Shown: piece after piece, positions 1-57,002 of the stretch | Position numbering within the stretch: the stretch's first letter is position 1 | Layout: each line of letters starts with the position of its first letter | DNA from: Mycoplasmatales bacterium | GTDB lineage: Bacteria; Bacillota_I; Bacilli_A; Mycoplasmatales; Metamycoplasmataceae | Assembly (NCBI GenBank): GCA_013215715.1 | Contig: JABSQT010000005.1 | Span: forward strand, 1-57,002 | Direction of reading: 5' to 3' | DNA: 57,002 bases | Made by a program: the position numbers and the translations under genes | The notes under the pieces: model-generated | The model's database searches: none | The model's input: the letters and a program-made list of their open reading frames with translations, nothing else | What the model was told of the DNA's origin: nothing

Positions 1-67
1 AGCCACCCGCTAAAACACCTCCCATATTGCTCCACCCCATTGGTGAATAATACTTTTTGGGGATCAC
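1..67 (-). CDS. Possible N-terminus of a protein running off the left edge
   Basis: On the minus strand a reading frame opens with GTG at 67 and stays open to the window edge (about 22 codons, Gly/Tyr/Met-rich, ending in VLAGG). These bases are clearly richer in G+C than the AT-rich DNA just upstream, which suggests coding. There is no Shine-Dalgarno motif and an in-frame TAA lies a few codons upstream. Too short to recognise; it may be chance. Confidence 0.22.
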   Translation of the reverse strand, partial: MIPKKYYSPMGWSNMGGVLAGG

Positions 68-353
68 ATAATTAAATCATATAAAAATATTTTATAATAT
101 ATAAATATTTTATAAAATATTTTAATAGAATTGAATGAACATCTTAAAACATTGGGGAATTCGAACTTTGAAATTATTTAATTCAAGAATGTAAATTCAA
201 AAGACGAATTATTAATAAACTTTCTTTAATGGGAATTGAGTTTTAAAGGATTTATATTTTAAAATGTAATATTTCATATTTTTAAAATTACAAATATTAA
301 GAAATAATATTCAAATAATTGGGGTTTTTTATTTGTTAATACACTTAATAATA
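68..353. other. AT-rich intergenic region, no gene seen
   Basis: Very AT-rich DNA. Two short plus-strand stretches (from ATG at about 137 and up to the TAA near 246) look faintly coding but are broken and shorter than 25 codons each, so they are at most gene debris. A TTCGAA near 160 is not part of a tRNA. Confidence 0.5.
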
Positions 354-359
354 TATAAT
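354..359 (+). promoter_or_regulatory. -10 box TATAAT of dus
   Basis: Consensus TATAAT 8 bases before the dus ATG; there is no Shine-Dalgarno sequence, so the mRNA is predicted to start at or within two bases of the start codon. Confidence 0.55.
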
Positions 360-367
360 TAAAACAA

Positions 368-1354
368 ATGTTTAAAATAGGGAATATAGAAATTAAAAAT
401 AAGATAATATTAGCTCCAATGGCTGGTGTTACAAATAGTGCCTATAGATTAATTGCGCAAGATTTTGAACCAGGTTATACTTGTACTGAAATGATATCAA
501 ATGTAGGTTTAAAATATAATTCAATAAAGACATTAGATATTGCTAAAGTAAGTTCTAAGGAAAATATTGTTGCATTGCAAATATTTGGCGGAGATGTAGA
601 GGATTATGTTAATGGTGCGAAATATTTTAACAAGCATTCAAATGCTAAAATAATTGATATTAATATGGGGTGTCCTGTTAAAAAAGTAGCGATTAAATCT
701 AAAGCTGGTTCTGCATTAATTAAAACACCTAATAAAGTTAAAGAAATAATTGAAGCAATTGTAGCCGTTATAGATAAACCTTTAACCGTAAAAATTAGAC
801 TTGGATGAGATGATGAATCTTCAAATTATATGGAAATTGCTAAAATTGTTGAGGAAGCGGGTGCTTCAGCTTTAATTGTTCATGGTAGAACTCGTGAACA
901 AATGTATCAAGGAAATGCGAATTGAGATGCAATCAAAGAAATCAAAGAAACTTTAACAATACCCGTTATTGGAAATGGGGATGTATTTACACCTGAAGAT
1001 GCTAAAAAGATGTTGGAATATACAGGTGTTGATGCTGTAATGGTTGCTCGAGCAGCACAATCTAGCCCATGAGTTTTAAAACAAATGAAAGATTATATTG
1101 AAACAGGAACTTACGAATCAGATCCTTCTATTGCTATAATTCATAAAACTATCAATAAATATATGGAGATATTACTTAAAGATTGATCAAAAAAATATGT
1201 ATTAGCACAAACTAAATCAGTAGCATCACAATGATTTGCTAAATTTAAAGGTGCTAGTGCTGAACGTATGGCTTTTATGACTTCTAAAACACTTGAGGAT
1301 TTCCAAAGTAATTTAAATATTTTTGTAGAAGAAATGATTAAAAAATATGAATAA
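368..1354 (+). CDS. dus: tRNA-dihydrouridine synthase
   Basis: FMN enzyme that reduces uridines in the tRNA D-loop. The 328-aa product has the usual family length. It starts with the FMN-binding TIM-barrel segment LAPMAGVTN and carries MGCPVKK with the catalytic Cys near residue 102. The second half shows the phosphate-binding end of the barrel, VHGRTR and later VARAAQSSPW. Several in-frame TGA codons fall at family Trp positions. It is alone on its promoter and ends in its own terminator before obg. The Dus family call is firm; which uridines it modifies (DusB-like by sequence) is inference. Confidence 0.93.
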
Positions 1355-1370
1355 TAATTTAATTAAAAAT

Positions 1371-1396
1371 AAATAACCAATAGTTATTTTTTTATT
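1371..1396 (+). terminator. Intrinsic terminator after dus
   Basis: Inverted repeat AAATAAC/GTTATTT with a 5-base loop followed by a T run. Confidence 0.7.
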
Positions 1397-1401
1397 TCCT
1401 T

Positions 1402-1407
1402 TATAAT
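1402..1407 (+). promoter_or_regulatory. -10 box TATAAT of obg
   Basis: TATAAT exactly 6 bases before the obg ATG with no Shine-Dalgarno motif. The expected transcription start coincides with the ATG (leaderless arrangement). Confidence 0.6.
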
Positions 1408-1413
1408 ACAAGT

Positions 1414-2670
1414 ATGAAATTTATAGATGAAGCAGAAATACATGTAAAAGCAGGTAAAGGTGGTAATGGAGTAGTATCTTTCCGTAGGGAAGCACACGTG
1501 TCACGTGGGGGACCAGATGGCGGAGATGGTGGTCTTGGAGGAAGTATTTATTTTGTGGGTGACCCTGGGATGAATACTCTCTTAAACCTAAAATTAAAAA
1601 GAAACATATTTGGTAATGATGGGGAAGATGGGAGAAGGAAAAACCAATATGGAGCTAAAGGGAAAGATATTTTTATTAAAGTACCTTTGGGAACCTTGGT
1701 TATGAATGGAGATAAATTACTTGTTGACATAACCGAACAAAAAGAATACCTAATAGCTGCAGGTGGTAATGGTGGTAAAGGTAATACGAAATTTAAATCT
1801 TCAAGAAATCAAGCACCTAGAATTTCTGAAAACGGAGATAGAGGTGATGAGTTTAGATTAAAACTTATTCTTAAAGTTCTTGCTGATGTTGGTTTTGTTG
1901 GTAAACCTTCAGCAGGTAAGTCAACATTATTATCTAAAGTTACTAATGCTAAACCAAAAACAGCGGCTTACGAATTTACAACGCTTAACCCTCAATTAGG
2001 GTTATCAAAAATTGGAGAAAATTCATTTGTTGTAGCTGACTTACCTGGATTGATTGCAGGGGCAGCACAAGGTAAAGGATTAGGAATTGAATTTCTTAAA
2101 CACATAGAAAGATGTAGATTAATAGCTCACGTTATTGATTTTGGTGATGAAATGAAAAATCCTATTAAGGATTTTGAAGTAATAAATCATGAGCTCAAAG
2201 AATATTCTTTAGGTTTAGAAAAACGTAAACAAGTAGTTATTGCTAATAAAGCTGACTTAAAAGCATTTTCAAAGAATATAGAAAGATTTAAGAAAGCTTA
2301 TCCTAAAATTGAACTCGTTGAAATTTCAGCATTAACCGAAAAAGGTATTGAACCACTTAAACATAAGTTATATGATGCTTATAGAGCTGCGGATGAAATC
2401 GAATATAAGGCTAAGAAATCGGAAGTTACAATTACTTTTGAAGATGATTTTATTGTTGAAAAAGATTATGAGGGTATGTTTGAAATATCTGGTAAAGAGG
2501 TTGAACGCATCTATGATAAAATTCCTTTATCAACAGGGGAAAACTTTATGAGGTTTAATAAAAAATTATCAGCACTTGGAGTTTGAGATGAACTTAGAAA
2601 ACAAGGTGTTAAAGATGGGGATACTGTTAGAATTTTCTCATTTGAATTTGAATGATCAGAAAGAGATTAA
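1414..2670 (+). CDS. obg: GTPase Obg (CgtA)
   Basis: Essential GTPase that works in large ribosomal subunit maturation and stress signalling. The 418-aa product has all three Obg domains: an N-terminal glycine-rich Obg fold (GKGGNG, GGPDGGDGG), a central G domain with P-loop GFVGKPSAGKST and G3 DLPGL, NKAD as G4, and a C-terminal OCT domain that continues through an in-frame TGA (Trp) near 2584 to TAA. Length is normal for the long-form family. It sits on its own leaderless-type promoter and a terminator overlaps its stop codon. Confidence 0.97.
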
Positions 2671-2690
2671 CTTTCTCTTTTTTATTTTGT
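2658..2690 (+). terminator. Intrinsic terminator overlapping the obg stop
   Basis: AGAAAG/CTTTCT stem with a 7-base loop containing the obg TAA, followed by CTTTTTTATTTT. Confidence 0.65.
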
Positions 2691-2694
2691 TTTC

Positions 2695-2717
2695 ATATAA
2701 CCATTTAGTTATATAAT
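2695..2717 (+). promoter_or_regulatory. Promoter of the copper operon with an inverted repeat
   Basis: A perfect inverted repeat ATATAAC-N6-GTTATAT (2695-2714) overlaps the -10 box TATAAT (2712-2717) of the copZ-like/copA operon. A repressor bound there would block RNA polymerase. It does not match the CopY box TACAnnTGTA, and no regulator gene is adjacent; AT-rich chance pairing is possible. Confidence 0.4.
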
Positions 2718-2741
2718 TTAAATGAAAGGGGTGAGGTAGAA

Positions 2742-2939
2742 ATGAAAATAGTTAAATTACATGCGAAATTGCATTGTGGATCTTGTGAAAGTAAAATCAA
2801 AACAATACTAAAGACTAAAGTTGAAGAAGTGCTTGTTAATGTTGCTTCAGGTTTGATAAAAATTAAATACGATGAAACAAAAATAAATATAGAAGAAATA
2901 AAAGGTCTTATTAGCAACCTTGGTTTTAAATTTGATTAA
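2742..2939 (+). CDS. Small heavy-metal-associated (HMA) protein, CopZ-like metallochaperone
   Basis: A 65-aa single-domain protein of the HMA fold, likely carrying Cu(I) to the ATPase downstream. The metal-binding pair is CGSC near residues 12-15, in the loop after the first beta strand; the spacing of the following helix and strands (KIK.., GLIKIKYDE) matches CopZ. Family members usually have M-x-C-x-x-C; here the context is LHCGSC. A strong Shine-Dalgarno (GGGGTGAGG) precedes the ATG. Its stop overlaps the ATG of the ATPase in TAATG, indicating translational coupling. Confidence 0.85.
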   Translation: MKIVKLHAKLHCGSCESKIKTILKTKVEEVLVNVASGLIKIKYDETKINIEEIKGLISNLGFKFD

Positions 2940-4891
2940 TGGATAAGAATAAGTTATTAAAAATAAAAATAATTTTAGTAATTCCATTATTTTTATTGCA
3001 AGTGTATTTTATTATATTAAATATATTAAAACCTCAAGGTCTAATTAAATTAACATGAAATCCAATTATATGAGCTTTATTAACTACGATAATACTTGTT
3101 GTTTATGGTTGGAAATTATTTTTTATATATAAAAACATGTTTAAAAAGATTTTTGATATGGATACATTATTGGGTTTAGCAGCTCATTCATTATTTTTAT
3201 ATTCTATTATTAATTCTTCTATACATTTCAAAGATTCAACATATTCTTATGATGTTTTCTGAGAAGGGACATCATTATTGGTCATTTTTGCTTTTATAGG
3301 GAACACTTTAGAGTCAAGGCTTAGAAATAAGTCGATTGATGGATATAAAGAGCTCTTAAAGCTTAAAACAAAAACTGTTTATTTGGTTAAAAATAAGAAT
3401 GAAGTTAAAACCCCTATCAATGAAGTTAAAATAGGGGATATTATTGCTATTAGGTCAAACTCAAACATTCCATTAGATGGGAAGATAATAGAAGGAGAAA
3501 CTTATTTAGATTATTCTAAAATTACAGGAGAAACAAAAGTGATTCCTAAGGTTATGGGTGATAGTGTAATATCGGGATCAATAAATTTAAAAAATAAAAT
3601 TTTTATAAGGGTAGAAAAGAGTTTTGAAGAGTCTACCTTATCTCTAATAATAGATAAAGCTGAAGATTTATCATTGATTAAACCCAAAATGCAAATTTTA
3701 GCTGATAAACTTTTAAGGGTATTTACTCCAATAATTTTTTCATTTGCATTCTTTGCGTTTATTTTTTGAATAATAATGGGTTATGGCGCTCACATTCAAC
3801 TTAGTTGATTTAAAGGTCATAACTATATAGATAATGCGTTCCTTTCTTCCGTGACCATCTTAGCGATTGCTTGTCCTTGTGCACTTGGTGTAGCAACACC
3901 ATTAGTTGTAACTATTTCTTCTTCAATGGCAAATAAAAATTCTTTATTATTTTCGGAATCTAAATCATTTGAAAAAATTAAAGATGTGAAAATTATTATT
4001 TTCGATAAAACTGGTACATTGACAACGGGTAAAATGAAAGTGGTTAATTATAAAGGTGATAAAAATTCATTAAAGTTAGCAGCAGCAATCGAAAAACACT
4101 CAATACATCCAATAGCAGATGCTATTTCTTCTAAATTTAAAACTGATATAAAAGTAGATAAAGTTAATGAAATAATCGGCGTTGGTATTGAGGCTCAATA
4201 TAAAGGTGAAAAATATTTAATCGCTAAAACCAATAAAAAATCAAGAATTAAAGGTGCTACTATAGTGTCATTAACTTCTTCTTCTAAAACTTTAGCTACA
4301 TTTGAAGTTATGGATGACATAAAACCTAATGCGTCAAAAACCATTCAAGCATTGCAAAAATTAAGAATTAAAACAGTGATGATTACAGGTGATTCATCAG
4401 GAGCTGCAAAGCGTGTTGCAAACATTTTAAATATTGATGAAGTTCATTCAAATGTTTTACCTGAACAAAAAGCTAAACTAGTTACTAAACTGCGTATAAC
4501 AAATAATTTAAGTTCAAAACAACAAATATTATTTATAGGTGATGGATTTAATGATATTCTTGCTTTGAAAACAGCTGATATATCTGTAGCATTTGCTTCA
4601 GGTTCTGACATAACAAACTCACTTTCGGATATTTCTATTCTTAATGATGATTTATATTCATTAATTAATGCAATTAAAATATCTAAATGAAATCAAGTTA
4701 AAATAATCCAATCTTTATCTTGAGCTATGATATTTAATATGCTTGCTCTACCAATGGCATTTATGATGTTTATACCACCTTGAGTAGCTGCGATAATTAT
4801 GTTGTTATCTGATATAGCAGTTGTTGGGAATGCTTTATTTTATAAAATAAGATCAGAAAAATATTTCAAGAAGAAAAAGAAAAAAACATAA
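2939..4891 (+). CDS. copA: Copper-translocating P1B-type ATPase
   Basis: Membrane pump that exports Cu(I) using ATP. The 650-aa product has hydrophobic helices at residues 8-30, 39-60, 75-90 and 98-115. TGE occurs in the actuator domain (KITGETK), followed by the ion-binding CPC motif (about 312-314), phosphorylation site DKTGT (Asp near 356), HP in the nucleotide domain (KHSIHP), GDGFND and two C-terminal helices. It lacks the N-terminal HMA domain most CopA proteins carry; that domain is encoded as the preceding separate gene. The conserved GDGIND is GDGFND here. It overlaps the HMA gene by one base and ends at a strong terminator. Confidence 0.93.
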
Positions 4892-4927
4892 ATTAAAAAC
4901 ATATGCTTTATGCGTGTGTTTTTAATT
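4891..4927 (+). terminator. Intrinsic terminator after copA
   Basis: 11-bp stem AATTAAAAACA/TGTTTTTAATT immediately after the stop codon. Confidence 0.75.
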
Positions 4928-4988
4928 TATTGTTATACACTTGTTTACTTTAAGTAGGAAGAATTCTTAAATGTAGTATTATATTTAT

Positions 4989-5705
4989 ATGAAATATTCA
5001 GAATACTTAATACAATGACTTCGAGAAGAAGTCAAAAAAGCGAACATGGATGGTGTTATAGTTGGTTTATCAGGTGGAGTGGATTCTTCTGTTGTTGCAG
5101 CATTAGCTAAAAAAGCATTTCCAAAAAACTCATTAGGTGTGTATTTACCAATTAATAATATGGGTCAAGATTTAATCGATGCAAAAGAATTAGCTAAAAC
5201 AATCTCTATTGAAACCCAATTAATCGATTTAACTGAATCATATGAAGCTATGAAGAAAGCTATCAAAACAAAAACAAAGTTAGCAACCGCAAACATAAAA
5301 CCAAGATTAAGAATGTCGGCATTATATGCATTAGCACAAGAGAAAAGGTACTTAGTCCTTGGAACAGATAATGCTGCAGAATGAATACTTGGCTATTTCA
5401 CTAAATATGGAGATGGTGGGGTTGATTTACTTCCTATAGTACATTTAACTAAGGGTGAAGTAAAAGAAATGGCAAAAGAGTTAAAATTACCTAGAACTGT
5501 TTGAATTAAAAAACCTACTGCAGCATTATGAGAAGGTCAAACCGATGAAGAAGAGTTGGGATTCTCATATGATGAAGTAGATAAATATTTAAAAGGAGAG
5601 TTCATTGAAGAAAAAATATTAACAAAAATTAAAAGGCAAATTACTAGCACCAATCATAAAAGAGTTCCTTTACCAGAACCCAAATCTCCAAAAGAATATA
5701 AATAA
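4989..5705 (+). CDS. nadE: NH3-dependent NAD+ synthetase
   Basis: Final step of NAD synthesis: ATP-dependent amidation of nicotinate adenine dinucleotide with ammonia. The 238-aa product is a stand-alone synthetase without the glutaminase domain. It has the N-type pyrophosphatase loop SGGVDSS (about 28-34), the GTDNAAEW region that binds ATP/deamido-NAD, and the C-terminal [12 protein letters not shown] typical of bacterial NadE. Two in-frame TGAs encode Trp after 5384. The start is ATG 4989, 19 codons upstream of the next ATG, because the segment matches the family N-terminal helix. NadD and PncA are elsewhere in this window. Confidence 0.95.
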
Positions 5706-5724
5706 GTACCCACTTATTTTTTTA
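5701..5724 (+). terminator. Intrinsic terminator of nadE
   Basis: AATAAGT/ACTTATT stem with loop ACCC overlapping the stop codon, then a T run. Confidence 0.7.
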
Positions 5725-5728
5725 TAAT

Positions 5729-5753
5729 AAAAAAACTCCATTGGAGTTTTTTA
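5729..5753. terminator. Bidirectional terminator between nadE and the lipoprotein operon
   Basis: AAAAAACTCC-ATT-GGAGTTTTTT, symmetrical A and T tracts, ending on the stop codon of the minus-strand lipoprotein. Confidence 0.75.
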
Positions 5754-7319
5754 AATATTGATATCTTTCATATCTTTTGTTAATAGTTGTGCGATTTGGA
5801 AAATTCCAACAGTATAATTAGATAAAGGGTCTCTTGTAATATTTTTTAATATTTTAAGAACATTGAATTTGAGTGTAGCTGTAGGAACTTTAACAGATAC
5901 TTTAATACCATCATCTAATGTTTTTTGATCAATTGTATCAACATATGGTTTGTAATTTTTATAATTATAAACATTTAATTGTGGAGTTGTAAATGTCTCA
6001 GGTTTTAAAGTGTATGTTCTACCAGTTTTTGTCATTCCGCCATAGAATTGTGCTGTATCTCCCATTAAGTGAGAAACTAACATTTGTAAATTAACTTCCG
6101 TAAATTGCAATGTTTTACCAAAGTCTTCTAATATTAATTCAACTTTCTCAAAAATACCTTTTATTGCCTCTTTATCTCCCATTATTTTTGAAATCATACT
6201 AATATCACCTAAGCCGATACCTTCATGTTTGATTAGTTTTAATAATAAAGGTTTGATATTCTCAAAAAATCTATCATCTATTAAAGATTCGATGTGCTTT
6301 TCATTGAATTTTAATTCAGATTTAATAGTATTTGCTAATTTTGTAGTGGTTTCATTAATTTTGAAATAAATTTCTTTTGTGGTTTCATTTTTAAAAACTT
6401 GTATTTTTGCTGGGTTAAGTTTAACTTCTTCTTTTAAGTGATTTACACCCACTTGTCATGCCGAACCCTTTAATTCACGTCCTCCAACATTCTTAATTAC
6501 AGTTCCACCAATAACACTTTTTGCTAAGCCTAATAGGAACCCTGTTTGTTGAACTAAATCATAATCATGACTTGGTTGTTTGAATAAAACTTTATCACTA
6601 AAAGGTTTATTGAATGCTTTTAAAATTTCATCATATTTTATTTCTGATTTCTTATTATTTTTAATATCTTCTAAAGAACCGATGGGTTTTGTGTTTTTAT
6701 TTTTTATAAAATCCGGAGTTTTTGGATATTCTATATTTATCAAAGTGTCAAGTGTATTGTCCATAACCATCTTCATCTTTTTAAGGATATTTTCAATAAT
6801 TATTGTTCCAAACTTTTCTATTTGTCCATTTCCACCAAGTTTTAATGAAGAAACTAATTCTTTAAGTAATGGTGAAAGAATGTTGGTTGCTGATTCAGGG
6901 TTGGTAATAGCCATATCAATTAATTTATCTAATTGAAATTTGAAATTTATAAGATCTTCTGAGAATTTCTTTTTAGCTTTTAATTTTGCAGTATCTGATG
7001 CTCTGATATCGGTTGCATCGCTTTCTAAGTAACCTATAAAAGCAACTAATGCATAATCACTTGTCCTTTGAGCTTGAGCCCTTAAAGCTGCTTTACCTTT
7101 GAATTTACTTAAGAAATCTCCGAAAAAGTTATTCAACTCAATAGCTGCAGTGTATGCTTGAACGTTCTTTTGCTTCGGAACAACAACTTTATCGTGTTTT
7201 TTGTCGATTGTTTTTGAATTAACTATTGAATTACCACAAGAAACAGCAATTACTACAGGTGTTGCGATTACTAAAGGTGCTATAGAACTTCTTAAAAGTA
7301 TTTTTTTGTTTAATTTCAT
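5751..7319 (-). CDS. Lipoprotein, second gene of a two-gene lipoprotein operon
   Basis: A 522-aa predicted surface lipoprotein of unknown function. The N-terminus is a lipoprotein signal (MKLNKKILLRSS, hydrophobic core, lipobox IAVSC; Cys near residue 28). The mature part is mostly helical and Lys/Asp/Asn-rich, without transmembrane segments. It reads through one in-frame TGA at 6456. Its C-terminal third contains NLQ..L....GD....K.G.....PQ, aligning by eye with the end of the larger lipoprotein just upstream, so the two may share a C-terminal domain. It starts 9 bases after the upstream stop with TAGGAGACAAT as ribosome site. Confidence 0.85.
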
Positions 7320-7328
7320 AATTGTCTC

Positions 7329-10300
7329 CTATAATGAACCAGCAAGTATTAAACCAAGATTAATTAATGGTTTAAGTTTTTTGAATAATACTTCTAGCTC
7401 ATCCTTTCTATAAGTAATTGTGTCTCTATTATCTTTATCAACCGTTGTTATTTGTGGTGATTTATAGTCTCTAAGTATGAAGCTGCCATTTTTATTTTTA
7501 CTAAAACTCATCATAACATTACCTTCATCTCCAAATATATATGTAAGTAGTCCTTGAAGATTATTTTCCATTGAAATCGAAGTGGTAGATAGTGAACCAG
7601 TTATTGAATTAAATAGACTATCTAAATGACTAAGTCCGCTTAAACCAATTTCTGATGCAACTGCTCCTTCACCTAAATTTAACAATCCTTTTAATGATTG
7701 TGAATTTAAAATATCTTTTATTGTTGGGATTAATTTTTTTACAGTATTGCTTTTTAATAATTTAAATATAGCATCAAGCGGAGATTTGGAATCATTAGAA
7801 GTTGCATTTGTTTTGCCCCCGTTTTTTGGTTTGTTTATAGTTTTGGGTTCATATATTTTCTTTGCATCTTCTTCGTAATTTTTACCTTTTATTCTATCCC
7901 TTGCAGCTTTTAATATATCATCTAATTTATTATCACCGGGTTTTAGACGGAAGTTTCCAAGAGTTCCTTTAGAATCAACTTCTGCGTATTTCAAATATTT
8001 TCTGAAAGTATTTGAAATAACTCTTGAATTTACATCTTTAACAATATGATAAATAGGTTTTTGTTTTGTCATTTCTTTATATACTTTAAGATCACCATTC
8101 ATAAGTTCTCGAACTGTTTTGAAAGCCGCATCTTTTTTATCCAATTCATCACCTGCGGTTTCAATTAGTTTATTTTTAGTTAGTTCATTTATAAATTCTT
8201 TATCTTCTTCTGTTTTTGGATTTTGAATGTCGATTAAATGCGCAGGATTCATTCACTCTGGTTTTCAGTATAGTGAATGTTCAATAAAATTGAAAGAATC
8301 ATCAATAAATACCTTAACGATATCTAAGACGTCGTTTAGTATTGTTTTTAATTCAGGTTTTAGTGTTTTATTATCATTAGAAATTATAGAAGTATCAACA
8401 CCCCTGCTTACTAATGTTTTAATAAGTCTATTCGCAATAGATTCTTTATTTGTGACAATCTCGTTGAAGAATCTTTTGTCCAATAAATCATGTATTCTAT
8501 GAAAAGCTTCTGCAAATTCTTTTTTATCTCTTTTATCTAAATCTGTTGACATGTATTTTTTCGCAACTTCAAATAAATTCATTAAGTTGAATTTTAAGTC
8601 AGCTAGTAAATCTTTTCCCATTTGCTCAAATCCATCAATCATTGATTGGATTGCTTCTTTATCCTTTATGGCTAAAGAAGAACCATCACCATTTTTGAAG
8701 TTCTTGAAAAAATCAATAACATTCCTTTTTAAATTGTTAACTTTAATTACTCTTGTGTAAGAACTATCACTCTTTCTGAATACAAGTTTAACTTCATCAC
8801 CATTTTTAATACCAATAATGTTTTGTTTTCGAATTCACGGACCTGTAGCATTATGTCGAATATACATTGTAGTTTCACTCAGCCCTGTAATTTTTGGCGT
8901 ATCAATTACAGCCATTCCATTAGATCCCACAACTCTAGTTTCAGGGATTTGAAAATCATTTTCAAAATAATTTTTACCTTTTGAATTTAAAATTAATTCA
9001 TCTATATGCATAGAATTTATAGAAACAAATGTTTCTTTGAATTTCTTTTCAAATTCCTTTAAATTAAGTTGTTGACCCTCAAAATTGTATAAAGCACCAT
9101 TGTTTTTATTAATATTAATTTTTTTGTATTGAACACTTTCGAATAATAATTGTTCAGTTGAATGTTTGACGAAAAATACTTTATTACTATTGAGTGAGTT
9201 TGATTTCTTTACAACAATAAAACCTTTTTTAAAGTTTGTTTTATTCACTTCTATTAAAGTGCCGTCTGGTTGTTTGATAAAATCTTTTGATTTTATATTT
9301 TTAAAAACTTGAGGATTAATAAGCATCTTTTTAATATCTGCAAGTTTAAAATTCATTCCAACTTTTGCTTTTGGATTGTTAGATACCGTTAATGTATCTA
9401 GATTAATTAAACTTTTTGTTGGAGTTTTATCATTATTCGCTAACTCTTTTGCTTTACTTATTGCTTCATTCTTAGTTTTTAAAATCTTGCCATCAACGAC
9501 TCAAGAAGAATTAGTTCTTTTATTTATATCCTCAACAATATCTGTATTTGTATCAGTTTTTATAGAAGAAATAGAACCATCGTTGTTTACTAATTCAGTT
9601 ACACCTTTAGTGTTTATTAGTTTCTTTAAATCATTTAAGTTTTGTAATGAGTTTAATAATGCATTATTGATGGGGATTACTACTTTTGAGTTGACAAAAT
9701 TATTAATTTCAGTTTCAGCTTCTTTTTTAGTTATGAATGTTTTTTTGTTTACTTCATAATGTTTTGTAAAATTTCACTTTTTTGAATCTTTTTTATAGTT
9801 ACTTAAAGCATCGATGCTTTTTGCTAATTCTAATAAAGATGTTTCATGATTAATTGCAGAAGTGGTAAATCAACCATCATCCTTAGTTGTTCTAAATTTA
9901 TTTTTTGAAATTAGTTTTCAAATCACAAGTGCGTCATCCATTGTTTTTACATCATCTTTAATTATAGAAAGTAGATTTTTAGACTCTGAAGATTTAAGTT
10001 GTTTCTTATTACTAATAGTTGCATCAGAAAATAATCAATATCTTCCATCTCTACCTTTATATAAAGGAATTGTTGTTGAAGAAAATTTTAACTCTGGAAT
10101 TGTTAAAACTAAACGTGTCGAATCAATATCTTTATCACTACTTTTTCATTCTTTAGATTCTTTTGAAATTTCTGTAACAACTCTCATAAGTTCATCTTTA
10201 AATTTATTTAAATCAGTAATTTCTTTAATTTTTGGACGCGTTGTGGGTTTTCCTTTGAATATAAAATTACCCGCTTTAATAGCACTAAGTAAATCGAATT

Positions 10301-10859
10301 TTTTTGGTTCATATTTTTTTTGTACATAAAAATTCCCTGAACCATCGCCACTTGCACCAACTAAAGCTTTAGCTGATTCATAATTTTTACCCTTATATTC
10401 CAAACCATTTATTATGTTTACGAATTTATTTTTAATATCCTTGTATTTTTCTACTTCTTTAAATGTATCTTTTTTAAAATAAACCTCTTTTATTTCATAT
10501 TCTTTTTTAAGATAAGTGATGAAATCATTTTTTGTAGCAAAAGATTTACCATCTAATTGATAACCCTTAACTAATGCTGTTTTTTTTGCTATTTCAAATT
10601 TTTTAGCAATTAAATCATTTTTTGCTTGATTAGCAGATTCTTTAGTTGTATATTCAACACCATTGAACTTTCAAATGTGTTGTCCTTCAGTTATGACTTT
10701 GTGAGTACCACGTCTTTTTCGCCTTTTGTTGAGGTGCGATGCTTTAACTTCCTTTTTTGATTCGGTATTGCCACAAGCTACAGCTACTGTTGAAACTCCA
10801 ACTGCTGATACAGCAACTAATGCAGATGATTTTAAAACTAATTTATATTTTTTCTTCAT
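7329..10859 (-). CDS. Large surface lipoprotein with repeated short motifs
   Basis: A 1176-aa lipoprotein of unknown function, the longest gene in the window. It has a signal peptide (MKKKYKLVLKSSALVAV) and lipobox VAVAC (Cys near 29), then a basic patch KRRKRRG near residue 46. I checked the whole frame: only TGA interrupts it and no TAA or TAG. The N-terminal half carries degenerate copies of a motif like [hydrophobic]-[N/D]-G-K-x-[Y/F]-x-[T/S]-K-x-[E/D]-A. The rest is helical, with a C-terminal segment resembling that of the next gene. AGGGGG precedes the ATG. The promoter lies in the gap before the ZIP gene. Confidence 0.85.
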
Positions 10860-10980
10860 GTTAACCCCCTAATAATTGTTATTAAATATTTTACCATTAA
10901 TTAATAACGCAAACAAATTTTTACAATATTAAAAAAGCTAAATATAAGCCTGTTTTCGGATTTTAATATCGTAAAATTAA

Positions 10981-11004
10981 ATAAAAAAGCACATATGTGC
11001 TTTT
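10981..11004 (-). terminator. Terminator after the ZIP transporter gene
   Basis: 20-bp perfect palindrome AAAAGCACAT/ATGTGCTTTT followed on the minus strand by more T; could act in both directions. Confidence 0.75.
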
Positions 11005-11007
11005 AAA

Positions 11008-11928
11008 TTAATGAACGTGAACTAATAGAATTAATAATGCCATTAAGAAACCAACTACAAATAGGAATGTTGTTGTATGTCATTTAACATGGGAAATTTC
11101 TTGGTCTATAAATTCTGGTATTAATTCTAATATTGCTGTGAATACTAATATCGATCCTGATGTAACTAATATTAATGGCATTAATCAAATAATATCTTGA
11201 ATAGCTTCACCTAAATAGGCACCCAAGAACATCATGGGCAATAAAATCAATTGAATTAGTAATGTAAATCCCATCGCTTTCCACTTATTAGTTCCCATCT
11301 CTATTTGCCTATAATATATAGTTAACATTTCCGGAATTGTATGTATTATAAATGCAACAATAGCTGCAATTGTCATTCCACTCACTTCATGATCATTTAA
11401 ACCTTGAATCATTAAACCTAATGAAATTCCAGCGGGTATTTTATGTGCCATAAGCAACATAATAACAGTTACTTTTGATTTAGCTGATTGAGCCTCTTTT
11501 AAGTTAAATATGTGATCTCCATGTTTGTGATCATTATGATTATTATGAACTTCTCCACTTTTCTTAGTGAAAATATGTCTTGCTAACATAGATCCGCCCA
11601 TACCAAATAATACGCCCCCAATCGCAATACCAGCTAAAATGCTTATTATTTCCCAATCTCCATAGTGTTTAGCCGAATGATTATGTTGTCCATGTGTATG
11701 ACCCTCTAAAGTTTCTCTAAGTGATGTTAATGGTTGAGCAATTAAACCATAAAGTCCTAGAACTAAAATAAACCCTGCAGAAAATGAATAAAGATAAATA
11801 TTTGATTTTCTTTTAATTCTTGGTTTTACAATTGGAAGAATTAATCCCAATAGCAATGGAATTGTTAATACAATTCCAGCAAATAACAATACTTGTAGAG
11901 AAAGATTTCAACTTGTAATGTTTTTCAT
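11008..11928 (-). CDS. ZIP-family divalent metal (zinc) transporter
   Basis: A 306-aa inner-membrane protein that probably imports Zn2+ or another divalent cation. It has about eight hydrophobic helices. The long cytosolic loop is His-rich in two blocks (GHTHGQHNHSAKH and HNNHNDHKHGDH), a common ZIP feature. The metal-site helices contain HKIPAGISLGL and HTIPEM, matching HNxPEG and HExPHE of TM4 and TM5. The start is ATG 11928, upstream of a later in-frame start, because it has AGAGG in front and completes the first helix. It ends in LVHVH. Ion specificity is inferred from family. Confidence 0.88.
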
Positions 11929-12019
11929 TTTTCCTCTTTCTATATGATTAATCATATCATATTAATATTTGATTAAAAAAATTCTTATATTATATATTTA
12001 ATATAAAAATACACCATCA

Positions 12020-12445
12020 TTAAATGATGATACGTCTAGTTTGAAAAATGTCCAATTCTTTTAATTCTAAAAATTTTATTGTACCTACAGGAAATCATAA
12101 AACAAAATAACATTCATTATAATATTTTGAAAAGAATCCTGGTGCAACATCAATAAATAATTTTAAAACCTTACCATGTCTATCAGTTAATACAATGTCA
12201 TAATTTTGTTGGAATAATATTGTTTGAAATGCTTTTTTCCTTCTTATTAAATACCCAGTCTCATATTGAGGTGTAGTAAATTTTCTTAAAGTTTTAATAG
12301 TTTCATATGTTGAAGAATTATTTATAATATTTCATTTTGTTAAATGAACTCCATTTAAAATAAGTCTGTAATTATTTTTATAGTTTCTTTTTTTAGCTTT
12401 TCTAGTAAAAATATACTTAATATTTACGATATCTTTTAAATTCAT
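12020..12445 (-). CDS. Conserved hypothetical protein, DUF192-like
   Basis: A 141-aa soluble protein with no signal or helix that spans membranes. By eye its second half follows the DUF192 layout: a hydrophobic strand, DIVLTDRHGKVLK, a DVAPG turn, then VLWFPVGTIKFLELKELD, which compares to the family ending PAGT..LGLK.GD. That similarity is weak and unconfirmed. Its frame includes two TGA Trp codons. TATAAT lies 9 bases before the ATG and there is no Shine-Dalgarno. It is divergent from yebC, sharing a short promoter region. Confidence 0.7.
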
Positions 12446-12498
12446 AATAAGTTTATTATATAATAAATACACTTAATAGAAATAGAAAAGGAGATAAG

Positions 12499-13239
12499 AT
12501 GGCAGGACATAGTAAATGAGCAAATATTAAACACAGGAAAGCGGCGCAAGATTCAGCAAGATCAAAGATTTTTGCTAAATTTTCTAAAGAAATCATGGTT
12601 GCAGCAGCAGCAGGTGGAGGAGATATTAATACAAACGCTCCACTTAAATTAGCAGTTCAAAAAGCCAAGGCTAAATCAATGCCAGCAAAAAATATCCAAA
12701 AAGCTATTGATAAAGCAACTGGAGTTGGAGCGGAAGGAGCTGTATATAAAGAAAGTGTATATGAAGGGTATTTACCAGGAGGAATTTCAATAATGGTTAT
12801 GTGTTTGTCAGATAATCACAATAGAGTTTCTGCAGCAGTTAAATCATTATTTAATAAGAGTGGAGGTTCTCTAGGTAAAAATGGATCAGTTTCGTTCTTA
12901 TTTGATAGAAAAGGGATTCTTGAATTACCTCTTTCAATTGGAGATGAAGATACAGTGATGATGATTGCTTTAGAGGCCGGTGCAATGGACTTTGAAGTTG
13001 GTGATGAATCATATTTCATAACAACAGAACCAACTAATTTTGCAATGGTTAAAGAAAATCTAGAAAAAGAATTTGAAGGTGTTGAATTCAAAACGGCTGA
13101 AGTTACATATGAGGCAAATACACAAGTTAAAATTGATGCAGATAAAGCACAAAAAATTCTTGATACAATAGTTAGATTTGAAGATGATGATGATATACAA
13201 GAAGTATTTCATAATCTTGATCCTGAATCATTTGAATAA
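12499..13239 (+). CDS. yebC: YebC/PmpR-family protein
   Basis: A 246-aa protein of the TACO1/YebC family, which binds DNA as a regulator in some bacteria and has been linked to translation of difficult peptides. It begins MAGHSKWANIKHRK, the family signature, then the acidic C-terminal domains. The Trp codon is TGA at position 7, so the real ATG at 12499 lies 32 codons before the first standard-code ORF. AAGGAG stands 7 bases upstream. Single-gene unit with its own terminator. Confidence 0.94.
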
Positions 13240-13246
13240 AATAATT

Positions 13247-13269
13247 AAACAATTTAGGTTGTTTTTTTT
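13247..13269 (+). terminator. Terminator after yebC
   Basis: AAACAA/TTGTTT stem with a short loop and a run of eight T. Confidence 0.65.
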
Positions 13270-13300
13270 ATTTTCCTTCAATAAGAATACATATTAGTAT

Positions 13301-13792
13301 ATGAAGATAAAACTAATGATAAGTGCTATATTTTCGATATTTATTTGTGTTGGAGGGTTTCTGATGATTCATGAATCAAAAATTAAAAATAATACATTTA
13401 AAAAAGAAATGATAAAAATCACTGTTTTGGGAGCAGTGCGTTTTCATGGACCATTTAACGTCCGATTTGGAATATCAATTAGAGAAATATTGGTTAAAGC
13501 TGAACTTCTTTATGGCGCTAATTTAAAAGAAGTAGAATTTGATAAACACATATATAAAGAACAAACTATTTTAATTCCTTTTAAAGAAGGCTTCAAAAAG
13601 AAAATTAAATTAAATGATATTAATTTAGCTGATTTGATGAGAGCAGGAATTAGAAAGGGTACATCACTATTGATAATGAACTACATTAGAAGAAAAAGAG
13701 GGGGTAAAATAACATGAAGTGAATTAGACTCAATACGTGGTGTTGGTATCACTACTTTAAACCTTCTAAAAAAGATTTTAGATTTAAACTAA
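13301..13792 (+). CDS. comEA: ComEA-like DNA-binding competence protein
   Basis: A 163-aa membrane-anchored protein; ComEA is the DNA receptor at the cell surface in natural transformation. It has one N-terminal membrane helix (about residues 3-23), an SLBB-like middle, and a C-terminal helix-hairpin-helix region with INLAD..R.GI and LDSIRGVGITTLNLL. One TGA (Trp) is read in the hairpin domain. Its 3' end overlaps the start of comEC by 79 bases, so the two are translated in different frames of the same DNA. Confidence 0.8.
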
Positions 13793-15096
13793 AAATACCT
13801 ATAACTTTTTTATTAAGTATATTATTATATAAACTTATTTCAAATGGAATGAATATACCTTTTTTAATTATTGTTATTGTATTATTTTTACTTCTAGTCT
13901 ATTATCCCAAATTATTAATAACAACTTTTATATTAGTTTTTATTTATTTATTAATAAAATATTTATTAGATGTTAAATATGTAGACAAATATATAAATGG
14001 TAATTATACTGTAATTTCTAAATTAAAAATGGGTTCAATAATAAAAGTTGATGGTCAAAGAGTTTTGGTAAAGTCAACTGAAGATATTAATCCTGGTGAT
14101 GTTATATCATTAAGTGGCCATATAATAAAGATAAAAAATATAAATAACTTTGATATAGTTACATATTTAAAAACAAAACAAATAATGTCCCAAATATATC
14201 CGAAAACTTTATCAATAATAACTTTTAACAAGAGTTTTTTTAATCTTGCACACTTATATGTTAAAACAGGTCCTCAAATTTGAAGGAGTGTTGCTCCATT
14301 ATTATTATTGGGTGAACACACCAAGGATACAAAAGAACTTTTTGAATTAACCAAGGAACTATCGGTCGTACATTTATTTGTGATTTCTGGATTTCATATA
14401 GGGATTATTTATAAAATAATTTTATGAGTTTTTAAAAAACTGCATATTTATTATTTTGAATTATTTTCTCTTTTACCATTAATTCTTTATGTATTTTTAT
14501 TGAATTGAACCATCCCAGCAATAAGAGCTTTACTTTTTATTTCGGTGATGACATTCAAAGGAAAAATATCCAAAATAAGTCACAGAACAAATTTAGATGT
14601 TTTGGGTGTTGTTGGTATATTGTTAATGATTTGAAATCCATATATTGATTCTTCTATTTCCTTTCACTTAACATTTCTTGCTTCAATAACCATTATTTAT
14701 TTAAACTCTATACATTTTAAAAATGGTTTTATTAAATATTTTTCAATAAATGTTGGCGTGTTTTTAGTTACTTTACCAATAATTATTTCTATAAATGGTT
14801 GAGTTTCTATTTGAGGAATTTTTTATTCAATGGCATTAACACCATTAATATCAGGAATTTATATTTTAACTATAGTTTTACTCCCATTTAAATGAGCCTT
14901 ATATTACCCTTATATTGTTCTTATATTTATAATGGAAATATTTGGTGAAACTGTAATAAAAGTAAAAAGTCAATTTTTTTCACCTACATTAATATATAAC
15001 TACTATATAATTTTTATAATATGTATTTTATTTATGGAGAAGAGAATTTCCTTATTAACAATGAGGAAAAGCGTATTATCGCAAAAATCGGTATAG
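13714..15096 (+). CDS. comEC: ComEC/Rec2-type DNA uptake channel
   Basis: A 460-aa polytopic membrane protein, the putative channel for single-stranded DNA in transformation. It has two N-terminal helices, a short OB-like extracellular segment (VDGQRVLVK..GDVISLSG), then the competence domain with the diagnostic HLFVISGFHIG and at least seven further helices. It has no C-terminal metallo-beta-lactamase domain. The start is set at ATG 13714, preceded by AGAGGGGGT, inside comEA. It ends in TAG inside holA, overlapping it by 76 bases. Many TGA Trp codons hide the gene in the standard code. Confidence 0.87.
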
Positions 15097-15938
15097 AACC
15101 CGTTATTTTTGATGAAACTTCTATTACGTCCGAAATATTAATGGAGTTAACCACTATTCCGATGTTTGAAGATGTTAAAGTTGTTGTGATGAGGGATATA
15201 GTTGCTTTTTCAAAAGAAGCGGAAGCAAAAAAAATAGTAGATATATTAAAAAATATTGATAAAACAACAAAAGTTATTTTTGTAAATAATAATACAAAAC
15301 CTAAAGCAACTAATTCATTAATTAAATTTTTAATGTCAAATGCAACAACAAATAAATTTGATAGACTAAAGAATGCTAAAGTTTATGAGACAATTAGATT
15401 AATAGTTGAATCAAAGGGCGGTACGATTACAAATAAAGCTGCAATTGCGTTTGCAAATAAAGTTCCTAATGATCTAAGAATAATAAATAATGAAATCGAT
15501 AAATTATTATTGGGAGTAGAGAATATAACCATTGAAGTTATAGAAAAATCAATTTCAACATATGTGTCAGAAGATTATTTCGCTTTAGCAAATGCAATAA
15601 TAGAAAAAGATGCTTATGCAATAGCCACAGCTTATAAAGATAGGATGTTCGCAGGTGATGAACCTTTATTATTAATTGGGCAAATAGCATCTACTTTACT
15701 GCTTGCTAATAAAGTAAATAATTATAAACAAACTGGCATGACTACGAGAGAAATTTCCGATGTTACAAGAATTCATATCTTTAGAGTTAAAAAAGCAAAC
15801 GAATTACTTATGAAGACTAACCCGATAGTTCTTAAGGAATTAATTAATGATTTAGCAAAATTAGATATCGATATCAAAACTGGTATTATTGATTCAAAAG
15901 TTGGTTTAGATAAATTTATATTAAATTTTATGAAATAA
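15021..15938 (+). CDS. holA: DNA polymerase III delta subunit
   Basis: A 305-aa clamp-loader subunit that opens the beta sliding clamp. The N-terminus MYFIYGEENFLI is the typical HolA opening (the family has xGxDxxLI), followed by an AAA-like domain without a Walker A and a C-terminal helical collar. It lies after comEC as in many Firmicutes and mollicutes, and its start is buried 76 bases inside comEC. A TATAAT at 15006-15011 could give an extra internal promoter. Confidence 0.9.
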   Translation: MYFIYGEENFLINNEEKRIIAKIGIEPVIFDETSITSEILMELTTIPMFEDVKVVVMRDIVAFSKEAEAKKIVDILKNIDKTTKVIFVNNNTKPKATNSLIKFLMSNATTNKFDRLKNAKVYETIRLIVESKGGTITNKAAIAFANKVPNDLRIINNEIDKLLLGVENITIEVIEKSISTYVSEDYFALANAIIEKDAYAIATAYKDRMFAGDEPLLLIGQIASTLLLANKVNNYKQTGMTTREISDVTRIHIFRVKKANELLMKTNPIVLKELINDLAKLDIDIKTGIIDSKVGLDKFILNFMK

Positions 15939-15962
15939 ATATCAAACTTTTAAATAATAAAT

Positions 15963-15993
15963 AAAAAAATAACTCAGCCGAAGTTATTTTTTT
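15963..15993. terminator. Bidirectional terminator between holA and rpsT
   Basis: AAAAAATAACT/AGTTATTTTTT stem with a 7-base loop between convergent genes. Confidence 0.78.
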
Positions 15994-16033
15994 ATTTATT
16001 GTTATTGTTAATTGGTAATGTTAAATGTTATAA

Positions 16034-16294
16034 CTATTTATTCTTGTTAAAGAATGCATCAAGTCTCGAAGACTTTCTTGCACCATTGTTCTTATGGAAT
16101 ACTCCTTTAGAAACAGCGGTATTTATTTCTTTATGTGCTTTTGACACTAATTCTTGAGCGTTAGCTCCTTTTGCAATGATTGCAGCTTTAGCATTTTTGA
16201 TTGCTGTTCTAACTCTTGATTTAATAGCAGCATTTCTAACTCTAGCTTTTTCATTGGTTTTAATACGTGTCATTTTTGATTTGATATTTGCCAT
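16034..16294 (-). CDS. rpsT: 30S ribosomal protein S20
   Basis: An 86-aa basic protein that binds 16S rRNA. It shows the S20 pattern MANIKSKMTRIKTNEKAR, and the C-terminal HKNNGARKSSRL in place of the usual HKNxAARxKSRL. Shine-Dalgarno AAGGAG stands 7 bases before the ATG and TATAAT about 15 bases before that. The holA-rpsT convergence is common in Firmicutes-type genomes. Confidence 0.97.
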   Translation of the reverse strand: MANIKSKMTRIKTNEKARVRNAAIKSRVRTAIKNAKAAIIAKGANAQELVSKAHKEINTAVSKGVFHKNNGARKSSRLDAFFNKNK

Positions 16295-16361
16295 TTAAAA
16301 CTCCTTTGTGAAAACATTATAGCAAAAATAAAGTATAATTTAGTAAAAATTAAGGAGTAAT

Positions 16362-17036
16362 ATGACAAGACTATATATAGGGATGGCTTCAGGTTCATTA
16401 GTTATATTGATAATTCTAGGGATTTTGATATATTTTTGATACAAAAATAGAACTTTAAAAAGATTAACTAAAAAACTTGGACAATCAGCTGAAACAATAA
16501 TAAATAATGATATTGCAACATGAGCAAAACACACAAAAAATAAATTTATTAAAGCTAATTTATATGCTTACAATTCAAATATGGTATTTGAGGTTGATGG
16601 TATTCTTGTTACAAATAAAGGTATTATCGTTATTGAGATTAAATCTATAAAAGGTGAGATCCATGGTGATGCTTCAGCTCCACAACTAATTAAACAAATG
16701 GGCCAAAGACAACATCCAATTAGTAACCCAATAATTCAAAATGATAAACATATTAGTCATATTATGAATATGACACAAGTAAAAGTACCCATTGTTTCTT
16801 TAATTATTTATTCTAATAGAGCAGAATCAATTAAAATAACAAATACTCCGGCTCACGTTGTTTTAATAAGGCATTCTGAGTTATTTAATTCGCTAGATAA
16901 AATAAATTCGGTATTAGAGACAAAATTATCAGATCAACAGGTAAAAAAACTATATAATAATATTAAATCTTTTAGGACACACAATCCTAAAGATGTAAAA
17001 TTACATAAAACCATAACAGGTCAGAAAGGAAGGTAG
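16362..17036 (+). CDS. Membrane-anchored NERD-domain protein
   Basis: A 224-aa protein with one N-terminal membrane helix (about residues 8-27) followed by a basic linker and a NERD (nuclease-related) domain. The PD-(D/E)xK-type residues look intact: Asp near 79 (EVDGIL) and E-I-K near 92-94 (VIEIKS), then a GQRQHPISNP segment usual in NERD proteins. This suggests a membrane-tethered nuclease or nucleic-acid-binding protein; the activity is unproven. TAAGGAGT precedes the ATG and TATAAT precedes that. A K+ channel gene follows after a single base, so the two are surely one operon. Confidence 0.82.
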
Positions 17037-17037
17037 T

Positions 17038-17913
17038 ATGACATTAAATGAAGGAAGTATTATAGTTGCTTCTGAAGCAAGTTTAAAATCTATCAACACC
17101 AAAGAGCGCAAACGTAGAATTAAAAGATTAAGAAATATATATGCTTTTGCAATCTTTTTTATTGTTGTGATTTCAATTTCAACATTAGCATTTAAGATAG
17201 AGGTGCAAGAACATCATAAAACATGATTTACTTTTATAGAATTAATAGTGTTTATAGTATTGATTGTAGATTACGGATTAAGGTGATTTACAGCTCCAGC
17301 AAGATTTATAAGTAAAACTAAGTCATTGTTGCTTTTTCCATTTACAATGATTTCTATAATGTTAATTATTTCGATGTTACCTTCTTTATATATTATTGGT
17401 AATTACTTAAGTGATGGCCCAACGAAAAAGTTTTTTGTTGGACTACAAACATTTAAATTTATGAGAATATTAAGAATCATTATGCTAGCCAACTTATTTC
17501 CACCATTAGCAATCTTCAAAAGAGTTATTTCTAAAAATAAATGAATACTTTATAATGTGTTTTTTATAGTTATTATTACAATAGTTGTATTCGCATTAGT
17601 TATGTACAATGTTGAACAAACAGCTCCTGATGCACAAATAACTTCATTTAAAGATGCTTTATATTTCTCAACTATAACGCTTACAACAATTGGATTTGGT
17701 GATATTGCACCTAAATCAGATGTAGGTAAAGCGATAGTAATGGTAATGTCTATAATTGGTATTGGTATCCTCGCAATTCCATCTGGTGTTATTGCCGGGG
17801 GATTCCTTTCGGAAGCGGAAGCTATGAGAGATGAAAAAGCACAATTAGAAGATAAACGCAAAAAATCAAAACTCACAAAATTAAAAGTGATCAAAAAAAT
17901 AGATAGAGGTTAA
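17038..17913 (+). CDS. Voltage-gated-type potassium channel
   Basis: A 291-aa membrane protein with six helices (S1-S6). The S4-like segment is FKFMRILRIIMLA with Arg/Lys spaced as in voltage sensors. The pore loop carries the selectivity filter TIGFGD (about residues 217-222), which fits K+ channels (TVGYGD class). A short basic C-terminal coiled coil (AQLEDKRKKSKLTK) follows S6, with no RCK or cyclic-nucleotide domain. It likely lets K+ flow to set membrane potential. It starts one base after the NERD gene stop with GGAAGG as ribosome site. Confidence 0.9.
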
Positions 17914-17926
17914 AACCTCTTTTTTA
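17905..17926 (+). terminator. Terminator after the K+ channel gene
   Basis: AGAGGT/ACCTCT stem overlapping the stop codon, then six T. Confidence 0.72.
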
Positions 17927-17951
17927 TACTTCTATTTCTTTAATTACAGAA

Positions 17952-17985
17952 TTTAAAAACAACCTATAATAGGTTGTTTTTAAAT
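17952..17985. terminator. Bidirectional terminator between the K+ channel and ABC-F genes
   Basis: AAAAACAACCT/AGGTTGTTTTT with loop ATAAT; serves the minus-strand ABC-F gene. Confidence 0.78.
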
Positions 17986-17987
17986 TA

Positions 17988-19601
<1,614 letters not shown>

Positions 19602-19634
19602 TTTTGCCTCCTAATTTTCATACTAATTATAATA

Positions 19635-19650
19635 GAGTTTTTAAAAACTC
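19635..19650. promoter_or_regulatory. 16-bp perfect palindrome between divergent promoters
   Basis: GAGTTTTTAAAAACTC lies between the -10 boxes of the ABC-F gene (TATAAT on the minus strand near 19627-19632) and parC (19663-19668), about where both -35 regions should be. It could be an operator for both genes or a cruciform/terminator-like element. Confidence 0.4.
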
Positions 19651-19662
19651 AAAAAAATAATC

Positions 19663-19668
19663 TATAAT
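19663..19668 (+). promoter_or_regulatory. -10 box TATAAT of parC
   Basis: TATAAT 7 bases before the parC ATG, without a Shine-Dalgarno motif; leaderless-type. Confidence 0.6.
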
Positions 19669-19675
19669 TTAGCAT

Positions 19676-22210
19676 ATGAGTAAAAATATAGCAGCACAAC
19701 TACTAAAACAATCATTAGATCAAATCATGTCAGAAAGGTTTGGAAGATATTCGAAATATATTATTCAAGATAGAGCTTTACCGGATGCAAGAGATGGTTT
19801 AAAACCAGTTCAAAGAAGAATATTATATGCAATGAACGAACTTGGTTTAACTCACAACAAACCTTATAAAAAATCAGCTAGAGTTGTTGGTGAAGTTATT
19901 GGTAAATACCACCCACATGGTGATACTTCGATTTATGATGCATTAGTACGTATGACACAAGATTGAAAAATGAATATGCCCTTAGTTTCTATGCATGGTA
20001 ATAACGGTTCGATAGATGATGATCCAGCAGCAGCTATGAGATACACGGAAGCTAGATTAGAAAAGTTAACAGATTTACTTTTGAAAGGTATTAAACAAAA
20101 AACCGTTCCCTTTGCTCCTAATTTTGACGATTCAGAATCTGAACCAACCGTATTACCGGCTGGTTTCCCTAATTTATTAATTAATGGAGCCAAAGGTATT
20201 GCAGCTGGATATGCAACTGAAATGCCGCCGCATAATTTAGGGGAAATGATTGATGCTATTATCGCTACAATAAAATCACCGAATATAAGGTTAGATACTT
20301 TAATGAATTTTGTAAAGGGTCCTGATTTTCCTACGGGTGGTATTGTTCAAGGTATTGATGGAATATATTCTGCATTTGAAAGAGGGAAAGGTAGAATTAT
20401 CATTCGTTCTAAAGTTGAAGTGAATGATTCTAAAACAAAGCCAACAATTACAATATCCGAAATACCATATGGCGTTATTAAGTCAAAACTCGTAAGAGAT
20501 ATAGATGAAATTAGATTCAATAAATCAATACACGGAATCAAGGAAGTAAGAGATGAAACTGATCGACGTGGAACTTCTATTTATATTGAATTAATGCCAG
20601 GTACATCACCTAAGTTAGTTTTAAATTATTTATATTCTAAAACAGACTTACAAATTTATTATAATTATAATAATATCGCTATAAAAGATAGAGCTCCTAA
20701 ATTACTTTCTTTAAGAGAATTGATTGAAGCATTCCTTGTACATAATAAAAATGTTCAAAAAAGGCAAATTAAATTTGAGTTAGCTAAAGATAAACTTAGG
20801 CATGAAATTGTTTCTGGTTTAGTTAAAGTTACCGCAATAGTTGATGAGGTTATTAAAATTATACGTAAAGCATCTGGTTCAAAAGCTGGGGTTATAAAAG
20901 CTCTTATAGAAAACTTTAATTTCACCCAAGTTCAAGCTAGTGCAATTGCAGAATTAAGACTTTATAGACTTTCTTCAACAGATCAATTTGTTTATTTACA
21001 AGAAAAGGAAGAACTTGAAAACCGAATAAAACGTTATCAAAGATTATTAAATGTTGATGAGGAATTTGATAAATATTTGATAGATTTCTTTAAACAAGTT
21101 AAAAAAGATTTTGCAATACCAAGGCGCACAATAATAGAAAAAGAAATTGAAAAAATTGAAATTAATGTTGCTGACTTAATTAAACATGATGATGTTTATG
21201 TTGGTGTATCAAGAAAAGGATATATTAAATCATTTTCTAATAGAGTGTTTGAATCAAATAAACTTGAACATTACGGACTTAAAGATGGTGATTCGCTAGT
21301 ATTTATAGATAAAGTAAATACTGCTCAAAAATTATTAGTTTTTACAGATGCAGGTCAATTTATATTTATACCAGGTCATAAAATATCGGAAGAGAAATTT
21401 AAATCAGCAGGTAAACACATCAATGATTATGCTGCTATTGATCCAGATCACAATATTGTTGCCGTTATTTCTGTTGCAGATTTTAATTTAAAAGGTTATA
21501 TTACATTAGTAACTAAAAAGGGTAAAGCTAAACGTATTCAATTAAAGGATTTCGAAGTATCCAGATATTCAAAACCATTAATGGCAATGAAATTAGGACA
21601 AGGAGATAAATTAATTGGAGCAAGAGTTTCAGGTGGAGATAAAAAGGTTATTATTGTTACTTCATCAGGTAAAACCACTCTATATGATGAAACAACAATT
21701 TCAATACAGGGTACTAAATCTAGTGGTGTAATTGGAATATCATTAGATGAAAATCAAGTAACTGCATTTACATTAGTTAATCCAGAAGATACTATTGGAT
21801 TACTTTCAAATAGAGGTGGTATGAAGCGCATGAGAGTTTCTTCAATATCACCTTCATCAAGAACAACAAAAGGGCGTAATTTATTTAAAGTTGTTAAGAC
21901 TAAACCTCATATCATTTATGATATTAATATTGTAGATACTACAACAAAAGCAAATTTCACAAAAATGGATGGAATTTTAGAAGTTATAGAGTTCAAAATG
22001 GTTGATATAACTGATACTGAAGTTGGCTTAAGTTCATTAGGTCCAGAAAATATTTTAGCCGCTAAAATTATGGTATCTCAAATCATTAAACAAGAATCAA
22101 AATTAATAAAAACAACCAATATTTCTGAAACAGAACAATTTGATGAAGCCGAAAAAGCCATTGAATCTGCTTCTCAATTATCAATAGAAGACATATTAAG
22201 CGATATTTAA
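19676..22210 (+). CDS. parC: DNA topoisomerase IV subunit A
   Basis: An 844-aa type II topoisomerase subunit that cuts and rejoins DNA to decatenate chromosomes. The active-site Tyr is near residue 123 in [27 protein letters not shown] distinguishes ParC from GyrA, which has GNFGSVDGD. The C-terminal part forms a beta-pinwheel with repeats such as [11 protein letters not shown] and [11 protein letters not shown], ending in an acidic tail. In the quinolone region GDTSIYD, Thr84 aligns with E. coli Ser80 and Asp88 with Glu84, so no classical resistance substitution is seen. The usual upstream parE is absent here. One TGA (Trp98) is read. Confidence 0.95.
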
Positions 22211-22227
22211 AATATTGCTTTTTATAT

Positions 22228-22233
22228 TATAAT
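22228..22233 (+). promoter_or_regulatory. -10 box TATAAT of the acpD-type gene
   Basis: TATAAT exactly 6 bases before ATG 22240; no Shine-Dalgarno. Confidence 0.55.
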
Positions 22234-22239
22234 TTAAAT

Positions 22240-22827
22240 ATGAAAACATTATTTATAACAACAACAATGACAAAAAATACACCTAAGGGTTCTATTTCAT
22301 TAAAGGCATTAGAAACATATAAAGAACTTTATGAAATTAAATACCCAAAACACGAAACTATTTGAATGGATTTAAATGATCAAGATGATTTAAGTGTGGC
22401 GATGACTTCTGAAAACTTTGAAACTTTTTTTAAAGATTCAGATAAATATATTGATTTACTAAAATCAGTTGATAGATTAGTTATTTCAGTTCCTATGACA
22501 AATTTTTCATATACTGCACAAATGAAAAATTTATTCGATAAAATTTGTGTTGCTGGAAAAACTTTTAAATACAAATATAATGGAAAAGGTGAATCAGAAG
22601 GGTTATTGAAAAGTCTTGAAGTTCAAATTATTGCAGTTCAAGGTGCTCCTGAAGGATGATATACATTTTCAAATTTTATACCAGCTATGGAAGGAACTTG
22701 AAATTTCCTTGGTGCAAAAGTATTGCCAACCATACAAATAGACGGTGTCAAAACACCAAAAAAAATTAATTTATCAGTTGAAGAAAATATTGAATTAATA
22801 TTAAATAAAATAAAAGAAAGAGTGTAA
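22240..22827 (+). CDS. acpD: FMN-dependent NADH-azoreductase / flavodoxin-fold oxidoreductase
   Basis: A 195-aa flavodoxin-fold enzyme, AcpD/AzoR family, that reduces azo or quinone compounds with NADH. It opens with a beta strand and a phosphate-binding loop (TTTMTKNTPKGS), and contains VISVPMTNFSYTAQMKNLFDKI, the flavin-contact motif of AzoR (usual PMYNFxxPxxLKxxxD). QGAPEGWYT matches the family GG region. The physiological substrate is not known. Three TGA codons are read as Trp. The gene sits on its own leaderless-type promoter and terminator. Confidence 0.85.
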
Positions 22828-22838
22828 CTCTTTTTTTA
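22817..22838 (+). terminator. Terminator after the acpD-type gene
   Basis: AAGAGT/ACTCTT stem spanning the stop codon, then T7. Confidence 0.7.
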
Positions 22839-22839
22839 T

Positions 22840-22845
22840 TATAAT
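22840..22845 (+). promoter_or_regulatory. -10 box TATAAT of yqeG
   Basis: TATAAT exactly 6 bases before ATG 22852, directly abutting the upstream terminator; no Shine-Dalgarno. Confidence 0.55.
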
Positions 22846-22851
22846 TTTTAT

Positions 22852-23433
22852 ATGAAAAAAAATAAACGTGGCTTAGTAGCTAACTATTTTAAACCTTCAA
22901 TGTATGTTAGATCTTTTAAAGATGTTAATATCAATTCATTAAAAGAACAAGGAATAAAATTATTTTTATGTGATTTAGATAATACATTAGTTCCTCATTA
23001 TACTCGTTTGCCAAATAAAGAAGTTCTAAGATTTATTAAAACAGTTGAATCTTATGGAATTGAATTCGTTGTTGTTTCAAATAATACCAAAAAGAGGGTT
23101 GATATGTTTTGCGAAAGGGCAAATATCAAACAATGAAAAGGTAATGCTAAAAAGCCTCTTAAATCATCAATTTCAAATATTATGAAGAATGCTGCTGTTG
23201 AGCCCAGAGAAACAATCTTTATGGGAGATATGATTATTACTGATATTTTGATTGCTAACCGCATGAAAATGGAATCAATATTAGTGCAACCTTTAGTTTC
23301 TACGGATTATAAAATGTCATCTTTACATAGATTTTTAGAGGATGTAGTCTATAAAAGACTAGAAAAAAAGAACATTCTTAAGCGTGGTAAATATTCTTTA
23401 GGACATTTAAAAACTTCCTTTGAGCTTTTATAG
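22852..23433 (+). CDS. yqeG: YqeG-family HAD-IIIA phosphatase
   Basis: A 193-aa haloacid-dehalogenase-fold phosphatase. Motif I is DLDNTLV (residues 41-47, nucleophile Asp41), motif II VVSNNT, and the acidic motif GDMIITD. In Bacillus the gene opens the yqeG-yqeH-aroE-yhbY-nadD-yqeK cluster; here it directly precedes the nadD-yqeK fusion, the middle genes being absent. The substrate is unknown; phosphatidylglycerophosphate phosphatase activity is known for some relatives. One TGA Trp is read. Confidence 0.88.
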
Positions 23434-23442
23434 CTCTTTTTC
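23422..23442 (+). terminator. Terminator after yqeG
   Basis: GAGCT/AGCTC stem overlapping the yqeG stop, followed by T5. Confidence 0.6.
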
Positions 23443-23462
23443 TTATATAATTAATTTAAATT

Positions 23463-24542
23463 ATGAAAATAGGAATATTTGGCGGATCATTTAATCCAGC
23501 CCACAAAGGACACATAAACGTTGCAAAATTTGCAATGTCAGAGCTAAGTTTAGATAAATTGTATTTTGTACCTGCATATCAATCACCTTTTAAGTCAAAA
23601 GTAAAATATCTTGATGCTAAAGATAGGATAAATATGTTAAATCTTGTTAAACCTAAAAAAACAGAGGTATCTTTATTTGAGATTAATAGAAAAGGAACTT
23701 CTTACACAATAGAAACTATTAAACATTTTAGGAAGCAATTCCCTAATGATGAATTAGTATTACTTATTGGTAGTGATAATCTTTATAAATTACACAAATG
23801 AAAAGATATAGATATCATTGCAAAAGAAGCAACAATTGTAATTTTCCAAAGAGAAGATGTTTTTTCAAAAATAAACATTAAAAAATATAATGCTACTTTA
23901 CTTAAAAACAAAAGGTGAACACATTCATCATCAAACGCACGTTCAGGAGATTTTACAGGACTTGATGAAAAGGTGAATGAATATATCGGAAACAATAAAT
24001 TACTTCTACTAGAAATTGGTAGAGCTAATTTAACTGTGCGTAGACACAAACATTGTATTGCGGCAGCATCTATGGCAGCTGATCTAGCAAAGGCTAATGG
24101 TATAAGTGCTAAGCAAGCATGAGTTGCAGCTTTAATGCATGATATAACAAAAGAATGAAGCAATGAAAAACATAAAGAATTTTTATTAGAGCGTGGTTTT
24201 GATCCTTCAGGTACACCAGAATTAATTTGACACCAATGAACTGGTGCATTATGACTTAAAGATATTTATAAGGTTAACGATGATGAAATCGTTAATGCTA
24301 TATTCAAACACTCAAATGCTGATGCGATGCCTTTTGAAGACTTAACAACACTAGATAAAATAGTATATGTTGCAGATAAGTTATGTGATGGTAGAAGGTA
24401 TCCAGGTATTCAAGAACACAGAAAATTAGCTATGGAAAATCTTGATGCTGGATTTAAAGCTGCGGCAGAATTCGCAAGAACTGAAATAACAAAAAAATAC
24501 GGAAGTGTAAATCACTTCACTTTAAAGAAAGTCGGTAAATAA
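23463..24542 (+). CDS. nadD: Fusion of nicotinate-nucleotide adenylyltransferase and YqeK HD hydrolase
   Basis: A 359-aa two-domain protein. Residues 1 to about 170 are NadD, which makes deamido-NAD from nicotinate mononucleotide and ATP: GGSFNPAHKGH carries the HxGH of the nucleotidyltransferase fold, and LIGSDNLYKLHKW matches the family. Residues about 180-359 are an HD-domain hydrolase of the YqeK type (His226-Asp227 in ALMHDITKEW, then KHSNAD and VYVADKL); YqeK homologues cleave Ap4A symmetrically. In most Firmicutes these are separate adjacent genes. I read the frame across eight TGA codons with no TAA or TAG. TATAAT is 11 bases upstream. It overlaps mtnN by one base. Confidence 0.92.
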
Positions 24543-25195
24543 TGATTGGTTTAATAATTGCAGATAAACATGAATTGAATAAAATTCGTTGAACTGAAAA
24601 AGAAGAAGTTACTAAAAATGGATTTGATTTTATTGTTTATGAAGTTAATGGACAGGATGTAGTAGTTTCTCATTCTGGCATAGGTGTAGTAAAGGCTGCG
24701 GCATGTATACAAGAAATGATTTCTTCATTTAATGTGACTAAAGTTTATAACTATGGGGCTGTTGGAGCAGATTCAACACTTGAAATTTTTGATATAGTTG
24801 TTCCCAAAAAAATATACTTCCACGATGTTATTACTCCTTGATATCCAAGAGGTCAAGTCCCTGGTGATGTTCAATTTTATATAAATAATTTAAGAATACC
24901 TGGCGTTAAAAATAATCCAATAGCTTCTGGTATGAAATTTATTTCATCAGAAGAAGATGTAAAAGAAATACAAAAAGATCTTGTTGTAAGTATCTTTGAT
25001 ATGGAAACAGCTGGCATGGCTCAAATAGCATATAATAATAATGTTGAATTATATGTATTGAAATGTGTATCAGATATCATTGGCAAGGATTCTTCAAGAC
25101 TAGGTGATATTAATCACAGAATAACTGAAGCTGGTAAAATAGCTTTCCAAAAAATGATGGAGTTAATTGATAAAGCAACAAAAAACGCTAACTAA
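24542..25195 (+). CDS. mtnN: 5'-methylthioadenosine/S-adenosylhomocysteine nucleosidase
   Basis: A 217-aa enzyme that removes adenine from SAH and methylthioadenosine, clearing the by-product of methylation. Family marks are SGIGVVKAA, YNYGAVGA and the catalytic-site DMETAGMAQIAY, with CVSDI near the end. It follows the nadD fusion with TAATG overlap, so it is translationally coupled. The adenine released can feed nucleotide salvage. Ends in a strong hairpin. Confidence 0.92.
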
Positions 25196-25214
25196 GCATT
25201 TTTGTTGCTTTTTT
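25174..25214 (+). terminator. Terminator after mtnN
   Basis: AGCAACAAAAA/TTTTTGTTGCT, an 11-bp stem whose loop includes the mtnN stop codon; T6 follows. Confidence 0.78.
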
Positions 25215-25538
25215 ATAATTGAAATAATACATTAGTCAAATTATTAATTTTAATGGAAATAATCCAATTAAAGAAATTGCAAACAATACTCAAACTGAAT
25301 ATGCATTAATAATAACTTTTTTATGGAGTTGTGCAATAATAATAAATCAAAATAAATCCGCTATTAAAAATCCTTCTACTATTCAAAAAATTAAGGGTAA
25401 TGATTTGTTATTTATGGTTTCTTTATGCACAATGCTATAAAGTAAGAAAAAAGTGTTGATCATAATAAATACCACTATAAATACCATTGCTAAATAAGAA
25501 AAACCTCTAACATTTATTCTATTTTCATTTCGTTGCAC
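25188..25538 (-). CDS. Small membrane protein, GTG start
   Basis: A 116-aa hydrophobic protein with about three membrane helices (residues 15-35, 48-66, 80-103) and a Lys-rich tail; I do not recognise a family. GTG at 25538 is preferred since GGAGG stands 5 bases upstream, whereas the overlapping ATG (25540) is followed by a stop after eight codons. Four TGA Trp codons hide it in the standard code. Its 3' end overlaps the convergent mtnN gene by 8 bases. Confidence 0.6.
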
Positions 25539-25658
25539 ATTACCTCCAATAATTATAAATATTTTACATTAATTCAAAAAAATGTTATAGTTTAACGTAA
25601 CTTTATTTTCTAAAGATAATTAAAAAAACATTTTGATTTTCAAAAAAAGGGGGATTAT

Positions 25659-26513
25659 ATGTATGAAAAGTTAAATATTTGAGGTAGGATACAAGGTCCG
25701 CTTGCTGTTGTGTTAATTTTTATAGGTTTTGCAGTGATGTTGGGAATGCGTTTAAGATTCAATAAACGTTTCAATGATAAATCTATCACATTACACTTAA
25801 GGATTTTAGGTGTTGTATTAGGGATGCTTGAATTATCTTTTATAATCACCTTTGCAAGTATTGGTGCTTGATGACATTTATTATATGGAGATTTATGTTC
25901 TTTTCTTTCTCTAGTAGCACCATTTATTTTATTTAGCGGAAATAGAAAAATTATAAAATGAACACTACCTTGATTATTTATAGGGGGATTCTTAACACTC
26001 ATTTCTGCAAGTTATGATTATATTCCGGAGCATTCTTGATGACCTGATAGAGTTATATCTTATATTAAACACTCAGTTATGTTGATAGTAGCTATATATG
26101 GATTAATAACTATTGGTAAATACGAAAAGAAAGATTTTTTAGGAACTTTTATCTTTATAGCTATATTTATAGTATTTGTAATATTGATTACCGGTATTCC
26201 TTATTGAACTGCTAAATCTTCTTTATGAAAAGATAGGTTAGGCATGTTCTCAACAGCCTTACTAGAACCAAGTTATAGAACTATTGTAACTAAATTAGAT
26301 AATGGTTCTATTGTGCTGGTAAGTGAATCTTATGCATTCATGAAAGATATAGCACCTTATCCATTTCCAACATTAATCTTTTATGCATTTTCTGTTTCGT
26401 GATGTTTGAGCATTGCGTATGTATCTACATTCCTTTCACAATGATTCAACATGGAAAAAGTCAATACACCCAAAATAGTTAAATTCATTAGAAATAAATG
26501 AAATAAAAAATAA
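25659..26513 (+). CDS. YwaF-like (TIGR02206-type) integral membrane protein
   Basis: A 284-aa membrane protein with seven or so helices. The layout HxxxQ-less core LHLRILG, GDLCSFLSLVAPF, and then HSVMLIVAIYGL resembles the YwaF/TIGR02206 family, whose function is unknown. I read the complete frame; about 15 TGA codons are Trp, unusually many. AGGGGGATT precedes the ATG. It is divergent from the GTG-start membrane protein and lies next to a decayed transposase. The family call rests on layout by eye only. Confidence 0.65.
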
Positions 26514-26563
26514 GGCATTAAACATTGATAAAAAAATCTACATTCGAAAGGATGTAGTTTTAT

Positions 26564-26948
26564 ATGTCAAAACACAAAACAAAAGAAGAGTGAATTTATT
26601 GATTTAAAAAATATGAAAATAATAATTGACTTTGAAAAGATTATTATTCAATAATTAACTTTAATTCAAAAAACAACCAATAGATATCATTACAAACAAG
26701 ATATTTGTACAAAGTAAACCCAGTCGTAATATATAATCTTTTATAAGTACAAACAATAGAAAATGTTAGATAATACTGTTATGAGTAAAAGATCAATAAA
26801 AGAAAACCAACGAGGAAATCAATAACTTCATCAATAACATAACTGACGAAGAAAAAAGAACATCATAAGAGAATGCGTCAAAAGAAACGAAAGAGATAAA
26901 GAAAAAGCTCAATATGATGGTTTTTTATATCTAAGATTCTTTTATTAA
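26564..26948 (+). pseudogene. Remnant of an IS3/IS150-type transposase OrfA
   Basis: Broken coding debris. From ATG 26564 a 39-codon frame opens with KTKEEWIYWFKKYE, a helix-turn-helix start seen in mycoplasma insertion sequences, then stops at TAG. Further on, two other frames give EEINNFINNITDEEKR and, after a one-base shift, ECVKRNERDKEKAQYDGF up to TAA 26946, matching the acidic/basic coiled region of such OrfA proteins. No OrfB, no flanking direct repeat and no terminal inverted repeats are visible, so the element is dead and mostly deleted. Confidence 0.5.
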
Positions 26949-27026
26949 GAATGTACATAGTTAGTGCTTATGCAATCTAAACTATAGAATTTATTTGCCC
27001 ACTTTTATTTGCTTATTTTTTTATTT

Positions 27027-27329
27027 TTAAAAATCGAACCTATAAAGTTTAACTTCTTTAAGTTTTTTAATAGTTTTGATAGCAAGCTCATCTAATGCTT
27101 CAACCAAATTTTTATTATTCATCTTAACACTTACTTTCTTTGTATACTGTTGTTCATAAAATAAAACTTCTTTACCAGCTTTATTTAATTCGAATTTCAA
27201 TTTTGTTTCAATTGCGTTTAACATTTTTGTAGTTTTGCAATTACATTTAGTGAAATTCTTACATTTACAAATTGCTTTTGCAATTTTTTTATAAAATTTT
27301 TCTTTCAGTTCTTTGTCTATTGTTTGCAT
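27027..27329 (-). CDS. Cysteine-cluster small protein of unknown function
   Basis: A 100-aa soluble, Lys-rich protein. The only strong feature is a cluster CKCKNFTKCNCK (residues 21-32), four cysteines in two CxC pairs, suited to a metal or Fe-S site. It carries no TGA codon. GGAGG lies 5 bases before the ATG, supporting expression. It sits alone between the transposase remnant and rnhB. I know no family for it. Confidence 0.65.
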   Translation of the reverse strand: MQTIDKELKEKFYKKIAKAICKCKNFTKCNCKTTKMLNAIETKLKFELNKAGKEVLFYEQQYTKKVSVKMNNKNLVEALDELAIKTIKKLKEVKLYRFDF

Positions 27330-27511
27330 AGTTCCTCCAATACCGTAAGTGAATTATACTTATTTAAAGATTAATTGTTTAGTTATTTAATTTTAAATAG
27401 CTTTTATTAGTAATTTAAAACTTTAAAATCATAAAAATATATGAATTTATTTACAAAAACTTTAAACACAATTAAACTATACAAAGAATTTCAAAGTTAT
27501 AGTAAAAATTG

Positions 27512-27517
27512 TATACT
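27512..27517 (+). promoter_or_regulatory. -10 box TATACT of rnhB
   Basis: TATACT exactly 6 bases before ATG 27524 with no Shine-Dalgarno. This spacing decides the start: an upstream TTG at 27509 would lie before the predicted transcription start. Confidence 0.55.
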
Positions 27518-27523
27518 TTACTT

Positions 27524-28117
27524 ATGTATAAATATGAACAAGAATTAATTAACAAAGGAATTAAATATATAGCAGGTTGTGACGAAGCGGGTAGAGGCCC
27601 TATGGCTGGACCTGTGGTTGCTGCAGCTTGTATATTACCTTTAAATTACAAGAATGATTTAATAGATGATTCAAAGAAGCTGACGGAAAAAAAGCGTGAA
27701 CTTGCTTTCAAACAAATCAAACAAGATGCAATAGATTTCAATATTCAAATTATCAATGCAAATGAAGTGGATAACTTAAATCCTAAAGAAGCGTCAAGAA
27801 TTGCTATGACTAACGCAATAAAAAGTTTAAAACCCCAACCCGAACATGTTTTAGTTGATTTCGAAATTGTGTATGTTGAAATAGAGCAACAAGGAATTAA
27901 AAAAGGAGACTCTCTTTCTTTAACAATAGCTGCAGCAAGCATATTGGCAAAAGTTACACGAGATAGAATTATGAACGAATATGCAAAAGAATACCCTAAC
28001 TATGGATTTGAAAAACATAAGGGTTATGTTACAAAAATGCATCAAGAAGCTCTTGAAAAATATGGAGTTACAAAAATTCATAGAAAGAGTTATAAACCAG
28101 TTCAAAAGTTCTTATAG
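27524..28117 (+). CDS. rnhB: Ribonuclease HII
   Basis: A 197-aa endonuclease that removes ribonucleotides and RNA primers from DNA. The catalytic segment GCDEAGRGPMAGP has the paired Asp20-Glu21, a third acidic residue lies in LVDF, and SILAKVTRDR with the GF..HKGY segment (GFEKHKGYVTK) complete the RNase HII signature. ATG 27524 is chosen over TTG 27509 by the promoter spacing. Own terminator downstream. Confidence 0.95.
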   Translation: MYKYEQELINKGIKYIAGCDEAGRGPMAGPVVAAACILPLNYKNDLIDDSKKLTEKKRELAFKQIKQDAIDFNIQIINANEVDNLNPKEASRIAMTNAIKSLKPQPEHVLVDFEIVYVEIEQQGIKKGDSLSLTIAAASILAKVTRDRIMNEYAKEYPNYGFEKHKGYVTKMHQEALEKYGVTKIHRKSYKPVQKFL

Positions 28118-28138
28118 TAAGGTTAAAACCTTATTTTC
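28118..28138 (+). terminator. Terminator after rnhB
   Basis: TAAGGT/ACCTTA stem with loop TAAA, then TTTT. Confidence 0.62.
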
Positions 28139-28195
28139 ATTGTTTCTTTACAGCTAATTAATGTATTATAATTCTTTAAATGAAAGGTGGTTAAT

Positions 28196-29974
28196 ATGAT
28201 TAAACCAGTTATGCTAGCGGATGTAAGTTTATCTTATAAAACAAAAGAAGATTTTGAAAAAGTTGTTGTAAAAATGAAGGATGGATTACAAACTTTCTTA
28301 GAAATGAACTTCGATGATATTACCAATTTAAAACTTAAAGACTTTGTTAATCAATACAATAATATGATGGGTATGATTGAATACACATATACATATTTAA
28401 ATGTTCAATATTTTTCAGATACTAGAAAAAATGAATTACTAAAAGAATCTGAACCAATTCATGAAGTGATTGATTCATTTGAATTGAAAGTTTCTAAATT
28501 AAGTGAGCAATTAGTTGCTTTTGGAAGTGAAAAGGTTTTAAAGATAATTAGAAACGATAAAAAGTTAAAAAAATGAGAAGAATTATTTTCTTCAAAAATA
28601 AGACGTCAAGTAGGAATCCTTACTCCTGAACAGCATAAAGAGAAAGCTTTATACACTAAGGAATTCACTAAAAATTCATTGAAAGCTCAAGAACTTGGAA
28701 ATAAACCAGTTGTAAAACCTTTTATTAAAGATGGTAAAAAAATAACTGAAGATGAAGAAAATGTTATATCTATCGATCCTACACAAGACAGAGACTTAAG
28801 AAAACAAATTTTTATCCATAGTTTCGAAGATAAAAGAGATAACAATAAGGAAGTTACATTAGGTGTTGCAAATTATATTAATAAACGTACTGAATATCTA
28901 AAAAAATTCGGTTACAATTCATACCAACAATTTATTAGTCAAAAGAGGGATGAGGTCCCTGGTTTTGCGAAGGGAGTGATGCAAACTTCAAAAGAATTAT
29001 ATAAAGAACTCTATTCTAAATATATCTTTAAATTAAATGAATATAGAAAAACAAGTTTTAACCTAGAGAAAATTGAACCTTGAGATGAAAAAGCATATCC
29101 ATCAAAAATAGTGCCAATCTCATTAAAAGAAATTATTGACTTTTACCAAAATGAAGTAAGGGAGATTTTCCCAAAAGAAAGCAAATACATAATAGATAAC
29201 TTTTCAATAGAAGGTACTTTAGCAATTTTAGAGAGTGAGCACAAATACAACGGTGCTGCAGCAACATGAACTGGAAATAACAACATTTATTATGTAACTC
29301 AAAGTTACATAGATAGCAACCCATATTCAGCTTCAACCCTTGCACATGAAATGGGTCATACAATGCACATAGTTGCAGCAAAACTAAATAAACCAATCGA
29401 AGAGGCAAGATTCTCACTAGCAATAGGTGAGGCGGTTGCAGATACATTCTCTATGTTATTCGCTTTTTCTTCTATGGATAAAGAAACAAAATACGCAAAA
29501 ACAATTGCTTATGAAGCTTTAGCTAGATTATTAGCAGTAACAAATAAGTTTGCAACCTCGACACTTGCAGAAGATACTTTATATGAAATGGCTTGAAAAG
29601 GTGAAACTATTACCCCAGAAATAATTCATGAAGTTGTTTATAAAGAAAATCTTTCAATCAAACCAAATGAAGAACCCACTATTGTTGATGGAATTAATTT
29701 AACCAAAAAGGGTTCTGTCTTAGGATACTTTTCAATGGATAATCACTATACATATTCAAGTTACACCATTTCATTTATTCTTGCAATTTACTTAGCAGAT
29801 CAAATAAGAAGCGGTAATACCGAAACATTTATTAAAATTCTAAATATGGGTGGTGAAGAATACTCAACAAATACCATTCTTGAAAAAGTGGGTATTGACA
29901 TCAACTCTAAAGATGTTAAAGATGTAGTGTTAAAAACATCAGAGGAAATAACAAACTACATAATCAATAAATAA
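28196..29974 (+). CDS. pepF: Oligoendopeptidase F
   Basis: A 592-aa cytosolic zinc metallopeptidase, family M3, that trims oligopeptides imported for nutrition. The zinc motif HEMGH is at residues 384-388 and the third ligand Glu follows in GEAVADTFSM. The N-terminal half is the helical substrate-cage domain. ATG 28196 is chosen over in-frame GTG 28187, which would overlap the ribosome site AAAGGTGG. Four TGA codons are read as Trp. Normal length for the family. Confidence 0.94.
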
Positions 29975-29999
29975 AAAATAGGTTTTTCCCTATTTTTTA
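29971..29999. terminator. Bidirectional terminator between pepF and fhs
   Basis: AAAAATAGG/CCTATTTTT stem, symmetrical, between convergent genes. Confidence 0.75.
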
Positions 30000-30000
30000 T

Positions 30001-31629
30001 TTATGAAACGCCTTTAATAATTCCATCGATAATATCTATCTTTTCTGCTGTGGGTGTTTTCGGTAACCCTGGCATTACAAGAATATCATCACAATATAAT
30101 GTTATGAAGTCAGCTCCATTAGATAACTTAATTTTGTTAATTGTTATAATAAAATCTTCAGGTGCGCCCAATAACTTAGGATCACTTGATAGTGAAACGG
30201 GTGTTTTAGCAACACAAATCATTTTTTTATCAAGATTATTCTTTTCTAGATAAACAATTGTTTCTTTAGCTTCATTTGAAAAAACAATTTTACTTGTTCC
30301 ATAGATTGTTTTAGCTAACTTTTTCATCTTAACTTCAATCGAGTCTTGAATATCATATGTAAAATTAATTTTAGTATCATTTTCCATTGTTCTCATTAAT
30401 GTTTCCACTAATTCTTCGCCACCTTTAGAACCATATTCTCAAACTTTTGAAATTGCAAAATTTAAACCTTCATCTTTAGTTCATTTTTCTATATATTGAA
30501 CTTCTGAACTTCAATCACCAATAAAGTTGTTTAAAGTTACAACTAAAGGCAAGTTGAATGAATTAATTATTTTTATATGCCTTTTTAAATTTTTAATACC
30601 CATTTCTAATGCTTTTAAATCTTCTTTCTTTAAATCAATTAATTGAGCACCACCTTGCATTTTTAATGCACGAATCGTTGTTACCAACACAACAGCATTA
30701 GGCGATATTTCAGCAATTCTTGATTTTATATTTAGAAACTTCTCTGCACCTAAATCCGAACCAAAACCAGCTTCCGTTACAACATAATCAGATAGCGATA
30801 GCGCTGTTTTTGTTGCAATAATACTATTACACCCATGAGCTATATTAGCGAATGGTCCCCCATGTATTAAAGCAGGATTATTTTCAAGAGTTTGAACTAA
30901 GTTTGGTTTAATAGCGTCTTTTAATAAAGCCATCATCGATCCAATAACGTTTAACTCTTTAGCGAATATCGGCTTCTCATCTGAAAATCCAATAATAATT
31001 TTCTCTAATCTTGTTCTCAAATCTTTTGAATTTTTAGCCAAACAAAATATAGCCATTAATTCAGAAGCTGCTGTAATTTGAAACATCTCTTTACGTTCAT
31101 GTTTCTTACCATTTTTAATAATTATATTTCTTAGTGCTCTATCATTCATATCAATACATCTAGTTCAAACAACTTTTGTGATATTTAATTCATTTCCGAA
31201 ATAAATATGATTATCAATAGCAGCACTCAATAAGTTATTTGCTGTTGTGATAGCATGAAAATCCCCTGTGAAATGTAAGTTTATTTCATCAATAGGTGCA
31301 ACTTGTGATTTTCCACCTCCGGTTGCTCCACCTTTTCTACCGAAAACAGGTCCCAATGAAGGTTCTCTTAATGCCAACATAGTTTTATAACCCATTGCAT
31401 TCATTGAATCAGCTAACCCAATAGAAGTAGTTGTTTTACCTTCTCCAGCGGGAGTGGGATTAATAGCAGTAACTAAGACCAATTTACCTTTTGGAGCAGA
31501 AAGAGATTCCACTTTTGCTTTTGTTTTTCCATAGGTTATGAATTTTTCAATACCTGCTTTCCTTGCAACTTCATTTATATTATTTAATTGTGCTGATTGA
31601 GCTATATCTGTGTCTGTTATTTTTTTCAT
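30001..31629 (-). CDS. fhs: Formate-tetrahydrofolate ligase
   Basis: A 542-aa enzyme making 10-formyl-THF from formate, THF and ATP. The P-loop-like [10 protein letters not shown] (about 58-67), [19 protein letters not shown] and FTGDFHAI are hallmarks of FTHFS. Length is near the family 555 aa. AGAGGT precedes the ATG. The product feeds formylation of initiator tRNA by fmt, which lies in the same window at 53.3 kb. In-frame TGAs mark Trp at four positions. Confidence 0.96.
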
Positions 31630-31710
31630 AAATACCTCTTTTATTTTGAAATTTACTTAATTGTAATTATATTAATATTTTAACACCTTTAATGGTGCTT
31701 ACTTTCAATT

Positions 31711-31736
31711 AAAAAAACACCAGCAATTATTGCATG
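31711..31736 (-). terminator. Probable terminator of the purine salvage operon
   Basis: After the hpt stop, CCATGCAA-TAA-TTGCTGG can fold, and seven T follow after GTG. The stem has a bulge. Confidence 0.5.
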
Positions 31737-31751
31737 GCATTAATTTTATGA

Positions 31752-32300
31752 TTAATAATATTCTTTTTTTAATATACCTATATAAGGTAAATGTCTTAGG
31801 TCGTCATTCAAATCAAATCCAAATCCGACAACATAATCATTTGGTAACTCGATACCATGTCATGTTGGCTCAAACTCTATTTTTCTAGCTGATGGTTTAT
31901 TAGCTAAAACTGCTGATGAAATTGTTTTGGCTCCCAATTTATTAAAATAGCCATATAAGAATTCCAACGTATATCCGGAGTCAATGATATCTTCAATTAT
32001 AATAACATTCTTATTTTTTACATTTGTGGTGTGTTTGGCAATTAATTTCACTTCTCTAGTTCCATTACTAGTTCCATTATAAGATTTTACATGTATATAA
32101 TCAGTTACAACCCTTACTCCATGTATATATTTTAATAAATGTCCATAAAAGGTAATTGCACCTTTTAAAACACAAACCAATACAACCTCTTGATCTTTGA
32201 ATGCATTAGAGATAGACTCACCTATTTCTTTTATAGGTTTGATTAAATCTTTATAATCAAATAATTTCTTTTCTATATGTTTATTTAACATATTAAGCAT
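31752..32300 (-). CDS. hpt: Hypoxanthine-guanine phosphoribosyltransferase
   Basis: A 182-aa salvage enzyme turning hypoxanthine or guanine plus PRPP into IMP or GMP. The PRPP loop VIIIEDIIDSGYTL is complete, VLKGAITFYGHLL and the SYNGT flexible loop match HGPRTs, and the C-terminal DYVVGFGFDLNDDLR binds the base. It overlaps the upstream permease by 8 bases, so it is translated by coupling and shares control by the guanine riboswitch. A second ATG three codons in is also possible. Confidence 0.95.
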
Positions 32301-33831
32301 ATAAAGGAATGGTTGCGATATATACTAAGGCAAGCACAGAAAGCGATAGCACCATTCAATTTATCTCCGTTTTAAATAAGTTTTCCTTTAGTTCACCTTC
32401 AGCCACATGATTGGAAATTGTTTTCCCTCTTTTGATTCAAATAGCTTGTTTAAGAGCAATTGTAAGATAAACGATTGAATGTGTAACAAATGCAAATGCC
32501 ATACCTAATGAAATTGAATAACCAAGCATTGTCATCATTAATCCGATAAATAATGGAATAACATCTAACTTACGTTTTCAATTAAAGTGTTTTACACTTC
32601 CGAACATCAACATACCCACAACAACGAGAGCAGGAGCTGTAACAGGGAAAATTAAACCAGAAGCAGTATTAGTTACACTTACAGGTAAGAATACCCCCAT
32701 TATTGGTCATGCAGCAATAGCAATCAAGAATAATGTTCCCGTAACTATCGATGCAACTCCAGTTTTTGCACCTGAAGAAATACCAACAGATGATTCTAAG
32801 TAAGAAGTAACTGTTGAAGTACCCATTGTTGATCCAACAACCGTACCAACAGCATCAACATGATTAGCACGTCTAAATCATTTCGCTTTTTTAGTTCCAG
32901 GTTCTGGTAAATCCATAATTTTACCAAATGCATTTAGTGTTCCTGTTGTATCAAAAAAGTCTTGATATAAGAATGTTAATATAGCAACATAGGTCATTGG
33001 CTTACCTAGCGCACTACCCATTGATGAGAATCCAGAACCAGCAACATGTTTAATTCCTTTTAAATCACCATAAGGTCTAATTAATCCACCTCAATCTTTA
33101 TGATTAATATGTAACTTATCGTTTGACATTGTATTAGTCATAATCGCAAATGCAATAGCAGCCATTACCATCGCAAGCAACATTCCAGCAGGAACTTTTG
33201 CTACTTTAAATATAATTATTAAAAATAATGTACATACTGATAAAATGACAAATGGATTTGAGAAATCTCCCATTTTAACAATAGTATTAGATACAACAAC
33301 CCCTTTTGCTGGAGTAAATGCATCAGTTCTAATAATACCTGCATCATTTAATCCAATGATCGCTAGAAAAAAACCTACACCTATGGCTAATGATAACTTA
33401 AGGTTTTTTGGAATTAATTGCATAATTTTACGTCTAAATGGAGACATAGCAATTATGAAATATAGTAAACCTGAGAAGAATGTTGCAGCAAGTGCTTCTT
33501 GCGCAGTAAGACCCATTCCCCCTTGTGATGAAGCTACGGTAAATGCGAAAAATGCATTAACTCCCATACCTGGAGCAAGTCCGAGAGGGATATTTGCATA
33601 CAAACCCATAACCATTGTGGCAAAAAATGCTGAAATAGCCGTTGCCAAGAATAATCCACCCATAATTTGTGATTTAGAAGCATCTCCACTTCATTTTGCG
33701 CTTGAAAGTAATGATGGATTAACCGCTAGTATATAAGCCATTGCAACAAATGTCGAAATACCACCGATTATTTCTTTTTTGAGTATTGCTTTTCTTGTGT
33801 CAAACTCAAAATATTTTTTCAATTTATTCAT
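32293..33831 (-). CDS. NCS2-family purine (guanine/hypoxanthine) permease
   Basis: A 512-aa inner-membrane transporter with about 12-14 helices, closest in feel to PbuG/AzgA permeases. Marks are GGISTFVAMAYILAVNP near the start and NIPLGLAPGMGVNAFFAFTV, the family QxxxTxG-like signature region with LGLAPGMG. I checked the frame through all gaps; only TGA occurs. ATG 33831 has AAAGGAAA in front. The gene is led by a guanine riboswitch and followed, overlapping, by hpt, which supports guanine/hypoxanthine as substrate. Confidence 0.92.
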
Positions 33832-33867
33832 TTGTGTTTCCTTTCGAATAGATTTGACAAATTTATG

Positions 33868-33897
33868 TAAAAAACGCACACTTACATAAGCGTGCGT
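33868..33897 (-). terminator. Regulatory terminator of the guanine riboswitch
   Basis: On the minus strand ACGCACGCTTA pairs with TAAGTGTGCGT, followed by six T, between the aptamer and the permease ribosome site. It is the OFF hairpin of the switch. Confidence 0.82.
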
Positions 33898-33932
33898 CTC
33901 TAAAGAGAGTGAGTCTAAATAAGACTTTCACT

Positions 33933-34002
33933 ATCTTTATAGTCTTTAGATATAGGTCTAAAGGTAGAGACGCCTGACCAAATTACAGGCTTATATAAAG
34001 AT
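33933..34002 (-). promoter_or_regulatory. Guanine-class purine riboswitch aptamer
   Basis: The minus strand shows all parts of the purine aptamer. P1 is AUCUUUAUA/UAUAAAGAU, P2 is GCCUG/CAGGC with the loop UAAUUUGGU, J2/3 is GUCUCUACC, P3 is UUUAGA/UCUAAA with the loop CCUAUA, and J3/1 is GACUAU. The discriminating base (position 74 in xpt numbering) is C, so guanine or hypoxanthine is expected, not adenine. The segment at 33965-33973 is a 9-base perfect complement of 33894-33902 just before the terminator, giving an antiterminator when no ligand is bound. Confidence 0.9.
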
Positions 34003-34089
34003 GTCAAGATTATTATAGCATTTAAAGTTTTTAGTTAAAATTATTACATATAAAATTTTTCTAACATTGATAAAAAGTTATGTTTATAT

Positions 34090-34118
34090 AAAAAAGAACC
34101 TTTAGGTTCATTTTTTTA
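34090..34118. terminator. Orphan bidirectional terminator hairpin
   Basis: GAACC-TTTA-GGTTC flanked by A and T tracts. No gene ends here on either strand; the following frame is a glycosidase remnant. The same hairpin core occurs near 53236. Confidence 0.65.
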
Positions 34119-34122
34119 TTAA

Positions 34123-34527
34123 ATGTTAACACCGGAACAACAATGAGGTATGTTTAACTTAATATCATCACACGATATTTTAAGAGCTATAACATTATTT
34201 GAAAATGATGTTGAAAAATTTAAACTTGCAGTAGAAATGTTATTTATAATGCCAGGTTCAACCTCGACATATTATGGTGAAGAAATTGGTTTAGAAGGTA
34301 AGCATGATCCCGACAATAGAAAACCAATGCCTTGAGGAATAATTAGATATGATTTTAAAGATTTCTATAGAAAACAAAATACTTTAAAAGAAAAACTTAC
34401 AAAACGCACTTCAATTTTTAATAGATATTTTGCAAAACTTAATGAAGGAAAAATAGTAATTAAAAATGGAGTAGATGAATTTGTTTTTGATGAAAGATTA
34501 AAAAACTATGATGCCTTAATCAAATAA
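34123..34527 (+). pseudogene. Truncated GH13 alpha-glucosidase/amylase C-terminal fragment
   Basis: The 134-codon frame encodes only the end of a GH13 catalytic barrel plus a short tail: LISSHDILRA contains the second catalytic Asp region (usual NxxxxHDxPR), then MPGSTSTYYGEEIGLEG and DPDNRKPMPW, the hallmark end of the barrel. The nucleophile Asp and acid Glu regions are missing, about 350 residues. No ribosome site is seen before ATG 34123 and a terminator sits directly upstream. It is almost surely a deletion remnant, though it keeps an open frame with two TGA Trp codons. Confidence 0.82.
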
Positions 34528-34545
34528 TGCATCGTAGTTTTTTAT
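34502..34545 (+). terminator. Terminator after the GH13 remnant
   Basis: AACTATGATGC/GCATCGTAGTT stem with one G-U pair, enclosing the stop codon, then a T run. Confidence 0.72.
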
Positions 34546-34614
34546 ATCTTTATAAATAAAATGAGAATTATTTTATTAAGGAGGTATTTGATAAAATTAA
34601 ATAAAGGAGATTTT

Positions 34615-35499
34615 ATGTCATTAATAATTAAAAACGTAACAAAAAAATTCGGTGCGAATAAAGCTTTGAATAATGTGTCGATTGAATTTAAAGAAAATCA
34701 AATAACTGGTCTTATTGGATTTAATGGTTCAGGTAAAACCACTCTTTATAATGTGATTTTAAAATTTATTGAAAATCATGAAGGTGAAGTTCTTTTAAAT
34801 GATAAACCAATAACCAAAGAAGATTTAAGAAAATTTACATTCCTAGGTGCAGGTAGCGAAACCAAAAATGCTGCTATAGTTAAAAACTATCTTTTACAAA
34901 TTGCAAATCTTTATTTTGTACCTAAAAAAACCGCTATTAAACAAATAAATGAACTAGCAGCTCAAATGGATTTCTCACAAAATTTAAATAAACCAATTAA
35001 ATCTCTTTCAAAAGGTAATCAACAAAAGATTAAAGTTATAGCTTCATTCTTGAATCCAAATGCAAAATACATCATTTTAGATGAGCCATTTGATGGTTTG
35101 GATCCTCTAATGGTACAAAAGATTGCACACTTATACATGGAATTAGAGGATGTTACAATAATCATAACCTCTCATAGAATGGAAGTGGTTCAAGAGATGT
35201 GTGAAGAATTCTATGTTATCAAAGATGGTGTAATAATAGATTCTAAAAAAGTAGAACAAAGGGTAGTTTTAGTAGAAGTAAATGATAAAGTGGATATTTC
35301 AACGATTAAAAAATTGAAATATATTAATTTCGTACATAAACACGAAGAAACTAATGTAATTGAAATAAAAGGTATTGAGTTTTACAAAGATTTAACAAAA
35401 GAACTTATAAAAGATAAGAATTATATATATTCAACAATAAAAGAAAAAAATATTGCTGAATCAGTATTCTTAGGATATGGAGAACAAAATGAAAAATAA
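34615..35499 (+). CDS. ABC transporter ATP-binding protein
   Basis: A 294-aa ATPase of the NatA/CcmA-like exporter class. Walker A GFNGSGKTT, signature LSKGNQQK, Walker B IILDEPFDGLDP and the switch TSHRME are intact. A C-terminal extension of about 80 residues resembles the DUF4162 tail of such exporters. ATG 34615 is chosen because AAAGGAGA precedes it; an upstream in-frame ATG (34561) lacks one. The downstream permease starts 11 bases before its stop. Substrate unknown; sodium, peptide or drug export are all possible. Confidence 0.9.
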   Translation: MSLIIKNVTKKFGANKALNNVSIEFKENQITGLIGFNGSGKTTLYNVILKFIENHEGEVLLNDKPITKEDLRKFTFLGAGSETKNAAIVKNYLLQIANLYFVPKKTAIKQINELAAQMDFSQNLNKPIKSLSKGNQQKIKVIASFLNPNAKYIILDEPFDGLDPLMVQKIAHLYMELEDVTIIITSHRMEVVQEMCEEFYVIKDGVIIDSKKVEQRVVLVEVNDKVDISTIKKLKYINFVHKHEETNVIEIKGIEFYKDLTKELIKDKNYIYSTIKEKNIAESVFLGYGEQNEK

Positions 35500-36526
35500 A
35501 CAAACTCCAGCAACAAAAAGTAATCAAGATAAAGAATATATCAGAAATCTTAAAGTGGCAAATTCTTCTTTTAAATCACAATTCAGTATAGGTAAATTAT
35601 TGGTGGCAGCTGTTTTAGTTGTAATTATATTATTAGGACCAATCATAATGGTGACAACCAATAATGTAGAAGAAAAACAAATGAGGCAAGGAAGTATACT
35701 CCTTGCGAAGATACCGATGAGTGCTATAAAAGATCAAAGACTTAAAGATATACTTACACAAGGTGTTTTTAATGATATGAAAATAAATAATTTGATTACA
35801 TATTTAAATGAACACAAGAATATAGCAAGCATAATGCAAAATTATGGAATTACAGAAGAAGCATTAGAACGAATGACAATATCTAGTTTATCCTTTTCAG
35901 CTTTAGCACAAATATTTTCAACAGCAATTTTATACGCTTTGGGTTGAGGTATATTCTCAGCTTTAAAAGACAAAAATATGATAGATAGAAATAGAGTTAT
36001 GTATATGAACTTTTCAAAACATTCAATCCTATTTTGAAAAGTGTTTTCAGAAGCAATAATGTTCTTATTTATAGTCGTTGTAGCTGATGGGTTGGGGATG
36101 TTATTGGTCTCAACAGTGGGTAAAGGCCAAATAAGTAGTGATCTATTTAAACAACTTGGAGTTCAATTAATAGCGATGACAGTATTTTACTTCTTTATAC
36201 AAATAGGTATTAGGTTAATCAGTTCTAGAATCCAATCTAAAACAGTAAAGGGCGTTGTTTTAGCAGGTTGATTATTATCGACAGCTTTCTTATACATTGT
36301 TCTTTCGATTGTATTTGGCGTAAAACCAGAAACTACTGATGTGATAATTAACAATAAATATGTATTTGCATTTATACCAATAATAAATATTGTTGTATTA
36401 CCTTTAGTGCTTTATGGATCATTACCTCTATGAACTATAATTCCATTCATAATATACGACCTAGTCGCAATTATGTTAGTTTGAAAGAAACTAACAGTAT
36501 CTGTAAAAGATTATTTATGTAGTTAA
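35489..36526 (+). CDS. ABC-2 type exporter permease
   Basis: A 345-aa membrane protein, partner of the ATPase just upstream. After a hydrophilic N-terminus (about 40 residues) comes helix 1, then a roughly 85-residue extracellular loop, then five to six further helices, as in NatB/ABC-2 permeases. ATG 35489 is preferred (GGAG 6 bases upstream) to ATG 35477. The two genes overlap, so they form one unit ending at a hairpin. Confidence 0.85.
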
Positions 36527-36547
36527 GAGCGATCAGCTCTTTTCTTT
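36525..36547 (+). terminator. Terminator after the ABC exporter
   Basis: AAGAGC/GCTCTT stem at the stop codon, then TTTCTTTT. Confidence 0.62.
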
Positions 36548-36597
36548 TGTTTCATTTGATATCTACTATATAATTAATTCGCATATAAGGAGGATTC

Positions 36598-36987
36598 ATG
36601 AAAACAATAAATAATATATTTGCAAGAATTATTTTAGGTATTTTTGCATGATTAATACTTTTAATCATCTCGCCAATAAGATTATTATTTCTTGCAATAA
36701 GTTTTGTATTTTCATTTTGAAAATTAGGGGCAATTGAGAAATTTATTTATAATGTAATTTTTGCAGTTGCGGTAGTAATAGGATATTGAGGTACAACATA
36801 CACTTTAGAAACACCTATAGGTCCTAAAAATGTTTATACTTTAGTTAATATTTTTACATATAAAACAAGAATTAATTATGGGGAGGGTTGACAACCAATG
36901 GGTAAAATGACAACTCGTGATGATTTTGTATCTAAAATTAACGAAGGGATTAAAGTTAATGTAAAGGAAACAACAATAAAAGAATAA
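36598..36987 (+). CDS. Small membrane protein of unknown function
   Basis: A 129-aa protein with two to three membrane helices in the first 70 residues and a hydrophilic end (TTRDDFVSKINEG). It has a textbook ribosome site, AAGGAGG, 5 bases before the ATG, and its own promoter region and terminator, so it is expressed alone. Four TGA Trp codons hide it in the standard code. I do not recognise it. Confidence 0.7.
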
Positions 36988-37010
36988 AAACCACAAGCGT
37001 GGTTTTTAAT
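36986..37010. terminator. Bidirectional terminator between the small membrane protein and pncA
   Basis: AAAAACCAC/GTGGTTTTT stem; overlaps the stop codons of both convergent genes. Confidence 0.75.
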
Positions 37011-37581
37011 ATTGAATTTGTTTCTTATCAAATTCTTTTAAAACATTTTCTTTCTTGCTTGGATCTATATATCTAGTTAATTGTTGATTAGCATAAACTT
37101 TGTACCCTAAGTCAACAGCATCTATCGCTGTATACTTTACACAAAATTCACCGGCAACACCCACTATTTCTAATTCTCCAACACCCTCTTTTTTTAAAAT
37201 TCTTTTTATTTCATCATTTCAATTTTTATTAGCATCTTGAAATACTGAATAAGAATCAATCATTAAATCATCACCTTTGTAGACAATATAATCAATTTTA
37301 TTAAGTTGAATTCTTTTGTCAACCATAGCTCCAAACGAACCTTGAACACAATGTTTTGGTCATAATTCAGTTTGTAATGATTGGTCTCATGTTGACCCTA
37401 TAAATGAAATGTGATTTTCAGGATGTCAATCCTGCGTAAGAATCACTAATTGATCTTTATTTTTATACTCTTCTATCTTTTTATTTATCCCTTGGATAAT
37501 TTCTGAAAAACCAGAAACTGGTAATGTTCCATCTTCTGAGAAATCATTTTGCATATCAACAATCATTAAACACTTTTTCAT
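37006..37581 (-). CDS. pncA: Nicotinamidase
   Basis: A 191-aa isochorismatase-fold hydrolase converting nicotinamide to nicotinate for NAD salvage. The catalytic Asp is in IVDMQNDF (residue 9), Lys in WPKHCVQG, and the nucleophile Cys in GVAGEFCVKYTA. The metal site shows D-W-H (QDWHPENH), as in PncA. The frame contains several TGA Trp codons. AAGGAG precedes the ATG. Together with nadD and nadE it covers three of four salvage steps; the phosphoribosyltransferase is not here. Confidence 0.93.
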
Positions 37582-37689
37582 AGTTTGGCTCCTTTTCATT
37601 GAAAGTTATTTATAGTTTACTATAAATATTAACTAAGAAATTATACAATAAAAAGTTGTAAAAAACACTCATATTAATATTTCTCATTC

Positions 37690-37718
37690 AAAAAAAGATA
37701 GTTATCTATCTTTTTTTG
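37690..37718 (-). terminator. Terminator after the Cof-type phosphatase
   Basis: AAAAAAGATAG/CTATCTTTTTT stem overlapping the stop codon. Confidence 0.72.
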
Positions 37719-38505
37719 ATCTATGTAAATAGTCCATTATAGCCATTCCTACGCCATTTTGATTATATGCAGAAGTATGGTATTTAGCTCATGTTTTTAC
37801 CACTTTAGGTGCATTGGCCATTGCATAAGAATACCCCGCAATTTTTAGCATTGTTTCATCATTTGCTGAATCACCAATTGACATAACTTCTTCTATTGCA
37901 ACGTTATGAATATCGCATATTATTTGAATTGAATGTGCCTTTGAAACATTTGGCATTGTTACTTCTATATGAATAGGTTTCATTCTTGCAACAGTTAAAC
38001 CTATTTCTTTAAGTCTTTTTTCTAATTCATCTATTTTTTGTATATCATAATCATAAAACTCAATTTTAAACATATCATCCGTAACTTCATTTGAAATGAT
38101 AATTTCAGGACCCATTGATGCCATAGCTTGTTGAATTAAAGTTTTCGCTTCTTCTGAAACATACTCATTACAATAAATATGTTTATCATTTCATCAATTA
38201 GCATGAACTTTAAGTTCATTAGCCATTTGTAATGCTTGATTAGTTATATCTTTTGATAACATATTTTTATAAATATATTCCCCTGATACTAAATCTACAA
38301 TTCCCGCTCCATTTGAATTGATTAAGTATTTAGCACCTAATTCACTTGCTAAATCTCTTATTGCTTTAAAAGCACCATTACCTGTAGCGATATTAAACAT
38401 AACAGATGCCTTTTTAGCTTCTTTAATTGCAGGTTTTAAATCTGGGTGTATTTTATGATCAGGACCATAAATTGTCCCATCAATATCTGAAAAAATTAAT
38501 GACAT
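37702..38505 (-). CDS. Cof-type HAD-IIB phosphatase
   Basis: A 267-aa soluble hydrolase. Motif I is FSDIDGTIYG (nucleophile Asp near 7), motif II IATGNG, and motif IV SIGDSANDETM. The insertion between them is the IIB cap. Such enzymes dephosphorylate sugar phosphates or pyridoxal/FMN phosphates; the substrate cannot be told from sequence. TATAAT stands exactly 6 bases before the ATG with no Shine-Dalgarno. Three TGA codons are read, two of them adjacent (WW). Confidence 0.9.
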
Positions 38506-38511
38506 AAAATA

Positions 38512-38517
38512 ATTATA
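38512..38517 (-). promoter_or_regulatory. -10 box TATAAT of the Cof-type phosphatase gene
   Basis: Six bases from the ATG; leaderless-type. Confidence 0.55.
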
Positions 38518-38623
38518 GAATAAAAAGTTAAAAGTAAGACTTATTTGTAAATAAATACATTTAATCTTAAAAGTATAAATAATTAAATAGTGGAGTTATA
38601 TTTTCAATTATAATATTTATATT

Positions 38624-38953
38624 ATGAGACCAGTTTATAAAAAAAGACATAGATTTAATTGAAAAGACTTAATCCGTATAAGTTTAGTTACCATTAGTTA
38701 CTATCTTGCTATTGCACTTTATACAACATTCTTTTTATCAATAAGATGAGCCATTTGAGGTGGAACTTTCTTTGTTAAACCAAGTGAATATAATTGATGG
38801 TTAATTTATGGGGTTGTAATTTCACCATGCATTAATTCTATTGCTCATTTAATTTATTCAGAGACGGGTTGATTAAATTATAAAGCTTTTATTTGAATTC
38901 ATTCAGTTATAGTTGCAATAGTTTTACCTTTAATAATATTCATATGATTGTAA
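38624..38953 (+). CDS. Small membrane protein of unknown function
   Basis: A 109-aa protein: basic N-terminus (RPVYKKRHRF), then three membrane helices (about 20-45, 56-75, 88-108) ending almost at the stop. It contains about nine Trp codons, mostly TGA. TATAAT (38609-38614) is 9 bases before the ATG. A lipoprotein gene follows after 38 bases. No family recognised. Confidence 0.65.
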
Positions 38954-38991
38954 TAAACGACATCACTGTTCTTTTAATGTAAAATACTAAT

Positions 38992-40038
38992 ATGAAATTT
39001 AAACTTAGCAAAATATTTTTAATGTCAACTGCAGTTGCTGTAACACCCGTTGTTTCAATGGTTGCTGCATCATGTGGAAATACACATTCTAAAAAAGAAT
39101 TAAAAACAAAAGTTGTTTGAATAGGCATTGATGGTTTTTCAGCTAATGTTTGAAAACAACATAAAACACCTAATATTGCTAAATTAATATCAAATTCAAA
39201 TTACTCTTTAGATGCACAAGATATAATGCCATCAAAAACATACCCCAATTGAACGGCATTATTCACATCAATGAAACCAAACAAAACTGGGATTCAATCT
39301 AACCCAGGTTCAATATTTAATTCTAAATTAATTAAGAAACCCACAAAATGAAATAGTGATGGAAAGGGTGTTGCTTACTCTATATTCGATGCGATTAAAG
39401 AGCAAACTAATTCTAAAAGCAGTTTTATTTATCCCTTGGTTAAAAACTTCAATATAACCAACATCATATCCAAAGGATCTGCTGAACTTTATTTTGCAGA
39501 AGGCAGAACTAAAGGTCTTTCAAAAGAAAAAATAAAAATGGAAGAATTTGTTAAGGATAAAAATATAAGTTCTTCTTCAAAGGTAGCATATATACTATCT
39601 GAATTAACAGACTATGACTCCATAGCTAAGGCTGGAGAATTCTTGGTAAATGGAAAGTCGGATTTTATTTTTTCATACGTTACAGGTCTCGATATTAGAG
39701 GTCATGCATTTGGATGAGGTTCAAAAGAATATATAGAATATTTAAATCAAGTAGATAGTTATATAGGTTTATTAATTAATAAAATTAAAAACTATAATAA
39801 ATTCAAAAATACTATTTTTGTTTTAACGGCTGATCATGGTGGGGTAATTAATAAAAAAACTCATGGAGAAGATACTCTAGATGAAAGAACGGTTCCAATA
39901 ATCATTCACAATAGAAATCAAAAAACGCCTTTAAATCTCGGAAAGATTTCAAACTTAGATGTTGCACCAACACTTTCGAAATTGCTTGATTTAAAACAAT
40001 GTAAAGACTGAGAAGGAAAGATATTAAATTTAAAATAA
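38992..40038 (+). CDS. Lipoprotein of the alkaline-phosphatase/nucleotide-pyrophosphatase superfamily
   Basis: A 348-aa surface lipoprotein. The signal peptide ends in lipobox VAASC (Cys near residue 28). The mature part follows the type I phosphodiesterase/NPP fold: IGIDGF (metal Asp), PSKTYPNWTALFT (Thr nucleophile region), GLDIRGHAFGWG (usual D..GH..G), and TADHGG (usual SDHG). It may cleave phosphodiester bonds of nucleotides or lipids outside the cell, a plausible nutrient-scavenging task; the substrate is inferred only from fold. A second lipoprotein follows after 16 bases. Confidence 0.85.
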
Positions 40039-40054
40039 TAGAAAAGGAGGATTT

Positions 40055-41239
40055 ATGATTTTCAAGAAAAAAATATTTTTGTCAATTGGTACTGTGGCAC
40101 TAATTTCTACCCCTATCATCATGACGATCTCTTGTGGAAGTAGGGATAAAAAAACAATAAGTAGAAATTCTGAATTATCTTGAGATGGATTTTCTCACAA
40201 ACCGATAGAAGAGGATTTATCAAAAGTTAATAGAAAAATAACAAGAAAATTAAAAAAACCAAAAGGCGACATGGGTTGAATCAATAAATTAGAAGAACAA
40301 GGTTTTGAAAAATTCTTTGTTAATGATGAATTTGTTTGGAATTATGATGGGATATTCCAAAGATCACCAAGAACAATATTGCCCAATAGTGATAGAGTTA
40401 AAGACATAAAGAATTTAGATGCAAAACTATTCGGAATGCAATCACTAAAAGAATTTGTAGAGCAAAATAAAGGTGTATTAAATCTCTCTTTAATAGAAGG
40501 TACTGAAGATGATTCAACAGGTACACTAGGTGTCCAAGCAACCATGAATTTTACCAATAATAAAACAGTTGTAGCTGAATATCTTGTAGACGGTTTTGCA
40601 ATAACAAAAGACATCGAATTAAATGGTGATAATTTCACTTCAATTACAAGTATTATCAATGCTTTAAATGAAAAAACCAATTTGGATTTTGAGAAAAAAG
40701 TTGCAGCAATGACTCCTCAAGATTTAAAAAATGAATTAATTGATTTATATAATCAAACATATGGTGGTAGATTAACAGTTATAGGTACTTATAAAGGCAA
40801 AACAAATGCAATTGCTTTAGATAGGCATGAAATGCTGAAAAAATTAATTCAAGCATTTGGTGATGTCAGCAATACTGAACGATATGACGGAACTTGAATA
40901 CAATTAGGAATGAGTATTGCAACCCATCCTGGTGAAGTTAAAGTTGGAAATCTTGTACAACTATTTAGTAAATATAGTAACGACCTACCTACTGATGCAG
41001 ATAAAAATGCTGTTGCAGGATTATTAGGAAACTTGCCTGCTGATGTAATGAATATGTTTCCAGATTTATTAAAATTATTTTCTCAAGTTGCCGATGGTGT
41101 TAAAACAATGCCGATGGTTGAAGATTGAGCCAAAAATACAACCGATAATACCACTGGTAAAACTTATGAAGAAAAAATCAAAGACTTAGATCATATATTG
41201 GTTAAATGAGTTCTAAAAACTGGGAGCTGAAAAAAATAG
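40055..41239 (+). CDS. Lipoprotein of unknown function
   Basis: A 394-aa predicted lipoprotein with lipobox MTISC (Cys near 28) after a hydrophobic signal. The mature part is soluble, with mixed strands and helices; I see no catalytic motif. AAAGGAGG stands 6 bases before the ATG. It follows the phosphodiesterase-like lipoprotein by 16 bases and is probably co-transcribed, so the two may work on the same extracellular substrate. The C-terminus is short and basic (LKTGSWKK). Confidence 0.82.
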
Positions 41240-41256
41240 ACGTGTGTCTATTTTTT
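41231..41256. terminator. Bidirectional terminator between the lipoprotein and exporter genes
   Basis: AAAAAATAGAC/GTCTATTTTTT stem overlapping the lipoprotein stop and adjoining the convergent stop. Confidence 0.78.
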
Positions 41257-42802
41257 AATGAGAATCTTTTCTGGATATTATGAAAACTGATGATGCAACC
41301 ATAAGGAAAGCTAAAAATGTTCAAACACCAAAAGTTCCTCTTTTATCAATATATTCAACAGGAATTAAAATAGGAATTTCTTCACCTTCTTTAACAAAGG
41401 TCAAATCATAAGGTCTTCCAAATCTATTTATAAATCCAAGTGTTTTAGGATTCTTAAACATTGTTTTAGCATTAACTTCTTTATTATTAACCAATAATGA
41501 TCAACTCATCAATGATCACCCATCAACTTTAAAAGTGGCCAATAATTTCTTTTTATCATTCAACAACATACCTCTATCATATTGCGAATTAGCTTCTTGT
41601 TCACTTAATTTGTCTATATTTTGTGCCACTTCATTAATGAAACCAGTTAATTTTACACCATCCCTATCTGTAGCGTGTTCTTTCGTTGCACTAACAAATA
41701 ATATTTGCTTTAAAAAACTTCATGAGTTAAATTTAGGAGAAATGGATTTTAAACTATTTAAATATCTTAATGAATTACTTGAATTATTTCTATCAAGATT
41801 TTTAATACCCATGGTTGATTCTGCTTGAATACCAGATAATACAAAACCTTTTGAAATTAATGGAGTATATTTCTCTCCACCAACTTCTATTGTAAATTCA
41901 TCCTCTTGTCTATGATACTTTATACTTTTTTCAATTCATTTTTTGCCATCACTAGCAAATTTAGATTCATAAGTCACATCATAAAGACTTGAAAATTGGT
42001 ATCAAGGATCAAAATAAGCAAGTGTTCTATATATAGTATTTTCTTTGTATTCATCATATTTATATTTGAAGTTTGGAACAAATATTGATGGTTTATTTAT
42101 AAAAATAGTGTTTTTTTTATCTTCATATATATATAAATCTTCTAATTTTGATTTAGATATATCTTCAAGATTCTTACCAGCTTTAAGATAACCTGGCAAT
42201 AAGTGTGAAGATGGCATATGAGGTTTTATGGTTTGTGAAAGTATTATTGAAAATGAAGGAACGAATACTGCAGCTATAGTTGCTAATAATAATATAATTT
42301 TTTGTGACGCGATTGTTGATATGATTATTAATATCGATGAGACAGTAAATAAAATAGTTATATTACCAATAAAAATTGAAATACTATAATCTCAAATAAG
42401 CTGAGAAGTATTTTTTGTATCCATAAGTGCAACTAATGAAGTCGCCACAAAGAAGACGATTGAAAAATATATAATCAAAACTCAAACTGAAATGAATTTT
42501 GAAAAAGTTATTTCTTTTTGAGCAATCGGTTTAGAGATATAAACTATATCAAGCCCAGTATCCTTGGGTTGTCTAAAAATATTCACAACTTTTAAAGCAA
42601 TAAAGATAACTGAAATTGCAAATACAGTAATGAATGCATATTCATTACCTTTTTTAATAAATGAAATTCCTTTTTCAGAAAAAGTGCCAAAAACTTGTGC
42701 GTAAGTAAGTATTGCATAAATAATTATTCCAAGAAAAGGGATTAAATAAGTGCTTATCTTTAAGAACTCATTTCTCAATGTATACCTAATAAGTTTAAAC
42801 AT
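41255..42802 (-). CDS. ABC-2 type exporter permease with a large external domain
   Basis: A 515-aa membrane protein. About six helices lie in the first 160 residues (two, then a group of four), then a soluble part of roughly 300 residues, and one helix near the C-terminus (GVWTFLAFLMVASSVF). I checked the frame base by base and only TGA interrupts it. It starts inside the stop of the ATPase gene (8-base overlap) with AAGGGGG as ribosome site, so the two are one transporter. The large outside domain is unusual for ABC-2 permeases and may bind the substrate. Confidence 0.82.
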
Positions 42803-43535
42803 CTGAAGCACCCCCTTCTTTAACACTTTTCAAAAAAGCATTCACTAAAGTGTCTCCTTTTTTAAATTCATCAACTTCTCCAGAAAATACAACCTTACCT
42901 TGAGAAAGTACGGTAGTGGTTTTTATAAAACCATCAAGTTCCGCAAGTATGTGTGATGTTATGAATATTGTGACACCTTCCTCATTTAGTTGTTTTAAAT
43001 AATTAAATAATTCTGATCTAGCAATAGGATCTAAATTAGAAGCGGGTTCATCCATAATGATTAAACTCGGTGAATTAATCAATGCTTGTATTAGCAAAAT
43101 CTTTTTCTTTTGTCCAGAAGATAATCTATTAGGATTTTTCTTCGCTAAATGTTCTATTTCGTATTTTTTCAACAACTCTTTTACCTTATTTTTAGAATCT
43201 TTTAATTTCATACCAGATAAATTGCCCATATATGTAAGGTAGGTAAGTACATTTTGCGCAATAGGAAAAATAGGTCTTTCAGGAACATATCCAAGAATAT
43301 TTTTTGTTTCTTTTAATTTTGAAGGTTTACCATCTATTAATATTTCACCTTTAAATTTACTATAAGCTCCAACAATCATTTTAATTGTTGTCGTTTTACC
43401 TGCCCCATTAGCACCAAGAAATCCGTGGAAAGAACCCCTTTTAACAACGAAGGAAATATCATCAACCGCAATTGACTTTTTAAAGGTTTTTGAAATACTT
43501 TTCACTTCTATAATATTTCTTGAGGTTGTAGACAT
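42795..43535 (-). CDS. ABC transporter ATP-binding protein
   Basis: A 246-aa ATPase with Walker A GANGAGKTTT, signature LSSGQKKK, Walker B LIIMDEPASNLDP and switch SHI. It energises the permease encoded directly downstream. TATAAT lies exactly 6 bases before ATG 43535 and there is no Shine-Dalgarno, a leaderless arrangement. Exporter class like CcmA/NatA; substrate unknown. Confidence 0.92.
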   Translation of the reverse strand: MSTTSRNIIEVKSISKTFKKSIAVDDISFVVKRGSFHGFLGANGAGKTTTIKMIVGAYSKFKGEILIDGKPSKLKETKNILGYVPERPIFPIAQNVLTYLTYMGNLSGMKLKDSKNKVKELLKKYEIEHLAKKNPNRLSSGQKKKILLIQALINSPSLIIMDEPASNLDPIARSELFNYLKQLNEEGVTIFITSHILAELDGFIKTTTVLSQGKVVFSGEVDEFKKGDTLVNAFLKSVKEGGASDV

Positions 43536-43541
43536 AAAACA

Positions 43542-43547
43542 ATTATA
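43542..43547 (-). promoter_or_regulatory. -10 box TATAAT of the ABC exporter operon
   Basis: Six bases from ATG 43535; leaderless-type. Confidence 0.55.
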
Positions 43548-43571
43548 TAAAAAATACCCAAAAAGGGTATA
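43546..43571 (-). terminator. Terminator after the YhgE pair
   Basis: Minus strand ATACCC-T5-GGGTAT then six T; the T run overlaps the -10 region of the next operon. Confidence 0.68.
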
Positions 43572-43585
43572 AATTATATTTTCTA

Positions 43586-44908
43586 CTAATGCTCATCATG
43601 AACATCTGGATCATGCGATGTATAATGTCCATATTTTTTGAATCTTTTTTTATCAGCGAAGTAATTTACTGTTAATGATAATGGAATAAATCCAAGGTAA
43701 ATAAATATTGGTCATTGGTGTAACCATACAACAACATTGTTTGTATCTACGAACAACTCTCTAAATGAAGCTATCGTGTATGTAAATGGCACCAGAGGAG
43801 CCATTTTTCCTCAAGCAGGCGCTTGCATTGTAACTGGGAAAACACCACTAGAAACAGACAATTGAATGATAAGTATAATCAACACCATAAATGAACCAAC
43901 TTCTCCAACCCTAAATATAGAAGAAATCCCTTGACAAATAAGCGCAAAAATTATTGACACAAATAATGTATACCCTATTAAATAACCAGGGCTTTCAACT
44001 TTAAGTCCAATCGCAAGACATAATGTTGACATCAATAGCGACTGCATCATTGCAGTTGAAACTCATAGTATTGTTTTTGCAAAGTAGTTTTTAAATGTAC
44101 CTGCCTTTTGAGCAATTGGTCCAACACGTCTATTTTTATACATGAATATCATCATTAAACATCCAGCTCAAAGAGCTATAGAGAAAAAGTAAGGATATAA
44201 AGCATTACCATAATCATTAATTTCTCTTCCTCCGATAGTTTCAAATTGTATAAATCCATCTTTGAATGTTTTTATTTTTTCCTCAATATTTAATCCTACT
44301 AATATAGCATCAAATGGAATTCCTTTTTGTTGTGATTTTTCTTTTATTATTTGTTTTAAAGTTCCACTAATAAATTGACTTTTTAAAGTAACTATATCAG
44401 CACGCATGCCTTGCAATCTAGCTGAAACATAATTACGTTTATAAGAAGTATAGAAATTAATTGTTGGAAGTTTTACATTTTCAAATGCATTAGATTTATT
44501 CGTTATTACATTTTCAATTATTTGAAGAGCAGCAATTCTCATTTCTGAGTCAAAACCTTTTGGAATTATAAATACACCATCAATAACCCCTTCTTTAACA
44601 GCATTCTCTGCAGCTTCTCTTGTTTCATAAACATCAGTAGCATCTTTAATGGTCATATTGTATTCATCAACATGAAGATTAATTTTATGTTTTCCAACCA
44701 TTGATTTTTTAACTTTATTGCTTAAGTCTTGATTATCTAATGAGACCACTTTAATATTTGCATTATCAGAATTATGAATCGGATTTTGAAAAGCAGAAAT
44801 AAATATACTTGCATAAAGCGCAGGAAGTAACAATAGCAAAAACATACCAAATGTTTTTCATCTATTACTTGTTAATTCTCTTAAATCTTCTCTAATTAGT
44901 TTTCACAT
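43586..44908 (-). CDS. YhgE/Pip-type ABC-2 membrane protein (second of a pair)
   Basis: A 440-aa membrane protein with one helix near the N-terminus (about 20-40), an extracellular domain of about 200 residues, and five to six C-terminal helices. This is the layout of YhgE/Pip proteins, which include a phage-adsorption protein and components of export systems. The C-terminus is His/Asp-rich (HYTSHDPDVHDEH). Its ATG overlaps the upstream paralogue's stop as TAATG, with GGAGG placed within that gene's last codons. Confidence 0.85.
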
Positions 44909-46620
44909 TATTCTACCTCCTTAGTTTTCTTTAATTTAGGAGTTTTTTTCTTTTTTTCTTTTTTAGATTCTTTTTTGTGTTTATTGAATCATTCTTTAAC
45001 ACGATCCGATAAAGCAGATTCTATTTCAGATATTTCTTTTTGTTTTACTTCATCTTCTTTGGTAAATGCTTTCGGATTTGAATTTTCTAACTTGTTCTTT
45101 CTACGAGCATATATTAATGGACCAGCAATTGCAAATGGAATTGCTAAAATAATCAACATCAAGAAATTCATCCCCCAATCAATAGGAACCGTATTTGTCA
45201 ATGTTTGTCTAAACATATCTATTGAATATGTAAATGGCATTATTGGGTGAAGTATTTTAAAGAATCCTTTTTGTGTGTACATTGGAAATAACCCACCAGA
45301 TGAAGTTACCTGGAACACAAAGAAGAAAGTAACCAATATAATCCCTGTAATCTTTGTGGGAATCATAGATCTAATTGCAAATACCATTGTAGAGAATGAT
45401 ATAGCTACTAAATAACCAGTTAATAAGAATAATGGGATACCCATCCCTAATGATGAGAACCCAACTCCAATTAATGCCCCTAACAAGATTGTTACTTGCA
45501 TTGTATTAGCTATTCAAATTAACATTAATTTTGCAAAGAAGTTTTTGATTTTTGAAGTGCCTCTCTCGTGAACTTTTGGCGTTACCATCAATGTTGTAGA
45601 TAAAGCACCTATTCAAAGACCAACACAAATAAATAAAGGTGCAAGACCAAATCCATATTGTTCGATTTCTCCCTTACCCTCAAAATCATTAATAATAATT
45701 CTAGGATCGAATGGTTCAAAGTGTTGCGAGATAACTCCAGTAACAATTGCAACAGCCTTTTGAACATCATTTGTTACAGAAGCTTTGCTAACATTTTTTA
45801 ATAAAGCGTATTTATCAATAGTAGCATTCGCTATAGCTTTAACCATTTCTTTGTCAGCGGGTTCTTTTGAAGAAAGTGCTGACTTCATAATTTTCATAAT
45901 GGTTTCCCCACCTAAAATTTTATTATTTGCCCCAAACCCAAGAACAAAATTCTTTTTGTGATTGAAATACAATTTAAATGGTGTTGTATAGTATTTTGAA
46001 GCATTATTTAATGAATCAATAACTAAAGCTGCTGTAGTAAGTTTTGCAATGGGGGAATTACCAGATGGATTATTCAATATCAATAATTCAATCAAAGTTT
46101 TAACTATATTAGTTCCTGGAATTTTATTTGTATCATTTAAAGCATATGCAAACATTCCACCGATATATTCAGTTAGATTTATTGGATTTTGCTTATTGAT
46201 TATTGTTCCATTAATATCTTTTTCATAAATAGGCTGCAAAACAATGGAAACATTATGCTTATTCAACTCTTCTTTGTATGCTTTATTTTGTGCATATAAA
46301 TCTTTTGCAGAAACTATTCTTTTTTGGAATGTAGCTGATTTTGATGTCTTATTTAAATGATCAATTTTTTTCATTAATGATTTATAAACAGCATCGTCTT
46401 TTGCCATTTTATCAGAAGCTATGATAGCCATATCACTTGCTTTTGTATTAGCAATTGGATTCCACATTGCAAAAATATAAATAAATCCATATAAGAATGG
46501 AACAACTAAGACACCTAAAAATTTAAGCATTTTAAGTCTATGCCCTCCAAAGTTTGTTTTAAATTCTAATCTGAAAATACGAAAAAATTCTTTAATATTT
46601 TCTTTTATTTTTTTTCACAT
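44908..46620 (-). CDS. YhgE/Pip-type ABC-2 membrane protein (first of a pair)
   Basis: A 570-aa paralogue of the next gene: one N-terminal helix (about 33-50), an extracellular domain of about 290 residues, five to six helices, and a long cytosolic tail rich in Lys/Glu (KKEKKKKTPKLKK). SSGGLFPMYTQKGFFKILHPIMPFTYSI in the helical part parallels SSGVFPVTMQ..PLVPFTYTI in the partner, so both halves are homologous. Probably a heterodimeric exporter or receptor with no ATPase of its own nearby in the same operon. GGGAG precedes ATG 46620. Confidence 0.85.
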
Positions 46621-46796
46621 TAGTTTCTCCCTTCACTTTGTATAAATACATTTTAACATTATTCTTAACAAAAAAATAAATATTAGATAACAAATGTTAA
46701 CTAATATTATATTGAAACTAAAAAAATGCTTAAATAGCATATTTTTTGTATCATTTTTTTATATTTATTTTATATAAAAGATAATAGAAAGTTGAA

Positions 46797-46912
46797 AATG
46801 GCGAAAAAAAAGCGACTTTCTATTTTCACCTTACGGCTATCGTCGACGTTAACGGGCTTAACTACTGAGTTCGGAATGGATTCAGGTGCGCCCCGTTGCT
46901 ATAATCACCAAA
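46797..46912 (-). rRNA. rrf: 5S ribosomal RNA
   Basis: About 116 bases. The minus strand has the helix I pair UGGUGA/UCGCCA, the loop A segment UUAUAGC, and the conserved CGCACCUGAAUCCAUUCCG-AACUCAG-GUUAAGC core. Exact ends are uncertain by a few bases. No 16S or 23S gene is near, so the gene is separate from the rRNA operon. A 10-base stretch near its 3' end (AATAGAAAGT) is complementary to DNA just downstream (46781-46794) and may help terminate transcription. Confidence 0.93.
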
Positions 46913-46929
46913 AACATTATACATAAATA

Positions 46930-48078
46930 TTAAGGTTTTTTCAACTTTTTTTCTTTTGTTTTTTTATGAGGTAGATTTTCTTTGTTTCTCGTTTTTCTAA
47001 TGAATTCTTTAATTGGTTTTACTTTAGTCTTTCCATGGTAGACAAGTACAAGAGTTAAACCAACCGAAAGAGGAAGTAATAAAAACCATAAATACCAAGC
47101 AAGTAATGATTTGGTAAATTCTAACCCTGGATTACCAGGTATAAATTGCAATACTAATGCAAATATAGAAGGTACAATAAAGTTATTAGTATCAATAATT
47201 GCAGTAAGTTTTTGGCCAATATACTTAATTGCAGTTGTATGCATAATTCTTAATATCATTACATTTAATCCTGCCAAAAATAGCACCAACCACACTATTC
47301 AAGCTTGTTTTTCATAAAATAATCTACCAATTAATTTTGTATAAGTGTTAAAGACATTTCCAGTAATGGCAGAATTAACACCAATAGAAATAGGAACAAT
47401 CAATATTCAAGTTGTTATTGCTACACTTATAGTCCTTATTGCAATTGCTTCTTTTTGTTTTACTTCAGGATTTTTATCCATAGCAATCCTTAATAAAAAT
47501 CCTTCTAAAGCTCAAAAGAATCCTGCAAGAAGACCACAACACATACCACCTATGGTTCAAACGCTTATTGTTCCTCCACCAACAAGAACAGGTAATATAA
47601 CAAATAACGCTCCCGAAAGTATCGAAATTAACATACCTAACTTAGAAACTCAATTATCATTTTCTTTGTAAACTAATTTATTTAAACCAATAGCAAATAT
47701 TGGATAAAATGCTGTTAAAATAACTCCATATGAAGGACCAGCCATAACAATCCCTACAATAAAGAATATATTTCCCATTGTAGTGCCAAAAGTGCCAGAG
47801 AGAACAAATCAAATGTTTTTCTTTTGACTCATTAATTTTAAAGAATGCTTAATGATCTTAGGACCTAAATAAAATATAGCTATTATTAATGAAAACAATT
47901 CCTTTAAAGACATGATCCCAGCAGAATAAGCAATGCCATTATTATTTGAAATTTCAAACATAAATGTTACATAAAACAACAAAGGTAATAATACAGCTTC
48001 CAGTCCTTGTGTTAATACAACTCCACTAGCTGCAAAAATTCCGGCTTTCCTATTTTTTGGGTTTAATCTTTGTTTCAT
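46930..48078 (-). CDS. EamA/DMT-superfamily transporter
   Basis: A 382-aa membrane protein with about ten helices in two halves, as in drug/metabolite transporters of the EamA family. The N-terminal GVVLTQGLEAVLLPLLF and the second-repeat GGMCCGLLAGFFWALEG are typical helix-end patterns. The C-terminus is a long basic tail (NKENLPHKKTKEKKLKK). TATAAT is 7 bases before the ATG with no Shine-Dalgarno. Substrate unknown. Confidence 0.8.
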
Positions 48079-48085
48079 ATTGAAA

Positions 48086-48091
48086 ATTATA
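48086..48091 (-). promoter_or_regulatory. -10 box TATAAT of the EamA-type transporter gene
   Basis: Seven bases from ATG 48078; no Shine-Dalgarno, leaderless-type. Confidence 0.5.
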
Positions 48092-48135
48092 ACAAATAGA
48101 CCTTACTTTATAAGGAAATTAAAGGATGTAGAATT

Positions 48136-48164
48136 TAAAAATAATAGCCATAGCTATTATTTTG
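48136..48164 (-). terminator. Terminator after yneF
   Basis: AATAATAGC/GCTATTATT stem adjoining the stop codon, then TTTTT on the minus strand. Confidence 0.7.
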
Positions 48165-48384
48165 CAGCTTGCATTGAACGCATAACTGATTTAATTTGTG
48201 CTTCAGATGGTTTTCTTCCCATTTGTAAGAACATTGCTCTAATCATTTTTTCATTAATAGGAGGATTTTCTCTAAGTTGTTTTTCAAACATTTTCTTAGT
48301 AACAAAGAAACCAATCCCTCCTCCTATTAATATCCCTACTATACAAAGTCCAATGATCAAACCAATCGCTAAACCTAATGACAT
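48157..48384 (-). CDS. yneF: UPF0154 (YneF) membrane protein
   Basis: A 75-aa protein with one N-terminal membrane helix rich in Gly (IGGGIGFFVTKKMFEKQL) and the conserved tail NPPINEKMIRAMFLQMGRKPSEAQI, diagnostic for YneF/UPF0154. Function unknown across Firmicutes and mollicutes. AAGGAG lies 5 bases before ATG 48384, which is preferred to the GTG two codons upstream that overlaps it. Confidence 0.92.
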   Translation of the reverse strand: MSLGLAIGLIIGLCIVGILIGGGIGFFVTKKMFEKQLRENPPINEKMIRAMFLQMGRKPSEAQIKSVMRSMQAAK

Positions 48385-48433
48385 ATTCACTCCTTATTTA
48401 TCTTATTTATTAATGATAATAATAATATTATAC

Positions 48434-48454
48434 AAAAAAAAGCGCTAACGCTTT
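48434..48454 (-). terminator. Terminator after the MSC_0882-like gene
   Basis: AAAGCG/CGCTTT stem overlapping the stop codon, then T8 on the minus strand. Confidence 0.72.
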
Positions 48455-49266
48455 CTTCTTATTAATTTTAGTATTGCCAATACAACCATAGGAATAACCA
48501 ATATAACAATTAACGAAATTATAAATAATCTTCTATAAGCTTTATTTCTAATTACTTTAATTTCCTCAACTTGAGATTCGGGTGCTAACTCTGTTCCAAA
48601 ATACATATTCATATCATTAATACGTTTCTTTCTTTGTATTGTAAACACAATATGCACAATCGCAATTACTAATAATGCTACAGACATCAATGTTGCTATT
48701 AATGAAGGTTTTCCCATTCAATCGTGGATTCAAATGTCAAACTTAAATATTCATCAACTTGTATCTTTCAATCATCAAAGAATTATTGTTGAAAGACCAC
48801 CATAGAATAACATTGAAAATGTTATTCAATTATGAGCAACTTGTTTCTTATGCATACCAATATACATTTTTGAAATAAATGGTGGTGTAGAAGTCAATCC
48901 AACTTGAATATCTTGGCGATATCTTGTAACAGATTTTTTTAAACTTACAAATTCTAATGTTGATATTGAAAATCTAAATAATGCTAAAAGTCCTGCAATA
49001 GAAGGCGCGGCATATGTTAATGGTCCAAAATCTCACTTTATCGCACCCAGAGTTATAATAATAGACATCGCTATTAGTAATGCACCTGAAAGTATCATTG
49101 TAATTATTTGTCTGAATTTTTCTCATCTAATAACTCCATATATACCATTTGGTATCGCTCCAGTTGGATCTGATACTATTTTTGTAGTTTTTAAATTAGT
49201 TTTTGTAAATGTACTAGTATTTACAAACGTTATTGTATCGTTATTATTTATTGGTCTTAAATCCAT
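48445..49266 (-). CDS. Mollicute membrane protein, MSC_0882-like
   Basis: A 273-aa membrane protein with a hydrophilic N-terminus (about 55 residues) and four to five helices, two pairs around residues 57-95 and 145-205 and one near the C-terminus. It resembles the mycoplasma-specific family known from MSC_0882, from memory and unverified; function unknown. Eight TGA Trp codons hide most of it in the standard code. Its ATG overlaps the stop of the winged-helix gene as TAATG, with GGAGG inside that gene's last codons. Confidence 0.75.
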
Positions 49267-49919
49267 TACATACCTCCTTTCATAATATTTTCTAGTTTTT
49301 CAGTAGGTTTAAAAACAAATCTTTTTCCTTGCTTATCTTTAATAAATAATTCAAGTTCAGTTAATCTCTCTAAAGAACTTCTTGCCGTTTCATATGAACA
49401 TGATACATATTTTATATAATCATCAATCGAATATGATTTTGTTCTCTCATTATAATTTTTAATAAATAATTCATCTTTTTTAGAGAGTTCTGGAATCATC
49501 CTTCTTAAATCTATATCTTTCTCTTTAACAAAGAAACCATCTATTTCATTTATCAACCAATTTGTTACTAATGTAAGATCGTTCCCTTCTTCTTCGAACT
49601 CATTTAAAATATATTTTTTTGTATTTGCAGGAATTTTTATAGGTATTTCTTTTTGCAACACTAATAATTTAGCTATTTCAGTTATATAATCATAATCAAT
49701 AACATCAATGTCTAATTTATTTGATATTTCAACATTTTTTGCATAACGCTTCTTTATTAATTCGGGTGTTTCTACCATTTTTGCAAATACATTTCCAAAA
49801 GAAATAATATTTGTGAATTGTGTTCTATAAGTTTTAACATACATGGAAATGCTAGAGTCCATTTGCTCTAGTTTTTTTATTGGAACATAAATATCATTAG
49901 TAAACTTCCCTTTTTCCAT
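49266..49919 (-). CDS. Protein with a C-terminal winged-helix-like domain, unknown function
   Basis: A 217-aa soluble protein. The last 60 residues look like a winged helix (SIDDYIKYVSCSYETARSSLERLTELELF, then a beta wing), so it may bind DNA. The first part is helical and not recognised; a Fic-like linker is conceivable but the HPFx(D/E)GN motif is absent. ATG 49919 is chosen because TATAAT lies exactly 6 bases upstream; an in-frame GTG at 49934 would lie before the transcription start. It forms an operon with the membrane protein downstream. The promoter adjoins an 11-bp direct-repeat array. Confidence 0.7.
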   Translation of the reverse strand: MEKGKFTNDIYVPIKKLEQMDSSISMYVKTYRTQFTNIISFGNVFAKMVETPELIKKRYAKNVEISNKLDIDVIDYDYITEIAKLLVLQKEIPIKIPANTKKYILNEFEEEGNDLTLVTNWLINEIDGFFVKEKDIDLRRMIPELSKKDELFIKNYNERTKSYSIDDYIKYVSCSYETARSSLERLTELELFIKDKQGKRFVFKPTEKLENIMKGGM

Positions 49920-49925
49920 ATGAAT

Positions 49926-49931
49926 ATTATA
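49926..49931 (-). promoter_or_regulatory. -10 box TATAAT of the winged-helix gene
   Basis: Six bases from ATG 49919; leaderless-type. Confidence 0.55.
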
Positions 49932-49950
49932 CACAAAAAACTATTTTTTT

Positions 49951-50001
49951 ACTAATTTATTACTAATTTATTACTAACTACTAATTTACTACTAATTTAT
50001 T
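49951..50001. repeat. Array of 11-bp direct repeats upstream of the winged-helix gene
   Basis: Four copies of ACTAATTTATT (one with a C change) plus one 7-base partial copy, at 49951, 49962, 49973 (partial), 49980 and 49991. The period is about one turn of the DNA helix. It begins in the -35 region of the promoter at 49926 and its last copies overlap the stop codon of the MFS gene. Confidence 0.8.
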
Positions 50002-51334
50002 TTTTCTTCTCTTGAAAATGAAATTCATATTTTTGGATTATTCTATAGTAGGTATTCATTTTAATTCTATTGATAATATGAAATATTATAGAAGTAACTC
50101 CTGCAAATGTTGCAATACTAAATATAATTGATAATGCAATTTTTGTATTTACAATATTCACAATTAATTCACGACTAATTAACTCTCCAGAACCTAATGC
50201 AAAAGATCTAACTGAAAGAAATATACCCAAAACTAATGCAGGATGTTTGTGATCAAGATGTAAGGTTGACCCAAATAGCGTTACTTGAAATACAACAGCA
50301 CTCACTGAAACAACAATAGTTATTATTCCTCATAGAATTGCAGAACGAGTATTTGTAAATACTAATACCATCCCTACTAATACCCCAATAATAACAGTTA
50401 TAAACGATACCCCTTTTATTTTTAAAATTGAAAATACCTTAACTAAATAAGTACCGGTTATAATTGCAGCCAAAATAGAAAGAATCATTATCATCGCTAA
50501 TAATTCTTCCCTCATTTTAGAAGTTCTTACACCCATATTATTCATAACCGCTGAATTTGTTGTCAACATAGTCATAAAAGCTATCAAAGATGCAGTAATT
50601 GATAATTTCCAAACCATTGAATAGCCTTTTGAAGTATGCACAACTTCTTCAGGAGCTCCAAGATCTAACCCTATAGTTTCCTTTCTTTCTTTAACTAATG
50701 TATAAACAACAACATATATCACCTCTACAATTAATGCCGTTAAAATAATTCATCTAATTCCCTGAAGTGAAATTCCATGTGGAGATACCTCTTGATTAAA
50801 ATTAGTTGATTGTTTTATTATATTTGCTAATGAAGATGTTAATAATGGAACGGTAAACATAATAACTGATGATCAAAATACCTTTTTGATATCTCAGTTT
50901 TCTGATCAATATTGAGAATTTAATCCAAATGTAGCACCAACCATACCTGCACCCATCATTGTTAAAATAATTGATCATAAAGCGAAATTTGATGCTATTA
51001 AAGTAATCCCAGTTAAGATAAAACCTATTGCTGATATTTGGATTACTATTTTTCTTGATTTGAATTTTGATGAAAGCATACCAAAAGGAATACGCACAGC
51101 AACTTGTGTAAATTGATAAAGCGATATTATCAAAGGTCAAACTCATGGTTTAGATATCTCTCCTTTAATGAATCCAAAATTCTGTTTAAAAATTTGCATT
51201 GCAATTCAAAAGAAAAATAATGATACATATATAAAAATGTTGTATCTTTTTAGGTTGGTTGTTTTAAAAAGTAACCCAATTACAATTGTTAATATCATTA
51301 AAAAGGTTACAATAGAAATAATTAGTGTTGTCAT
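49997..51334 (-). CDS. MFS-type transporter
   Basis: A 445-aa membrane protein with 12 predicted helices. The loop after helix 2 reads FGMLSSKFKSRK, the MFS motif (G-x-x-x-D-R-x-G-R-R/K class, lacking the Asp). Helix-rich pattern and length fit the major facilitator superfamily. The stop codon lies within the 11-bp repeat array. TATAAT is 9 bases before the ATG. Substrate unknown. An antisense-frame ORF within it is a shadow. Confidence 0.8.
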
Positions 51335-51387
51335 ATAAAAATAATTATATAAAAAAATAGGTTAACAACCACCTATTAATTGAGATA

Positions 51388-53181
51388 TTATTTATCATTA
51401 TCCGTTCTAAGAACTTGTAAGAATGCTTCTTGAGGAACTTCTACCGAACCAAATTGTTTAGCTCTTTTCTTACCAGCTTTTTGTTTTTTAAGAAGTTTAT
51501 CTCTACGCGTTCTATCTCCACCATATAACTTTGCCGTAACATCTTTTCTATAAGCTTTAATTGTTTCTCTAGCAATAACTTTTGCACCAATGGCAGCTTG
51601 AACAGGAATCTCAAAGTTATGCTTTGGAATAACATCTTTAAGTCTCTTAGTTAAATCTCTACCTCTATAGTATGCAAAGTCTCTATGACAAATAAATGAG
51701 AAGGCATCAACTCTATCAGCATTAAGCAAAATATCAACTTTTATTAAATCAGATTTTGAATATCCAACAAAGTCATAATCAAATGTTGCATAACCTTTTG
51801 ATATTGATTTTAATTTGTCAAAGAAGTCAAAAATTATTTCAACTAAAGGTAATTTATAAACAACTCTTCTACGTGTGTCATCAATATATTCCAAATCTAA
51901 ATATTCACCACGTTTGTTTTGGCATAGTTCCATAATTCCACCCAAATGAGCTTCCGGAGTTACGATGGTTGCTTTAATAAATGGTTCTTCAATCAAATCA
52001 ATAAATGAAGGATCAGGTAATTTAGTTGGGTTTGAAATAACTTCCATTGTTTTATCTGTTTTGTAAACATGAAATTCAACTGACGGAGCAGTTGCGATTA
52101 GAGGAACATTAAATTCTCTTTCTAATCTTTCTTGAAGAACTTCCATGTGTAACATTCCAAGGAATCCCACACGGAATCCGTGACCAAGAGCTAAGGATGT
52201 TTCAGGTTCAAATGTAATTGATGAATCAGATAAAGAAATCTTTTCTAAAGATTCTTTTAACTGTTCATAGTCTTTTCCGTCAATTGGGTAGAAACCAGTA
52301 AATACAACAGGGTTAAGTTTTTTATATCCTTGTAAAGGTAATTTTGTTGGGTTTTCAGTTAAAGTAATAGTATCTCCAACTGCAACATCTTTCGCATCTC
52401 TGATTGATGCAGCAATTCAACCAACCTCTCCAGCTTCTAATGAAACCTTCTTGACTTCGGCAGGGTTTTTAATACCTAATTCAGTAACATCAAACACTTT
52501 TCCTGATGTCATAAATTTAAATTGATCACCTTTATTAATTTTTCCTTCAAAAATTCTAACAAGAAGAACCACACCACGATATGGATCGAAATATGAATCG
52601 AATACCAATGCTTTAAGTGGTTTTGAATCATCAGCATCTCTAGGTGCTGGAATCACTTCAATTATCTTTTCCAGTACTTTATCAACGTTATGACCTGTTT
52701 TCGCTGAGATTTCAATTGCATCATCAGCAGGTATACCTATAACATCTTCGATTTGTTTTTTAACACCTTCCGGATCAGCGGATGGAAGATCAACTTTATT
52801 AATAACTGGAATAATTTCAAGGTCATTATCCATTGCTAGGTATACATTAGCTAAAGTTTGAGCTTCAATACCTTGTGTAGCATCAACTAACAAAATAGCA
52901 CCTTCACAAGCTGCCAGAGAACGAGAAACTTCATAAGTGAAGTCTACATGCCCTGGAGTATCAATCAAGTGAAAAATGTGGTCTTTATATTCTATTTGAG
53001 CAGCATTTAATTTAATGGTGATACCTCTTTCTTGTTCAAGATCCATTGTATCCATATGTTGAGTATTTAAATCTCTTTTTTGGATTGTATGTGTTTGCTC
53101 TAAAATTCTATCTGCTAATGTTGATTTTCCGTGGTCTATATGTGCAATAATTGCAAAATTTCTTATATTTTTCTTATTCAT
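51388..53181 (-). CDS. lepA: Elongation factor 4 (LepA)
   Basis: A 597-aa ribosome-binding GTPase. The G domain has AHIDHGKST (13-21), DTPGH and NKVD. The rest follows EF-G domains II, III and V, and the unique C-terminal domain ends in [19 protein letters not shown], the LepA signature. It is thought to act in ribosome assembly or back-translocation. TATAAT is 9 bases before ATG 53181. One TGA Trp is read near 52416. Confidence 0.97.
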
Positions 53182-53227
53182 AGTGTATGTATTATAAATT
53201 AAATAACCATATTTAACTAATAATAAT

Positions 53228-53254
53228 ATAAAAAAAGAACCTTTAGGTTCTCTT
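53228..53254. terminator. Terminator hairpin between fmt and lepA
   Basis: GAACC-TTTA-GGTTC with an A tract on the left; on the minus strand it is followed by T7. Same core as the orphan hairpin at 34096-34109. Confidence 0.65.
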
Positions 53255-53308
53255 AAATTTATTTTTCCAATAATCTTTTTCTTATTTCGTTATATTTAAA
53301 TTACTTGG

Positions 53309-53332
53309 ATAAAAAAGCAATAAACGCTTTTT
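53309..53332 (-). terminator. Terminator after fmt
   Basis: Minus strand AAAAAGC/GCTTTTT stem with a 7-base loop, directly after the fmt stop. Confidence 0.65.
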
Positions 53333-54186
53333 TAAAATTTACTACCTTTTAAAAATTCCTTGTAATTTAAAGCACGTTTACCCGGAACTTGTAATTCAGT
53401 TATATATAGTAAACCATCTTTAACTTTATACTCAATACCTTTATCACTATTTGAATAATTTAAAATTTTGATTTTCTTTCCATTCCTTATAATAAATGCA
53501 CCCGGGAATGGATTAAATGCTTTAATCATTCTTTGAGCTTCAAATATAGTTTTTTCTTTATTGATTTCACACTCTTCTTTTGTGATTTTTGGAGAAAATG
53601 TAACATCTTCTTGTGGTTGTGGATATCTTTTAAAAGTTCCTCTTTTTATATTATTTAATCATTCAGTGATGTGATCTGCAGCAATCATAGAAAGAATGCC
53701 AAACATCAACCCTGTTGTATAACTTTCCTCAATAGGTGTTGAAGCTTTAAATATCATATCTCCAGCATCCATTTCTTTAACCATATACATTAGAGTAACC
53801 CCTGTTTCAGCATCACCGTTTAATATAGAATAATGAATAGGTGCCGCACCTCTATACTTCGGTAATAAGGAACCATGTATATTTAATGCTGCTAACTTAG
53901 GTAAATCAAGTATCTTCTGAGGTATGTATTGACCATATGCACATGTCAACATAATATCAAAATCTAATTCTTTTAATTCATCATATATTTCGATAATCTT
54001 TTCAGGTTGAAATATTTTAATTCCATATCTTTTTGCCAATTGTTTAACTGGTGTTTCAATAACCTTGTGACCTCTTCCTTTTGGTCTATCTGGTTGTGTT
54101 ATAATTCCCACTACTTCAAAATGATTAATTACTTCTTCGAATGATCTAACTGAGAATTCTGGTGTTCCTGCTAATAATATTTTCAT
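53332..54186 (-). CDS. fmt: Methionyl-tRNA formyltransferase
   Basis: A 284-aa enzyme that formylates Met-tRNA for initiation using 10-formyl-THF. The N-terminal domain has GTPEFS, the catalytic Asn-His in NIHGSLLPKYRGAAP and Asp in MDAGDM. The short C-terminal OB domain is present (FNPFPGAF..KI.I). Slightly shorter than the 310-aa norm, as in other small genomes. TATAAT lies exactly 6 bases before the ATG without a Shine-Dalgarno. Confidence 0.95.
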
Positions 54187-54192
54187 AAAAGA

Positions 54193-54198
54193 ATTATA
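54193..54198 (-). promoter_or_regulatory. -10 box TATAAT of fmt
   Basis: Six bases from ATG 54186; leaderless-type. Confidence 0.55.
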
Positions 54199-54246
54199 AC
54201 AAGTGTTTTAAAAAGAATGTATAAAATGTTTTTATTTTAACCTTAT

Positions 54247-54271
54247 AAAAAAAACAATCCAATCGGATTGT
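54247..54271 (-). terminator. Terminator after the coiled-coil surface protein
   Basis: ACAATCC/GGATTGT stem with loop of four, then eight T on the minus strand. Confidence 0.76.
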
Positions 54272-54273
54272 AA

Positions 54274-55782
54274 TTAATATAAATTTGACACTGAAGTATT
54301 TACATGAACTTCATAAGAATTCATAAGTTTTTTAGCCTCTGCATTAATTCCATCAATGGTAATTGATTTTAAATCAACTTTAATTCCCTTAATTTCTTTT
54401 ATAGCTTTTTTTCACGCTTCTTTAAATTTATTAATTGTATCGATACTATATGCATTTGCTTTAATTTGTATTGATATTTTTTCTAGTGCTTTTAACTTTG
54501 TATTTAAATCATTGATTGCTTTTGTATTTGCATCTAATTTATCTTGTGCAGTTTTTGTTGCTATTTTAGCATTTTCAAGGTTTTTTATAGCTCTTTTGTT
54601 AGCTTCATTTAAATCATTGATTGCTTTTGTATTTGCATCTAATTTATCTTGCGCAGTTTTTAATTCAGCATTTATTTTATCTAAGTCTTTTTGCGCATTT
54701 TTTACAGAAGCATTATTTTTAATTGCATCTCTATTTTTGATAGCTTCATTAAGTTTTTTTTGAGCTTCTTTTATAGTTTTGATTTCATTAGGTAATTTAT
54801 CACTAATTGTTTTTTTAATTTTTGCTTCTTCTTTCTCTCAATAATCTAATAAATCTTGATGTTCATCTCTACGTTTTTTTAATGCTGCAATTGATGCTTT
54901 TGTTTTGATCATTGATTTTTCTCAGTCTGCATCTCACTCTAATTGTTTTTTAGCGAATTTTTGTTGTTTTTGAGCATCTGCTAAATTTGTCAAAATATGT
55001 GATGCTATTTTAGCTTTTTTTGCAGTTTCAAATTTTGCTTTTGCATTATTCAAATTTTCTTGAGCATTAGAAACTTTTTTTCTTGCTTGTTTAAATTCTT
55101 TTTTATTTGCCTTAAGTAGTGCTTCTAATTTTGCTTTTGCAGTTTTTAAATCTTGTACTCTATTGACTAACACTATTGTTTTTGCAACTTCCGTATCTAA
55201 TTTATTTTGTGCATCTTTGACAGCTTTTTCAACTAATATTTGTGCAGCTTTAGTATTATTAGAAATTTTAACCAATCCTGCTGTTTTAGCTTTTTCATCA
55301 TTTAGCATTTTTATTGCTTTATCTAAATCAGTTTTTGCTGTTGACTCTATTGTTTTTGAGTCTGAAAGTTTTGTTTCTAAATCTACTGTTTTCGCAGATT
55401 CTTCATCTAGTTTAACTTGTATTTCTTTTTTAATTTCTTTAATAAAATCTTCAATAATTTTTTTAACCTCATCCACTTTAACGTTTTCTTGTTTTTTGAA
55501 TTTTGTGGTTAAATTAATTTTTTTATTAATATTGATAGATTTAAGATTTTCATTAATCTTTCTTTCTAAATTATTAATTCCTTCATTATCAATGGCATCA
55601 AAATCAGGGCGTGTAATTCCACCAAAGTTTTGTATGGTAGTTTTAGCACTTTCATTTATACCAATTCCATTATTATTTCCATCTTGGGTTGTTCTTAATG
55701 CTAAGACCGTTCCAGCCCCAATGATTCCTGATGATAATAAAGTTATCACCCCTAGTGTTCCAGCTTTTATTTTTTTGTTCAT
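54274..55782 (-). CDS. Coiled-coil surface protein with 35-residue repeats
   Basis: A 502-aa secreted or membrane-anchored protein. The N-terminus (MNKKIKAGTLGVITLLSSG) is a signal or anchor helix without a lipobox Cys. Most of the rest is a long Ala/Lys/Asp coiled coil. TAQDKLDANTKAINDLN occurs twice, 105 bases (35 residues, five heptads) apart. The C-terminal 60 residues contain TINKFKEAW, shared with the neighbour at the right edge. AGGAG stands 5 bases before ATG 55782, chosen over an ATG five codons earlier. Function unknown; the form recalls adhesins or cytoskeletal tip proteins. Confidence 0.83.
54502..54660. repeat. 105-bp-spaced direct repeat inside the coiled-coil gene
   Basis: A segment of about 54 bases from 54502 recurs from 54607 with one or two differences. 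It keeps the frame and encodes the 17-residue block TAQDKLDANTKAINDLN twice. Confidence 0.8.
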
Positions 55783-55797
55783 ATTTTCTCCTAACAT

Positions 55798-56138
55798 AAT
55801 AGATCTTTAAATTAAAATCTTATTATTTTATATAAATACACCTTCAAATATCTTCCTATTAGATAAAATTTTAAATATCTAAAAAAGATTTGAAAATATA
55901 TTAGTTAATTATATACTTTTATTTTGAAACTTTATTAATTTTTTAAAAATTTTTATTTTCTTTAGCCTAAAAACCTCTTTTTATAAGCAATAAGATAATT
56001 TTTTTTATATTCAAATTACAGAAAACCATATATATTTAGAAAATACCATAATGATTAAACAGCAGGATATTTTGTATTTTAATAGATTAACGCAATACTA
56101 AAATTGCATAAATTTTCTAAAACACATAAGTTTTAATA
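55798..56138. other. AT-rich gap between the two coiled-coil genes
   Basis: No gene seen. It must hold the promoter of the 54274-55782 gene (a candidate TATAAA near 55833-55838 on the minus strand). No clear terminator for the right-edge gene was found. Otherwise featureless. Confidence 0.5.
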
Positions 56139-57002
56139 TTAGTATATTTTTTCAAATGATAATTGCAATGATTGTTTAACTATCCCTTCATCAAAAATTA
56201 TTTTAGCTTCTTCATAAATCTCTTTTATTGTTTTAGTATTTTTTAATTGAATAGAATGTTTATATTTTTTAGAAAGTAAATTTTCTCATGCTTCTTTAAA
56301 TTTCTGGATAGTTTTGTCTGAATGAATATTGGATTTAACAATAACTTTTTGAACTTGTCCACCATCTTTAATTAATTCTTTTGTTGAAAGAATCTCATCA
56401 ACAGTTGTCATTAATTTACCATTTAAATTTCTAAGTTTTATTTTTTTAATTGCAGCAGCATCTAAATTAAGTATATTTCGAGCTATTTGAACCGCTTGGT
56501 CAGCGTTAATTTTTGTAGTATTAGCATCAATTAATGCTTGATCTGCTTTTGATTTTGTTGTTTCTTTAGTCTTAATATCATTCGCATTATCAATAACTGC
56601 TTGGTCAGCTTTAGATTTTGTAGTATTAGCATCAATTAATGCTTGATCTGCTTTTGATTTTGTTGTTTCTTTAGTCTTAATATCATTTGCATTATCAATA
56701 ACCGCTTGGTCAGAGTTAGATTTTGTAGTATTAGCATCAATTAATGCTTGATCTGCTTTTGATTTTGTTGTTTCTTTAGTCTTAATATCATTTGCATTAT
56801 CAATAACCGCTTGGTCAGAGTTAGATTTTGTAGTATTAGCATCAATTAATGCTTGATCTGCTTTTGATTTTGTTGTTTCTTTAGTCTTAATATCATTTGC
56901 ATTATCAATAACCGCTTGGTCAGAGTTAGATTTTGTAGTATTAGCATCAATTAATGCTTGATCTGCTTTTGATTTTGTTGTTTCTTTAGTCTTAATATCA
57001 TT
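56139..57002 (-). CDS. Repeat-rich surface protein, C-terminal part (continues past the right edge)
   Basis: The last 287 codons of a larger protein. From the window edge it consists of nearly identical 35-residue units (DQAVIDNANDIKTKETTKS..DQALIDANTTKS), giving a regular heptad coiled coil, then a unique 120-residue end. The end contains TIQKFKEAW and aligns with the end of the neighbouring coiled-coil protein. TAA is at 56139-56141. Because the unit is repeated at DNA level, length variation between strains is expected. Its N-terminus, signal and total repeat number are outside the window. Confidence 0.85.
56492..57002 (-). repeat. Tandem array of 105-bp units
   Basis: Units recur at exactly 105-base spacing (same base at 56492, 56597, 56702, 56807, 56912). 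The three units nearest the edge look identical; the first two differ by a few bases. The array runs off the window. It lies in frame within the surface protein gene. Confidence 0.92.

What the first reader, a model, noticed from the sequence alone, without database searches (positions are those of the whole stretch)
56492..57002. Near-identical 105-bp (35-residue, five-heptad) tandem units in a surface protein at the right edge
Five units are visible at strict 105-base spacing and the three outermost look identical, which points to recent expansion by recombination or slippage. Each unit is itself built of two DQA-x-ID half-units. A 35-residue period equals five heptads, so adding or removing a unit keeps the coiled coil in register and changes only its length. 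This could be a size-variable adhesin or ruler-like stalk.
Basis: partly seen in the sequence, partly recalled or inferred. Interest (0 to 1): 0.66.

Follow-up and report, generated by a model that had tools for sequence, protein, structure and literature searches.

The report
Repeat-built helical surface stalk, mycoplasma
A marine mycoplasma gene carries at least five nearly identical 35-amino-acid units at the broken end of an assembly contig; it belongs to a small, unnamed family of probably membrane-anchored rod-like proteins, found so far in two related species, that are built from 35-residue units, so the stalk can plausibly change length by gaining or losing units.

Summary
The repeat is real: 4.9 units of 105 bp at 56490-57002 on the minus strand, the outer three identical, all in one open frame (code 4). 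The contig ends inside the array, so the 5' half of the gene and the true unit number are unknown. Gene A and its neighbour, gene C (54274-55797), belong to a family unnamed in Pfam or NCBIfam, found in 2 of 320 genomes of the order: the window's species and Mycoplasma todarodis. Members have a hydrophobic N-terminus without lipobox cysteine, an N-domain, long helical arms and a ~72-residue C-domain. The 35-residue period is the family's building rule: lag 35 is the strongest self-similarity even in most members or regions without recent DNA repeats. One complete M. todarodis paralog carries two ~7-unit arrays, one on each side of its centre. AlphaFold models suggest an intramolecular helical hairpin with equal arms, at low to medium confidence. 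The heptad signal in the window's own array is weak. Best reading: a surface stalk whose length follows unit number, comparable in kind to M. hominis Lmp/Vmp, Vsa and streptococcal antigen I/II. Size variation, surface location and adhesion were not shown.

The parts
56478..57002 (-). Array of five 105-bp (35-residue) units of gene A, cut by the contig end; outer three units identical
56139..57002 (-). Gene A, 5'-truncated: 287 residues of the C-terminal part (array, linker, C-domain ending ...FEKIY, stop)
   Evidence: ortholog-like C-terminal part in M. todarodis L009/L091:3-773, 42% identical
56142..56357 (-). C-terminal domain of gene A (about 72 residues), shared with gene C and M. todarodis paralogs
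   Evidence: profile A1/A3: E 2.4e-27 and 9e-27; A1/A3 were built with this sequence, so these E-values are not independent; the search with P0001 alone finds the paralogs
54274..55797 (-). Gene C, complete paralog (507 residues): hydrophobic N-terminus without lipobox Cys, N-domain, two helical arms, C-domain
   Evidence: internal 35-residue period z = 4.4
55387..55782 (-). N-terminal anchor plus N-domain of gene C (the homologous part of gene A lies beyond the contig end)
   Evidence: profile A2 includes this sequence
53332..54186 (-). Neighbour: methionyl-tRNA formyltransferase-like gene (fmt), followed by lepA at 51388-53181; same order next to gene C in M. todarodis (L011)
   Evidence: names of fmt and lepA from reading the sequences, no family search run on them

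Best explanation
Gene A encodes a member of a lineage-restricted family of long helical stalk proteins on the mycoplasma surface. SHOWN: the array; the truncated gene; the paralogous neighbour; a shared C-domain; a 35-residue period across the family; a second, equally long array on the N-side of a complete paralog. INFERRED: a signal anchor or signal peptide at the N-terminus places the protein outside the membrane. The chain runs out along an N-arm, turns at a tip and returns along a C-arm, so that N-domain and C-domain meet near the membrane. Because both arms are made of units of five heptads, a unit can be added or lost without breaking the frame or the helical phase, which changes stalk length, tip height and perhaps shielding or adhesion. 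In-frame recombination or slippage between identical units changes the number. If the arms pair with each other, they must stay roughly matched in length.
For: Array and identity of units. Contig end inside the array, and six contig ends of M. todarodis inside arrays of this family. Paralogs with N-domain and C-domain. Lag 35 is the top of 85 lags in gene C (z 4.4), paralogs E (3.9) and F (4.3), and the centre of B outside its arrays (3.5). B has self-similar arrays at residues 116-393 and 939-1220, i.e. 278 and 282 residues, 6.7 and 6.9 DNA copies. AlphaFold of gene C: helix 108-266, turn 267-272, helices 273-360 and 363-447, with higher confidence in mirror-image stretches near the base. This model resembles the joined antiparallel Smc coiled-coil segment 5xg2 (TM 0.63 by target, probability 0.82, but E 2.4). 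AlphaFold of B: outer helical arms of 372 and 372 residues around a 349-residue central part.
Against: The structural models are of low to medium confidence (mean pLDDT 65 and 60, pTM 0.40 and 0.30); no coordinates or contact errors were available, and no PDB match is significant. In the B model the N-array appears partly folded on itself near fragment residue 72-75, so direct pairing of N-array with C-array is not shown. A helix-breaker test for a central turn was inconclusive. The centre of paralog D shows no 35-residue signal (z 0.5). The heptad signal of the window's own array is weak. No isolates were available, so unit-number variation is not shown.
Confidence: 0.55

Rival explanations
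1. A parallel dimeric coiled-coil fibre of the streptococcal M-protein type: two chains run side by side, no turn back; repeats only lengthen the fibre.
For: Five-heptad units also fit a parallel dimer; N-side arrays have clean 3.5 periodicity; surface fibres of this type are well known (own knowledge).
Against: Conserved domains at both ends of each chain, equal arrays on both sides of the centre of B, and a predicted turn at the middle of gene C fit a hairpin better.
Confidence: 0.25
2. The repeats are a by-product of slippage in an Ala/Lys/Asp-rich helical or partly disordered segment with no length function; the protein is a generic antigenic decoy.
For: Weak hydrophobic core in the window's array; fast, species-specific homogenisation of arrays.
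Against: The same 35-residue period is kept in diverged paralogs without recent repeats, which argues for structural constraint on the period.
Confidence: 0.15
3. The near-identical copies are an assembly artefact (one or two units extended at a contig end).
For: The contig ends within three identical copies; short-read assemblies misjudge such arrays.
Against: Unit 4 and unit 5 differ and are internal; M. todarodis has independent arrays of the same period, including diverged ones that cannot be artefacts. Only the number of identical units is doubtful.
Confidence: 0.05

Closest known systems
Mycoplasma hominis Lmp and Vmp proteins (PMC524362)
   Same: Mycoplasma proteins with signal sequence, coiled coil through nearly the whole length, a non-coiled C-terminal region, clustered paralogs, and (Lmp) size variation by intragenic repeats
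   Different: Lmp repeats are about 500 bp, not 105 bp; the family profiles found no relative in the other genomes of the order at E <= 1e-4 apart from one weak hit to an unlike lipoprotein
Mycoplasma hominis Vaa (PMC524362)
   Same: Rod-shaped monomeric surface adhesin with a variable number of coiled-coil cassettes
   Different: Cassettes of about 110 residues, diverged and exchangeable; single-copy gene
Mycoplasma pulmonis Vsa (PMC6080569)
   Same: Surface protein with up to 60 tandem units whose number affects shielding
   Different: Lipoprotein, units of 10-19 residues, one gene expressed at a time; here no lipobox cysteine was seen in the paralogs and no switching locus was looked for
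Streptococcal antigen I/II (PMC7732690)
   Same: In principle the design proposed here: two separate repeat regions of one chain intertwine into a stalk that lifts the central part away from the cell, with N- and C-terminal domains interacting
   Different: There an alanine-rich A-region pairs with a proline-rich P-region and the protein is wall-anchored; here both arms are predicted helical and the cell has no wall
SMC/Rad50-type antiparallel coiled coils
   Same: Predicted hairpin with equal arms (weak structural matches)
   Different: No ATPase head domains; probably exported or membrane-anchored

Membership tests
Window family (gene A, gene C, M. todarodis paralogs) | C-terminal domain of about 72 residues ending in a Tyr | tested here: met
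Window family (gene A, gene C, M. todarodis paralogs) | Hydrophobic N-terminus plus N-domain | tested here: inconclusive
   Met for gene C and six M. todarodis proteins; for gene A it lies beyond the contig end
Window family (gene A, gene C, M. todarodis paralogs) | 35-residue internal period | tested here: met
M. hominis Lmp/Vmp | Sequence homology to Lmp/Vmp | not tested
   No Lmp/Vmp sequence was compared by name.
M. hominis Lmp/Vmp | Repeat unit of about 500 bp | tested here: not met
   Unit is 105 bp
Lipoprotein variable antigens (Vsa type) | Lipobox cysteine at the N-terminus | tested here: inconclusive
   Absent in gene C and the M. todarodis paralogs, but gene A's own N-terminus is not available
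Streptococcal M protein | Wall-anchor motif and parallel dimeric coiled coil | not testable with these tools
   The C-terminus is a conserved domain ending in Tyr, with no wall-anchor motif visible in the sequence; oligomeric state cannot be computed here
Known Pfam, NCBIfam or PDB families | Match above curated threshold or significant E-value | tested here: not met

The most novel reading that the evidence does not exclude
The family is a self-paired helical stalk in which two separate tandem arrays of one gene, one on each arm of a hairpin, must expand and contract together, so that unit numbers in the two arrays are co-adjusted. This would be an all-helical counterpart of antigen I/II whose height is set by DNA repeat number.
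Probability: 0.25. Interest if true: 0.62.

Novelty: new variant of a known kind. Interest (0 to 1): 0.4.

Why it matters
Size-variable repeat proteins are common on mycoplasmas, but a family that keeps a five-heptad module throughout, and where a complete member has equal arrays on both sides of the centre, would make a clear test of whether repeat number sets the height of a surface stalk, and whether two arrays in one gene are kept matched. It also explains why assemblies of these invertebrate-associated mycoplasmas break at these genes.

Tried and rejected
Search for the missing 5' half of gene A in the same genome: only gene C's N-terminus is found. Search of the family, then the order, for relatives: only M. 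todarodis and the window's genome; weak hits elsewhere looked like chance or signal-peptide similarity, for example G091, a lipoprotein. Pfam hits below threshold (UBA_HYPK, FlgN, DUF29, MA-Mit and others) were rejected as coiled-coil or chance matches. A simple helix-breaker test for a turn at mid-chain gave no clear answer and is not used as evidence. The idea that all arrays are equally good heptad coils was rejected: the C-side arrays of genes A and B have a weak core.

Full report
WHAT IS THERE. The array is present as described. Tandem Repeats Finder reports 56490-57002, period 105, 4.9 copies, 98% matches, no indels. On the coding minus strand the three units nearest the edge are identical over 315 bases, the fourth differs at 4 positions, the fifth at 13, all in its last third. 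The frame is open under code 4, with a TGA read as Trp beyond the array. The half-units DQALID and DQAVID are 14 and 21 residues apart, so a unit is 2 + 3 heptads. The window edge is the end of contig C5 (57002 bases) of a 953,490-base, 9-contig assembly. The 5' half of the gene is not on any readable contig end and no second N-terminus of the family was found in the assembly; contig C9 is withheld. The count of five is therefore a lower bound.

WHERE IT COMES FROM. The sister genome G002 is Mycoplasma todarodis strain 5H: its contig NZ_PSZP01000038.1 has the same length, 5962 bases, and the same match position as G002:C73. The window's genome is in the same genus; Mycoplasma marinum is likely, but that is inference (the two species were described together, from an octopus and a squid, PMC9753696).

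THE FAMILY. Gene A's neighbour, gene C (54274-55797), is a complete 507-residue paralog. In M. todarodis the counterpart of gene A, an extra 1321-residue paralog B and the start of gene C lie on one contig, and the end of gene C lies next to fmt and lepA on another; further paralogs D, E and F lie elsewhere. All members whose N-terminus is known share a hydrophobic N-terminus without lipobox cysteine and an N-domain. A C-domain of about 72 residues was aligned for A, B, C, D and E; in F the C-terminal match is marginal (E 4.3e-5 with profile A1; not listed with A3). Profiles of the N- and C-domain find the family only in these two genomes among 320 of the order; the third genome of the genus gave no match. 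Pfam, NCBIfam and PDB sequences give nothing.

THE 35-RESIDUE RULE. Gene A, B, D and the M. todarodis counterpart of A carry DNA-level 105-bp arrays of unlike sequence. Self-similarity at lag 35 is also the strongest of 85 lags in gene C, E and F and in the centre of B outside its arrays (z 3.5-4.4); the centre of D gave no signal (z 0.5). So the period is an old property of the family, and the identical units are its latest round of expansion. Gene C shows the same thing between species: two nearly identical 35-residue units at the M. todarodis contig end (23 of 24 residues), diverged ones in the window. Six contig ends of the M. todarodis assembly fall in such arrays.

SHAPE. B has one array on each side of its centre, 278 and 282 residues long. 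AlphaFold of gene C gives a helix 108-266, a turn, and helices 273-447; weak PDB matches include joined antiparallel Smc segments. AlphaFold of B residues 122-1321 gives outer helical arms of 372 and 372 residues, and local matches to colicin helical hairpins. These agree with an intramolecular hairpin stalk. The window's own array has a weak hydrophobic core; the N-side arrays of paralogs are clean heptad coils.

HOW IT MOST LIKELY WORKS. The N-terminus anchors or exports the chain, the arms form a stalk, units of five heptads can be gained or lost in frame and in helical phase, and stalk length changes. What the tip or the end domains bind is unknown; shielding or adhesion is inferred from Vsa, Vaa and Lmp (PMC6080569, PMC524362). 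In layout the proposal resembles streptococcal antigen I/II (PMC7732690), but membership in any of these families is not claimed.

VERDICT. Size variation, exposure and ruler function remain untested.

Noticed in passing
L070 (M. todarodis G002:C84) 1556-5019: The M. todarodis counterpart of gene A seems to change frame between 4118 and 4147, with stops between the two open parts. It may be an assembly error, a broken gene or an off state.
   Followed up: partly
L070 2-1285: Upstream gene encodes the end of a protein that looks repetitive (units of roughly 115 residues by eye) with a C-terminal hydrophobic segment; another possible surface protein.
   Followed up: no
G002 contigs C84 end, C73 both ends, C58 end, C52 end, C41 start: Six contig ends of the M. 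todarodis assembly fall inside arrays of this gene family, so collapsed unit numbers are likely there too.
   Followed up: partly
G000:C9: A 1578-base contig of the window's genome is fully masked and could not be checked for the missing half of gene A.
   Followed up: no
window 49940-50001: Short A/T-rich 11-bp tandem repeat directly upstream of the minus-strand gene at 49266-49934; possible promoter-region repeat.
   Followed up: no
L073 3392-6583 (M. todarodis C35): Divergent paralog F lies next to lipoprotein-like genes, away from the fmt locus, and keeps the 35-residue period without DNA repeats.
   Followed up: partly
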